DNA of 64,000 nt from Steinernema hermaphroditum. Lineage: Eukaryota; Nematoda; Chromadorea; Rhabditida; Steinernematidae. A program made the translations under genes and the position numbers. The notes below the pieces were generated by a model. It saw nothing but the letters and a program-made list of their open reading frames with translations, made no database searches and had not been told where the DNA came from. This document shows, piece by piece, positions 1 through 64,000 of this stretch. Positions within the stretch are counted from its first letter, which is position 1. Every line of letters starts with the position of its first letter. The stretch covers positions 6,474,012 to 6,538,011 of the forward strand of contig CM059623.1 in NCBI GenBank assembly GCA_030435675.1, given 5' to 3'.

Positions 1-283
1 GACTCTCTGAATCTCTATTTTGAATGTTACCTTTTTCCAAAAGAACCGATATTTCATCTAGGACTCATTGGGATACAGTATCTCGGGATGATCACCTAGA
101 AAATCGTGCATGGTCAACCGAAAATCCGGATTTCTTTCTCAGCGCCATTACATCCACTAGGGGCAGTGGACTCGACGTCATTGCTACGGTACTCTCGATT
201 CCTTCAGATGAGAGCAAGCTACCGTACTGTCCCCTCTTTGTGTGCATGTGGTAATCCCGTGCTGTCGCAGTGGGTTACGGTAC

Positions 284-3200
284 CTGGCGTTCGGTGAGCT
301 GGAGGCTCTCGGAGATCTCCTGGCGGCGTTTCCTCGTCAGGTACTTGTTGTAGTGGAACTCCTTCTCGAGCTCGAGCGTCTGGTTCCTCGAGTAGGTCTG
401 CCGGGTGCGCTTCGACTCGCCGCCCTTGCTCCCTGAAGGCGAAGAGTTTGGCGTGCGGTCGGAGGAGGGGCGGGTGTTTGTCGGGCGCCTTGTTCGCGCC
501 CATAATTCACGCGGCGACTCGCCCCGGCGGCCCTTTGATCTCGCGCCGGCGAGTCAACATCGCGACGAAGACGAATGGCAACGGCCAAACAGCCGCGCGA
601 CGCCACTTTTTGTCGCCACGATGCCTCCGAGGCTTCCAGGCAGCTGGAGGGCGCCTCGCCGGCGGAGGCGGCCATCAAGGTACAAGCGTTCGAAGGAAAT
701 TGCCGAAGGAGAGGTCCTCGATGACTCCAAAAAGAAGAAGCCATGGATCCCCGCGGAGGCACCTTCCCGCCCGACTGTATCCCTATCTTCGCCGTCCGAT
801 CTCCGCCACCCACGACGCGCGCTTTTTGTCTCCAACTTCGAATTCGCTTTGAAGTCCTCCGCCGCCGTCTCAGATCATCTTTTGACTTATGGACCTCCAA
901 GGCGCGGACCACACACGGCGTCTCTCTATCGCCCTACCGTACCCCGCGCATGCAGGAAGTGTCACTCAAACGGCGTTTTTTTCAGCGTGCGCGGGAGCGA
1001 ACGGGCGAATTGCTAATAATGCGCGAATCGCATAAATCACTCACAGGGCGAAAAAGCGAAATTTGAATATCTCGGGCTAATGGCACCGGGAGGGGAACAG
1101 GTCCCGGAGCGACAGCAGAGGGGAGAGGAGAGGGTGTATGTCTGGGAGGGGGAGACCCCTGGATGAATCACAAAAACGTTTCTCTCTCTGGGGAACTAGT
1201 TTCGTTCTTTGTTCGATCTCTTCTTCCAGAAGATTTTGATCCACTACTGTAGGCGAAGATAGCGCTCCTAAGGAGAAGAGTCGCCAAGCGAGGAAAAACG
1301 AGAAAATTGAAGAATGTCACACAGATCACCTATGGACGGGCCAGGGAGCGCCTCAGAGTTGGTGTTCCCTCCCCGAACGTCCCCCAGAGTGCCTGAAGAA
1401 GGTGTGCACCACATCTGCATCGGCGATCTCGAACTTCTTTTAATGGCCCATAAAACGACTCTTCGCGCAATCGCGCGCTCCCATAACGGGATTAGGGTTG
1501 CGCAACGCACGGGGAGACCGTAAAAGTAGTTTTCCGTTTTTGTAATCGCGAGTTCATCGCCTAACAGGCGTCGCGCAATGATCGATGTGGCGAGAAGGCC
1601 CCTAAAACTGTTCTGTTTGCGTTTCGGGGACCAATTGCCGGCGGCAAGGCCACAAAAGAGAAGATTGATTCGCCGCCGAGGTGCCTCGGCCCTCGGCTGT
1701 CCCGGCCTGGGCGCCTGCACCTTTAATAGCCGAGACGGTTAGGGGCTACAGTACCCAATCGCCGGGTGACAAACGACCAATTATGCAAATGGACAGGGGA
1801 CGAGCAGACGACGCGCAGATGGACCCGCGGGGTACGGTAGCAGCAGGGGATTAGAGGAGCTCACCGGTCATCTTCATCCACGGGAAGACGGGCTGACTGC
1901 CGGCGGCCAACTGCGCGGAACGGTCGCCGGCGGCGCTCGGAAGCGCCGAGAAGTGCGACGTCGACGGTGGCTGCAGCGCCGCGTTGTAGCCGGAGAACCT
2001 GAAAGCAGAGGTAATCAGTCGCCAATGAAACCGGAGCTTCTGAGAGGCTGAGAAGGAAGACGAATGAAGGCGATTCAGAGGAGGCAATACAGTAGCCGTG
2101 TTGGGCGAGGAGTGGAGGGGGAGACGTCGCAGAGAAGAAGTCGCCAGAATGCGTCAATGTCCGAAGTCTTTTCATGCATGGGGGAAGACCCACGCGCTAT
2201 CCTCTATGTCCAAAGACGTTGTTTGTATCATTTCCTGGATGAGATAAGACCGTTCAAAACAAGAGAAGCTGATTTTTCTTTTAAAAACAAAGACTCCGAC
2301 TCTCTGTGTTCATTCCAAGTCGATTTTTGGCCATTCCGAACCCCTTCCCTCCCCCAAAGCCCGAGCCGCGTTCCGGGGAATCTCAGCCTCGCCCGATCGA
2401 TCGCAAGGACGCGTTGTTTCAAAATACACCATCAATTCCGGGGTTCTTCAGCCCGATCTCTCGTCGAGAAGGAGCCCCCTCGGTGGAAACGGTGCCCCGC
2501 GCGTCTTCGCGTTCGCCTAAACCCGTTTCCGTCCCCTTCTTCTTGTTCGCCCGCGGCCTTCGATACGATATCGATCGTCGATTCAGTTCGAATTATTCAA
2601 ATCGTCACCTCGGCGCCGTGAGGAGGACTGGAAGGGGATAGGGGGCGACGAGGACTCGGATGCGCTCCCCAGACGACACGTCGCTTATCGATTCGGCGCG
2701 GATTCGCCCGGCAAGAATCGGCCAGAAGAGGCCGTGTGGAACCGGTTACGGCGATTCTTTGTCACTTCGCCGACATGTTTTCGGCCGAGGCACGTGTTAC
2801 CGTGACAAACAATCCTCACACAGCCGTACCGTATCCGGGGGCACTGGGGCGCTGCTTCGGGAACAGAACAGTGGGGGCGACGGCCTTCTACGCGGAGAGA
2901 ACTACGAAGAACGAGGGTATTGATCGGAAGGATCGTTTGGCGAATGGGAACCTAGAAGCGGGAGGAAAGAAGTCGCCTTTAGAGGATGCACGAGAAGGTT
3001 ACTGGAGGAAGCAGAGGCACACTTAACAGAGAAGTCCAATCAGAGATAATATTAGATGTTTCAGACGAAGGTCGCGGAAAAGGCTCCCTTCGAGTCGTTC
3101 GTCAGCTGCCAGGAGAGGTCTCCCCGGAATTCGCCTCTTCCCCGACCCCTCCTAACCAGCCGAGCAGAGGAGATGGCCTCGATCGGAGTCATAAAATCGG

Positions 3201-3495
3201 GTCCTTCGCGGCTCGATCCGCCCCGGAGCACTTACGTGGAGTCGTTGGCCCAATGGCCGAGCATGTTCTTCATGTTGCTCACGTAGCTGTGGGGGTAGAG
3301 GAGCGGCGTCTGGTCGTAAACGTTCGTCGAGGCGCTCTTCGGCGGCATCGAGACGGCAGCGGCGGCCGCCGCAGCGGCAGCCGTCCAGTAGGGGTGCGCG
3401 GCGGCTGCTCCGGCGTCGCCGGAATCGTGGGCGCTCCAGCCGGCTCCGCCACCGGACGAACCGGTCGAGGTCTGGTGGTGCTGATGGTACATCAT
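284..3495 (-). CDS. mab-5: MAB-5-like Hox protein (3' end beyond left edge)
   Basis: Homeodomain transcription factor that patterns the posterior body and acts in the nucleus. Three exons join in frame: 3236-3495, 1865-1998 and 284-432, giving 181 residues. The N-terminus has an alanine run; the hexapeptide-type motif FPWM lies at about residues 125-128, just before the homeodomain. Homeodomain positions 1-44 (residues 138-181) contain [19 protein letters not shown] and the mab-5-like segment [15 protein letters not shown]. The third exon stops exactly after TERQ, the 44/45 intron site used in many homeobox genes, with donor GTACCG at 283. The recognition-helix exon (IWFQNRRMK) is not in bases 1-283, so it lies off the window. 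The start is the first ATG (3495) after an in-frame stop. Introns are about 1.43 and 1.24 kb. The assignment to mab-5 rests on remembered homeodomain signatures; a related Antp-class gene is possible but less likely. Confidence 0.88.
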
Positions 3496-6400
3496 CGAGG
3501 GCAATTAATTCGGCCGTTAACGATGCCGTTAGCGGCGAGGAGGCCTCGGGGCGGAGGAGCGAGAGTCGGAGTGCGGGTGGGCGGGCCGGGCCTCGGGGGA
3601 GGTCGCGGCGGGACCCGGCCAGGGCGGCACGCCCCCAGGGCGGCATGGGATCGTAGGCGCGTCGCCCCGCCCGCCACACGCAGCGGCGGCGCAGATAAAA
3701 GGCGCGCGGAGCCAATCGTCGTGCGCTCTTTCAACTCGCCGCCGCGCAGCCCTAAACGCGCCTCGTAAATCGTCGCCGCGAGTTTTGTCGCTTCTGGGCG
3801 AGAAACAGCCGAACCCGTCTTCCCTTCTTCGCCCTTCCGGCGCAGTCTCGTGCCCCAAACGGGTTCCGTCGCCGCCAAAAAACGGTCGCCGAACGTCACA
3901 AAACGTCGCCTCCTCGGCTCTTCGACCGTTCCGGAAGGGGTACAGTAGCCGACGATCGGGCTCTCTCGAAGACACACCAACGAAGAGGCGGATTCTAACG
4001 CCCTAGGAGGGCACCTTTTTCCCGCAGGGATGCGCATGCATAGGAGAGAAGTTCTCTCCATCGAATTTATCGGAGTCCCGAAACAAATGTGTTTTCCTCG
4101 ACGATCTGATGGGCGAAAGGGATCCGCCGCTGTGGTTTCGACCGGAACGGAAAACAAAAACACCCGAAGGGAGGGTCCGAAGGCGCCACGTCAGATCCGT
4201 CAGATCTCGGCTGCTTCGACTCGATGCTTTTGTTGGACACGAGTTCTTGGTCCATTTTCGGTACAGAGGTTCGGCACCAGATCAAATTCTTCTTCGGCCT
4301 CCCCTCCCGCTTCCGTTCGCACCCCCGTGGTTATGTGTGCGATAATGACGGGTTTCGGGACCATCGACGCCACCGAAACGAACTCGTAAATGTGAAGTCG
4401 AATGTGTTTGTGGGTGATTTATGGGATATCTTCCGAAGAGAGCCAATTGGAATTTAATGAAATTGTTGACGTTGCGAGCGGTTCTCGGCTTCCGCGACGA
4501 CGAGGCTAGTGGTTAGACTTGCACGGGATACACAATATGCCTCACCATGTGAAGCACGACCGATATACCTTCAGGCCGTTTCAGACAACAATCCACCTTG
4601 TAGACTGTCTCAAGCATCACTTTCTCTTTTCAAACGCTCATGTAGGGTCGTGAGAGGAATGTGCGGGAAGAAGCGCACGTCTAAACTTGAGAAGAAGCGA
4701 ATAAACAGCCTTGCAAACAGAGTGCGCTTCAACGTGTGCCGAGAATCTCAGTCCAAGAAACTACATATCGAAATCTGGCGTTCTTCCGACGTCCACTATC
4801 ATTCTTGTGAGCCGTTCTGCTCTGCCTTCCACAAAATCTCTCAGATTCGACCATCGCCGCCTCCTTCTCCTTATCTGATCACAGATTCAGCACCACAGAA
4901 CGACTTGCCGACCAGTCGCCACCTCTGCTCTCAAAGAACACAAAGCCTGTACTCGCTCCGTCACCCACAAAGCTTAGGTCCGGGGTACGGTAGCCGTCGT
5001 CCCAACAGAGTCCGTCGCTGTCACCGCGTTTTGCTTTCCCACATTGGCGCGATTTATGTCCCATTATCCGACACTAAGCCTCCGCTCCGGTACGGGTCCA
5101 GGGCGCCCGAGTTGTCCGCTGTCAAAACATCGTGAGAGTCTCGGGCGTTATTTACGAGCAGTCGTAAGACGGCGTCGGGCCGGCTCCGGCCTTCCGAGGA
5201 TTATCCTCGTGCGCGAAATTCGAATTCGCGGCCTCTTTTAAGTGCCCAAACACTCGATTATTGTTTTCTCACAGCTGTTGCGCGCGGCCCACTTCAAAGG
5301 CCGCGTCGCCATTTTTCACGTCGAATCCCTTTTAGGGAGTGCCGGAAGGCCGGGAAACATTCCTCGCGGATTCAAATATCTGACGATGAAAAATGGACGG
5401 AGGGACGAGAGAGGGGAGGCTGCAGGCATCTTCGGGCAAAAAGGTGCTGCTAATTGGACCGGAGGGCGAGAGGGGTGCAGGAGTAGACTCTTGAGACGAC
5501 TGTCAGCACTCGGGCCCTCCTAGCATCGAGTCAGTAGTCTGCGTATCAGAGATTTTTCTGTTTCCGCCGTAGAACTCAGCTGAGCGACGAAAACGAGAAA
5601 ACATTTCAGAAATCAAGGGGCAGTCTTGAATCCGACAGCTGTCGACGGTGCCCTCAGACCACATGACGACCTGGTCTCGAGGTGGCGACCGTCGGCGCCC
5701 GAAGGAGTCCTGGAAAAGCACTTTCGTCCCCTGACTAATCCGGGAAGATGAAGTGAGAAGGAATCTGGTGAAAGTACACTTCTTTGTTCGGAAACACATT
5801 TTGGAATCAAATCACCATTGAAGCCAGAAGCTCCTCTCAACCCTTCGCCGACGTGACTTTCACGAAATCACTTCGAGACCGTGAAAAACGAAGTGATCGT
5901 CTTTTTTGCAATCATAATCGCTGTCCTTCATCGCTCTCAGAATCGATTACACTTCGAGCTCAAAGAGTCGGCGACGAAAAAAGCCACCGAAGTGCAATCT
6001 CTGACGCGTGTCCGAACGGATGAACACTTGGCCCTAGACGGGACTACCAGATAGTCTTTGTGGTCTGCACTGTAGACGTTTATCGTCTAAAAGGGGTCTT
6101 CTTGGCTATGCAGCGTCAAAGAAGTAGATGATCGCGGAACTGCAGATCTCGCGGCCCTTCCCCCGCTTCTCGGAGACCACGTGATTTCCACAGAAGAACT
6201 CATCTGTTCGCAAAAATGAAATGATCGATCGCCGTTTTGCAATAATCGTTTTCTTTTATCGCGCCGAGATTGATGACACTGCAATGCTCGCGAATTTGCA
6301 GAAAAACAGCCCTAACCGACAGTGCCTCCACCGCATTCACTACCCGGAGGCGTCGAGTTGCAACACCGTCCTCCTCCGCAGCTTCCCCAATTCGCCGCCA

Positions 6401-9233
6401 CGCAAATTGTCGCCTAGCGCCACTTGACCGGCGCAAAATTCGATCGGAGGGCAAAGTACAGTACCCGTGGGCGTCTTCTTCAGTCGGATTCCTCTACACG
6501 TGACCGAGATGGACCGATAAGGCCAAGGCGAAGACCGCTGACTACCGTAATCCCCGTCATCGAGTTACTTCCGTCTCCTGTCTCCGGAGGCATCGTCTAG
6601 ACAGCCGGCTCGGCTCACGGAAGGACCACCCACGACGGCGTCGACTCGGGGCAGTCGCGCCCGAGGCGATAAATCTCCGCTCGTCGTCTTTCATCTCGCC
6701 GCCTACCGTACCCCTGTCCGCGTAAAAAACGGCTCCCGTCCAATTAATAGCGAAGTAATCGCCGAGGGGAACGCTGCGTGTGGTCCTCGCGAAGATGTCA
6801 TCGAATTCGTCGAGAATCGCCATTTGCCGTGAATTATTTCGATTCGGAAGCCATAAATCGTGGATCACGCGGCCCTTTCAGGCCCAGGCGTGCGCGTTGA
6901 CACGGACGTACAGCTGCAGGTCTGAATTTATAGAAACGGTCGAAAATTGGCGACGGAAGAGGGGTCCCGCAACGACCGGCTTCTGGAGGGAGCGGGCGGA
7001 ATCTGCGGCGGATTCCGCTTTCCTGTGTGATTTATTCGCGGCGATCTGCGGCCCTTTCACTAAATCACTTTTATTACCGAAGCCGGAGCCGCGCGCACAC
7101 TTTACAGCGTCTTCTGAGGCGATGCGATCGCGCGTCGGAAAGAAGAAGGTGCGAACGAGGTGGGGGACGCCGGAAGGGACGACCGAGGGATCGGCGCCTC
7201 CTAGGCCCGGCTACTGTATCCGCTGTGCGGGCCGTGTGGCGCCTTCTGGAGTGCTCGAAGGTCGTCGAGGGGAAACTTGTGCGCGCTTCTCCACTATCGT
7301 CTATCGTAATCTCGGAGATCGCGACCGGCGGCCACATCGATCGGAGTGCGCCGAAGGGCGCAGAAGTGACGGGAAACAATTTTATGGCCTAATTTATCGG
7401 CCATTAAAACAAAGACGGACAGCGCCTAACCCCCATAAATTGAGCTCCGAGGGCGCCTTCGGTGTCACCGGAGGAGAACGCCTCGCTTCGGGCGTGGGAA
7501 CGCCTCGCAGCGAATAAATCTGCGCGTGAATTACGGGTGTGCGACTCGGGCTGACTCAGCCCGGTCGGGTCGACGACCCGCGGCTTCTCCTGGCGCCGGA
7601 CTACGATAGCGCCGGCTTCGAGGGAGTCAGTTGCCCGAGGCGCTCTCCGTTCGCCCGGCTTCCCATAAATCAGCGATTACCATAAAAACGGCAAAATAGC
7701 GATTACAACGGAGCCGATGCCCTCGAGGGAGAAAAATTGAATTGCAGCAGTGGAGGAAGGCGCCCGATGATAAACGACACCTCTCGCAGAGATAATGAAA
7801 AACACAAAAAGTCCCTTTGAGACCGCCGCCCGCCGCATACGGTACTCTGCACTTTGCAAAAATACAAGGAGAAGAGTTCTGTAGGTGAGTTCCGTGGAAC
7901 TGTGGGTTGTTTGTGTAGAGCTGAGGAGTTCTCTCGCCAACTCTGAACGCCGAAGACCGACAGAGAGCACCAAGTAGCGCTAGAAGGAGCCACCTGTGAG
8001 TCGATTTCAGAAGCACCTCATTCAGGAAGTGGCAGATCTTGGATTCGCTTGAACTTGAACTCCCCCAGAGACCACGACGCCTGCTTTAAAACGGCGCCAA
8101 AACGGAAATCGGCCACATGAACAGAAAGAGAAACGGCGGTGAACCACAAGAGAGTTTTCCCCTCATCGATCTCTTCTCGTCACTCAATATGAAAGCTTTC
8201 ACAGATTTATTCGGTGTGTGTAGCTACAGGACACTTGAGACATTCCACACAGCTAAAAATCTGAGTTTCTGCAGATTCACGTGCTCACAAATCGTCGCCC
8301 GAAGGACCTTCTTGTTCATCTGGTTCTCGTTCGTTCGACGACTGCAGCGGATCGATGTCGGTGATGAAATTTGGTAGTAAGAGGACAAAACAGGAGAAGC
8401 AGGTGCTTTGACGTTGTAAGCACCTTCGTGGATGGATGCCTGAGGGCAAGGAGGTATCGGGGAACTGGCAAGAACGCTGTAAGGGATAACGACGAGTGAC
8501 CTAAGCAGGCAAAAGTTAATCAAACTGTCGTAGCCTTTTATACAACCATAGTACTTAATGGAAACGGTGTTGTCATTGTTCAAGGCTTTCTTAGATTTGT
8601 TTGTCGTGAAGAAGTGGCTGGGACAGATGGCAGTCAGAAAGAGAGACAGTGCAGCGCCTGATGGAAGGTCACTCATGGAAAGGGCTCCTGAGCCGAGAGG
8701 TCAAACAGGTTGTTTCCGAGGAAAATCTGTGAGCAGGTCTGTCCTTTGAACTGAAACGAATCATCTGTAATCGGCGAAAAGTAAGGGAAGGGCGAAAGGT
8801 GCCTACCTCTTCCATTTCGGCACGAATTATGGAAGCGCGGGAAGCGCGCCTTTGAGTACATCCAGTCGCATACCATCGCTCTTCGTCTCCTGTGGTAAAT
8901 CCATTTATTTTTGACACCTCTATTTGGTCAACTGTTTGGAAGACAGATTTCCGCGCTTCTGAGGAACATGTACCTTTGACGTGAAGCGTGCTCTCAACGC
9001 GCTCACCCTGTAGACATGTCGGCCGTTTGCAGACAGATTCGGAAGTCATTCTTCGTAGTTATGTGTCTATGTGTCTTTCGCGCTGACTGATTCTGTTTCG
9101 ACCCTTTGGCGCCCCTTCGGGCACCAACTTCCTTGTATAGGGTTGTTCTGTTCTCTTTTACGGGAAGCGCCATTTTCACTTTCGCCGTGTTTCGAGGACG
9201 CAGCACTTAGCCCTTTTGTGATTCTGGTCTTTT
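3496..9233. other. Gene-poor spacer, putative upstream regulatory DNA of mab-5
   Basis: No gene recognised in 5.7 kb. It is 5' of the leftward mab-5-like gene, so it should include its promoter. The DNA is GC-rich and holds several TACNGTA motifs and repeated AT-rich homeodomain-core words such as CCATAAA and TTTATGG (near 6848, 7381, 7434, 7663 and 7680). Short open frames here have no recognisable domain. Confidence 0.5.
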
Positions 9234-9234
9234 C

Positions 9235-9236
9235 AG
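9235..9236 (+). promoter_or_regulatory. Putative spliced-leader trans-splice acceptor of the ascc-1-like gene
   Basis: A consensus nematode acceptor (ggtcttttcag) ends five bases before the ATG at 9242. No upstream coding exon or donor is apparent, so trans-splicing is the likely use; a non-coding first exon cannot be excluded. Confidence 0.55.
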
Positions 9237-9241
9237 GAAAC

Positions 9242-11046
9242 ATGTCGTCCCAGACATTTAAGATTTTGAAGCGTCCAAAAGGAAACAATGAAGGTCGTGA
9301 AAGTGCACCAAACTTGCTAGGACCTGGCCGCGAGACCATTGAGGTAAGATTTTATGTCCTTTTTTGTGGTATGTTATCTTTCAGTTTACTTATTAGGAGA
9401 AAGAAAGGAGATACGTGGAAAGGAGACAGGCGTTGTTTGACTCTTTTCCCGTTGAAGAAGATGGTGATGCCAACCTACCTGGCACTTCAGCAGTTGTGAA
9501 GCCTGCAAACTATCTCGATGATGTTCCAATGAAGGGTTCTGTCCCTACCCAACCGATTGGCCGGGTAGAGACAGAACCCATCATGCGGACAGAACACTTC
9601 CTGCGGGCAGAACCCATCATGCGAACAGAACCCTTCCTGCGGACAGAACCCTTCCTGCGGACAGAAACCTTCCTGCGGACAGAACCCTTCATTCGTGGGG
9701 AACCCTCCATGCGACTAGAACCTTTCATGCTGGCAGCACCCTTCATGCGGACAGAACCCATCATGCAGGCAGAGCCCATCCTGCGGATAGAACCCTTCAC
9801 GAGGGCAGAACCCATCATGCGGACAGAATCCTTCATGCGAGCAGAACCCTTCATGCGAGCAGAACCTTTCATGCTGGCAGCACCCTTCATGCGGACAGAA
9901 CCCATCACTGGAACATCATCGAAGAGGTGGTTCAAAATGTGAGTCCCCTCTTGTGGGAGCGCCTAATCCAGATTCAGGATCCACGTCCCCAGCGCCTTCT
10001 ATGGCGCCATCATCGGCCCCGGAGGCTCGACGTTGAAGGCCATCCAGAACGAGTTAGACGTCAAGGTCACCGTTCCGCGCCGCGGCACCGAAGGACCCAT
10101 CGGTTTGTCTACCTGGACACGACGACTGACAGCGTCTCCTTTAGAACTGGTCTCCTTCAGCGATCCTTCTGGAGTCCAGAGGGCTCTGGAGCGCATAGAG
10201 CTGATCGTCCTGGAGAGCAGAGCGAAGAAGCCGTACTCTCACTTCGTCGCTGTGCCCGCCAACCAAGAGCACATCATGCTGAAGTACGTGGAACTGCGCG
10301 ACAGAATCCTCGGATCCGCCGACTTCCCCGTGAGTGCGGCTTCTGGAGTCCCTGTCATAGGATGCTCTTCAGGAAGACGCCCGTATCCCCGAGCTGTGGT
10401 ACAACCCTAACAAGCTGCATCTGACGATCTCCATGCTGTGTCTTCTGGACAAACATGAGGAGAAGGAGGCCGCCGCGGCGCTCTCCGAGGCTGTTGAGAG
10501 GGCACGCGACTGCCTTCCCCGCGGAAAGCCTTTGAAGGTGCTCCTCCGGGGTCTGGACATCATGGGCGACGACCCCGGCCATACAGCCGTCCTCTATGCG
10601 AAGGCCCGCTGTGACAAGTAGGTCCACCTCCCCGCGACAACGCCACGAGAAGATTTCAGGCTGCAAGCGTTTGCCAATGGCGTGGCGGCGGCACTCCTGA
10701 AGACGGGCTTCGCGCCGCAGAAGAGGGAATGGGACAATCAGGCCACCGTGAAGCTCCACATGACCATTGCCAACGCTAGAAAGGTAAGTAGGCGGTGACC
10801 CGCCGACTCAAAAGCCACTTCTACAGAGCGATGAAGCGAAGAAAAGAATCTACGGATTTGACGTCACAGAGATCCTCAAGCAGTTCGGAACCTATGAGTT
10901 CGGTCACCTCTCGGTGAGCAAGGTAAGTCGTCGTCTGGACCCCGGATATGCACGATAAGTCCATTCAGGTGGTCATCAACGTGTTGGGACGAAGGAAGAC
11001 GGACGAGTACATGTCCATCTGCGAGAAGGTCGTCCGGCTTAGCTAA
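9242..11046 (+). CDS. ascc-1: ASCC1-like protein: SUZ-like segment, hexapeptide repeats, KH domain, 2H phosphoesterase-like domain
   Basis: Eight exons (9242-9343, 9397-9938, 9978-10102, 10145-10329, 10373-10617, 10660-10783, 10827-10922, 10969-11046) give 498 residues. Residues about 1-52 look like a SUZ RNA-binding segment (FKILKRPK, then EEKERRYVERRQALFD). Next come 19 hexapeptide repeats. A KH domain follows from about residue 214, with the GPGG loop (AIIGPGGSTLKAI). The C-terminal domain has the two HhT motifs of the AKAP7/ASCC1 2H fold (HLTI and HMTI), both intact. ASCC1 in other animals is a subunit of the ASC-1 complex linked to alkylation repair and ribosome rescue. The SUZ-like part and the repeat block are not in the human protein as I know it. 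The exon 2/3 junction reads smoothly into the KH domain, so this looks like one gene and not two. Confidence 0.85.
9568..9909 (+). repeat. Coding minisatellite: 19 units of 18 bp encoding RTEPFM-type hexapeptides
   Basis: Nineteen contiguous 18-bp units encode variants of (R/A)(T/A)EP(F/I)(M/L), with no frame break. The block lies in exon 2 of the ascc-1-like gene between the SUZ-like and KH parts. Because the unit is a multiple of three, the antisense strand is also open across it, which is a by-product of the repeat. Confidence 0.93.
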
Positions 11047-14000
11047 TCTACGTTAAGTTGTGTACAGATTCTGTGAAGTTCATAAATCAACAACGTAACA
11101 ACCCAACAACAACAAAGAACTGAGCAACAGCTAAATGGTTAGCGTTTCCCGCGTCCTCCTCTGACGAACTTCTTCTGCATCTTGCTCGGTCTCCAGTCGC
11201 GCCATCCTAGTGGTATTCAAGTTCATGGCCTCGCTGTGCGAAGCTTGGGTAACCCTGAGAAGAGATGTTCAGTGTATGTTCAGTACATGGTCGCTTCTTG
11301 TTAGAGGTGTTGGTCCTCCTCCGTATCGTGGCGCTTATAATGCGCGTAATTTGCCACACTATAATCCGTAAATGTGCTGTTTGTTTGGTGTGTTCTTGCT
11401 GCCTGATTTGTTGGGCTTCGTTCGTCTTTTGTGTTCTTGAGTACTTTCCGAAAGTGGACGAAGCGAAGGTTCTACACGCGGAGGATCGTGCTCCTTCCCG
11501 TCGCCCGCAATCGGGCTGATGACAACACGTCTTCAATCATCTTTGTCGTCATGTCTACGGTAGACACTGTCGTCTGTTCGTTCCGATTGCGGAGTTACCG
11601 TACAATATTTATGCTAATCGGGTGCGCTCCGTGTCGCCTCATTTGTCATCGCGGGCCAAGGCCGCGACGAAATTGGAAAGGGAAATCGATGGAAAGAGAA
11701 AGCGATGACTCCGGGTACGGTAACGGAGGATGCAGCCCGCTTTAGACTTCGCCAATCGCCGTCATTCGGCTGATGACCGGGAAGTGAAGTGCAGAAGAGC
11801 GCCATGGGAAGTTGCATTTCGGACACATTAGCAGAGCTATTTTGGGGAAGAAGAAAGGCCGAGAGAGGGAGCTAGTGCATGACAACGACTACAGAGGCAC
11901 ATTGGAAGCAGAAGCCGCGCCCTTTGGGACGACACTTCGATATATTTCTTCGCTACATGTGGTTGTCAGCATCTGTGGCCAAGCAAACCATGCAGTTCCG
12001 CTGTGGGAACGAAGTAGAAGTCACGATTGAGAGCAGAAGTTCACCACTTCGTTTCTGCATCGCAAAGATCAGGTGAAGTTCACTAGAAGTGGGAATCTAA
12101 GATGGACACAGAACGAAAAACGGAGGCTAGAAGAACGTGGACGTTCTATTCAGATTCGGTCTAAAAATGTCCGAAGTCGGCTCTATAACGGTCCTAAACG
12201 TTTAACTGAGCTCGTGTGGGCTAATCGAGCCAACGCTTCCTCTGCCATGACTAAAGACGCCCTCCATTGAGTGTCTGAATGTTTTGTTGGGAGAAAGAGC
12301 TCTTCTCAACGTACCCTAGTTGGGCGGAAGTGACGAAATCGTCAGAGAATTCGCGCCAGAGGGAATCCACCCTCAATTCGCGCCTTGCTGCTCCTACAGT
12401 AACCCGGCCGCCTTCCGAAGAGGACGATTCATCGAAGGCGTCTCCTACGGAGGCAATGCGGAAGTGGCGCCTCGATCGATCGAGGCGTCGGCTGTCGCGC
12501 AGAGAGCCTTTGAAGAGACCGCCGCCGGAGTACGGTAGGGGACGGGCGAGGGGCGCCGCGACGCAGTGTCCGGGAGACTCTCGGCAGCGTCCGTCCAACG
12601 ACGTCGTTAACACGCGCCGGCGCCCGAATTCGTCGCCTTCTACGGCTCCCGAGAGTCCGCGCACCCCCCGCATTCCGAGGCCGTCGGGTTACGGTAGCCG
12701 GCGACGCGTTTATGGGGCAGTTAATGAGTTTAATTGCCCACCGAATTACTCTGCCATCGATTGATGACTCTTTATAGGCTGAACGACGAGTCGCCACGCA
12801 GAGGACGCGCAGAAGGCGGCGGAGCGACGAGGAGAAGGCAGAGGAGGGAGCACCCCTAGGAGCACCGAGGTTGGTCGGGAGGGGGGGCGATCCAGCTCCG
12901 ATGAGATCTGACGATAAAGGGGAACGGGGATCGAACAAACCAGCTTTCGGGAGCCTAGTGGGGTCATCCGGAGGGGGTTAGTCGAAGTAGAGGAGCGACA
13001 GAACCTCCTCGATCGCTTTTCTTCTGCATAGCTCTGAGAGTGTGAATTCTTTGGCGCTCTTTCCACGCATTCTAGTGTTGCTTAACACGTCCTCTCCTGG
13101 ACAAAGTATTGGATTTGCAGAGCTGTGCGAGAGCAGCCCTGTAAACAGAGAGCAACACTCTGTCATTTAATTGGCAACGTCTTCTAAAGAAGAATGGACT
13201 TTCTCTGCAACCAATTGTTTGCAAGACCTGGTTTGTCTTCGCCTAGACGTGGACCCTTCTTGTCCAGAAGAAATAACTCCCCAAAATCCTAGAGTTGAAG
13301 TGGCACTGCTTTTTGTACACGGCTCCGGAGGGGGATTCCAGGGAATTTTGAGAACCAACGTGTTTTCCTAAGTGTCTAAACCTTTTCTTTTTCTTTGAAA
13401 ATGTTTCTTTGCTTTGTAGAATTGTCTGCGAAAACTCTTTAGTCGCACATTGTAGGCACCTCTGGGCTATAATATTGGTTGCGTTTGTATTATATTGGGC
13501 TATAATATTGGTTGCGTTTTTAGGAGATTGGGTGAAGAGACTGACGTCTAGGCGATTGGCGACTCTGTCGCCACTCTCCCACAGAAAGAGCTTTGGATTT
13601 CTTGGAACAGTGCTTTGGGGTCTATTTATAAGGGAACACTCCTATCGGACGACACTTACACCGGAAGAACGCGGAAGAGCTTAGAGTCAGAATCTTGAGG
13701 TGGCACCCAAGATCAACGCGTGTGGCCAAACAGGGTCAGCAAAATCGAAGAGGCGACCGAGAGGAAAGAGGCGACCGCCGTCCTCCAGAGACTGAGCAGT
13801 CCTAACGTCGGAAGCGTCGCCGCGTCGGCCGGAAAACAAGCGCAAAACAGAGATTTCGGGCGCACGTCTAGTTCGAATGGGGAGCGCGGAAGGGTACGGT
13901 AGGCGTGGATGCAAATGCGCGGCGCCGAGGCGACTGAAGGCCGAGCGGAGAGGGCTTGGTTGGGGGGCGCGAGGAGGGTCGTTAACGCCGGTGACGGAGT

Positions 14001-15231
14001 GCCCGAAGGCGATCGTTTTGGCGCCAAAAAGCAATTAAGAGGAGATAGAAGACGGTCGTTTCCGAAGGGCCGTGATCGGAAGGCGGCGCCAATTGATCGG
14101 ACGGCTGGTCAGGAGGGGGATTCCGCTGGGGAGTGGACCTGGCCGAGTCCATTCATCCAGGATCAAATGAGACTGGAAACCCCATCCCATGGGCAAAAGG
14201 ATTGGTATACCTCCAAAAAGAGGGCTACTTTGAGGGGTTAAAAAGAAAAGCAAGGCGTACTGTAGAAATCGGAGCTTCCTTTTGTAGCCATCTGTGGGCA
14301 AGTTCAGTTACCATTTCTTGTGACTTCTCTGGGGCATATTCCCCCATCAGCCATGAACCGGTTTCCCGCTCCACCTAGTCCGTCGCCAGTGGCACGCCTA
14401 GAGCGCTTTCATGAAGAAGTGGTCCTGTTGACTCTCAGTCCTCCGAGAGAGCGACGTAAACGCACTGCTTCTAGGCGTACCGCGGATTAGAGTGGAGTCC
14501 ACCACAGAGAAGTAAGTCATCCCGGGAGTATCTCTGCGTCGCCATGTCTGTTGCCCGCTTGTCCAAAGCCGTTAGATCAAAGATGCCGCCGGTTGATAGG
14601 ATCAGTGCGTTTGGAACAGCCATAAAATCGTTTTAATGACTCATCGAGAGCCCGAGCGATGTGCGAACGCATCGATCGGATTGGGGCGATCCGATCGACG
14701 CTTCGATGCGGGCGAGATTATCGCTTGGAAGGTAGGCAGGGACGAGGACGTAGGGAAGGGCTTCTAGCCCACGAATCAGCGCCATCAGTGAAGCATTTTG
14801 TCGTCTTGAATATGAACATAACGATCGGCCATTTTGAGAACGATCCAAATCACGCCCTCGAGATCAGGGAATCAAAAAATCTTGTTCAAATTTTTTCCAT
14901 CTCTTTTTTTTGCTAGATGCGTTGTATATGGGTTGGATTCCTATTGGGTCACTCCGTATCTGCAAACGCCTGCAAGGGGAAAAGTCTACCAGACAATCTT
15001 TACAGACAATGACCGTCATTTTGTGATAGGAATCGGTGTGGTGAAACGGTGCAAAACCGACCGATTTCAAATCTGCTTGACAAAAAAGGTGTCATTGTCT
15101 GCAGCATTTGTCTGGGAGACAGGCTCCGATGGGTGTCCAGAGTGATTTTGTGTGACACTCTGTAGTTCACAGACGTGTGTCCCCACTAGAAGATGAGGTA
15201 GAGGACAGGTATTCTTCACTGACAAGGGAAG
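11047..15231. other. Spacer without recognisable genes
   Basis: No coding region with a recognisable domain in 4.2 kb. TACNGTA motifs lie near 11715, 12395, 12530, 12688, 13894 and 14258. A 23-bp direct repeat (gggctataatattggttgcg and neighbours) starts at about 13464 and 13497. An open frame at 13171-13371 contains VALLFVHGSGGG, like an alpha/beta-hydrolase oxyanion segment, but no other hydrolase exon was found. Confidence 0.45.
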
Positions 15232-15288
15232 CCCCTCGAAAGTTAGGCCCATACGAATATAGTCGACTTCGGCAACCTTGATGAGAAT

Positions 15289-15368
15289 GGGTGTGTGGCC
15301 GAACTGGATAGTGCCTTGGCTGCCATTTTTGTGGTTTAGGTTCGACTCCGCTCCGGCCCATATTTTTT
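15289..15368 (+). other. tRNA-like sequence with A box, B box and T-run (left arm)
   Basis: An A box (tggccgaactgg, 15296-15307) and a consensus B box (ggttcgactcc, 15339-15349) are followed by a T6 run at 15363-15368, which could end Pol III transcription. The acceptor stem does not pair fully, so this is a tRNA-derived SINE-like part and probably not a working tRNA. Confidence 0.6.
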
Positions 15369-16064
15369 CTCCTCGCTTCGCCAACATATTTAAATTGGAT
15401 TTTTTCCTCGCACCCAATCCTATCCCAACTTCAGTTATGAATACTAGCAATATTTAGCTCCTTCTTACAAGTGTACGGTGAAACATGTAACACTACGACC
15501 AACGCGAGACCAGTGGCAAACGGTAGACCTAGGTGAGTACAGTATAAACCGTGCAAAAAAATCAGCTGCCCATATGCGCTCTATGTCCATCAAAAAAAGA
15601 TGCGGCATTCTTTCTCACCGATGTCACATTCGTTTCTCACCGATGATTCCCAAGTGACCAAGTGTATACTTAAGCTCACAATTTTGTTTTGCTGGCAAAG
15701 TGTTCATACATGTTCCCTAGGTCGACATCCCGATAGATCACTATGCGACTATCAGATATACCTTAAGTATACATTTCGGCACTTGGCAATCACCTGTTGG
15801 AAACGGATTTCCAGTTGCTTGGAAAGAATACTGCATCTCTTTTTGATGGACATAGAGCGCATATGGGCAGCTGATTTTTTGCACAGCTCATGTACTTACC
15901 TAGGCCTACCGTTTGCCCCTAGTCTCGCCTCGATCCTAGCTTTACATGTTTTACCGTACGCTTGTAAGAAGGAGCTAAATATTGCTAGTATTCATAACTG
16001 AAGTTGGGATAGGATTGGGTGCGAGGAAAAAATCAAATTTAAATATGTTGGCGAAGCGAGGAGA

Positions 16065-16146
16065 AAAAATATGGGCCGGAGCGGAGTCGAACCTAAACCA
16101 CAAAGTGGCAGCCAAGGCACTATCCAGTTCAGCCACACACCCGTTC
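16065..16146 (-). other. tRNA-like sequence with A box, B box and T-run (right arm)
   Basis: Mirror copy of the left-arm tRNA-like segment: B box 16083-16093 and A box 16124-16135 on the minus strand, followed by a T-run. It would be transcribed away from the loop, converging with nothing in the element. Confidence 0.58.
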
Positions 16147-16556
16147 TCATCACTGTTGTCGATGTCGACTATATTCATATGGGCCTAACTTTCGAGGGGT
16201 GTTTAGGTGTTGAACCTTGATTGAGGGCGCGGGATTCGGTGTGCGCGTGATTTCCCACACCAAGCTCTACCACCCCCACCATATCTCAACCCGATCCGCG
16301 TCTGCCACTTGGCAACATTCCCTTGTGAGTTTATGTTCTGTCGTTTGTATCGGAATCAAGTCCTCCTCGTACACTAGCGTCAAGACGAAGAGTCATGTAA
16401 ATGTAGAGTCGGTCCGTAATGTGAACATAACTTTGAATGCAGTGTACCATCCCTTCGAGTGTTGTATGAATCCAAGATCTATGTACCATCCTGCCTGCGT
16501 ATTCCCTTGAAAATCTTCAGTTTAAAAGAAGCGATGGTCGCTGCATCCGAGATTAC

Positions 16557-16740
16557 GAGCTTATGAGTTTATTTATCTCAATGGTTTACGCCTTGCGAGA
16601 CGTCATATGTACAAGAGTTATTCCGTAGTCGCCGGTCTTCTTCTGACTTCGGTACAAGGCGCGGCATCAGAGTAGGACGCGGCGATCCCTTCAGGATGCG
16701 CGGGCGTCAGGGAGGCTGAATGAGGTACAAGTGAATGTAT
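16557..16740. repeat. Dispersed repeat, copy 1
   Basis: The stretch from gagtttattt through ttacgccttgcgagacgtca to about 16740 matches 61300-61480 in the same orientation with scattered differences. It is probably a fragment of an unclassified interspersed element. No coding sequence is recognisable in it. Confidence 0.7.
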
Positions 16741-19700
16741 ATCTGGGAGCTGCCTGGGAATCTACCCGAAAGCATACGCTAAATAAGGAAACAGGCCATA
16801 TAGTTTGGGTAATCGGTGACTCTAGCACCGGAACATATGTCGAACATTCACTTTCTTGAATGCATCCATTGTTTTGGAGTGCCAAAAAATGGGATTTCGT
16901 GTTTCTCACCCTTTCTCCAAAGAATCTGTCCCATTCCCCTGGAAGTTGAAGGCACAAGTCTAAAAGTTCTTGGAAAACAGAGTGTAAACTGCAGACAGTC
17001 TCTTCGGCCTTCACTTGAGACGCTATGGGAGGGTCAGACTGGTCGTTTCTAGACAGTTCCGCCACAGCGAATATGACCGACTGGCTCTTCCAGACGACTC
17101 TTCCAGACGTCTGTGACCTCCGGAGACAGTCTCTTCGACTCGTCTTTCAATAGCATACATGCTTCAAGAAATATTTCAGGAGCGGAAAGGTCCGTCCCCT
17201 GGGATAGGCCGGAATAACAGGGTGTAATCTCATAAAGCAGTTTATGACGAACTCCACTGTAACATTTCTCTGCAGAGAGCAATTTGTCGGAACGACATGG
17301 AGTTACCACCCCGGAGCTTCTTGACGGCGACGTGATAATCGATCTCATTTGGCGATAAAGCGTCTAAACAAATAATGTGTAACCTTTTGCGCAGCGAAAA
17401 GTCACTTCTTCTTGGGACATCCCGGCCCTTTTGACTTGGCCTCTGGACAGAGATGTGCAATAACATGTAGGGTAACTATCGAGCTAAGCGCTCTCAAGGG
17501 AACTCACGTTCTTGACTCACTGTGTCGCCAGATGCTCTTCTCAATTATGGAAAGACCCCTGGAAAGGTCGAAGTGTAGCTTCTAAGATATTGTAGCTAAT
17601 TATTGGTTGTCCACCATAGTGACCGGGCCACTGTTCCTCAAAGAGGGAAAGTAGGTCAGTGGGTGTGAGTCAGGACTACTCCTAAGTCAGGATTACGTCT
17701 TCTACTCATAATGGATCGCCCGGTCACCTAGATACGGTAACTATCCTCCGTATAAAAATAAAACGGTTGCAGTAAAGCTGATTGATGCGTTGTTGAGTAC
17801 AGTGAACTCTCACCTCAGAATATAATTGGCGACTTCTACATTGCTATGGTATTCGCCGTGTTGGTCATTTATCACAACATGAGCTAATTTCAAAAATATG
17901 GCCTTTCCGGATCATTGTATTCTGTCATCGCCAGTGTTTCCAATTGTTAAAGTACTACAGTACTGTATAACAGACAATAGGGTCATGCAGCAGGTAGCCA
18001 CCACTCACAGCTACCATGCACGCATAGTGACTCCATGAGTTCACTTCTACTTCAAGGAAATAGAGGTCAAATGTTTTTAAAAAACCACACTTCAGAAATG
18101 GTACCTGAAACCTGACATTTTCAAGTTGACCTCAGAATGGTTCTCCATTTTGAGCTGGGAGATTCCTTTTTTACGATTTATGTGGGACTCTCCTACCTCT
18201 ATCTAACCGTTATATGTGGTCGTCCACAAAGGGCGACACCAGAAGAAATCACTCCGAATGAGACAAAGAGGTCGAAAATTGGACCACAACATTTTTTGAC
18301 TTGAAACCCCTTGTATTCTATGAACGAGGAATCTGGCTTTTGCCCGCGAAGTGGTCTGTAGTTGTCCAGTCAAAAGGTGAATACCTTGAAGTGCAATGGT
18401 TGAAAAAATGCAAATAAACAAGCAGTACAAAAGTGTCACATTTTCAGTGTTCCAACCCAATATTTCTTTATCACCTTTCGGAGTTACAGTATCCCAATGT
18501 AGTTTACAAGTACCTTTCCAGAGGTAACCAAGGGCATCTAGAGGTCTCAGGGGGACTAGAGCTAACACGGGAGCTAAGCAGATGGTTTGATTGTTAGATG
18601 TATGGGATGGATACCTTCTACTGAGGTGACAAAACTGTCGCCTATAGGAGGACGTCCTGGATGACCAGGCTTTCCTAGAAACAATACACATCGAATAGTC
18701 CAGGCCAAGCGTATCCTTCCTGGACTCTCTTGCCTAATTTGGAAGAAGAAGGAACCTCTTCCGAAGACCCCAAAGATCACAGAATCGCCTAGAAGTCCAA
18801 AGCCTGGTGGTGAGGGTCGCCAAAAAAACGGTTGGAGCGGCGACGCAGAGAGGTGCCTCTCCGTTTTTTGGTCTACTTCGTCTCGACGCCTTTATACGTC
18901 TGAAATCGGCTGTTAACGAGCGATCTAACGATTCCGTTCGGTCGCTTTTTGCCGGAGGTGACGGCGGTGGAGATGAAAGGGCGCAAAAAAAGGAGTCGAC
19001 GCGACCACCCACGACCCAGCTTTGTTTTGGAGATGAAAGTGCACCGCCGGGTACGGTAGGCGATTCGAATTTGAATCGAAGGTCGGCTGAGGGTTCTCGG
19101 ATTCGGGCGGATCACGGTGGCGAGGAGGAATTTGAACGGCGAGCTTGATGGGCTGTAATTGACCTTTTGAGGTGATTCTGTGAGGTGTCTCTGCGTGCTT
19201 TATATGACGACAGGGTACTGTATCCTGTTATCCGTCGATCTGAGCCGGAATGAACTTCTGCTTACGGTAAGCCGAGATCCCCACCGAGAAGTCTTTCGTG
19301 GATTTCCTAGGGAATTGAGTGACACCACTTAATCTCTCCGGAATCTCTCTTTTCCCAGAAGAACGCTCTGTCCACCACACTTCATCTTCGCGTTTCTCCC
19401 AGCAGTGTTTGGCCACGTCATTTTCTGATTAGCTCCCTTCGGCCAGTCACCTCTCCTCTGCTTCCGTGTCTTTTCCTCAGTTGTCACTTAGCTTCTCAAG
19501 TGATCGGGCCCTCCACAAGGAAATCTTCCGAAGTGTCCGTCTCGGATCGCGATCAAGTAAGTCTAGGAGAGCGCCCACAAGGGTCAGGTGTATAGCTGCT
19601 TGTCAGTACGATCTGAGGCGGACAATTCGGAAGGTTCCCTTGTCAAACCTATTTTCGGAGATGATCCCTTCTTGTCGCCCAGAGTGGGAAGCCACGGATT

Positions 19701-22184
19701 CGAATGCTACTATTTACTGGACACTTCCTGGACACTGAACGTTCAAGGGTGGGCAGGACTCTGACACCATGTTTAGGCCTTTGTCTTACCGCGATGTCAA
19801 TAAGAGGAATTACTCGATTCCGAGGACCTTCTTGAGTGCACCTGTGAATTTTTATAAGAAGTACACTGGCTTCAAAAGGAGGTAGACGCCGCCTCGAGTA
19901 GCTCATTGAAGAAGATGAGGACCACCTCGACTTGGTCCTGGCCCGAATTCCCTCGTCTCCTTGCTTTTCTAGTCGGTGCCCTCGAAGAGACCCTAGAAGA
20001 ACTGCGAGCTTCAGAAACCTCTTCGAAGACGTCGACGTGGAGAACGAAGACGCGCCGAAGACCCGACGCCTGTCATATAAGAGTAGAGCCACTTCCTCGC
20101 CAGCATGAACCGAATCCATCCGACCCTGGAGCTCTGGGAGGGACTAGACTCCCCTCAGAGATCCTGTGAAAGCACATCCCTGCAGGACCTCTCTTCCGTC
20201 TACAGCTCACATCCAATCCCGGTGAACCTCCATCTTTCTTCCTTCTATACTTGAGAAGTCAATCCTCATTTTCAAGAGCGTTGCAGGACCAGGAACTCCT
20301 CAGATCCCCACCTGCACACCTATCCCCCCGACCCTCCGATCCCCTCCTTCGCCTCGTCCTCGGCCAACTGTTTACCTCCATCGCGCCGACTTTTACGACT
20401 CCGACCCGAATATGCTAATCGGCGCAAACTTCCACTTCCGCGACGGGTGGTCGGAGCCACGCACCCTTGGCCTCGGGTCGGGGGTCGCGCCACACACGTC
20501 GCCGGCCAATTAGTGGCCACGAAGTGGTCGGCTGTCAAATTAAGCGAAATTTATGCAAATTTTGGAGACGCTTTGAAGTGGCCGCGCTGGAATTGGAATC
20601 CGCGGCCGTAAAACACGCGTCGCTGCCCTTCTTCTTCTCAGGTCGCCGCCATTCAGCGCCTAAGGCGACGAGCGTCGTGTGTGGTCGGTCTCGGCGTGCG
20701 CGGACACTTTTTTGGCGTCGGCGTTCGTTTGAGAAGAGAAGAAGAAGATCGATCGCTCGCTCGCTCGCTCGCTCGCTCGCTCGGCCGATCTAGGGCTGAA
20801 GGCACTTTCTCTGTTTGGGTACGGTATCAGGAGGAGTTTTAGCTTCTGGCTCCCAGCAACCCTAAATTCCTCCCCTTCTTGAGGGGTTCGGGGCTAGTCG
20901 TGATCTCCCTGCAATCCCGAGATCTGTCTCCTAGAAGACGTCGTTTTAACGTCGTTTTATGTCTGCAACATCGAAGGTCGTCCAATGAACCCTCCGGCTT
21001 GCCCCGCGACTCTCCTCGGCTCGGCCTTCTCAGGCGATTTCAGAACAAAAAAAGTTCGGAAAACCGCAGAGGGGACGCGCAGAGTACTCCACAAATCATC
21101 CCCAAACAAACAGGCTACCGTAGCCAGCGTACACCTCTACGCCAAAACAGAGTCCCTGACAGGGCCTGTGGCCCAGGCCGCCGCCGGTGGCGTCAGGCCT
21201 GCGTCTCGGCGGCGGCGTTCGCCCCGCCCGCTCCCCTCTCGGCTGTTTTGATTTATGCTCTTGGAAAGGGAACAGGTTCAAACAGAAGTCTTTGAAGTCG
21301 ACCGCCGCGGCGCCCTTCGCCTATCCCCGCTCCCCTCAGGCGTCGCCACTGGAAGACGTCTTCTGCCTGGCCCGCTCCGATCCTTCTGGGGCAGCCATGC
21401 CCCCGACGGGTACTGTAGTCGAGAGGGCCGATTTGTCCGGCTGACTGATTAGTTCTGTCGCGCCCGATTTTTCCGATCAATCAAAATTCCGCGCGTTTCC
21501 GACCTGTCGGGAGGGGTACTGTAGCCGCGAATTTCCGTGTCTCGTGGGGTACGGGGTTTACTGGACTCGGGGCACGTAGCCTCATCGAAGAGAGACGACG
21601 TCAGAGTCCTTAAAAGTCACTCTCCGAGATTGGAGTCGCCCACTTTCGGAGTAGGCGTTCCCCGAGATTTAGGGCCGTTCTTAGAGGCGGCCAGGTGTCC
21701 TGGACGCCCTCCCACAAAGGGAACTTCAGAAGTCCCTTTTTGCAGAGAATAAATCAGGACCTAAAACGGACCCTAATCACCCCGGGACTCCAAAGGACGC
21801 AGGCGAAGCCGCAAGGCCGAAAGTGCATTCGGCGTCATGCGACTTCCGCTTCCGGCATCGGCCCCAAAACATCGGAATCCGCGGCGACAGCGTCGGCTGC
21901 GGTCACAAATTGATCAATCAATATGGGAGGCGCGTGTGAAATTCGGTCGAAAACGGGCGGCAGTGATTTGTGTGGAGGCGCGGAGCGGCGGAGGCGCTGT
22001 AAATTTTGTTTCGATTCCCTTTGACGTCCCGCCCGCCGCCGCGCCGATCAGCTGCGCCGAGGAATCTGGAATCGATGCAAAAACCACGACCGTCGCAGAA
22101 GTCGAGAACAGGGCGAGATCTAGGGGAATCAGGGACACTAGAACGAAGGCTAGAAGGCATACACAGTTGCTCTGGAGTGCCCAC
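16741..22184. other. Spacer without recognisable genes
   Basis: No domain-bearing frame in 5.4 kb. It holds a tetranucleotide microsatellite near 20755, many TACNGTA motifs (near 19049, 19213, 20818, 21115, 21409 and 21517) and ATTA-type homeodomain cores. It may be distal regulatory DNA for egl-5/ant-1. Confidence 0.4.
20755..20784. repeat. (CGCT)n microsatellite
   Basis: About seven tandem copies of the tetranucleotide cgct/gctc, uninterrupted. Confidence 0.9.
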
Positions 22185-22894
22185 TTAAAGGGACCCGGTC
22201 ATGAATAAAAAAGTTTTATAAATCGTCTGAAAATTTTTGTTCCCATGTTTTCGGGGTCACTGAGCACGGTGGTGAAGTCGGTTTCCCAAAAAAACACAGT
22301 AGTTTTCAAGAAACGGACCTTAGGATTCAGAATGTGTTTTACCGTCGGTCCCGACACGATCTATCCGGCGTGGCACGCGTTGCGCAATATTTTCATTCTT
22401 TTTGGCCGAAATAGGTGACGACCAGGTCCGCGCTTGGGAACATTTTGCTCAGCAACTTCTGGCGAGTCGAATCAGCCAGGCGCGCCTAGATTGGATGTGT
22501 AGAAAATGCGGGAACTACGGTCGTGTCCGTCATGTAAGTCGTTTCGGGTCCGACAGACCGAGAATTGGACAGCAAAACTGTGTGGATCCTAAGGTCCGTT
22601 TCTTGAAAACTACTGGGAATTTTGAGAAACTGATTTCAGCATGATGTTGGGCAGCCTCTAAAACAAGGGGCTGAAACGTTTTCGGAACGAACCGCGAACT
22701 CTGCCTTGCGCTTGAAGGCAAAGTTTGCACGACGTTTTTTGTCTATTTTTTGCTATTTCTCGGAAACTATCATGTTTTTCCGAGAAACCGACTTCACCAT
22801 CGTGTTCAGCGACCCCGAAAACAGGTGTGTACAAATTTTCAGAAGATTTGAAGAACTTTTTTATCCATGACCGGATGAAGCAGGGTCCCTTTAA
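22185..22894. mobile_element. TTAA-flanked MITE-like element, copy 1
   Basis: Bounded by TTAA on both sides, with inverted termini TTAAAGGGACCCGGTCATG and its complement; the right end has a 10-bp insertion. The subterminal words tttcggggtc and ggtggtgaagtcggtttc are shared with the elements at 30727 and 41350. TTAA duplication is typical of the piggyBac superfamily, but there is no transposase here, so the class is inferred. Confidence 0.85.
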
Positions 22895-25800
22895 GGAATG
22901 AAGGAGACCACAGTTCCTGGTCTACTGAGGGTCAGCTTTAGTCGAATCAAAGGGCCCTCAGAAGTCCTGCCACTTGAGATCGAAAGCCCTACCTAAATGT
23001 CAGCCCCAATGGTCATGCAGCTCGTTAGTCAGGGACAAGTGCACTCCTACGCGACCCATTAACTCATGTCTTCTCGTCGGGAATTCGGTAAAAATGAAAA
23101 TAGCGAAGTGACCTCGATTTTGGCGACAAAAAACATTCTAATGTGTTTCGCATGTCGTAAATCTGAATTCAGATGGCGACGCGGGACGCACGCGCGGTCC
23201 ACGCTGATTAATTGGAGACTCTCGGCGCTCCTCGCAGCCGCTTCCCCTCCAGAAGCCTCCGCTTTTGGCCTTCCGAAGAAGGCTGGGCTGACCAGGGTCC
23301 TATTTCTCGTGCTTCAAAAGGGTCCCTTCCACTCTCTTTTTGAGAAGAATACAGTATGTTGCTTCGTGGAGCTATGCACATAAAGTGGATGTAAATCGTT
23401 TCCTCCTGCACCACGAAGGTCCCTCCACGCCGTCCACCAATCCTAACCACCTCTTTCACACCCAATTCCACAACCCGACACCTCTTCCAGATCGTTTACG
23501 GGGCATCGAGTCTTCTTGGCGCCTTTGATGTCCGCGGAATCAATTAAGTCTTCCGGCGGCCCGGTTGCCTTTCCGGGGTGCGCCGCCATAAATCTCGACA
23601 AGCACCTCCAAATCGGCTTCTGCTCTAAGGCGGCGACCGTTCGATTCCCAAAAAAACGCCTTACAACTTCTTCTTTCCGATTCCCATCGTCGCGTCGACG
23701 CCCGCGGCGGCTAATCGTTTGAAGCGATTGTTGTGCGCCGCTGCGGATTTATAGTCCCTCGCGGCGCGACTCTCTTCTGTGGCGACACCAACAATAACAC
23801 ACATCCATCCCCAGCCCCGACCACCCACACAGCTGCCCGGCGCCAGATGCCGGAAACGGAAGCCAAAAAGCGGCCTTCGCCCGCCTCCTTCTGTGGCCTC
23901 GACGCCGGCGCCGTCTCAGCCAAGAGATCGTCCTTCTGACTCTTTTCCTCGTGGAACTCGAGCTCCCTTTCGAGTTACCGCATCTCAAGATCCATTTCGG
24001 TACCGGACAGCTGTCCCCCCTTATTGAACCGCGTTCTCTCTGCAACACTACTCATTACAGTACTCGTTCCCGAGTTCCGTGTCTTCGATCTGTTCCAAAG
24101 AAAGGGATTCCCTCTCCTTCTTTTATCCACTGCAACGCACTTCTGACGCTTTTCGCGTCGACTGTCTTCGGATCTGAGTGACCTGGAAGCTACTCAGTAG
24201 CACATCCAGAGTGCCCGGAGTTTCTTAGGAACACTCGCTCGCGGAGGGTCGCTTTAGGGGCCGTTTTGCCTACCTAGTTGTTCTTGAAAGAAAGCTTCCA
24301 ATTGTGGATTTCGATACAGCAACACTGTCCCAGAGCGCCCTAGGAAGTGCAACGCCATAAGATGCAAGTCCATCCTAAAACAGAGAATCTGGCGTCTTGT
24401 CAAGAGTCTACGCAGAATATAGGCCGTGCGTAGAACTGCCTTCCTAATGAGGCCCTGTTCCTCACTGCCAGAGATCCAGCCCCCTCGCCCCCCCCCCTCT
24501 CTGCACCTTTCGGCGCTTCCGGGTTCCTCTTCGTCTCCAATCGATTCCCGAGTTGCAACTTCTGCGTCTCCGCCGCCCCTCTTTGCCTCCGAAAGTCCCA
24601 AAAAAGAGGTTTCGCCCGGCGATCGATTCGGTGCCCGAAATTAGCGAATCGGCGTCGCCTCCGAAAAACGTCCGTAATTACAGTGTTCACCCCCTCCTTC
24701 AGCGAATCCCACAATTAGAAGCCACCGAATCCGCCTCTGTTTACCTTCGCGCCGTTAGGGAAGTGCGCGCGTCTGGGGCTGCTCCCTGGGCCGATCGATC
24801 GATCCGCTCCCGACTACCGTACTCCGCGGGCTCCCGGGCAGGCCGGCGCCCTCAGGGCTCCACTTCAGAGGGCCAACAGGTGACCGCGAGGCCAATTAGC
24901 CCGGCGGCGCCTCCTCGAGAAGACGAGATTTACGATTTGCAAACAAACAGCGTTTGGCGAGTCTGTTTGTTTTGAGGCGTCTTGATGAATCACGGCCATT
25001 CTCGGTGTGGGAACTAATTGTGACGCTTTTATGTGACGGAGAAGAAGACGGCTACGCGAAGCCACGGAAGGGTCCAAATTTGAATTTACGTGTACGGTAG
25101 CACCGGCAGGTGAGAAACGATCGCTTCGGTCGTCTGCGCCGAACAAAGAGAATTGCCCTTTCCCCTCGTCGCACTTCGGATCGATCGCCTCCACCTACAG
25201 TAACTCAATCATAGAGCGCGTTATTTTGACAGAGGACGACCCTCCGGTGGTGAAGGGAGTTCAGAAGCGGAGGATTGTGGCAATCAGCAGAGAATCTCTT
25301 CGCTGGCTTCCCTTCCAGACACTCAGAACCCTCCTTCCTTAGCTGGTACTGGGCCACACCCCGAAAAATGCGTTAGCTGCTCGAGAGGGAAAACGACTCA
25401 AACTGGGTCGGTTTGTCTCGGAATCGCTTCGTCTATTCACGGCTATTCTATCCTTTCTCTATTTGCCTCTTTCTGAAGAGAGTAGAGACTCCTTCCTTCC
25501 CCAGAAGACTCGTCCAAGAAAGTTCCCTTCCTTTCAGCTTCTTCTCTCTTCCTAAACGAGCACCTCCTCCTCCGCTGCCACACGCCTAACCAACCCGAGG
25601 ACCTCCTCGTCCCTCCCGGGCTACCTCAAGCCGAATTCCTGGCGGCGCCCCTGATTCGCTTTTTTGCCTCCCCGAAGCTCCCTCGTTTCATCGCGGCGCC
25701 TCGCGCTCCAATTTGCGTCGAGTGGTCGCAAAAAATCGATGCGGCGCGGGTTACGGTAGGCGTCGCGCCGCCACGACGTCGCCCCAATGCATTCGGGACG

Positions 25801-28800
25801 AGCACGCCTGAAGGCGAGCCTCGCTCGCCTTTACGATCGGCTAATTAGCGTTTCGCGTGTGCGTGCGGCCGGGGTGCGCGAGGGTGTAAATCACAGAAAC
25901 GGTCCTCTCTAAATCACTTTCGTGTACCACAGATCGATGTGTGTGGTCCTCGAGGGGCTCCGGAAGTTTCTCTTCGGGCCTTCCACTCGAGATACTGTAT
26001 TTGGGGCACCGGAATCGCGGGGGAGCGAAGGATGGGGTGAAATGACCTCGTCGTGCAAGCGTGACGACCGCACAAGGCCTAGGGTACAGTAAGGCAAGGA
26101 GTGAGTCATCTGGAGTAAGGCAGAGATTCTGTGCAGTTCTCTCGTCGCCACAACCCTCAGAGAGCTCAGAGCTACTGGAAGGCGACAGAAATAAAACGCT
26201 TTTTGGAACTGTCCGTAATGACCGAAGACAATTAGCTCTCGGTCGGCCTACTAGTTCGGCGATTATGATGCGGTGAACACGTTTTATTGGGCAAATAAAA
26301 TCGAATTACTCGATGGAACGGGACCAGAAGTCGAACTGTAGGTTGGGAGGAGAGCGTAAAAAGCCGAACTGATCTGGAAGGCCAGAGGCCAAGAAAGTGA
26401 AGTCCTCAGGAAGCAGGTCCCATGAGGTGCACGGTTAGCAGGATGTAGAACTAGCCGGGGCGTCGGAGGCTGTGCAAGTTTTGAGTTTTTGGCAAAATTC
26501 GGCCATAAAGCACTATCCATGCCGGACGCGAGAAGCTCTTCTCCCCCGCAACACTGACACTGGCCAATCTTCGAATGTCGGTGACACCCGAAAATCTTCA
26601 AAAGCTGCTTTCTCTGAAGTCAAACGGCTTTCTGGAAGGCTTTGCCGAAGAAACTATCACTCCATTTCTGTTATTCCACGCCACAAATGACTCTAAGTCT
26701 TGAGTTTCGCACAGAGGGTTTTGCAGGATCTCACCATAATCATCTTGGCCGAGAGACTTAGAGCAAAGAATGGTATCAGCCAGATATGGCTCAGTTGCTT
26801 TCCGCACTGTACAGGCCTCTTAGAACCTCTTAGGCCTTCCGAGACTCAAATTTAGATTTTTCGAAAAATTGCAAAACGGGGCTTTCTCCCTAGGACATCT
26901 AGAGCCACTCCCAAGGCAGACGGTCCAACCCCGTTCAGTGCCTAACGCGCGTCGATACCGGGAATCTGGAAAAAGAACAAACTCAGGGACTTTTTGTGGC
27001 TCGCGGCACCGATAAATCATTTCGTCGCGCTACCGACCTCACACATGGGAACTCTCAGTTTTTCTGTCACAACGCTTTGATTTAGTGGAATCGCCTCCAG
27101 ATGTGGCCGAGCCTCGGGCGCCTCAATTAGCCGCACTTTTCGGTCCCGGCTACAGTACCCGCGCTTTCGGCATTTTCATTTCGGGGGCAGCTGCGCGTCC
27201 GATTTCGATCTCGGCTACGGTGGCGACGCGGGTCTCGAGGGGGCTAGGGCTGCGCGGAGCGTCGGGGTATGCAAATGGGCTTCGGGGCGCCTTCTGGAGG
27301 GAGCGTCGCGGAGGAGCCTCGGGCGATCGCCGCGCGGAGAATGGCGACCGAAGGGAACGAGCCGAGCCAACGAGCGAGGGCTTAATGCGAAACCTTGACG
27401 GAGCTCTCATTAATAGGGCAATCAAATTTTATGGTATAACATTCGAAATTTGCATAGCACCGGCTGATCGGTATCTTCCGCGGTGACTCAAGTGGGCAAA
27501 CAGGGTCGGGGGCCGCGGCGGGTGGTCCGCGACGAGTTTACAACCGTTTTTTGCCGAGACTGTAAAAGGCACACGCATAAAGGTCGCGGATTCTCGAGGC
27601 GCCGGCGTCTTCGGGAGGGAAGTTCGCGGAGACTGCGAGGCCGCCGGGAGGAGACAATTATTCCAACAATTAGAATCGCTTAATGGAGGTCGTAACTCGG
27701 TGCTTAGGGGCGCTCTAAGGCCTTCCGACGCTTCCCCACCGCCCATTAGGGTCTTCTGCTACGGTAATCCCGGAATCTCCCTTCGGGACCCTCTGCCTAT
27801 ATTACCCTAAGTGCCCACTCTTCCTAGCTACCGTACCACCCCGTCCCGGCGCCCTCCATTTTCGGCGCCCTTTTCGATTAAATTTGCATCGAGACGCGAC
27901 GGCGCCCCCGCTATACGATATCGGCCCTGATTCGGAGTCCGGGCGGCCCTCCGCCCCCACTCGGTGAGCGCCGCCGAGGGAACGCGCCAGATTTGGGGCG
28001 AACGACCTTCGGCGTTCGGGCCTTCTGCGGCGTCGTGTTGCGCACTTAATGGCCCCTTCCAATGGGTTTATCGCATTGTCCCTCTTGGCGCGTCCGCGCT
28101 CCATGCATTCGGTAATGGGCCAAACGGCAACAGATCGCGCAGCCAAAGAACGCCACCGCCGACGGAAAACACGGGAGGGTACGGTAAGGAGGGGGCAGCA
28201 GGTTTGAGAGGGGACGAGTTCTTCTTGGAGGCAGGAGGCCACACAGAGTCTCTGCCTAGGGTGCGGTCCCTTGTGCCATCTAGGAACAGAGGGTTCCAGA
28301 GGCGGGAGAGACACCTCTGGACTCCTGTAGGCCTGATCCGGAGCGCCTCCCGATCCCTTTGTGGTCCCTCGTTACGGTGCTTGTTTCTCAGATTCGTTGT
28401 TAATTGTATTGTGACGCGTCTTTTTTTTGTGGCGGCGCCGATTGTGGGAAGGGGTGGCGCCGGAGGCGGCGCCCGCCTAAGGCAGAGGCTTCCCTCCCTC
28501 GCGGGCGCCCTCAGAGGGGCGCCGGCGGTAATTTAGACGAACGCGTCCGCCGATGTCGCCGTGTTAATTGTGCAATTTGGAGGAGATTACGCGCCGAGAG
28601 AACTGCTATTACTGTTTTACGCGCAATTGGATTCGCGTGAGACTCCGAGTTGTTGCGAAGGGCCGAGATTTATGGAACGAGTTCGCCGCCTCTGGCGACG
28701 CTGATTTAGAGCCAATTACGCGAATTAACGCGACGCGAAGGTCTCCTCGCACCTGCGCCTCAGGGCCATCCAGAGGATTCCCCTAACCGGGGACTTCCGG

Positions 28801-29142
28801 AAGTGTCCGCGAATCGCGCCAAAAGCGATAAAATATCGAATTAAACCCCGAACTACGGTAGTTTTATGCAACTGTTTATCGCGCAGTCCCCCGAGAGTTA
28901 CATATTGAGGATAATTGGCTTTTTGGCGCCATCAAAAAGCTCGTTCGTCAGGTGGAAAGCGTCGCGATAACGATTCCCATTTACGACTTTCGCGTCGATT
29001 CCGAAGTTGCGAAGCCCTTCTTGGCGAAGTCCGAGCGGAATCCGCCGATTCCCCTCTGATTCGGCCCCTCGTTGCAGGACTCCGCCCCTTCTGTGATTAC
29101 GGTAGTCAGAATCGGTGGCACTGCAGAGAGAGACTCGACGCG
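22895..29142. other. Spacer upstream of egl-5/ant-1
   Basis: No recognisable gene in 6.2 kb immediately 5' of the egl-5/ant-1 start. It is GC-rich with frequent TACNGTA motifs (near 24816, 25092, 25195, 25750, 26082, 27151, 27760, 27828, 28178, 28854 and 29098) and AT-rich words such as CCATAAAT and TTTATGG. Promoter function for the Hox gene is inferred from position. Confidence 0.45.
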
Positions 29143-30279
29143 ATGAATGTTTCGTCGGTGACTTCGTCGGCGTCAGCGACGACCTCCTTCGACTTCTCGA
29201 CGCCGTCGGGGAGCCGCTTCCACGACGCGGCGCTCGCCGGGGCGACACCCCTTCCCGACGCCGACCACCTGCAGCGCCTGGCGCAGATGACCCAGGGCGT
29301 CGGCCACGTCAAGGCCTCCAACGGCGACTCAGGTGAGTCCCGGATTCCGGACGCGCCTCCGCGGCCCATTAGTTTTAGTGCGTCGAGCGGCGGGACCCTC
29401 GGAGCCGGCCTAATCCCTTTTTGTCACTTCCGGAGTGGCGCCTTCTGACCGCGATCTCGTTGCAGATGGCACGGCGTCGCAGCCGGACCCCTCGCTCTAC
29501 CAGTCGGCGGCCGCCGCCGCCTACGTGCAGCAGTACGGCAACTGGCCCAACTACTACCAGCAGTTCGGACAGCCGATGAACCCGGCGGCGTTCCCGGCGT
29601 GGCCCGCGCAGTGTTACGCGCCGCCGCACTGGCCCAACTACGGTAAGTGCAGACAACACGCACATCAGCTGGCCCTCCGCGAGCGGTGATTCCGCTGATT
29701 TATGCCCCGCTTTATGGCTGCGCTTCCGGGCCGCGCGCATGGCGTCGCGGCAGGACCTCAAGCACTCTCAGCTCGGCCGTTTCAGCTCAGTCGAAGAAGG
29801 GTCGGCAGACGTACCAGCGCTACCAGACGAGCGTGCTCGAGTCCAAGTTCCAGCAGTCCTCCTACGTGTCCAAGAAGCAGCGCGAGGAGCTGCGGCTGCA
29901 GACGAACCTCACCGACCGACAGATCAAGATCTGGTTCCAGAACCGGCGAATGAAGGCGAAGAAGGAGAAGCACCGCATGGAGGACCAGGGCGAGCACTCG
30001 GCCCTCCTCCCCGCCAATCCCCCGAAGAGCCTTGCCGACAACGTCGAGCTCACCTCGGCCAGCGAGGCCCACGACAAGATGAAGAACGGCTCCGCCGCGA
30101 GCGGCCCGCAGCCCCCTACCGTGCCCCCGGCGCTCGGGCACCAGCAGACCCCGTGGTTCGCGACGGGCCCCGCCACACCGACGGAGTCTCCGTGGAGCCA
30201 CATGCTCCCGCCACCCCACGCGAACCCGCACGCCTACAACCCGATATCCGGTTACTCGTTATGTCCCCCCAATATTTAA
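29143..30279 (+). CDS. egl-5: EGL-5-like posterior Hox protein (isoform with first homeobox exon)
   Basis: Posterior (Abd-B-group) homeodomain transcription factor. Exons 29143-29332, 29466-29642 and 29786-30279 give 286 residues. Exon 2 encodes an aromatic, proline-rich stretch ([16 protein letters not shown]). The homeodomain lies at about residues 125-184: [19 protein letters not shown], then [13 protein letters not shown] and [16 protein letters not shown], with Gln50 and Asn51 present. The tail has LLPANPPK, which I recall from C. elegans EGL-5. There is no intron inside the homeobox, unlike the mab-5-like gene. A polyadenylation signal AATAAA follows at 30344. Exons 1 and 2 both end in phase 1, as is also needed by the second homeobox exon downstream. 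Confidence 0.92.
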
Positions 30280-30671
30280 GGCCCTTGTGTGTCGTGTGTT
30301 GTGACTGTGTAAATGTTCTCCGGAGTCGGCCCCAGACTCCCTCAATAAACAGATCGTATACTCCCGGTCTCCTCTGCACCGTATCCCACACAACTACCGT
30401 ATCCTACCGTATGCGTCTTTCAGATTTCTCCGCCGCGGCGACCGGCGGGCGCAAGCGCGGGCGCCAGACCTACTCGCGTCACCAAACGCTGGAGCTGGAG
30501 AAGGAGTTCCACTTCAACAAGTACCTGACGCGTCGGCGCCGCATCGAACTCAACCGGAGCCTCGGCCTCTCCGAGCGGCAGATCAAGATCTGGTTCCAGA
30601 ACCGGCGCATGAAAAAGAAGAAGGAGGACAAGGCCCGTGAAGAGCCCAGTAGTTCCACCTCCGTCCTCTGA
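29143..30671 (+). CDS. ant-1: ANT-1/Antp-type Hox protein (alternative isoform using second homeobox exon)
   Basis: Exons 29143-29332 and 29466-29642 joined to 30424-30671 read in frame for 204 residues. The last exon has its own acceptor (gcgtctttcag) and encodes a central-class homeodomain at about residues 132-191: [21 protein letters not shown], then [19 protein letters not shown] and [15 protein letters not shown]. The exon enters in phase 1, the same as the EGL-5 homeobox exon, so it can replace it. No convincing separate promoter or first exon lies in the 145 bp between the two; an in-frame ATG at 30411 overlaps the acceptor and could be an alternative start. From memory, a linked egl-5/ant-1 arrangement with shared exons was described in Brugia malayi. 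Splicing here is predicted, not observed. Confidence 0.78.
30344..30349 (+). terminator. AATAAA polyadenylation signal between the two homeobox exons
   Basis: AATAAA lies 65 bp after the egl-5 stop and 75 bp before the ant-1 exon. Use of this site would end the egl-5 form; reading past it would be needed for the ant-1 form. Confidence 0.75.
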
Positions 30672-30726
30672 ATCACTCTCCGAATCGGTCCCTAGTCCGC
30701 CTAGTCAGTCGCTCATTTTCATGTTC

Positions 30727-31351
30727 TTAAAGGGACCCGGTCATGGCTAAAAAAGTGTTTGAAAACTTCTGAAAATTTTTGTTCCTCTGTTTTCGGGGTC
30801 GCTGAGCACGGTGGTGAAGTGGGTTTCCCAAAAAAACTAGTGATTTTCAAGAAACAGACCTTAGGATTCAGAATGTGTTTTACCATCGGTCCCGACACGA
30901 TCTATCCGGTACGGCACGCGTTGTGCAATATTTTCATTCTTTCTGGCCGAAATAGGTGACGGCCAGGTCCGCGCTTGGGAACATTTTGCTCAGTAGCTTG
31001 CGCTACTGGCGCGTCGAATGAACCCAGGCTCGCCTAGATTGGATAAGTGCACAGAAAACGCGGGAACTACGGTTGTGTCCGTCATGGTAGTCGTCTCGGG
31101 AGCGGCAAACCGAGAATTAGACAGTAAAACTGTGTGGATCCTAAGGTCTGTTTCTTGAAAACTACTGGGTTTTTTTGGGAAACTGATTTCGGCATGATGT
31201 TGGGCAGCCTCTAAAAGAAGGGACCAAAAGGTTTTCGGGACGAACTCTGCCTTGCGCTTCAAGGCAAAGTTTGCACCACATTTTTTTGTCTATTTTTGCT
31301 ATTTCTCGGAAACTATCGTGTTTTCCGAGATCCATGACCGGGTCCCTTTAA
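30727..31351. mobile_element. TTAA-flanked MITE-like element, copy 2
   Basis: Starts 56 bp after the ant-1 stop. It has TTAA at both ends, the same left terminus as copy 1 over more than 150 bp, and a right end that has lost most of its inner arm but keeps gaccgggtcccttTAA. Much of the interior is also shared with copy 1 (tgttttaccrtcggtcccg and neighbours). Confidence 0.87.
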
Positions 31352-32543
31352 TGAATGAATCTGAACAAGCCTCGGGAGGTACACACGGTGCAGACGTAGA
31401 GTGACAATCTCGTATCCCAAATGAGCCCGAGGGCTGGAAGATGGCATCATGCAGATAGAACGTGTGCAGACGATCAACTCAGATTCGAATTCCTTCGTCA
31501 TATCAAATGAAATCAGCTTTTTGGGAGATGGCCGAAGATAGAGCGGCGTGAGAAAAGCAAGTAGCAGATTCCGAGCAAGCTTTCTCAGGCTGATTTCTCA
31601 GAATTATTCCTCTTGGGTCAACCTGTCCACGCCAGTTCCATGCCTCTCAGAAGTGGAGTCACCCCTTCGCTGGTCGTTTTCATAACATCCAATCAGCCCT
31701 AAATCATCCATTCAATTGAAATGCGCATGGCGGACCCCTGCGTCGCCTGTTTTACGACTGCGAAGTCAGCGGGAGCGTCTCTTCTCCGTGACTACGGTAG
31801 TTCCCCACCGAAGAAGGTGACGCTCGAGTGAATGGAAACCAGTTGTCGCTCGTTTGTTCGCTCGTCGACGCCTTTCATATGCAAATCGGACGCGAAACGA
31901 CTTGGTGGAGCGCGAAGAGCGCAAAAAGGGGCGAAGGGGCTCCCGGAAGAAGCCGCTCAGGGGGACTACGGTGGCCACTTCAAAGCGGCACTTCCGCCGG
32001 TCGTTAAACGAGGAGTTACACCGAGTTAACGACGCCATCGACGGCCCTTCGACAGCTTGCCGACGGCACAGGTGTTGCGATTGCGACGGATAAAGACGTG
32101 GACGGAATTATGATCTGGCGACAACAACAGCGATGAGGTGGTGACCTCTGAGATGACCCGAGCGCCGGGGCCATAAACCGCCACCTAAGAGATGCTCTTC
32201 AAAAAATACCGAAATTTATGTTGTGACATGTGCGCGGCGGTAATTACGGAACCGCGGGACGGTGCCAGAAGCGCGGAATAGCGCCAGAAGAATCGGCTCG
32301 TCATCAGATGGGGACGGCCGACCACAGACTCCAACATACGCCCCAGTCATGCACAGTCCAGACATGTCTACGAGTGTGGTGTCTAGACAAAACGCCGAAA
32401 ACGCGAAGGGCCATAGGTCCCACAACGGCGCCCTTAAGGTTTCTACCGTATCCCGGAACAGCACATGGGGTGCGCGAGAGGCGACCGGTGGGAGGTTTCG
32501 CCCGGCGCTCTAGGCTAGTTTGGGCCCTGGGTTCTTCTGAACG
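31352..32543. other. Spacer between Hox locus and UGT gene
   Basis: No gene recognised. TACNGTA motifs occur near 31792 and 32440, and AT-rich homeodomain-core words occur throughout. Confidence 0.4.
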
Positions 32544-34396
32544 ATGGTCTCGCGATTTCCCGCTCTGTGTGCGTTCATCTTCGTGCTCGCCGCCGTTCCG
32601 CCCGCAGAATCCTCCAAGTTTCTCGTTTATTCGCCGACGATCGCCCAGAGTCACGTCTTCTTCCTCCAAAAGATCGCCGATGTGCTCGTAGAAGGAGGCC
32701 ATGAAGTGGTGAGTTTGCGACCTGTTTTGTCCGATATTCATCCGTTGAGCTTCTTCCAGGTGATACTCCGGCCAATATACGATCCCGACGTCTTCACGAA
32801 TGGCACGTCCGCGGTGCCACGCGTCATTGAGTACTGGGGTGACGGGATCGACCGCAGCGTGTGGCGCAAGCTCCAGATCAAGGGGACCGATGGACGCCAG
32901 TTCGATGCGAACGCCGATCCGTTTCCGCTAAGCGATATCGACCTCATGTACAGTATTTACCGGGAAACGTGCTCTCAGCTGGTCCACGACGAAGATCTGA
33001 TTCGAGAGTTACGGAACGAGTCCTTCGACGTAATCATCAGCGAGAAGTACGATGGCTGTGACGTTGGAATCGCCCATGTGCTCGGAATCCGAACCGGCAT
33101 CGTCGCCACTGCGTTGCCGTTCCATCTCAGCGTCCAAACCCTTGCTGGACTGTCACCTTCTCCCCATATTGAGCCTCGTTAGTGTTTATTCTGATCAACC
33201 ACATCGACCTTCTTTCAGTGTTGACCACGCTTCGCTCGGATCGGATGACCTATTGGGAGCGCTTTTTGAATTTCGTTGAGGGAAGAGTGTTCATCCACTA
33301 CTTTTCAAACTATCTAGATAGGCAGTACAAGATATTTTATGGTGAGTACCCTATACCTTCTGTCTCTGGTTCTCATGCTCGTGCTGTTTCAGAAGCTTTC
33401 GGTGACGCCTTTCCTGTGATTCCGGGGCTAGAGAAGGAGTTTACGTCAGTGGCGTTCGTCAATAGCCTAGAGATGCTGGAATTTGCCCGTCCTATCTCGC
33501 ACAAAATCATTTACATTGGAGGACTCGGAATAGCGGAACCAAAACCACTAGATGCAGTAAGTGGACTCGCATTATTCCTGCATACATTGTTCACTCCTTT
33601 TAGTATTATAAGCAAATATTCAACAATGCCCAACGTGGGGTGGTTTTGGTGTCTTTCGGATCGTTGATCAACTCGTCCCACATGCCTGAAGAAATGAAAT
33701 TAGCAATGCTCGAAGCGTTTTCTCTGTTCCCGCAGTACTCATTCATGTGGAAGTACGACAAGCCCGACGACCCCATATTTGCTAATTTCTCGAATGTATA
33801 TCCTCTAAGTTGGATTCCACAGGTGGACTTTCTCGGTAAGACGGCCTTCAGAAACTGACTTTAACGATCTTCTTTCTTCAGCACATGCTCGGACGAAAGC
33901 CTTCTTGACCCATTGCGGACTGAATAGCGTTACTGAATCTGTTTTCCACGGGGTCCCGCTTGTGGCTCTGCTGCTGTTCGGTGACCAGCCACACAACGCA
34001 GCGCTCATCCGCTCCCGGGAACTCGGAGTAATCCTGAGCAAAGCTGATGTTACGGTAGAGTCGGTCTCGAATGCTCTGCGCGCCGTTTTGGAAGAAAACC
34101 ATCCTATCAGGGGTAATGTACGACGGATGCAGAAGTTGCTCTCGAAAAGACCGTTCAAGTCAGAAGATCTCGTGCTGCGGTGGTCGGAATATGCTGCTAC
34201 GTTTGGGTCGTTGCCCGAGATGAACGTCTATGCGGGTGAGATGGCTTGGTTCCAATCGACGATGCTGGACATCGTCGCCCCACTTATCGCCGTCACTGGA
34301 TTGCTTGTATATTGTGTGTTTTATCTTTTGATGCAATCGTTTTGCGTTTTAAAGCGGGTGGTTTCGAGAATGACCGCCAAGCACAAAATCGAATAG
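32544..34396 (+). CDS. UDP-glycosyltransferase (UGT, GT1 family)
   Basis: Membrane enzyme that transfers sugar from a UDP-sugar to small lipophilic substrates, as in xenobiotic detoxification. Six exons (32544-32708, 32760-33178, 33220-33341, 33393-33556, 33604-33835, 33882-34396) give 538 residues, a usual UGT length. An N-terminal signal peptide (FPALCAFIFVLAAVPPAESS) is followed by an N-terminal domain. The UGT signature region contains FLTHCGLNSVTESVFHGVP and PLVALLLFGDQPHNA, and a C-terminal membrane anchor lies near residues 490-525 with a basic tail. All introns are 40-51 bp. I cannot assign it to a particular nematode ugt gene. There is no sign of a break. Confidence 0.93.
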
Positions 34397-34859
34397 CCGA
34401 TCTTTTTTATGTATTCTATGTTCAACTAATATATTTATTAAAGAGCTTAAAGAGTCCAAGTACACTTATAGGTCAGGAAGGCGGTATGGCTTATTCAAAA
34501 TACCAGTGCAAAATTATAGGCTCACACTGTTGTGTTTCGGGTTCTGTCACTTCTCGCAGCTGTCAGGGGCAACCAGTATGCGGACGTGGTAGACCGTTCA
34601 CTCAAACGCACGGAACGCTACTTTGCCCGGTGTTGTGGGCAATCGTGTCGCTACCGTAATTTATACTGAAAATCAGGGTGTTCGCGGCGGGACCCGTGAA
34701 TCTACCACAATATGCAATTCCAGGAGAAGATGAGCAGCAATATCAGTCAATCAATAGCATTTAACACCAAGATCTAGATTTAATCAACAACAACATCAAA
34801 TTTATGGAGAAATGAGTTGAAAATGGGCGTCGCTCAGATAGAACGCAGCCGCAGGCCTA

Positions 34860-35096
34860 TTCTCCATTTCAAAATTATCTTCCGAAATCGTTAGGAGCGA
34901 CCGTAAAATTTCTGAGTACGTCGTTGCGGGACTCAAGATTTCAAAATTATTTCGCTGGAAAACACCAAAAGAGGACAAAGAAAGACAGCGCAACAAATTT
35001 GAAATCTTGAAATCCCCTTGAGTCCCGCAACAACGTGTTCAGAAATTTTACGGTCGTTCCTATCGATTTCGGAAGATAATTGTGAAATGGAGAATA
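34860..35096. repeat. Inverted repeat with arms of about 85 bp
   Basis: Left arm 34860-34943 and right arm 35005-35096 are complementary (tctccatttcaaaattatct and aagattttgagtcccgcaac-type words) around a loop of about 60 bp. The right arm overlaps the 3' end of the OTU frame. Confidence 0.8.
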
Positions 35097-36415
35097 CCGT
35101 CTGTGAGATTATTATCCACGTGAGCACGGTAACCCAGGCGCGTGTAGTCAGGTGAATGTGCACGCCATCTCCAGTGACCAACGCAAGAAGGATCATACAC
35201 GAGCACATGTATGTCGAACATTTCTGCAGCCGCTTGCAGCTCAACTGTACCCATCCACGAGTTAGGCATGGCCATACGCTTTCGTGTCAAATAAGACTGA
35301 GCACTCTCGTAGGCGGAATTCATGCCAAGCATCCATTCCAAACTCTGGGCCGCTATATACTGGCAAATTTCTGTCCGCAGGATTGGATGCGCTTCTTCGT
35401 GTCCAAACATGAACATGGAGAGGGCACGGAAGCCACAATTGCCATCACCAACAACGTTAATCAGTCGAACTGGGACATAAGTATCCCACATAATGAAGGG
35501 AGCCGTGCTTCGTCGAGAATGGCTCGTGAGGAGGGCGAATAGGGCGTAGTTCCGTGGACATCTTCAAATTAACGCGATTCAGTTGGCACTGGTGGCATCG
35601 TTGGATGAATTTTGACACGTCAGCCTTGATGCCACTCCAATAATACCTAGATGCCTTTTTTTGCGATGAGAAGACTTTAATCACATACCTCTGACTAATA
35701 AATTCTATGACCGCGTTTCTCCCCTGATGATTTAATGCTACGTGGTGGGCCTTATGGATGACCGAGTTAACCTCTCCTTTACGGACCACTTCGCGTCTAG
35801 AGTCTTTAACCATATAGAACAGTTTTCCGTTCTCAGCACAGAACGATTTCAATTTGCGCCGATATGAATCTTTTTCGTTCTTCGTGGCACCAAATATTAT
35901 GGGATTTGCGCCTCCCAGACTTTCAAGAATTGAGTCATATTCACCTGGCTCCATTCCCCCGTACAATTCGCTGCCTGAAAGCGACTTTATTCGAAAAAAA
36001 AACTATAAAAATACAACAAAAATATGATATCTTTTTCTTCTTCTTCTTCTGTCTTCCATCTTCCGCGGCTTCCAGTCGCCCGACCTTCATCCTGCTTCCG
36101 ATTTCGAACTAAAAGAAAAAGAGAGAACGAAGACAGCGTAAAAAAGTAACTGACCGTTATCTGCTTCATTCTCGTATTCCGTGACAACCGGCGGCTTCTC
36201 GTTGACCCTTGTAGCCAGATCCTAAAATCAGATCACGTTTAAGCGACTCTGCAGCACACATACACCTTCTGGGTCCACTCATTGGCCTGACGAGCTTGAT
36301 GCATGACTTTGCCAAGAGCGAGCGATACGCGGTCGTGGTGCAGCTCTTCGGTTTCCTGGCCAAGCCTCAGGCCGTTTTCGTCAGTGTCCGAAACTGGATT
36401 TCCCATCGTCGACAT
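35060..36415 (-). CDS. Mobile-element-type gene: integrase H2C2 zinc finger plus OTU cysteine protease domain (model uncertain)
   Basis: Reading leftward, two small exons (36266-36415 and 36155-36221) start MSTMGNPVSDTDENG. An acceptor near 35980 then opens a frame with an integrase-type H2C2 zinc finger (HKAHHVALNHQGRN, later CHQCQ), ending about 35457. It stops where a retroelement integrase core would normally begin (after LRPI). An overlapping frame, 35060-35491, encodes an OTU-type deubiquitinase/protease fold: VVGDGNCGFRAL with Asp and Cys of the catalytic set, then WMGTVELQAAAEMFDIHVLV, and a C-terminal LHF with the candidate His. The two domains are in different frames, so a frameshift or an unrecognised intron separates them. 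It is probably from a mobile element or a domesticated one. Confidence 0.6.
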
Positions 36416-36720
36416 CTTGTTTGCAACCTAAAGAGATAGGATTAATCAATGGAATCAACTAAGATAAGAAACGAAAAAGAAATCAGGTAGAAATGAGAAG
36501 AAACAGAAATGATAATCCCTCGGAAATCGGTTCACTAGAAATCGGAAATTTGAGGTGGTGGTCCCGCCGCGAACACCCTGATTTTCAGTATAAATTACGG
36601 TAGCGACACGATTTCCCGAGCGACACGATTGCCCGCCACACCGGAAACACATACACTCATTATGGGACAAAGAGAGGTAGAACTTTCCAGGGTGCCTCTG
36701 CACCTGTGCAGAATTATAGG

Positions 36721-37280
36721 CTCACTTCCGCATTTCGCGTGCATTTCGCTATTTCCCCCGCGGTTTTTTGTCTGTTTTCTTTTAATTCACTTCTATTCAG
36801 GTGTTTATCAACTGTGCCGCGCGGCACGAAGCTCGAAGCAGAAAACAAAGCAGAAAAAGGCGGTAATTCAAGCGTTTTCGAGGCCGGCTTCTGGATTCAT
36901 CGGATGGCCTCCGAAGTTCACGGAAACGTGCACGTGGAGTGCCATTTGTTGTTTCTAGTGAATGAATTTTTGTCGAACAGCACCAGAAAACAGCAGTCAC
37001 ACAGCACGTTTTGATAGTGGTTTGAACTGATTTGCGTCGAAACGGGAGCGCTTCAGAGCTATCTAAATGAACTGAACGCGCTCCAAATCAGTACGCTTCC
37101 ACAACTGGAGTTCCCTCCGCAGAATGGGCGTTCTTCTCGTTCCAAATACGCCGAAATACATTCTTCCGTCCAGAAAGCGCTATCCATCTGTTCTGACCCG
37201 AAACCAGCATCTAAAATTGCAAAAATCATGATCATTCAACAGTTCACATTTGCATATAGTCGGATTAAAAAATTGGTGAC
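36721..37280. other. Spacer within the repeat nest
   Basis: No recognisable gene or named repeat in this stretch; it is AT-rich relative to the Hox domain. Confidence 0.4.
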
Positions 37281-38077
37281 ATTTTTTCGGTTTGGTCCCA
37301 GCACGCCATTTTTTGCGCGCGCCACGCCAACGCCAACGTGTGGTCCTCCATTTTACAACGGGAAATGCAAACCGTCTGCATGTTTGGACACTTTTGACGG
37401 GGATATCACGCGAATCCGATGTTCCTCAGTTAATTGCGAGTCGATTGAGCCCAAAATTGTCGAAATTGAACGCGTGCACAAGAAGTTATTCTCATTTTCA
37501 TTGCCAGATGCCGCGCTATCAATGCACAAACCATGGTTTTGCGGTGTTGCGCGGTTTCTTTTGGAGTTTTCGCCGGTACAGAACATCTTTATCGGATTGA
37601 GATCACAGTAGTGTGGCGGAAGTTACGACAGTTCCACTCCTGACCCCCTATTCCCATCGTCGACGAACCGTGATATGAAAGAATCTCGTGCCAAAATAGT
37701 TTCCCAAATTTCTCGATCAGGGCAGTTCTCGACTCGTCCTGTGTAGCCCGAACCCATATTTCTGCAAAAACTCCAAAAGAAACCAGCGAAACACCACAAA
37801 ACCATGGTTTGTACATTGATATCGCGGCATCTGGCGATGAAAATGAGAATAACTTCTTGTGCACGCATTCAATTTCGACAATTTTGGGCTCAGTCGACTC
37901 GCAATTAACCGAGGAACATCGATTTGCTTGTAGAATTCTGAGATTCGCGTGATATCCCCGTCAAAAGTGTCCAAACATGCAGACGATTTGCATTTCCCGT
38001 TGTAAAATGGAGGACCACACGCGACGTTGGCGTGGCGCGCGCAAAAAATGGCGTGCTGGGACCAAATCGAAAAATGT
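37281..38077. mobile_element. Foldback element with arms of about 300 bp
   Basis: Arms at about 37281-37574 and 37768-38077 are inverted copies, for example tttggtcccagcacgccatt at the outer left and its complement at the outer right. The loop is about 190 bp. Open frames in it are mirror copies of each other and show no domain. Confidence 0.85.
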
Positions 38078-38314
38078 CTATTTCCGCGTAGCCAGATCGA
38101 TCAGCTGGCGGGTCTCAGCGCGAATCGCTGAGACGGTGTGTCCCAGGTTCGGTTTTAGGTCGGAGGTATAAGGGGTTTTTTGGCGGTGGAACTGTCATCT
38201 TGCTTGACAGTTCGATTCGCAGTCGTATCGTTTTGCTTTGGAACAACTGCTTAGAGTCCACCCGCCCACCCGACAACAGGCTAATTCTAGACCGGGGAAA
38301 CATGTTTTAGGAGT

Positions 38315-39336
38315 TTGGGGAAGGGTTTGTTGCGGTATGTTCCGAGTAATTGGTGCCTTTGTTTAGACCCTTTTGTGGACATCCAACAGGCTGTTGCAGT
38401 TCTCACATCTCCGGAGATAGCGAATCTCGCCCTGGGGAAGATCAGATCTTCCCGCGAAGCGTCCACGATGAGGGTGTACAACAGGACGATTCGGGAGTTC
38501 CAGGAATGGAGGACCGAAAGAGCTGCTACATTTCCGTCAATGGAGGAAATCGTAGCATTCCTGGCATATCGTTTCAGCAAGTCGAAGTCATTCTCAAGCG
38601 TGCAGACTAGCTCATCCGCTCTGAAGTGGTACTTCCAATTCCTGCCACAAAAGAACCCAGCCGACTCAGTGTGGATCTCAGCGATGCTGGTAGGCATTCG
38701 TCGGGATGGAAAGCCCCCTTTACACCGAGCGAAGATAGTAGAAAATGACCTCGAACGTCTGGCACAATGGCATGCTGCAGATCGCACCGTCGCATCTTGG
38801 CGCTGATGGCAGTACTGTTTGCAGGTTGCCTGCGCCCGAACGAAGGCATCAATATTCGACGTGAATCTGTTCAATTTGCTTCAGGACGAATGAAGTTGAC
38901 CATTTTCAAGGACAAGACTAACAAAAAGGGACCAGCGCGCGAAGTCTATGTGCAGGAAGCTCCCAGAGGCTTTTGTGCCGTCAAGATCTTATCCGATTGG
39001 CTGGAATCTGCACCTCCTTCGCCCTATGTTTTCCCAAACTTCAACGATGTTTCTAGGCCGATGTCTTACGATCAAGCACGTCAAGAATGGATCCGTGTCT
39101 CGAGGCAGCTTGGAATTGCAAGAAATATCACCTTACACGGATTCAGAGGCGGAGCAGCTACGAAGGCTATTGAAGACGGAGCGTCCGTGGAAGAGGTGAT
39201 GCGTCACGGTAGATGGAAGAGGGCGGAAACTCTGAAGGCGTATATCCAAGTTTCCGAGAAGACGACTCCTATCGCTTCGTCGTTGATGTCCCGGATGAAG
39301 TTCGATACAGAAGACAAGGAGGAAAAGGACCGATAA
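38315..39336 (+). pseudogene. Tyrosine recombinase (Crypton/DIRS-type), frameshifted
   Basis: Two overlapping frames, 38315-38806 and 38767-39336, together form a tyrosine recombinase. The first has a SAM-like core-binding domain (STMRVYNRTIREFQEW). The second has the catalytic Arg (CLRPNEG), a lysine-bearing beta-hairpin (FKDKTNKKG), HGFR (the HxxR motif), HGRW and a candidate Tyr in AYIQV. The set is complete apart from one frame change near 38803. No reverse transcriptase or RNase H was seen beside it, so a Crypton-like DNA element or a remnant of a DIRS/PAT element are both possible. A sequencing error could also cause the frameshift. Confidence 0.78.
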
Positions 39337-39870
39337 AGCGTTGGATCGAAGGAAGAAGCCATGCAGTAGTGTTTTGTTATCCCTATGGTTGATTGTTGAG
39401 AGTTGTTCTGTTGTTGATCGCTTGTTGTTGTACGAGGTTTGGACTGCGGTTTGAACTGAATAAAGCGACACCTATTGTTAGCATCTGTGTCGCTTTGGTT
39501 ATGGGTCGCCAGCTGAGGATGGGCGAAGCGGAAATGTGCTTTTCCGCGGAAAGCGCGAAGCGCTCGCAGAGGAAATGCTAAATTCTCCATTTTTCTATAA
39601 GATTCTACGCACGAAGCATTTACTATGTTCTGCTTTGTCAGTGCAATTTTAACACATATGGTAAACTGCCGACGTGAGCGCGCTAACGGCATGTCACGGC
39701 GTGTCAGCATAAGGGAAATTGCTTCACGAAAGCGTCCGCCGCTTCGTGGCGGGATCAGGCCGCTTTGTTGGTTGTTTTGGTGCGTCAAGGTTTGTTGAAC
39801 AATATAGCTCGTACGCTCGTCGACTTAATACAAACAGGGTGTTCGCTGCAAGACCGAGATAGTACAGTAA
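39337..39870. other. Spacer with a lone transposon-end sequence
   Basis: At 39779-39862 a block ggtgcgtcaaggtttgttga followed by cagggtgttcgctgcaagacc resembles the termini of the elements at 43199 and 46197. No partner end was found nearby, so this may be a solo end. No gene recognised. Confidence 0.5.
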
Positions 39871-40398
39871 ATGTCATACGCTGAACCACTTAGTACAGTA
39901 CAGTATGACGACATGTTACACCGCAGGGGGATCGGTTCAGGACCGGTACTACGGCGAATGCCATACGTTGAACCACTTGGAACAGTTGTCTTTCGTGTCT
40001 TTCATGCGAGGTACCTGTTTCAAGTTGGTCTGTGTGCGTTTTCCCCGCTCAAGACTTCATGAAGGGGATGTATGGACTTCGATGGAAAAATTTTCCTCTC
40101 TGGATTGAGTTTTGAGACCTGTCCAAGGAGCGGAGATGTGAAATTTTTGAATCGTCGGAGAATCCATATTTTCTTTCAGAAGTTGAGTGATAGGCTGAAC
40201 GCATGGAGGGAGAATCGAGGGAGAATCCACACCTCGACACTAGGAAGGACTGCAGAAACCTCAGACGATGACTTCAGGCTCCTTTCCAGATCTGTACTAA
40301 GTCAGCGTACTAACTGGCGTAAGGTATTCCTGAACCGATCTCCCTGCAGCGTACTACGTTTCATACTGTACTGTACTAAATGGTTCAGCGTACGACTT
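39871..40398. repeat. Inverted-repeat element
   Basis: The arm at 39871-39955 (atacgctgaaccacttagta, then cagtacagtatga and gatcggttcagga) recurs inverted at about 40300-40398. The interior, about 340 bp, has no recognisable gene. Confidence 0.75.
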
Positions 40399-40514
40399 TT
40401 ACTGTTTGAGTTTTACTAGCTATCGTTTGATACCAAAATATCGGAAACTCAAAAAATCCTACTTTTTTCGGCCATTTTTCGACCTGTTTTCCAACTTTTT
40501 TTCACACTCAGGGC

Positions 40515-40745
40515 ATTAGAACGAAATCCATCCAATGAATTTGTGCGTTAGACTTCGCTGAACATTTTATGTACCGATTGAACGAAAACTACGCAACCTG
40601 CGAAGAGTTATTTCGCACTTACGAAAGGCCCCGAAAAAATGACAATTTCACCAATAAGTTGTCGATTTCTCTCCGAATAATGCGTTATATCAAATTCCAT
40701 CCAATGAATTTGTGCACCGTTGTCTCCTGAACATTTTGCGCAAGT
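40515..40745. repeat. Imperfect direct repeat, two copies
   Basis: The word ccatccaatgaatttgtgc followed by ctgaacatttt occurs at about 40528-40568 and 40696-40736, 168 bp apart. No gene is visible between 40399 and 41349. Confidence 0.7.
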
Positions 40746-41349
40746 AAAATTAAAGTCCTAACGTGTGACATTTACTACTCGACCGCGGACGGAAAAACGA
40801 GCCGTCTGACACGACGAAATGTAGCCACTAGAAGTAAACGGCAACGATAACGTGAAAGCACCGCAGTGATCGCACGCCTAACAATCGGTTATCTTCAAGT
40901 CGTATAGCCCTTCCGCACAGCTGCTGCTGAAAGACAAAGTTCTACGTATGAGTTTTCAGTGTTTTTACAGTGTATTTATCATTCTTTCAACACCAAGGAA
41001 CACATATAGGTCATACCAGTAATTACTATGTGAATTCAAGGGACGCCCGCTCGAAATTACAATACTTATTTGTATCGCAGCAACACCTCAGGAATTTTAA
41101 GTATTTCAAATTCTTCAAATTTCCTGTGACGCACAATATGTTTCCTCTGTGCGTTAAGGAGGTAATGAGAGTCTTAGTAGTAACGTTCATCATATTCATA
41201 CGGTATCATCTGTTCCAAAATCGCTGCTCGTCATCGGGGTGTGATAATTCCTGCTTCGAGTGATTTTCCCTTTTGGAAGAAGAACTTCTTCCGGCAAAGA
41301 TCTGTGAAGCTGAACGGTTTTCAAATAAGGAAAATTGTCGATGTGACCC

Positions 41350-42239
41350 TTAAAGGGACACGGTCATGGCGAAAAAAAAGTTTTTTAAAAAATCTGAAAA
41401 TTTTCCTACCCCCCCCCCATTTTCGGGGTCGCCGAAAACGATGGTGAAGTCGGTTTCTCGTGAAACCCATTAGTTTCCAAGAAATAGACCTTAGGCGGGG
41501 GCATGTGATTTACTACGGGTTTCGAGGCGATGTGCTGGCCCCAGCACGATATGCTTGAGGAGTCAGCGGCGGCGTACTGTAGCTCCCTCTTTCTTCCTGG
41601 TGTAAGGTTCGAGAGCAGCGAATTTTGTTTCCGCGATGCGCGGTTTTGCACCGCGGTGGCGGTTTTGCACCATAATGAGATTCGCATGGAGTACTTGCTG
41701 CATGGACGCCCGGATAAGACACGATTGGTGTATAGCAAATCGCTACGTCGGAAAGTGAAGAAGCAGTTCCATTTTAGACCTTCAAACGAGTGGCGCAAAT
41801 CGGTCTTGTTGTGCGCCACTGAAGCTGTTCCCAGTGTGATCACAAATGTTGATTGCAATGAAGAAATCGACATTGTGGGTCAACAAGAAGAAAGTGACTA
41901 CGTTGAAGAGTAACGTTCATGTGCTGTCGATATCCGATTTCTACGGAGAACAACGAAAAGGCTAAACATTTTGCAGTATTCTGCACTTAAATTAAGCAAA
42001 AAGAGGGAGCTACAGTACGCCGCCGCTGACTCCTCAAGCATATCGTGCTGGGGCCAGCACATCGCCTCGAAACCCTTAGTAAATCACATGCCCCCGCCTA
42101 AGGTCTATTTCTTGGAAACTAATGGGTTTCGCGAGAAACCGACTTCACTATCGTTTTCGGCGACCCCGAAAATGGGGGGGGTAGAAAAATTTTCAGATTT
42201 TTTTTAAAACTTTTTTTCGCCATGACCGTGTCCTTTTAA
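41350..42239. mobile_element. TTAA-flanked palindromic element, copy 3
   Basis: TTAA at both ends, with inverted arms of about 250 bp starting TTAAAGGGACACGGTCATGG. The subterminal words (cattttcggggtcgcc and gatggtgaagtcggtttc) mark it as a diverged relative of copies at 22185 and 30727. The interior has an open frame, 41530-41913, of 127 residues with no recognised domain; much of its 5' half lies in the arm, so coding is doubtful. Confidence 0.85.
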
Positions 42240-42331
42240 GGAAGTTCTCGACTGCTTCGCCACTGTAATCATCAGATATAAAGAACTGCGCCTCTATTAG
42301 TGGTTGCAAAGGTGTACAGGTCGCATTGTTT

Positions 42332-42987
42332 TCTTGTATTGTATTCGTCAAAAATCTCTCGCAAAGCTCCCGCCACGAAAATTTTGCGCGCGCATTTCAC
42401 GCGCCAAAAAGTTTACAATGGGAAATGCTCAAAATCATAGTAATCCGATTTTTTCTCGTTTCTGACGCGATTTCTCCAAATTTCATTAACGGACGGTTGC
42501 TCAGCAGACTCTGGCGCGTCGAATGAGCCCTGGCTCGACTGCCAGTATGCTTTCCTCGCAGAGTTATTAGAATGACCATTAGTTTGCAATTGAGAGTTGA
42601 ACAGTTAGCTACAGATTCATATGTTGGAGATGTCCTAGATCACAGGAGGATCCATGTACGACATAGTGATGGGCAGCTAATCCATCATATTCTTAGAAAT
42701 CCACAGCTTACGATTCAAGGTGCCATTATCCACCATTGATCCTAATAACTCTGCGAGGAAAGCATACTGGCAGTCGAGCCAGGGCTCATTCGACGCGCCA
42801 GAGTCTGCTGAGCAACCGTCCGTTAATGGAATTTGGAGAAATCGCGTCAGAAACGAAAAAAAATCGGATTACTATGATTTTTAGCATTTCCCATTGTAAA
42901 CTTTTTGGCGCGTGAAATGCGCGCGCAAAATTTTCGTGGCAGGAGCCCTCTCCTTTTTTGCGAGAGATTTTTGACGAATACAATACA
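42332..42987. mobile_element. Foldback element with arms of about 240 bp
   Basis: Arms 42332-42570 and 42742-42987 are inverted copies. The inner part of each arm (gctcagcagactctggcgcg) resembles a loop sequence of the TTAA elements at about 22448 and 30989. No coding region. Confidence 0.85.
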
Positions 42988-43003
42988 AAAAAAGGAAGTA
43001 AAT

Positions 43004-43043
43004 CAAAACTTAAGGACCTTGTCCAAAACTTAAGGACCTTGTC
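43004..43043. repeat. Tandem duplication of a 20-bp unit
   Basis: The unit aaaacttaaggaccttgtcc is present twice in tandem just outside the foldback element. Confidence 0.85.
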
Positions 43044-43689
43044 CACTTCATTTGACTCTTTCATTTGTGACTAGAAACAAACGGTAGCACCCCCGTGTAA
43101 CAGCCATCGCACCCTGCACTTGCCCCACAAGGGCGATCGCCGCGGGATCCCATATTTTCGATAGGCTCTCTAATCCCAGATGAGTCACTTTCATAAGGTA
43201 TTGCCTGGTTTGTTGGACGATTTGGTACATTTGGTACACTTGATTTGGTACAGGGTGATCGTGCCAGGACCATGAATTGGTACACCGGTATTCCTCGCAC
43301 GTTCGTACCGAATTGGTACACCTATGCAGGGCAGTCGTGGCGAGACCATGAATTGGTACACCGGTATTCCCCCACCTGCTATTTGTGAAGTGGTGCTAGT
43401 TAATCAAATAACATATTTTTGCAGACTGTTGTAGTGCGAGTTGTAGTGGCTTGCAACCGAGGTATTCATAACAACGTAACAAAATACAATCGTAGCGGAA
43501 GATGACAAAGACCAAGAATAGGAAGAATACAAAAAAAAACTTCAAATGCTCACTCATTATGCTGTGTGGGAGGTGAACGACAGCCTACACATCGGAGACA
43601 GGATAGATTTATGGCAAACTTGAGGCTTTTTTGCAATGCACTGAGTAGACAGGACTAAAATGTGGCGCGTCATTGTTTAGATTAATAAG

Positions 43690-45625
43690 GCACGTAGGGT
43701 GTGTAGCGCAATATAAGTGATAGCGGATCTCCGGGAAATATGGAACCCATTTCTTGTTTTCGGTTTCGTTAACGATTTACGATTTATTTGTGGAATCTTC
43801 AACATTACATCGAGCCACACCCCATATGAATCCATCGTTGTCTTTCCTCTTCTCTTGCTCTTTGTCGCCATCGTTGTGTTCCTAGCTTCTTCGCGAATTC
43901 GTCCCGCCATCTGGTCCGCGGTCTTCCGATGGGAAGCGCCGTCGGTGGCCACCATTCTTCGAGCTTTGTCGACCACTTCTCAGACGTTTCACGAGCAATC
44001 TTCCAAGCGTAGTTCCACTTCCTTCTTGTCGCTGATACGTGGGCATCCTTCAGCTTCGTGACTCCTCTCAGCCACTCATTTGTTCTTCTGTCCAAGAGCC
44101 TGACGCGAAGCATTCTTCTTTCCATTCGACGCTGGCTGGTTTCCAGCTTTCTTTGTGCAGCCTTCGTGAGCGTCCAGGTTTCACAACCGTATAGCATCGC
44201 CGGCAGCACGCACTGGTTGAAGAGTCTTCTTTTCCATCGCATCAGGACCGAAGGCGACGTCAGGAACTCCTGGTACTTGCGGAAAACGTTCCAGCCGCTG
44301 CGGATCCTTCGTCCGACTTCTTTCAGATGGTTTCTCGCGAGGCGGACTTCTTGGCCGAGGTAGACGAACGCTTCGACTTGTTCCAGAGCTTGACCATTCA
44401 GAAGAATCGTCGCTTCTTCGTTCGCCAAGACCTTCATCTTCTCTGCGTTTATCTTGAGGCCGCTTCGGAGGGACGCTTCGTTGAGTTCGTCGATCATCTT
44501 CTGCAGCTCTTCCTCGGACGTGGCCACCAGTGCAATATCGTCTGCAAATCGGAGGTTGGACAACCTCTCACCATTGATGTTGAGTCCGCAGTTCGTCCAG
44601 TCGAGTTCGCGGAAGATTTGCTCGAGCGTCGCCGTGAAGAGCTTCGGGCTGATGACGTCTCCCTGCCTGACCCCTCGCTGAATGTTGATTGGCACGCGGT
44701 CTTCTCCTAACTGGATGTGGCTCGCGGCTTCATCTTGGATCCTCCGGAGGAGGGCGACGATCTGCCGTGGCACACCTTGCCGTTCGATTGCTTTCCAGAT
44801 CGCGTTGGCTTCTACCGTGTCGAAGGCCTTCTCAAAATCGACGAAGACGATGTAGATCGGGACACGGTATTCGCGAGTCTTCTCCAGCAGCTCGTTTACG
44901 GCGTGTAAGTGGTCGATCGTCGAGAAGTTTCTTCTGAATCCGGCCTGTTCCACTGGCTGGGCGGCGTCCAAAACGTGCTCAATGTCGTACACAGAGTGCC
45001 TTCTTGGTTTCGCAGCTGGACGATGTGCCTTCTTCCTATCGCCGTTTCCTTCTGTAGCGCTCGTAGGCCTCTCGCGTTCTTGACTGCTTCTTCAACGAGG
45101 AGTCGGTGGTGGCCGTTTATGTCCTTCCGGATTTCTCGGCGCACCATCTTGTTGAATTCGGTGAATTCCAGTCGGGTCGAAGCAGTTGTTTGGCGCTGAC
45201 GGAGCTCATGGTGTTGACGCAGGAGGGCGATCGTCGACGGCTTCAGTCTTCGGGTCTTCTCTGCAGGCTCTTCGGCGAACTGGGCGGCATCTTGGATGTA
45301 GTCCACGAGCTGAGCGTAGGCACGCCGCGAGTTTCGGTCAATCACGAGCACGGTGGCCATTCGGAAGAGCTTTCGGTTTAGGCGCTTCCTCTCCTTCGGC
45401 AGTGGCTGACTTTTTCTGGTTGCCGGCGTCGGTGGCTGGATGATGGCGCGAAGAATCCGGTGGTCCGATCCGGCATTGGCGGATCCCAGGACAGTCGAAC
45501 TTCGGAACTTGATGGAGCGTGGGGCCAGAACGTAGTCGATGCAATTGCGGGTCCTTCGATCCGGGGAAATCCACGTCCATTTCCGTCCTGGGCGGTCTTT
45601 GAAGAGAGAGTTGACCGATCGGAGC
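43690..45625 (-). mobile_element. 5'-truncated RTE-like LINE (endonuclease end plus reverse transcriptase)
   Basis: Reading leftward, the first frame holds the end of an AP endonuclease domain (GRKWTWISPDRRTRN, GSDHRI) and a basic linker, to about 44896. The second frame (43805-44992) holds a reverse transcriptase with VFVDFEKAFDTV, RQGDVISPKLF and FADDIALVA, then a C-terminal region ending GCGSM. The join near 44992 lacks the N-terminal part of the RT domain, so there is an internal deletion or frameshift. The 5' end is lost in the endonuclease domain, as is common for LINE insertions. It is not active as it stands. Confidence 0.85.
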
Positions 45626-45768
45626 TTGAAATCTTCACCGGTTTCGTCAAACACGAAAATATTAAGCCCTAGAGATATTGCGCTCGCTTGCAGCTCTAAA
45701 TCCGTCATATAAGTACCCGTTTTGCTCATCTCCTGAATATATAAATGAAATGACGTATCTTCATTCAA
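45626..45768 (-). pseudogene. OTU-domain protease fragment
   Basis: The residues YIQEMSKTGTYMTDLELQASA and LGLNIFVFDETGE match the middle of an OTU fold (compare MGTVELQAAAEMFDIHVLV in the gene at 35060). The frame runs by chance into LINE sequence, which marks the insertion point. Confidence 0.65.
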
Positions 45769-45771
45769 TTC

Positions 45772-45862
45772 GCTGTACCAATTCAGAGCGAACGTACGGC
45801 ATTCACTGTACCAATTCAGAGCGAACGTACGGCATTCACTGTACCAATTCGCGGTGATCCTA
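45772..45862. repeat. Tandem subterminal repeats of the OTU element
   Basis: The unit tgtaccaattcagagcgaac followed by gtacggcattcac occurs two to three times in tandem within the right end of the element. Confidence 0.8.
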
Positions 45863-46196
45863 GCACGATTACCCTGTGGTGTACCAAATCACGAAGGTGC
45901 GAGCTTCATTGTTCAACAAACCAGGACGCACCCTTTCATAAGGCTCATCGGCAAATTTGTGTGCATTTTCGTTTTTCTTGCCACCTAGTCCCATGTAGCA
46001 TCAAAATATGGCTGAATAGCAAAAAAACTTGAATTGAAGATAGGCCTTCTAGCCCGTGTAGCAGAAATTTTTTTTCAGCACATACCGCACACTTTCTTTT
46101 TTCACACTTCTCCGCAAAGACGCCTAGATACGGTTCGCTAGTGAAACACCATGGTCTATGCAGATTTCAGAATCAAGCAGCGAAGAAAGTGACGAC

Positions 46197-46799
46197 GGTG
46201 CGTCAAGGTTTGTTGAACGATTTAGAACACCGATTTAGAACACAGCGCGTTCCTGTCGAGACCTAAATATTTAGACAAAGCGAGGTTTAGGCCCAGATTT
46301 ATGAGACACAGCAGAGCATGGATGACTGATCTAGAAATTCACGTCGCTGCTTATGCGTCAGAGATGAATATTTTCGTTTTTGACATTGAAAATTTTGGAC
46401 TACTTACTTTTCGAGAGGAGCGAAAACTATTCGGTCTACATGTTTGTTCAGCCATCCTAGATACCATTTTGAGCCAGCTTATGGAATCCAAACAATCTAA
46501 CGAAAACACAATGCAGGCCTTTTAAACTCTCCCGTGGTGCCGAATGTTCTCTTCAGCACACATCAGTGGACTTTTGTACCTTCCACCAGTTTATGTTATC
46601 TTCTTACCTCATTCTGAAACCTAGTAACATATTCTTAAGTGGTCTACACGAAAGATTTCAAACTGAACTGAGCGGACGACAATTCCTGTTCTAAATGCTT
46701 CGACCCGAACAGACGACATTTACTGTTCTAAATATTAAGATCTCGACACGAACGCTTTATGTTCTAGATCGGTGTTCTAAATCGTTCAACAAACCTGCC
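46197..46799. mobile_element. Short inverted-repeat element with an OTU fragment
   Basis: The left end ggtgcgtcaaggtttgttga with gatttagaacac and the right end ggtgttctaaatcgttcaac with aaacctgcc are inverted, and gttctaaat words recur inside each end. The frame at 46301-46525 has WMTDLEIHVAAYASEMNIFV, an OTU-type segment. It is a small relative of the element at 43199. The flanks share only gacRac, so no target duplication is certain. Confidence 0.65.
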
Positions 46800-46982
46800 G
46801 ACAACAAACCTCAATTTTGGGATACAATCGCGGAAGAATTCTATGAAAGCTCCAAAATTTGCATGCACCGTGTCGTTTGATCGGGGAACTTTGCGTAGAT
46901 AGCTTAGGGAAGGGACATGAAGAGGAAAATAACTGAAAAAATCCAACGACATTTGTAGAAGGACAAAACGCGAGGGGGGGGG

Positions 46983-47210
46983 GGGTGCTGTCGTTTGTTT
47001 CTAGTTTCATTTGTGTCCCCAGTGATCGGTCGGGTCGTCCACTCGCTCTGTCTGAGCCGACTGATTTGTTGGCGGAATGATCGCCCCGGCTCCCAGAAGG
47101 AACACCAGGGAGTCGTAGTTCCAACGTCTTGCCAAGGAGCTACTCACTACCGCCCGACTCCACCCGCGCCGCCAGAGAAGCCGAAGAAGCGCCACAACTC
47201 CGAAATCCCC
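46983..47210 (-). repeat. Dispersed repeat, inverted relative to 61664-61910
   Basis: From catttgtgtccccagtgatc to cgccacaactccgaa this region is the reverse complement, with differences, of the end of the repeat at 61300-61910. It lies just upstream of the cysteine-rich gene. Confidence 0.75.
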
Positions 47211-47440
47211 CCAGCCAGCTGCCCTGTTTCCTTCCGTCTTCCCAAAAATCACAACGAAAAAAAAAATACAAAAACACCAGAAATCAGTCCGGTTAACCAT
47301 GTTGATCTTCATCTTCAGCCAGTCTGCTCCCTCACATACCACAAAGTCTTAGACGTATAATGTCTCGTCTACTGCTGGTGCAAGACCTCTTCCGGAGAAG
47401 AGCCCCTCATTGTGAAGTTGAAGGCCGTCGACCGGTCAGA

Positions 47441-48859
47441 ATGTCTCTGAGGACGATTCTCGTCACTTTACCCATCCTCGCAGTTTTTTTGATCAGAGAG
47501 GCGACGGGCCGAGGCTGTCTCCACGCGCGTTGGAACTTCGAGAAGCTGAACCTCACCAATTCTACGGAGCCTGTCGGCGCCGTCAAGAACTTCCAGAATT
47601 TGAATCCTGAGGCCGTTGCGATCCTCGCGAACTATACCAGAAACCCTGAGCCGGCCAAGTTTTACTTCGAGCTCTTCTGCGTTTACGCGGTGCTTCTCTC
47701 CACGGACGGGACACCGACGAAGGAACTCTTATACAACTTCGTCTTTGGACATCCCCGGCTGATCCCTGACGTTGCTTCCATCGATGCCATCGCCGCCGAT
47801 ATGTGCGAAGATGACGCCATAGACTTCAACGCCGGCTACATGGACGTGCCATACGTGAGTCGCCAGTTTTACTGTACTTCTGTGATGTCTCCATTCAGTT
47901 GAATACGATAAATGGAAAGGAGGAAAGACGGAGAGCGCTCTTCTTTTGCTGTACACCAGGGAAGTGTGGCGAGGAGTGGATTACGGTGGCGATGATCATT
48001 CGGAAGGCGGCGTCTAAGCGTATGCACCACTGGAACGGTGTGCGGAAACTGACGAACTCGGAGTTTGATCAGAAGGTGTCGAGGAGTCGATGTTACGACA
48101 TTCTGGGATTTCGTCGGCCGGTAGGAAGCATTTTTCTGCTGATTTTTTTATTGGGTTTTCAGAAAGTGGAGCTGAACGAGGCTGTTAGAGGCTGCTATAC
48201 GCCACTCATCTTCGCTGGAGGTCGACTCAATGTGGGTCTTTCGACGTCCAAGGAAGAAATAAGCCGAGCGAGGGAGAGGTGCGAGGCTATGGTGAGTGCT
48301 AGCTGCTCATCACTGAAGATTCTACACATAGACGAATTCAGGGAGCAACGAAAAATTACACTGAAAACTTCTGCATAGCAACTGCAGCGCCGGAGGGCTT
48401 CTCGGAGGCGAGTCACTTATCAGTAGACTGCTGCTGCTTCCAAGATCTCGAGGAGTGTTCTTTAAGGAGTAACATCCGTTCCCCACAGCATGGTTGCTTC
48501 ACTGGTGTCTTTGAGGCGCGCTTTTCTACCGGAGAACTCAACGAAACCGCCAAAAACAATTCTGTGGATACCGATTCACAGGTGGGTTCCTTTCGATGGT
48601 CCTATACCTTTCTCTTCAGAACATTGGGTGCAAATTCGCCGTATCTTATGACGTCATCGGCGACAAACTAACGATCGGACATGCATCAGTGAAGAACAGG
48701 ACGAACGACTTCTGCGAAGACAAATTACAGGAAGAAGTTCAGTGCCGCCTTGACCCCGGTGACAGCGTCCTCTGTCCTCTAGGACCCTCTGTGGGCAAGA
48801 ATGCCGTGATCACGTGCTGCTGTAAGGGCTCCTACTGTAATTTCCACCAGATGGTGTGA
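47441..48859 (+). CDS. Secreted cysteine-rich modular protein
   Basis: Exons 47441-47854, 47899-48120, 48163-48291, 48342-48581 and 48620-48859 join in frame, giving about 415 residues if the stop at 48857 is used. A signal peptide (SLRTILVTLPILAVFLIREA) starts at the ATG at 47441; an upstream in-frame ATG at 47360 would bury it. The rest shows repeated modules with GC(Y/F) near the start and CCC-x4/5-C at the end (CCCFQDLEECS, CCCKGSYCNF). The spacing resembles nematode ET modules or three-finger ectodomains; I cannot choose between them. A donor-like GTGTGA at 48854 could skip the stop and join the exons from 48899. Function unknown; probably extracellular. Confidence 0.7.
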
Positions 48860-48898
48860 AACGCTGCAGAAACAGCTATTGAAGTAGTTGAGTTTCAG

Positions 48899-50196
48899 AC
48901 AAGATGGTTGTCGGAATTCCAACAAATGAAGACGGGAAAGTGTTTTGAAGCCGTGGTAGCGGAATTCCCCTTGCTCAGCGTGAAGTGGACTACAGATCTC
49001 TGTCACCGTTTTTTCCTGACCACCACCCAGAAAGAGACAATTGTTCTTCCTGGTGGGAGCATCCAAGATTTTCTCGTTCATTTTTGTCGCATTTCAGGCG
49101 TCAACGCAGAAATCCCCGAGATTCTGGAGAGGTCGCAGGGCTCCTGCCAGCGGGCGCTCGTCCGCTTCTATCCGCGCGCCATCGAGACCTGCCAGCTTAC
49201 AGGTTAGTGGCTCCGTTCCGAATATGATCAATTTTAGCAGCAGGATTTGAACGGATGCGCGGCAATGTACCCCATGTGATTTGCACCACTGATGAAAAAA
49301 ACGATGAACAGGACGTCCTCACCGAGATGAAGTACATGGCCAGAGGGGCAAGTCATCGTCTATCTGGCGACAAATCAATTTTTCTTCGTAGGCAGTCTTC
49401 CGATGTAAACGAGGAGTTTCCTCGTCGAAGGAAGTCGGAATCACCGCACATTTCCAAAACGAGCTGAGCACTAAGTACGGCTTCTGCTACACTCGTATTT
49501 ACAGCTACGGGTCGAAGGCTATTGGAGGTGGGATGGAGTGGCAAAAGCTTATTAATCGGCTTTTGAGATTTGGAACTGGAGACATACTTCGTGGAGAAAG
49601 GACTCGCTGACAGTGAGTTCTACGAGCGGTACCCCCAGTGCTGGAAGGTTTCCGACGGTCACTGTTTCCTCTCTGAGGATCAAAGTGTCGTCTGCTGCTG
49701 CCTTTCCAATGGGAATAACGCGTGCAACGAGGGATTTCCCCGCCTCGCCATCAAGAACCTCATCGAGTCGCGCCTCCGGATAGTTAATGACGTGAGGAGG
49801 GACGTATGGGCGGCCTGGCGGCTGACTGCGATCGTTTAGGAACTGTACGAGTGCCCAAGCAAGCAGGGAGAGGAGCAGTGCGCGTCGCCGGGATGCTTTG
49901 CTATTCGCAACGACCGCATGACGATCCTCGCCTCCGGGTGAACCCGACCATCGCGATGTACACCAACCCAGTGATCAGTGGTACGGATGCGCCCCACCGA
50001 AAGTTTGCTAAGTGTCCTTTTAGAAGACTGGCGTCGGATGTGCAGTACGTACAACCAATGGAACGGGTGTATGATCATCTATCTCACCGACGGAAAACTG
50101 AAACACCTCTGCTGTTGCAAATCTCCTGACACATGCGAAGAGTTCTTCTTGTCCGAAGGCAGAAGCATTAAGCACATAGGAGATTTGAAGACCTAA
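48899..50196 (+). CDS. Cysteine-rich modules continuing the upstream gene, or a second gene
   Basis: Further exons of the same style follow: one with KTGKCFEAVVAEF from an acceptor at 48898, one with GSCQRALVRFYPRAIETCQ near 49100-49200, one at about 49570-49790 with CWKVSDGHCF and CCCLSNGNNACNEGF, and a last at about 50010-50196 with CMIIYLTDG and CCCKSPDTCEEF, ending at a stop. The modules match those upstream, and reading through GTGTGA keeps the frame, so one long protein is favoured. Exact exon ends in 49200-50000 are not resolved. Confidence 0.5.
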
Positions 50197-50492
50197 AATC
50201 GTCTCTCTTTGATTTGTAGCAAGAAAAGTCGTGAAGGAAAAGCAAAACATCGTTTGTTTGGGAAAATTCTCGAAAGCATGTGGTTGTTCAGAAAAGTTCG
50301 GGCTTTGTATCGTTGGAAGAGATTGGGTGCTGGTATCGTTCCCATCACGACGTGCTTGCATTTTGCGCAATCAGCGGCGACCCGACTGTCGACGTTGCGT
50401 TGGCAGATGATGGACCTTGATGGATCCGTGCGTTCGCGGTTCGCGCGGATTCTCTTGCGCAATTCACTACATGCTTTAGATCGTTTTCTTTC

Positions 50493-50494
50493 AG
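50493..50494 (+). promoter_or_regulatory. Putative trans-splice acceptor of COPE
   Basis: The consensus cgttttctttcag ends exactly before the ATG at 50495, with no upstream exon needed. Confidence 0.55.
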
Positions 50495-51593
50495 ATGACC
50501 GATAACTTGTTCGAGATCCGCAACTCCTTCTACCTTGGCGCCTACCAGCAGTGTGTCCACGAATGCCACGTGAGTTCCCCATTTTCAATCTAATTCGGTG
50601 GAATTCTTGCAGAATGCGAATGTGAAGGGAGAAGATGAGAAGCTGATCAAGGACTGCTTCATGTATCGCTCCTACATTGCCCTGAATAAGCCGTCGATCG
50701 CTCTCAGTGAAATTCCTTCCTCCACGAAAGTCGATTCCTTGGTCGCCATCCGTCGTTTTGCCGATTACACCGCAAATCCCGAGAAAAGGTGGACACAAAA
50801 TACTATCCCCATAAAGTGAAGCTGTTTGCAGAAAACTAATCGCCGAAGAAGTTACTGATGAACTGACGACGAACATGACGAACAATGAAATCACTCATCT
50901 GATGGCATCCCTTGTCTTTATGGCGGAAAACGTATGGTGATCCCAGTAAAGTCTTTTTCAGTAACGCTACCTTAGGATATCGAAAATGCGCTCCGAGTGC
51001 TTCACATGCCCGAATCACTCGAATGCACTGCGGCTTCTATTCAATGTCTGTTGAAACTGGATCGTGCCGATCTTGCGACGTATGTTTTAATTTCTCATCT
51101 TTTGTGTTACTTTTGAATATCTAGGAAGGAATTGAAAAAAATGCAGGAAGTTGACGAAGATGCCACTCTTACTCAGTTGGCTTTAGCTTGGTGCAATGTG
51201 TATTTTGTAAGTCTTGACATGTCTGTACTTGTTTAGTAACTAACAATCTTTGAGGGCAAAGAAAAACTGAACGATGCATTCTACATTTATCAGGAGATGA
51301 TCGACAAGTACGGCGCCAATCCCTCTTTGCTTGTGTCGCAGGCGTCCTGTCTCATCCAGCAGGAGAAGTACGAAGACGCTCAAAAGCTGCTCCTCGATGC
51401 TCAGCAACGTGATGCGCACAACCCAGAAGTCCTTGTTAACCTGGTAGTCGTCAGCCAGTTCTTGGGAAAGGCCCCGGAGGTCACTGGTAGATACATCAAG
51501 CAACTTACCACTGAGTTTCCGCAGCATCCCTGGACCTTGGACTACGCCGCCAAGGAAAAAGCGTTTGAACAACTAGTTGCCTCGACAGCGTGA
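50495..51593 (+). CDS. cope-1: Coatomer subunit epsilon
   Basis: Epsilon subunit of the COPI vesicle coat, which supports retrograde Golgi-to-ER traffic on the cytosolic face of Golgi membranes. Six exons (50495-50569, 50613-50788, 50832-50931, 50976-51079, 51125-51206, 51255-51593) give 291 residues, close to other animals. It matches the family along its length: [20 protein letters not shown] at the start, [18 protein letters not shown] in the middle and [15 protein letters not shown] near the end, in an all-helical TPR-like fold. The last acceptor (ctttgag) has an unusual G at -3. It lies 299 bp after the cysteine-rich gene and about 170 bp before SSU72. Confidence 0.95.
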
Positions 51594-51768
51594 AATTTTC
51601 CGATGTTTTGATCTAATTTATTTCCAATGCAAATGTGTGATAATTGCAATCGTTCTATATATTCATGGAGATGGGTGCCAAGTCGTAAATTTCCGCGAAA
51701 TGAGTCGTTATCCGATGAGTATCTGTTCCCCTAAACCGTCGTAGATCGCTAATTTCTTTAGGTTCAAC

Positions 51769-52452
51769 ATGCACGTCGAGAAGTCGAGGTTGCTCTTTGC
51801 CGTCTGTTGCTCCAGTAACATGAACAGGAGTATGGAGGCGCACGGTTTCTTACAGTAGGTCCCAATCACCACGACAGCACGTACGTTAGCGCGCTTTCCT
51901 AGGAATCGCGGATTCCGAGTGGAATCATTCGGGTCGGGAACGCAGGTGAAGTTGCCAGGTCCCTCGGTAGACAAGCCTAACTGTTACGAGTTCGACAAGG
52001 TCCCTTACGACTTCATCTACAAGGACCTGCGGAGTAAAGACCCCGCGCTGTACACCCAGAACGGCCTTCTGAACATGCTGGATCGAAACCGTCGCATCAA
52101 AGAGAAGCCGCAGAAGTTCCAGCGCTCGCGAGAGTACTTCGACGTGATCATCTGCCTGGAGGAGCGAGTGTACGATCAGGTGAGCCCCGTCCCGTCCGCT
52201 CCCCACAAGGTGTTCCAGGTGCTCGAGGACATGCAGACGAGGGAGCAGGAGACTGGCGAGAGCGTACACCTCGTCAACTTGGATATTCAAGATAACCACG
52301 AAGAGGCCACGATAGGCGCGCTGATAGTTGTCGAAATCTGCAAGATGCTCGAGAAGTGCGACGACCTGGACAACGAAATCGACGAAGTGCTCGGCAACTT
52401 CGCGGAGAGATACCCGAAACGCAACATCCTTCACACGATCTGTTTCTATTGA
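51769..52452 (+). CDS. ssup-72: SSU72 RNA polymerase II CTD phosphatase
   Basis: Phosphatase that removes phosphate from Ser5 of the RNA polymerase II CTD and works with 3'-end processing in the nucleus. Exons 51769-51854, 51903-52179 and 52219-52452 give 198 residues, like human SSU72. The active-site loop is CCSSNMNRSMEAH (CX5R with Cys and Arg kept), followed by GSGTQVKLPGPSVDKPN, CLEERVYDQ and VNLDIQDNHEEATIGA, ending HTICFY. The second intron is only 39 bp. An acceptor (aatttctttag) ends 7 bp before the ATG, so the mRNA may be trans-spliced as a downstream operon gene of COPE. Its 3' end faces that of BRX1, 93 bp away. The symbol is a C. elegans name given from memory. Confidence 0.94.
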
Positions 52453-52545
52453 TTTTCTGCGTCGGCGATTTTTGAGAGTAAACAGTTTAACAACAACAGA
52501 GTCAAAATCAACAAGGTTTTAAAAAAGGGTAACAACAACCCCAGA

Positions 52546-53513
52546 TTAGCCGAGCCTCGCCTTCTTCGTCTTGCTCTTCTTCGGCCGCGCCAACTTCGTG
52601 TCGATCGCCTTCATGATCTCCAGTGCCTTCTCGTCGGTGACCTTTCGGTTCGTGTCGAATTCTTCACCCACGAGATCGGGCAGTTTGATTTGTTGCAGCT
52701 TTTCGTCCTTCTCTTTACGACCCTCTTCGGTCATCTTGCGGTTGACGTATTTGTTGCGCTGAGCCAGCTTCATTTGACGACGCACGGCATTTGGGTTCAC
52801 GTAGTTGGGATTCTCGTAGAGAACGGCTCCTTCAAAGGACCCAGCGAACACGGTGGCAATTTCAAGCACCATGCGAGGACCTAGAACATTCAGTGGAAGT
52901 GATAATCTCCAACAAATCGCAAAATCTCACCAATCTCTTGGAGCTCCATCTTCTCATCAACAACTTGGAAGTTTCGGAACCAAATCTTTCCATCCGGTGT
53001 CATGGAAAACGAGAAAATGTGGTCAATGAACGGCTGACTACGGGGGTGGTGATTGGGAGTGGCGAAGGTCTGTATTTACGAAGATGGGTAATCAAATGTG
53101 CGACTAGATTCCATCACCTGTTTAAGCAGTTCCTTGATGACGCGAGAACTGGGTTGAACGTCAAATTCGGAACCGAATGAGAGAACGGGCCGCGATGCCT
53201 TCAGGCAGTTTCCGGTCAAGCGCAACTCCTCCATCGTGTGAATGTTGTGAACAAGAAATTTCACCGATGGTCCATCTTCAACATTTGTTAGCCACATGTA
53301 AACATCCTTCTTCTTCCGAGACTCGAAGTAAATGCACTTGGTGCATTTGGCCATAGATGCAATTTCGTTGATCATGGTAATACTCGTTTTCTTGCTCATC
53401 TTTGATTCACCACGCGAGTGAGGCATGATGGTCTTAAGATCGTTCATCACATGGCGTGTGCGGTAGTCAGAGCCACGAGAGCAGAAAACGAGAACCTTTT
53501 CTCTTTCCGCCAT
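52546..53513 (-). CDS. brx-1: Ribosome biogenesis protein BRX1 (BRIX1), Brix domain
   Basis: Nucleolar factor for assembly of the large ribosomal subunit. Exons 53118-53513, 52931-53069 and 52546-52880 give 289 residues. The Brix domain fills most of it: VLVFCSRGSDYRTRHVMNDL, KCTKCIYFESRKKKDVYMWL, KFLVHNIHTMEELRLTGNCL, then SQPFIDHIFSFSMTPDGKIW and GSFEGAVLYENPNYV. The C-terminus is lysine-rich (KKSKTKKARLG). It is convergent with SSU72 and divergent from COX6B, with about 550 bp between the two starts. Confidence 0.95.
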
Positions 53514-54060
53514 TCTGAAAATAACAAAAATAATATATTAATTGGGTAACCAGAATGTCCAGTGCGAACCCTAGTTAACGCGAAGTATAAAAGGAAGGAA
53601 AGCAAAACAAAGAAGTCGCCAAATCGCCCCAAAACGCGAAAATCGAACAGACGAAGCTCAGAGACGGCGGATTCCAAGGAGTGCGGTCCCACAACGATTT
53701 CCATTGAACTCTCGTTGATATCTTGCCACTGCACGCGCCGCGTAGACGTGCGGACGAAGCGGAAATTTATTTTTCTTGGCGTACCTTCAGAAACAAGTTA
53801 CATGGGCCGCACGTTGCACACGGCCGTTCTTTGTGGATTTGCGACTTTGCAAATGGCATGTGATTGCGCGTAAATCCAACCTTGCTCGCGAGACTGTCTA
53901 TTATTAGAGATCCTTGCGAAGGGGCGCGATCGATTTGCTCGTATATGTGTACTCTGCTTGCGACGCTCAGATCGGTGGGTCGTTTTCCTTCATTTCTTGG
54001 CAGTACGCGATCTGGTCGCCAAAATCAATTTCCAGTGGTTCTGACTCCAAAGTTGCTTTC
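53514..54060. promoter_or_regulatory. Divergent intergenic region of BRX1 and COX6B
   Basis: No gene recognised. It must hold the promoters of both genes by position. A frame open through it in the direction of COX6B has no domain. Confidence 0.5.
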
Positions 54061-54062
54061 AG
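54061..54062 (+). promoter_or_regulatory. Putative trans-splice acceptor of COX6B
   Basis: The word gttgctttcag ends 5 bp before the ATG at 54068. Confidence 0.55.
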
Positions 54063-54067
54063 TAGCC

Positions 54068-54430
54068 ATGGCCCAAGAGATGGAAGTTCCGGCCACCACC
54101 TTCGAGCGTTTCAGCGAACTGTACAAGAAGTCGCCCGCTTTGCGCCATCCCGATTCGCCCGATTGGTTCCGCAAGGATATCAGTGAAGAATTGAAGAAGA
54201 AGTTCATTTGGGCTGCTCCCTACGATGCTCGCTTTCCCCAGGTCCGTAAGCAGCGCCAGTGCTTCGCCTACTACGTTGACTTCCACCGCTGCCAGGAATT
54301 GATGGGACTGGATTACGCCCCCTGCAAGTTCTTCCAGAACGTCTACAAGGATATCTGCCCTGGATTCTGGGTTGAGAAGTGGGATGAACTCCGCGACGAA
54401 GGACGTTTCCCCGCCAAGTTCGACCGTTAA
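54068..54430 (+). CDS. cox-6B: Cytochrome c oxidase subunit 6B
   Basis: Nuclear-encoded subunit of respiratory complex IV, on the intermembrane-space side. A single exon encodes 120 residues. The twin-cysteine (CHCH) region reads PYDARFPQVRKQRQCFAYYV, DFHRCQELM and PCKFFQNVYKDICPGFWVEK, giving Cys-x9-Cys and Cys-x10-Cys, then WDELRDEGRFPAKF. An N-terminal extension of about 50 residues precedes it. The start is the first ATG after the acceptor. It begins a cluster with the NDUFC2-like gene 140 bp downstream. Confidence 0.93.
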   Translation: MAQEMEVPATTFERFSELYKKSPALRHPDSPDWFRKDISEELKKKFIWAAPYDARFPQVRKQRQCFAYYVDFHRCQELMGLDYAPCKFFQNVYKDICPGFWVEKWDELRDEGRFPAKFDR

Positions 54431-54553
54431 GTCGAGCAAATTCTGTAGAAGGTCTCGTGTTGACGTAGATCTGTCTGTAGCTGTGTAAATGATAAATCAC
54501 TGTTTCCTATGCGTGCGTGTTTTACCATAAAAACGTTGTACCCAGGTTAATTG

Positions 54554-54568
54554 AATAAAAAATTTCAG
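54554..54568 (+). promoter_or_regulatory. Polyadenylation signal overlapping a trans-splice acceptor
   Basis: AATAAA (54554-54559) is followed after only 7 bp by the acceptor tttcag (54563-54568), and the next ATG is at 54571. Cleavage for COX6B and trans-splicing for the NDUFC2-like gene would thus nearly coincide, as in nematode operons that lack an intercistronic gap. Confidence 0.55.
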
Positions 54569-54570
54569 GT

Positions 54571-55151
54571 ATGAGTTCCTCAACTATTGTAAACCAGAAG
54601 GAGCTGGAGCGCCGCGAATCCTATATTCGTGCTTACAACCGCCCGCGGGATCTTCTTGATCCATTCACGTGGACTTACCCATGGAAGGGAGCTGGAGTGA
54701 TGGCCGCGCTTTCTGTCGGAACAATCCATTTGCATAATCTGTGGATGAAAAAACCTTGGTATTTCGGTTGGTGCTTTGATTTCGAGATGGGGTGTGAGAC
54801 CTTTCCTGGTTTCAGCCGTCTTTCCTCGTGCTGCTCTTGTCGGTGTCATTGCTACGCTTGGTTATGGCATGGGAATGCTCAGAGAGCATCACTATCGCAC
54901 GCGCGACGCTGTTATGGAACACTACATTCAACTCCACCCCGAAGATTTTGACCACTTGAAGGATTGTGAGTTATTTCGTTTATCTGGGGAGTTGACATGG
55001 GCAATTCCACGTGGATCTTTCGTGATAACCATAATCGTCTGGTGATTTGAAGGTAATGTGCTGTTGTTTTCCAGATCACGGTCGACCATTTTCCAAGATT
55101 CTGCTCCCGTGGTATCCCCGCCGTACTCAGTACAAGCAATACGACAATTAA
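54571..55151 (+). CDS. NADH dehydrogenase subunit C2-like (NDUFC2/B14.5b)
   Basis: Accessory membrane subunit of respiratory complex I in the inner mitochondrial membrane. Exons 54571-54767, 54817-54965 and 55075-55151 give 140 residues. Two membrane segments (GVMAALSVGTIHLHNLW and AALVGVIATLGYGMGML) are followed by the family-like HYRTRDAVMEHYIQLHPEDF and a short tail ending PWYPRRTQYKQYDN. The match to NDUFC2 is through the RDxxMxxYxxLHPEDF signature and the length. It is in line with COX6B, so both may belong to one operon of respiratory genes. The exon 1 donor (GTTGGT) is weak. Confidence 0.8.
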
Positions 55152-55270
55152 GAAACTGTCGACTGGAGGCGCTGGCTGTATTGCTCGTCGCTCGTATCTC
55201 TTTTGTATTGTACGACTAGTGTTGGAGTAATTAGATTTGATTTTCCTCCTAATCGTTGCTTGGTTGAACA

Positions 55271-56207
55271 ATGTCCGAAAAGCCTGACTTTGAGGCTCGC
55301 AAAAAGGCTATGATCGCCCGTCTTGCCGCTCGCCGTCCTGCGCCGAAATCCACGGTCACGTCGACGCCAGCGGCTATAGATGAAGCGGAAGATCTGCTGA
55401 AACAAGCCGAAAAGGCCTTGCAGGATGCTACTCCTCCCTCTGCCAAACTGATTGCCAGCGTGGAGAACGTTCTCGTGACGCTGCCGCCCGGGCGCATGTC
55501 CCGCCGCTTGAAAGAGACGTTGAACCAGTTGCGCCAACGTTTCACCAAGGACTCGCAAGCATCGAAACCTTCTTTTTCGTTCTCCCGGAAACCGCAAGCT
55601 CCTGTGAATCCCATTACAACCGCCAAGACGGAATCAGAAGAAGTGGAAGAAGCGGCGCTTGTCCCACCCCCGAACTCATTTTCTCTCACGAAAAAGGTAC
55701 CGATCCTTTGAGTTCAGTTTCTAATTTTTTTTGTCTTTCCAGAACAACATCCGCGAACTGTGCGAAGCCGATGATGGGACCGACGTCTTCTTGTCAGAAG
55801 TAGAAGATTCCTATTTGGTCCTCGGATTCCGCTCTTCAACGGTCCATCTCAGCGGTGTTCGGAACTCGACCGTCGTCTTCCTTCCTGTGAAGACGTCGAT
55901 CCTCATTCGCAACTGCATCGGTCTCACGCTCGTCGCCGCCGCTCAGCAGATCAGAATCCACGATTCTACTGAGTTGAATCTCCACGTTTCCATCAGAGGG
56001 GCTGTAATCATTGAACGTTGCTCCAGCGTGCGTGTCGCTCCGTACAAGATGGCATCCGGACTGGTTGAGACGCAGGAACTCCCCGAAAACGACAAATGGG
56101 CCGATGTTCAGGACTTCAACTGGCTCGTAACAACTCGCCCAAGTCCTAACTGGTTGAAGATGAACAACGAGGATTGGAAGGAGTTTGATCTCCAAGTACC
56201 CCAGTGA
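55271..56207 (+). CDS. tbcc: Tubulin-binding cofactor C
   Basis: Cytosolic tubulin-folding cofactor; with cofactors D and E it acts as GTPase activator on beta-tubulin to release the folded dimer. Exons 55271-55696 and 55743-56207 give 296 residues. The N-terminal half is helical and charged, with a coiled-coil-like stretch (AEDLLKQAEKALQDA). The C-terminal TBCC/C-CAP beta-helix has LGFRSSTVHLSGVRNSTVVF, SILIRNC and the tail segment ENDKWADVQDFNWLV. It starts 119 bp after the NDUFC2-like stop, so it may be a third operon gene, though no clear acceptor is seen. It converges with UNC-47. Confidence 0.93.
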
Positions 56208-56454
56208 TCAGCTGTTGTGACTCTTTTGTTAATTATAATTTATGGTTCGTAAATTATGTTTTCAAGATCTTCTTCGGTACACGTTCTTGACTCGATCTTT
56301 CCAGGGTGGGGCGGGATTCAAATGTACCCAGTAGCTGGTTTCGGCAGGCCTGCTTTTGTGAAACAAATAAACTAATTTTTTATTCTAGAACGAACATTGT
56401 CTCCAGATACTACTTGGACTACAAGAATGCACAAAAGTAACTCTCTGCTCCTTC

Positions 56455-58304
56455 CTAGCTTTCACCGTAGCGGATTGCCGTGGCCAGCTCAATGGCCGAG
56501 TAGTAGATGCCTACGACGCAGATGGTGACGCCAAGGCCGATGATGCTCATATCGAACTTCTTCTCGAGGTCTGTCAGACGGGCACCCTTCAGCTTCAGAT
56601 GGAAGAGCGCCGGCCAGATGAAGCTCAGCATCGTGCCTGCAAGCGGTGACAGCTGCGAGGCAGGGATATGCTCACCTGTGATGTTGCCGACGAGTCCCAT
56701 GAGCTCAATGAGGTACGGTACGGAGAGGGCCATCATCAGAGTAAAGAGGATGAGGATGATGCGGAGACATAGCGCCCACTCACGAAGGGTTCGATCTTTG
56801 CCGTAGCAGCTAAAGTGCTCATGTGAGTGATCCGAGGGGATACGGTCTTTTGGGTGTTCAAAAGTCCTCCCTTTTTTCTGGCACCAAGCTGTCCTCTTGA
56901 CCCTGTTGCCATCTGATCCCCCCCTCTCCCTTTGACTATGATACCTCGAGAACCAGGTGAACTTGGTGCCCCGGAAGAAGTTTTGGCGGAGGAGTTGTAC
57001 GGTGGCGTAGTACGGTAGGGGGTAGGAGAGGAGGGCCTTGACGACGAGGACGAGGTTGATGAGCACCTTGAAGGCCTGGTTGGGGAGGCTGTTGGAGATC
57101 TCTTTCTGGGTGAACTCGCCGAAGGTAAGGAAGCCCATGAGGCCGAAGACAGCCTTGAAGAAGGCAGCCATGATGTGCGACCATTTGAGCATCCATGTGA
57201 ACTCGGACGGGTTCTGCAATATTCGATTCTCGAAGGGCGCGGGCGAGGGTCGTCGAGTGGTGCTTAATGAGCGCCAAAATCAATGCGACGGGACAAACAG
57301 CCGGAGGCGTCGTTCGAGCAGTCATAATCCCGCGCGCCGCTTTGTCTAATTGCCCGGAAATACCTTCATGGAAGCCTCGATGCTGGGGAGAAAGATGTGC
57401 GAAGTGTAGCCGAAGACGACGACGCCGATCATCGTAGGGAACGTGCGCAGGTCCAGCGAGAAGCGCACCTCGTCCCACACCCAGTCGCTCATCTGCAAAC
57501 GGGTTACGGTAGCCGGAGGGGAGGGTACCTGGGAGAGGCAGTAGATGAGGAAGACGGCGTTGATGACGAGATGGGAGACAGCGTTGGCGAGGCTCAGATA
57601 GCTGACGATGACGATGTCGTCGAGGAAGGCTGTCGCCAGAAGCAGCGCCGTCGTCAGCATCATCCATGCCGTCTTGTCTGCAATACCGTAGTCACGGAAG
57701 CAGAGGACTGTACTCACCGATGCTGGGCACACAGCTCTGAAGGAGATCCCCCGCGAGCACGACGTAGAGGATACAGGTACTAAGCAGCTCCGTGAGCTGC
57801 GCAGTCATGACGAGACGGCCGAGGCCTGGATGGACGGCGTTGGCGACGTCCTTGTAGCTGTGGCGCACCTTCTGGCCACCTTCGTAGAGGCATTCGACGA
57901 GGAGCGCCCCTGTCCAGTAGCAGACGTAAGCAACGCCGATCATCGCCCCCACCGACCACCAACCTCCGACCTTCACCGCCACCGGGAGGCCTACGATAAA
58001 CATCCTGGAACAGCCCTAGGTGAGGGGATACTGTAGGCACCTACCCCTGGATGGCGTTGGTGACGTTCCAGGCGGCCTGGTATGCCGTGATCGGCGAATC
58101 GGAGGAGGCGCCGTGGCCATCGTCGGCGTCAGCAGTGAGGGCGCACGTCTCGTCGTCGGGGAGTTCCCGGTCGGCGCCGGCATTGCTGTGTGTGGCCGGG
58201 GCGTTCTGGTAGGAGGCCGGGAGGTCGAAGGAGTCGAAGGACTTCGCGAAAATGTTGCGGTTGGTCCAGTCCTGCAGCCGGCGGCCGGCCGTCGAGTTCT
58301 GCAT
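56455..58304 (-). CDS. unc-47: Vesicular GABA transporter UNC-47 (VGAT, SLC32)
   Basis: Proton-driven transporter that loads GABA into synaptic vesicles. Seven exons (58045-58304, 57718-58004, 57529-57677, 57364-57492, 56945-57213, 56676-56809, 56455-56636) give 469 residues. A polar N-terminus of about 80 residues is followed by the amino-acid transporter core: AAWNVTNAIQGMFIVGLPVA, then TCILYVVLAGDLLQSCVPSI, GVVVFGYTSHIFLPSIEASM, PSEFTWMLKWSHI, KALLSYPLPYYATVQLL and the last helices, ending RYGES. About ten membrane segments can be seen. The first exon may have an earlier start. Most introns hold a TACNGTA motif, and one such motif lies in exon 5 as coding sequence. Confidence 0.95.
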
Positions 58305-58872
58305 GGTGCGTCTGGGACTCGAGCGGAGAGTCCTCGAGGCCCGAGGGGCCACGCCCCTTCCTGGGTAATCCTGCGCTATATTCGGAGCCTTTGTGCCACA
58401 ACGGACGATTTGTTCGCGCGCCGCCAAAAACACTTCTAAATGTTTAATCGCTGCGATCCGTCGCCACCGAGGGGCGCCCACGTCGCAAGAAACCCGACGA
58501 CGGAGCCACAACCAGCCTAATCGAAGCCAAAAGATCATCTGAAGGTGGCGACGATGTTCTTCTTGTGGACGTCCGCCGCGCTCTGTCCACTCGATGGGCC
58601 CTCGTCGACCTCTGATCACCTGAGCAGGCATCTGATCACATGAGCAGGCATCTGATGGTCGGAGCACGCATATCAGCGGGCACCTAAACATCGGAGCAGG
58701 CCTCTGGAGATCTGAGCACGCATCGGAGCACGCATCTGATCATCAGAGCACGCATCTCAGCGAGTACCTGAGCATCTGAGCATGTATCTGGGGATCTGAG
58801 CAGGCATCTTCTCATCGGAGCACGCATCTGGGAGCATCGGAGCAGGTCTCTGAGCAGACCTCTGATCACCTG

Positions 58873-59100
58873 TGTACACTGGCGAGTTTTCGTGGCTTGC
58901 CAGGCGTGGTCGGAGAAGTGGGGACGCGGTGGTTTAAACGAGAGTGTTTATTACCGACCGAACAGTCCGGACACAAAACCAAAAAACTCTTCGTGCTAAC
59001 CCGCACTCGGTCTATATGAATGCATACAAGAGCTGTCTAGATCGTCTAGACAGCTAAAAGGATAAAACGAGGACAACGTAGACGAGCCTCCCGGTTTACA
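58873..59100 (-). mobile_element. Solo LTR in the minisatellite
   Basis: A 228-bp block of unique sequence starts TGTACACTGG and ends CCGGTTTACA (TG...CA), with CCTG directly repeated on both sides (58869-58872 and 59101-59104). On the minus strand it holds an AATAAA. It fits a solo LTR with a 4-bp target duplication, though CCTG is also common in the host repeat. Its ends resemble the LTR at 63359. Confidence 0.7.
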
Positions 59101-59949
59101 CCTGAGCAGGCATCTCATCACTTGAGCACGCATCTCAGCGGGCATCTGATCATCGTATGAAGCATCTGGGCATCTAATCAAGCATCGGGGCGAGCGAGCA
59201 GATGAGCATGTGAGCGAGCATCAGAGCGGGCTTCTACGCATCTCAGCGCGAGCATCTGGGCATCTAAGCGATCATCTGAGCAGACATCTCATCAGGCATC
59301 TGATGATCGGAGCAAGCATCTAATCATCGGAGCAGGCGTCTGATTATCTGAGTGGGCACCTAAGCATCTGAGCGCTGGAGCAAGCATATGAATTTATCGG
59401 ATCACGCATATTCGATCTGAGGAGGCATCTATGTCATTTGAGCATATCTACACGCATCTGAGCATTTGAGCAAGCATGGGCATCGGAGCAGGTATCTCAG
59501 CGGGCACCTAAGCATTGGAGCAAGCCTCTGAGCAGGCCTTTAGGCATCTGAGCAAGCATTTGAGCATCAGAGCAGGTATATGGGCGAGCATCTGAGCATC
59601 GGAGCTGGCATCTGCTGATCTGTACAAGCATCGGAGCAAGCATATGGGCATCGCGAGCATCTCAGCGGCCATCTAGACATCTCATCGGTCTAGACATCTC
59701 AAGCATCTGCGCCAGCATCTCTGCTGGCATCTGGTCATCGGAGCAGGCGCCTGAGCACCGTGAGCGGGCATCTAAGCATCTCAGTGAGCATCGGAGCAGT
59801 CATATAAGCATCTCAGTGGTCATCTAAGTATCTGAGATGGCTTCTGGGGATGTAATCAAACGTCAGAGCTGACAGCTGGGCGAGCATCTGGGGATCGGAG
59901 CACGCACTTGAATTTCTGTATAAGCATCGGAGCGGGCATCTGAACACCT

Positions 59950-60115
59950 TATCGGGGAAAAAGCTTGGACTGGGGAAAGGATAGACATGAACGGGGGAGG
60001 GGATAAGCGTGGATGGGGCATGGATCGAACATGGACCGGGGAAGGTCATGGACGGACATAGGATAAGAAATGGACGGGGCGAACGTAGAATGGGACATAA
60101 CATGGAGCATCAGTG
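59950..60115. repeat. Second minisatellite type (catggaYcggggaa units)
   Basis: Loose tandem words such as gcatggatcg, catggaccggggaagg and catggacgg recur here and again at about 60836-61020. This block is separate in sequence from the gcatct repeat. Confidence 0.7.
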
Positions 60116-60835
60116 AACGTCTTTTTCGCTTTGGTATGCGTTATTTTCCGGCTTACTATGCCATGTTTTTTCTTGAACTCCGTGATGAAAGATGGGCAAG
60201 CCTAAAAAATTCTTGAATTCGCGAAAAATGCAGGATGGTGTACTTTAAATTCCATGTGATCTGAGCGGGCATCTAAGCATCTGAGCGAGCATCTGATCAC
60301 CTGAACACGCGTCGGAGCATCTGGGCGAGCATCTGAGCGGGGATCTAAGCATCTGAGCGTCGGAGCACGCAACTCATCACTTGAGCACGCATCTCAGCAG
60401 GCATCTGGTGATCGGAGCACGCATCTGATCACTTGAGCAAGCATTTCAGCGGGAATCTGAGCATCCGAGCAGAGATCTGGTGATCGGAGGACCTCAGTGG
60501 GCATCAGATCACCTGAGCAGGCATCTACGCATCTGAGCAGCGGAGCAAGCATCTCACCAGGTGATCAGGCATCTGATCATCTGAGAGGGCATCTTATCAC
60601 TTGAGCAAGCATCTGAGCTTAGTCTCAGCATCTCAGCGGGCATCGAAGTATCGGGGCAGGCATCTGGGCATCTCAGGGGCTGAGCATGTGAGCGGGAAAC
60701 TGAGCATGTGAGTGAGCATCAGGGGATCTCAGCGAGAATCTGGGCATCCAAGGGCGCATCATGGGCAAGCATCTAAGCGGACATCGGAGCACGCATCTCA
60801 GCGGGACTCTAAGCATCACGGTTAGCATCTGAGGT

Positions 60836-61205
60836 TAGGCATGGATCGTGGATAGGAATTCATCTGATCGCACATGAGGCAAGAGCGGAGTTTAGTCGGT
60901 GGGAAGGGATGGGGCATGAACGGCAAAGAACGTAGGAACGAGCGACGCATAGGATGAGGCATGGATCGGGGCGGAGATGAGCATGGATCCGGGAAGAGAT
61001 ACGGCATAAACTTGGCACATGAATTGAGAATGGGTGGAATGGAGCGGTGGAGTGTAGACATAGACAGGGTCAGTTTCAGACATCATGAACAAATCAGACA
61101 CGAGGCAGTTTCAGACAGCAGGGTCAGATCAGAAAGGAAGCGTAAAGCATGAAAGCATTGAGCATTGAGCATGGGAAAAAAAGCAAAAGCATTAAGCATA
61201 AAGCA
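60836..61205. repeat. Second minisatellite type, further copies, with gcattgagcat repeats
   Basis: The region continues the catggatcgggg words and ends in short tandem words gcattgagcattgagcat and gcattaagcataaagc at 61150-61205. No gene recognised. Confidence 0.65.
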
Positions 61206-61299
61206 ACCTAGACGTAGAGCGGCTAGTTACCTCCCCGGTATTTTTCCTTTCCTTCTTGCAGTGGATGTAAATTTTATGTTTGCACAGTTTTCGAGTTAC

Positions 61300-61910
61300 G
61301 AGTTACGAGTTTATTTCTCGTATCTAAGGCTTACGCCTTGCGAGACGTCATATATATGCACAAAAACCACATTGTCACTCCGTAGTCGTCGGTCTTCTGG
61401 CTTCGGCGCAGGGCACATCATCAGAGTAGAAGGCGACGATCCCATCAGTGTGCGCAGGCATCAGAGAGGCGAAGAGTTGACCCCGGAGACGGTGGAACAC
61501 AGCAAGCCCATCTTCAGCTCGGGTGGCAGCGCGGACGTCGGAGTTGAGAAGCTTCTTCGGCGGCTTCCGCGGGCAGCACGGGCGAAGAACGGCATCTGGG
61601 CGAAACGCGTCGGTGGAGCACAACGGGCAAACCGGGAACCATCAAGGCAACTGGCGGCACAGACTTCGGAGTTGTAACGCTTCTTCGGCTTCTCTGGCGG
61701 CGCGGGTGGAGTCGGGCGGCAGTGACGGGCTTCTTGGCAAGACGTTGGAACTACGGCTCCCTGGTGTTCCAGGCCTTCTGGGAGCCGGGGCGATCACTAT
61801 GCAACCAACAATGACGGCCGAGAACGACCGCTCACTCAACTCTGTCGGCCCCAGGCAGCCTCAGAGAGAGCGAGTGGACGACCCGACCGATCACTGGGAA
61901 CACAAATGAA
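61300..61910 (+). repeat. Dispersed repeat, longest copy
   Basis: Begins with gagtttatttctcgtatcta and runs to cactgggaacacaaatgaaa. The 5' part matches 16557-16740; the 3' part matches 46983-47210 in inverse. An open frame crosses it but has no recognised domain. It may be part of a retroelement; class unknown. Confidence 0.7.
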
Positions 61911-62154
61911 AGACCTTTTTTCGTTTTCGTGATTCGAAAGTGTGTTATTCTTGAAATTCAAAGATGACAGATGACCAAATCGCAACACTAAAATCCATAG
62001 CGCTACAGAAAGCGGCCAAACATCAAGGCATTGTGTCCTAAGTACTTTCTCAAAATATTAGCGGCCGTCGATGTACACTGGAACTAAAAGTGATCTCAAG
62101 ATGATCAGCTTTACAAAAAGAACGTATAATAGCGTGGCAAAGTCAAAGGTTCGC

Positions 62155-62233
62155 CCGTGTCTCAATAGTTCAGTGGTAACAGCCTTGCCTGGCAGGCACC
62201 CGGGTTCGATTCCCATCGGGAGTCGTTTTTTTT
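62155..62233 (+). pseudogene. tRNA-like sequence (pseudo-tRNA or SINE head)
   Basis: An A box (tagttcagtgg, 62166-62176), a perfect B box (ggttcgattcc, 62203-62213) and a T8 run at 62226-62233 are present. The anticodon arm can be read as tgcctggcaggca with GGC in the loop (alanine-like), but the acceptor and T stems pair poorly, so a functional tRNA is doubtful. Confidence 0.5.
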
Positions 62234-62334
62234 ATTCATTTTATTATTTGTATCTAACTGCCTTTTACTGCATTTCGTCGTAAAAAAAGAGAAAATCACG
62301 AAACAATTTTTTCGTATCCGTATTTCATGTCTTT

Positions 62335-63358
62335 ATGCCTACTATAAGAATCACGTTGAGGCCAGTTTTAGCCATCATGTTATCGACGTCATCTCACGCA
62401 GCGTCGGGCGTCGTATTCCTGGTGGCTAAAATGAAGAAGACCCAAAGAAGCCGGCCGACTCGCAATTGGGACCCTGAACGTGCGCCGCCTATCGTTAGCG
62501 GATCGTCTGGTGGAGCTCCAACACGAACTTCAAGGGATCAAGTTCGACGTCCTCGCGCTGACTGAACTGCGCTGGAGAGGAACAGGATGCCTTGATCTGA
62601 GTGATTCTGAGTTCCGCTTCTACTACATGGGACCAGATGACAGTCACGGTGTCTCCGGAACAGGATTCCTTGTCAGCCACCGAGCGCAACAGTTCGTAGA
62701 AGCCTTCCGACCGCTGTCATCGAGAATCTCCATGCTGGATTTGAAGTTCGGGAGACAACTGCTGCGACTATACGCCGTGTACGCGCCCCCAACGACCGCA
62801 GCCAGCAGAGAAACCGAAGACGACAGCGAGGAAAACGAAGAAGATGAATTCGACAGCCTCTTGGACACCCTCCGCTCAGAACTAGGGTCTGTTGATATGC
62901 CTCCAAGATTGCGGGTGTATCCTGTTCTACTCGGAGACTTCAATGCGAAACTGGGAAGAAGAGAAGACGGAGAAGAAGCGCTTGGGAAGTTTGGACGCGA
63001 AATGGAGCGAAATGAACGCGGACAAAGACTTCTGGAACTCTGTGAGGAACAACATCTTAGAGCGGAGAACTCCTACTTCAAGGCGAGACCTGGAAGGAAA
63101 TGGACCTGGATGTCCCCGGATACACGTACGAAGAACCGTGTCCTCAAGAACCGACGATCTACCGCAACCTACCGGATCGCTTTCACAGAATTAAACAAGA
63201 TGGTCCGCCGAGAAATCCGGAAGGACCTCGTGAAGCACCACCAACGCCTCGTCGAAGAAGCGGTCAGAAGCAATCGAGGACTACGAACTGTAAGAAGAGA
63301 AGCAGCAACTGGCCGACGAAGACTCATCCGGCTCCGCGACAAGGACGGAAACGTCTGT
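62335..63358 (+). mobile_element. RTE-like LINE fragment (AP endonuclease, internally deleted)
   Basis: The frame encodes an endonuclease start (GTLNVRRLSLADRLVELQHE), LTELRWRG, YAVYAPPT and LLGDFNAKLG, then PGRKWTWMSPDTRTKN. It jumps directly to the linker (FTELNKMVRREIRKD), so the part with the SDHR motif seen in the copy at 43690 is deleted. The linker ends RLRDKDGNVC, where an LTR begins. It is the same family as the minus-strand copy at 43690. Confidence 0.85.
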
Positions 63359-63650
63359 TGTACGGGCGCAGCCGTACGAATGTGGGGGAAACCGGGGGAG
63401 AAACGACGAGAGGGTTGTCCGACGAGACTCCGGTGACAATTCCTGTGCGTGGGACGCGGGGCACGACTTAGGAAAAACACTTTATAACCGTCCACAAGGG
63501 AACGATACCCGGTTAATACAACAAGAACCACACAACTGAACAACAAGCCAAATACGAAAATAGGAACGCTGCGCGGATGGCACTCGCTCGCACGGTCGGG
63601 GTTACGGTACAGGGGCTTCGTGGTGGGAGCCCGGGGCGTCATCTTCTACA
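63359..63650 (-). mobile_element. 3' LTR of a minus-strand LTR retrotransposon
   Basis: A 292-bp block runs from TGTACGGGCG to TCTTCTACA, again TG...CA. On the minus strand it is directly preceded by a purine tract (gaagaagggggagg, 63651-63664), as expected of the polypurine tract 5' of a 3' LTR. It cuts the LINE frame at 63358, so it is the younger insertion. The rest of the element should lie to the right. Confidence 0.7.
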
Positions 63651-64000
63651 CCTCCCCCTTCTTCGACGAGAAGCGTCCTCGCTTCGGTAGGCTTGACGGT
63701 TATCTAGAAACATGTAAAAAGAGAAAATTGAGCATCAACTAGGCTCCAGGATCACTGTGACTGTTGAGAGGCTGTTGATATGCGTGTTTTGGTTCGTATG
63801 CCATTCGAACGTAACCAATTTGCCTTGTTTTCGCAGTGCGCGTTTGCACCTGCAGAGCGATGTGTACGTGTGGGCTGCTGCCTTATTTCCTGTTTCGGCG
63901 AGACTCGTGGATGAGCGTCGTCGATGAATGCGCTTCTTGCGTTGCGCCAGCGGTCAGCAATGGCTCGCTCAGGCTCTTTGTGAGGATGCCGTATTTTGGC
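63651..64000 (-). mobile_element. Internal 3' part of the LTR retrotransposon
   Basis: Besides the purine tract, no domain is recognisable in these 350 bp. By position it is the 3' untranslated or C-terminal coding part of the retroelement. Confidence 0.45.

Follow-up and report, generated by a model that had tools for sequence, protein, structure and literature searches.

The egl-5 locus of the nematode Steinernema hermaphroditum is very probably one transcription unit with two alternative last exons, which encode the homeodomains of EGL-5 and ANT-1. It lies within the 64,000-nucleotide stretch of DNA that was analysed (the window, in whose positions all coordinates are given unless a contig is named), on contig C3 at C3:6503154-6504682. 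This contig is 16.7 Mb long; the assembly totals 90.6 Mb in 60 contigs, with 87.9 Mb of it in just five. In our model the pre-mRNA would start upstream of exon 1 and contain exons 1 and 2. Joining of the exon 2 donor to the near acceptor (29785/29786), followed by a cut after the AATAAA at 30344, would yield the 286-aa posterior Hox protein EGL-5. Skipping of the near exon and passage of its poly(A) site would instead allow the same donor to be joined at 30423/30424, giving the 204-aa ANT-1, a Hox protein of the central class that carries the EGL-5 N-terminus. Both products would draw on a common promoter, and use of the 29642-30424 splice in this species would be coupled to the choice of poly(A) site. 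The evidence that carries this reading is demonstrated below: the anatomy of the locus, its phases and open frames, a spliced ANT exon without a start of its own, and the conservation of that exon. The features are as follows (^ marks an exon edge in the motifs quoted here and below).

29143 to 29332, plus strand: exon 1 (coding part), the shared N-terminus, from the re-read sequence and homologous to nematode EGL-5 N-termini
29466 to 29642, plus strand: exon 2, shared, with a conserved tryptophan-rich stretch, from the sequence and comparison with EGL-5
29643 to 29785, plus strand: intron to the near (EGL-5) homeobox exon, GTAAGT...TTTCAG, 143 nt, from the sequence
29643 to 30423, plus strand: alternative intron to the ANT exon, GTAAGT...TTTCAG, 781 nt, which would bypass the EGL-5 exon and its poly(A) signal; predicted junction
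29786 to 30279, plus strand: EGL-5 (AbdB-type) homeobox exon, homeodomain 60/60 to S. carpocapsae EGL-5
30344 to 30349, plus strand: AATAAA, likely poly(A) signal of the EGL-5 form, from sequence only
30424 to 30671, plus strand: ANT-1 (Antp-type) homeobox exon, from the sequence and homeodomain identities

The locus is compact, spanning 1.5 kb from the first ATG to the last stop. Exon 1 (190 nt, ATG at 29143) ends in phase 1 at the donor CAG^GTGAGT, exon 2 (177 nt) ends in phase 1 at ACG^GTAAGT, and both homeobox exons are preceded by TTTCAG and entered in phase 1, the EGL-5 exon closing with a TAA at 30277-30279 and the ANT exon with a TGA at 30669-30671. An earlier note on this DNA had described these phases and acceptors, a separate stop for each homeobox exon and an AATAAA between them, and all of its coordinates hold. 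The AATAAA at 30344 is the sole AATAAA or ATTAAA within 28901-33000, and it follows the last base of the EGL-5 stop by 65 nt and precedes the ANT exon by 80 nt. Four joinings of the exons are open in frame throughout: exons 1 and 2 with the EGL-5 exon (286 aa) or with the ANT exon (204 aa), and exon 1 directly with the EGL-5 exon (227 aa) or with the ANT exon (145 aa). The last two bear on a further suggestion of the note, that exon 2 could be skipped, which phase permits and nothing beyond phase favours; such skipping would remove the tryptophans. A TTTCAG with an open phase-1 entry at most 40 nt upstream, which both homeoboxes have, was found at 0.65% of 100,000 random window positions, and at 1.7% when TTNCAG was accepted. 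The far (ANT) acceptor, GCGTCTTTCAG^A, is somewhat better than the near (EGL-5) acceptor, GGCCGTTTCAG^C, being closer to the nematode consensus, and a better far acceptor would suit a regulated choice between the two homeobox exons. An Rfam search of the 64-kb window returned no matches.

The first homeobox gene is identified as EGL-5 (HOX9-13) by its homeodomain together with conserved N- and C-terminal stretches: identities to S. carpocapsae EGL-5 are 56/63 in exon 1, 55/59 in exon 2, 60/60 in the homeodomain and 95/102 in the C-terminus, and the homeodomain is 59/60 identical to that of Brugia EGL-5. The second homeobox is assigned, by identity and without a tree, to ANT-1 (HOX6-8, Antp), distinct from the MAB-5 and LIN-39 of the same genome. 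Its homeodomain shares 49/60 residues with Antennapedia, which also provides its best solved-structure matches, 50/60 with amphioxus Hox7, 47 and 48/60 with two nematode records taken as MAB-5, and, within the same genome, 43/60 with lin-39 and 33/60 with EGL-5. Identity rises to 54-56/60 against seven records from clades III and V (Elaeophora, Loa, Onchocerca ochengi, an lgn record, Trichostrongylus, Necator and Angiostrongylus), so that the ANT exon can be regarded as under constraint; the same identities, together with the intact frame, rule out a dead exon. When the 82-aa ANT exon was compared with its own genome, the scored candidates gave the exon itself (100%) and then lin-39 (64%), while the shared N-terminus matched exons 1 and 2 only (2 of 3 candidates).

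Assignment of the second homeobox to mab-5 is ruled out, as mab-5 is a separate minus-strand gene with which the window opens (212-451 and 1863-2018, with another exon lying before the window). This gene, with an FPWM exon and a homeodomain exon (window 1-2018, minus), lies about 27 kb from egl-5 in divergent orientation. Elsewhere on the contig are lin-39 (C3:6114373, minus), ceh-13 (C3:6170247, plus) and, about 7 Mb from egl-5, an AbdB-type homeobox (C3:13637211, minus), interrupted by an intron within the homeodomain and taken here as php-3. Steinernema belongs to Tylenchina according to a lineage look-up, and thus to clade IV. The accessible portion of PMC11603191 describes ant-1 as lost in Tylenchina except S. 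carpocapsae, and the accessible portion of PMC4578762 mentions ceh-13, lin-39, mab-5 and egl-5 for Steinernema, the term 'ant-1' being absent from that portion.

The ANT exon looks incapable of working alone and would need a cis-spliced upstream exon whenever its acceptor is used. The first in-frame ATG past that acceptor is at 30609, within the homeodomain, with none between 30424 and the homeodomain, and the ATG at 30411 precedes the acceptor and is removed when the acceptor is used. By itself the exon also has no W motif. Motifs of this kind, which bind PBC, are usual in Hox proteins about a dozen residues before the homeodomain, and the joining of exon 2 to the ANT exon places HWPNY, with its tryptophan, 12 residues ahead of RKRGRQ; the exon 2 tryptophans may act as a PBC-binding motif in both proteins. 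Exon 2 would give the ANT exon its frame, its start and its tryptophans. A donor scan of 29643-30423, scored against a hand-made consensus and not a splice-site matrix from this genome, found four GT sites with at least 6/11, of which exon 2's own was the best (10) and the others scored 7, 6 and 6. The earlier note had interpreted the locus as shared 5' exons with two homeobox endings; its geometry is as described, and the startless ANT exon and the rank of exon 2 as best phase-1 donor support that interpretation.

A private first exon for the ANT exon, far upstream or in an egl-5 intron and bypassing exons 1 and 2, is improbable. Sequence alone leaves room for one, and the window covers 29 kb upstream, but besides the exon 2 donor only the site at 30251 (6/11) combines a phase-1 end with in-frame ATGs in 29643-30423, and it lies inside the EGL-5 frame. 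Upstream on the plus strand, a resemblance to the hexapeptide was found just once, in a 16-residue frame at 23380 (IKWM).

Records from other nematodes were consistent with a spliced ANT exon. Of 7,908 proteins scored against the 204-aa joined product, 7,564 matched it, and the best 120 of these were examined. The EGL-5 N-terminus was present in 23 of these, 19 with the EGL-5 homeodomain and 4 without any homeodomain, and one of the 19 (P0002, Trichostrongylus) also has the ANT homeodomain; the N-terminus together with the ANT but not the EGL-5 homeodomain was found in none of the best 120 of the 7,564 matches. A further gene model, P0009 (O. ochengi), holds both homeodomains and no N-terminus. 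In both models the exit from EGL-5 is at one shared Cys codon, that of YP(I/L)CPP ahead of the stop. We regard them as joins made by a gene finder, which nevertheless reveal the adjacency of egl-5 and ant-1 in clades V and III (the clades of these two species are from lineage look-up). P0016, with the EGL-5 N-terminus, and P0190, with ANT, are each on an lgn contig of 3612 nt, to judge by this length probably one and the same. In two ANT-only searches (best 120 each), the nematode rows that were read were single-exon, partial or fused models, and the window's own record, P0188, is an 86-aa single-exon frame from the ATG at 30411. This record, and the lack of an N-terminus joined to ANT alone among the best 120, count against the model.

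Some of the ANT records run through the acceptor, and a frame that does so at a phase-1 YTTNCAG^A(T/C) must read [LFIV][SPTA]D at the edge. This pattern fits all seven informative ANT records, window included, from clades III, IV and V: LSD in the window, FAD in Elaeophora, FSD in P0190, IAD in Loa, IPD in Necator, VTD in Angiostrongylus and VPD in Trichostrongylus. Two of the nine ANT records are uninformative here and were not counted, P0009 being spliced at the edge and P0192 starting past it. The rule was set after the records had been seen, and the relatives' acceptors were read back from residues, not DNA; a chance fit is about 0.07 per record, and about 3e-4 overall if the records are grouped into three independent cases (Steinernema, spirurids and strongyles). 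Ahead of the edge the residues vary between clades, with some letters in common among Elaeophora, Loa and P0190, and in P0189 and P0192, as printed, no Met stands between the edge and the homeodomain. The exon 2 donor leaves a comparable trace, in that four records reading through it have G, G, C and G after WP(N/T)Y, which fits NGT, a phase-1 GT. The comparison with other nematode genomes proposed in the earlier note, made here with protein records, thus yielded seven matching edges out of seven and two gene models holding both homeodomains; conservation of the ANT exon across clades III, IV and V is shown by these sequences, and that of its edge indirectly.

The same records bear on another possibility, to which we give about as little credence as to a private first exon: that the ANT exon forms a small independent gene, driven by a promoter of its own and read unspliced from the ATG at 30411 before the acceptor, with an 86-aa product that is almost only homeodomain. 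The ANT frame is indeed open unspliced from 29580, with in-frame ATGs at 29739, 30261 and 30411, and the 86-aa frame stands in the protein set as P0188, whether as an annotation or a mechanical open frame. However, the sequence ahead of the edge differs from clade to clade, as fits read-through of an acceptor and not a coding start, an unspliced small ANT protein would be without the W motif, and cis splicing is what B. malayi uses, according to the accessible portion of PMC11603191.

An egl-5/ant-1 operon, in which the RNA is cut after the AATAAA at 30344 and a spliced leader is added at 30424, is less probable still. The 80 nt from AATAAA to acceptor come near the operon spacing of C. elegans, a likeness to nematode spliced-leader operons in general, and the genome contains 265 exact copies of SL1, with none for the reversed control. 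The downstream cistron of such an operon has to be translatable, whereas here no ATG lies between 30424 and the homeodomain; SL1 as searched contains no ATG either, so a leader at 30424 would leave the homeodomain without a preceding start codon and therefore give no Hox protein. The SL1 copies, which were sought with the C. elegans sequence, are in many cases head-to-head or clustered, on C2 at about 15.3-16.0 Mb, among the first 100 listed. We give least credence to a splice from the EGL-5 exon to the ANT exon that yields a single protein with two homeodomains: P0002 and P0009 are gene models of this kind, leaving at the Cys codon of YP(I/L)CPP, but the window site reads T^GTCCCC and falls under the donor cut (6/11), a gene finder forced past the stop would pick that site anyway, and P0002 also requires an unrelated stretch of some 60 residues.

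Under the model of alternative last exons we also compared conservation of the shared exons with that of the EGL-5-only C-terminus. The ratio of the two identities was 1.67-2.06 in seven species with ant-1 and 1.54-2.14 in four without it, presence or absence being assigned per group after the accessible text of PMC11603191 and not per species, and no excess conservation of the shared exons was seen in the ant-1 species after division by the C-terminus (seven versus four species), a result that counts against the model. The comparison omits S. carpocapsae, which is too close (0.98), a pair of Pristionchus-type records for which absence is presumed (1.67, and 3.88 in a partial record), and four records of unknown ant-1 status (1.67-2.68).

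Downstream of the locus, 55 nt past the ANT stop, lies a 625-bp foldback element (window 30727-31351) whose ends carry TTAAAGGGACCCGGTCATGG in inverted order. A second copy is found at window 22186-22785, and at least 39 other near-full copies (85-92%) were detected with 40 of 252 candidates scored. With the flanks of the element rejoined, an AATGAA (near 31350) lies 57 nt past the ANT stop, and the insertion may for this reason have displaced an ANT poly(A) signal. The next gene, from window 32541 onwards on the plus strand, begins by eye like a secreted protein of UDP-glucosyltransferase type.

Loci with more than one product are known from other systems. The cholinergic unc-17/cha-1 locus of C. 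elegans makes two products by alternative splicing from a shared 5' exon, but there the shared exon is non-coding and the products are unrelated proteins, whereas here the shared exons are coding. Bicistronic Ubx/Antp RNAs of myriapods, crustaceans and an onychophoran (PMC2938723, accessible portion) resemble the present case in that two neighboring Hox genes, Antp included, occur in one RNA with splice variants; they contain two frames, apparently each with its own N-terminus, whereas here there would be alternative endings of one frame. Examined in that light, the ANT exon has no start when spliced, and its frame has the ATGs 29739, 30261 and 30411 when unspliced. The closest parallel is egl-5/ant-1 of Brugia malayi, mentioned in the earlier note and indeed in print: the accessible portion of PMC11603191, citing Aboobaker and Blaxter 2003, describes both homeodomain exons as joined to one 5' exon by cis splicing, and suggests that the arrangement may be an intermediate stage in Hox gene loss. 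In both species an Antp-type homeobox comes after egl-5 and both homeodomain exons can follow one 5' exon; in the present locus it lies directly downstream on the same strand, and the phases of both exons match. The present case differs in belonging to clade IV, in having two shared coding exons and in its compact 1.5 kb; in Brugia the transcripts have been shown, whereas here they are predicted from the genome sequence.

In the literature searched on nematode Hox genes, which included the accessible portions of PMC4578762, PMC4448998, PMC5531438 and PMC3890508 and had most subscription papers outside its scope, no report was found of a shared-exon arrangement of egl-5 and ant-1 in Steinernema or in clade V. 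The kind of arrangement is known from Brugia; the clade IV case and the reading across clades look new within that literature. The data hint at an origin of the arrangement before clades III-V diverged. We lean slightly towards the broader view that across Rhabditida ant-1 is no separate gene but an alternative last exon of egl-5; the shared exons would then have existed before these three clades separated and have been kept wherever the Antp homeobox was kept, the reported losses of ant-1 being the loss of one egl-5 exon. If conserved in all three clades, the arrangement would argue against the intermediate-stage view put forward in the accessible text of PMC11603191. Counts and comparisons of Hox genes treat each as a gene of its own; if ant-1 exists only as the alternative ending proposed here, a central and a posterior Hox product in these worms have one promoter and one N-terminus in common, the choice between them is made at the RNA level, and the loss of ant-1 would cost just one exon.
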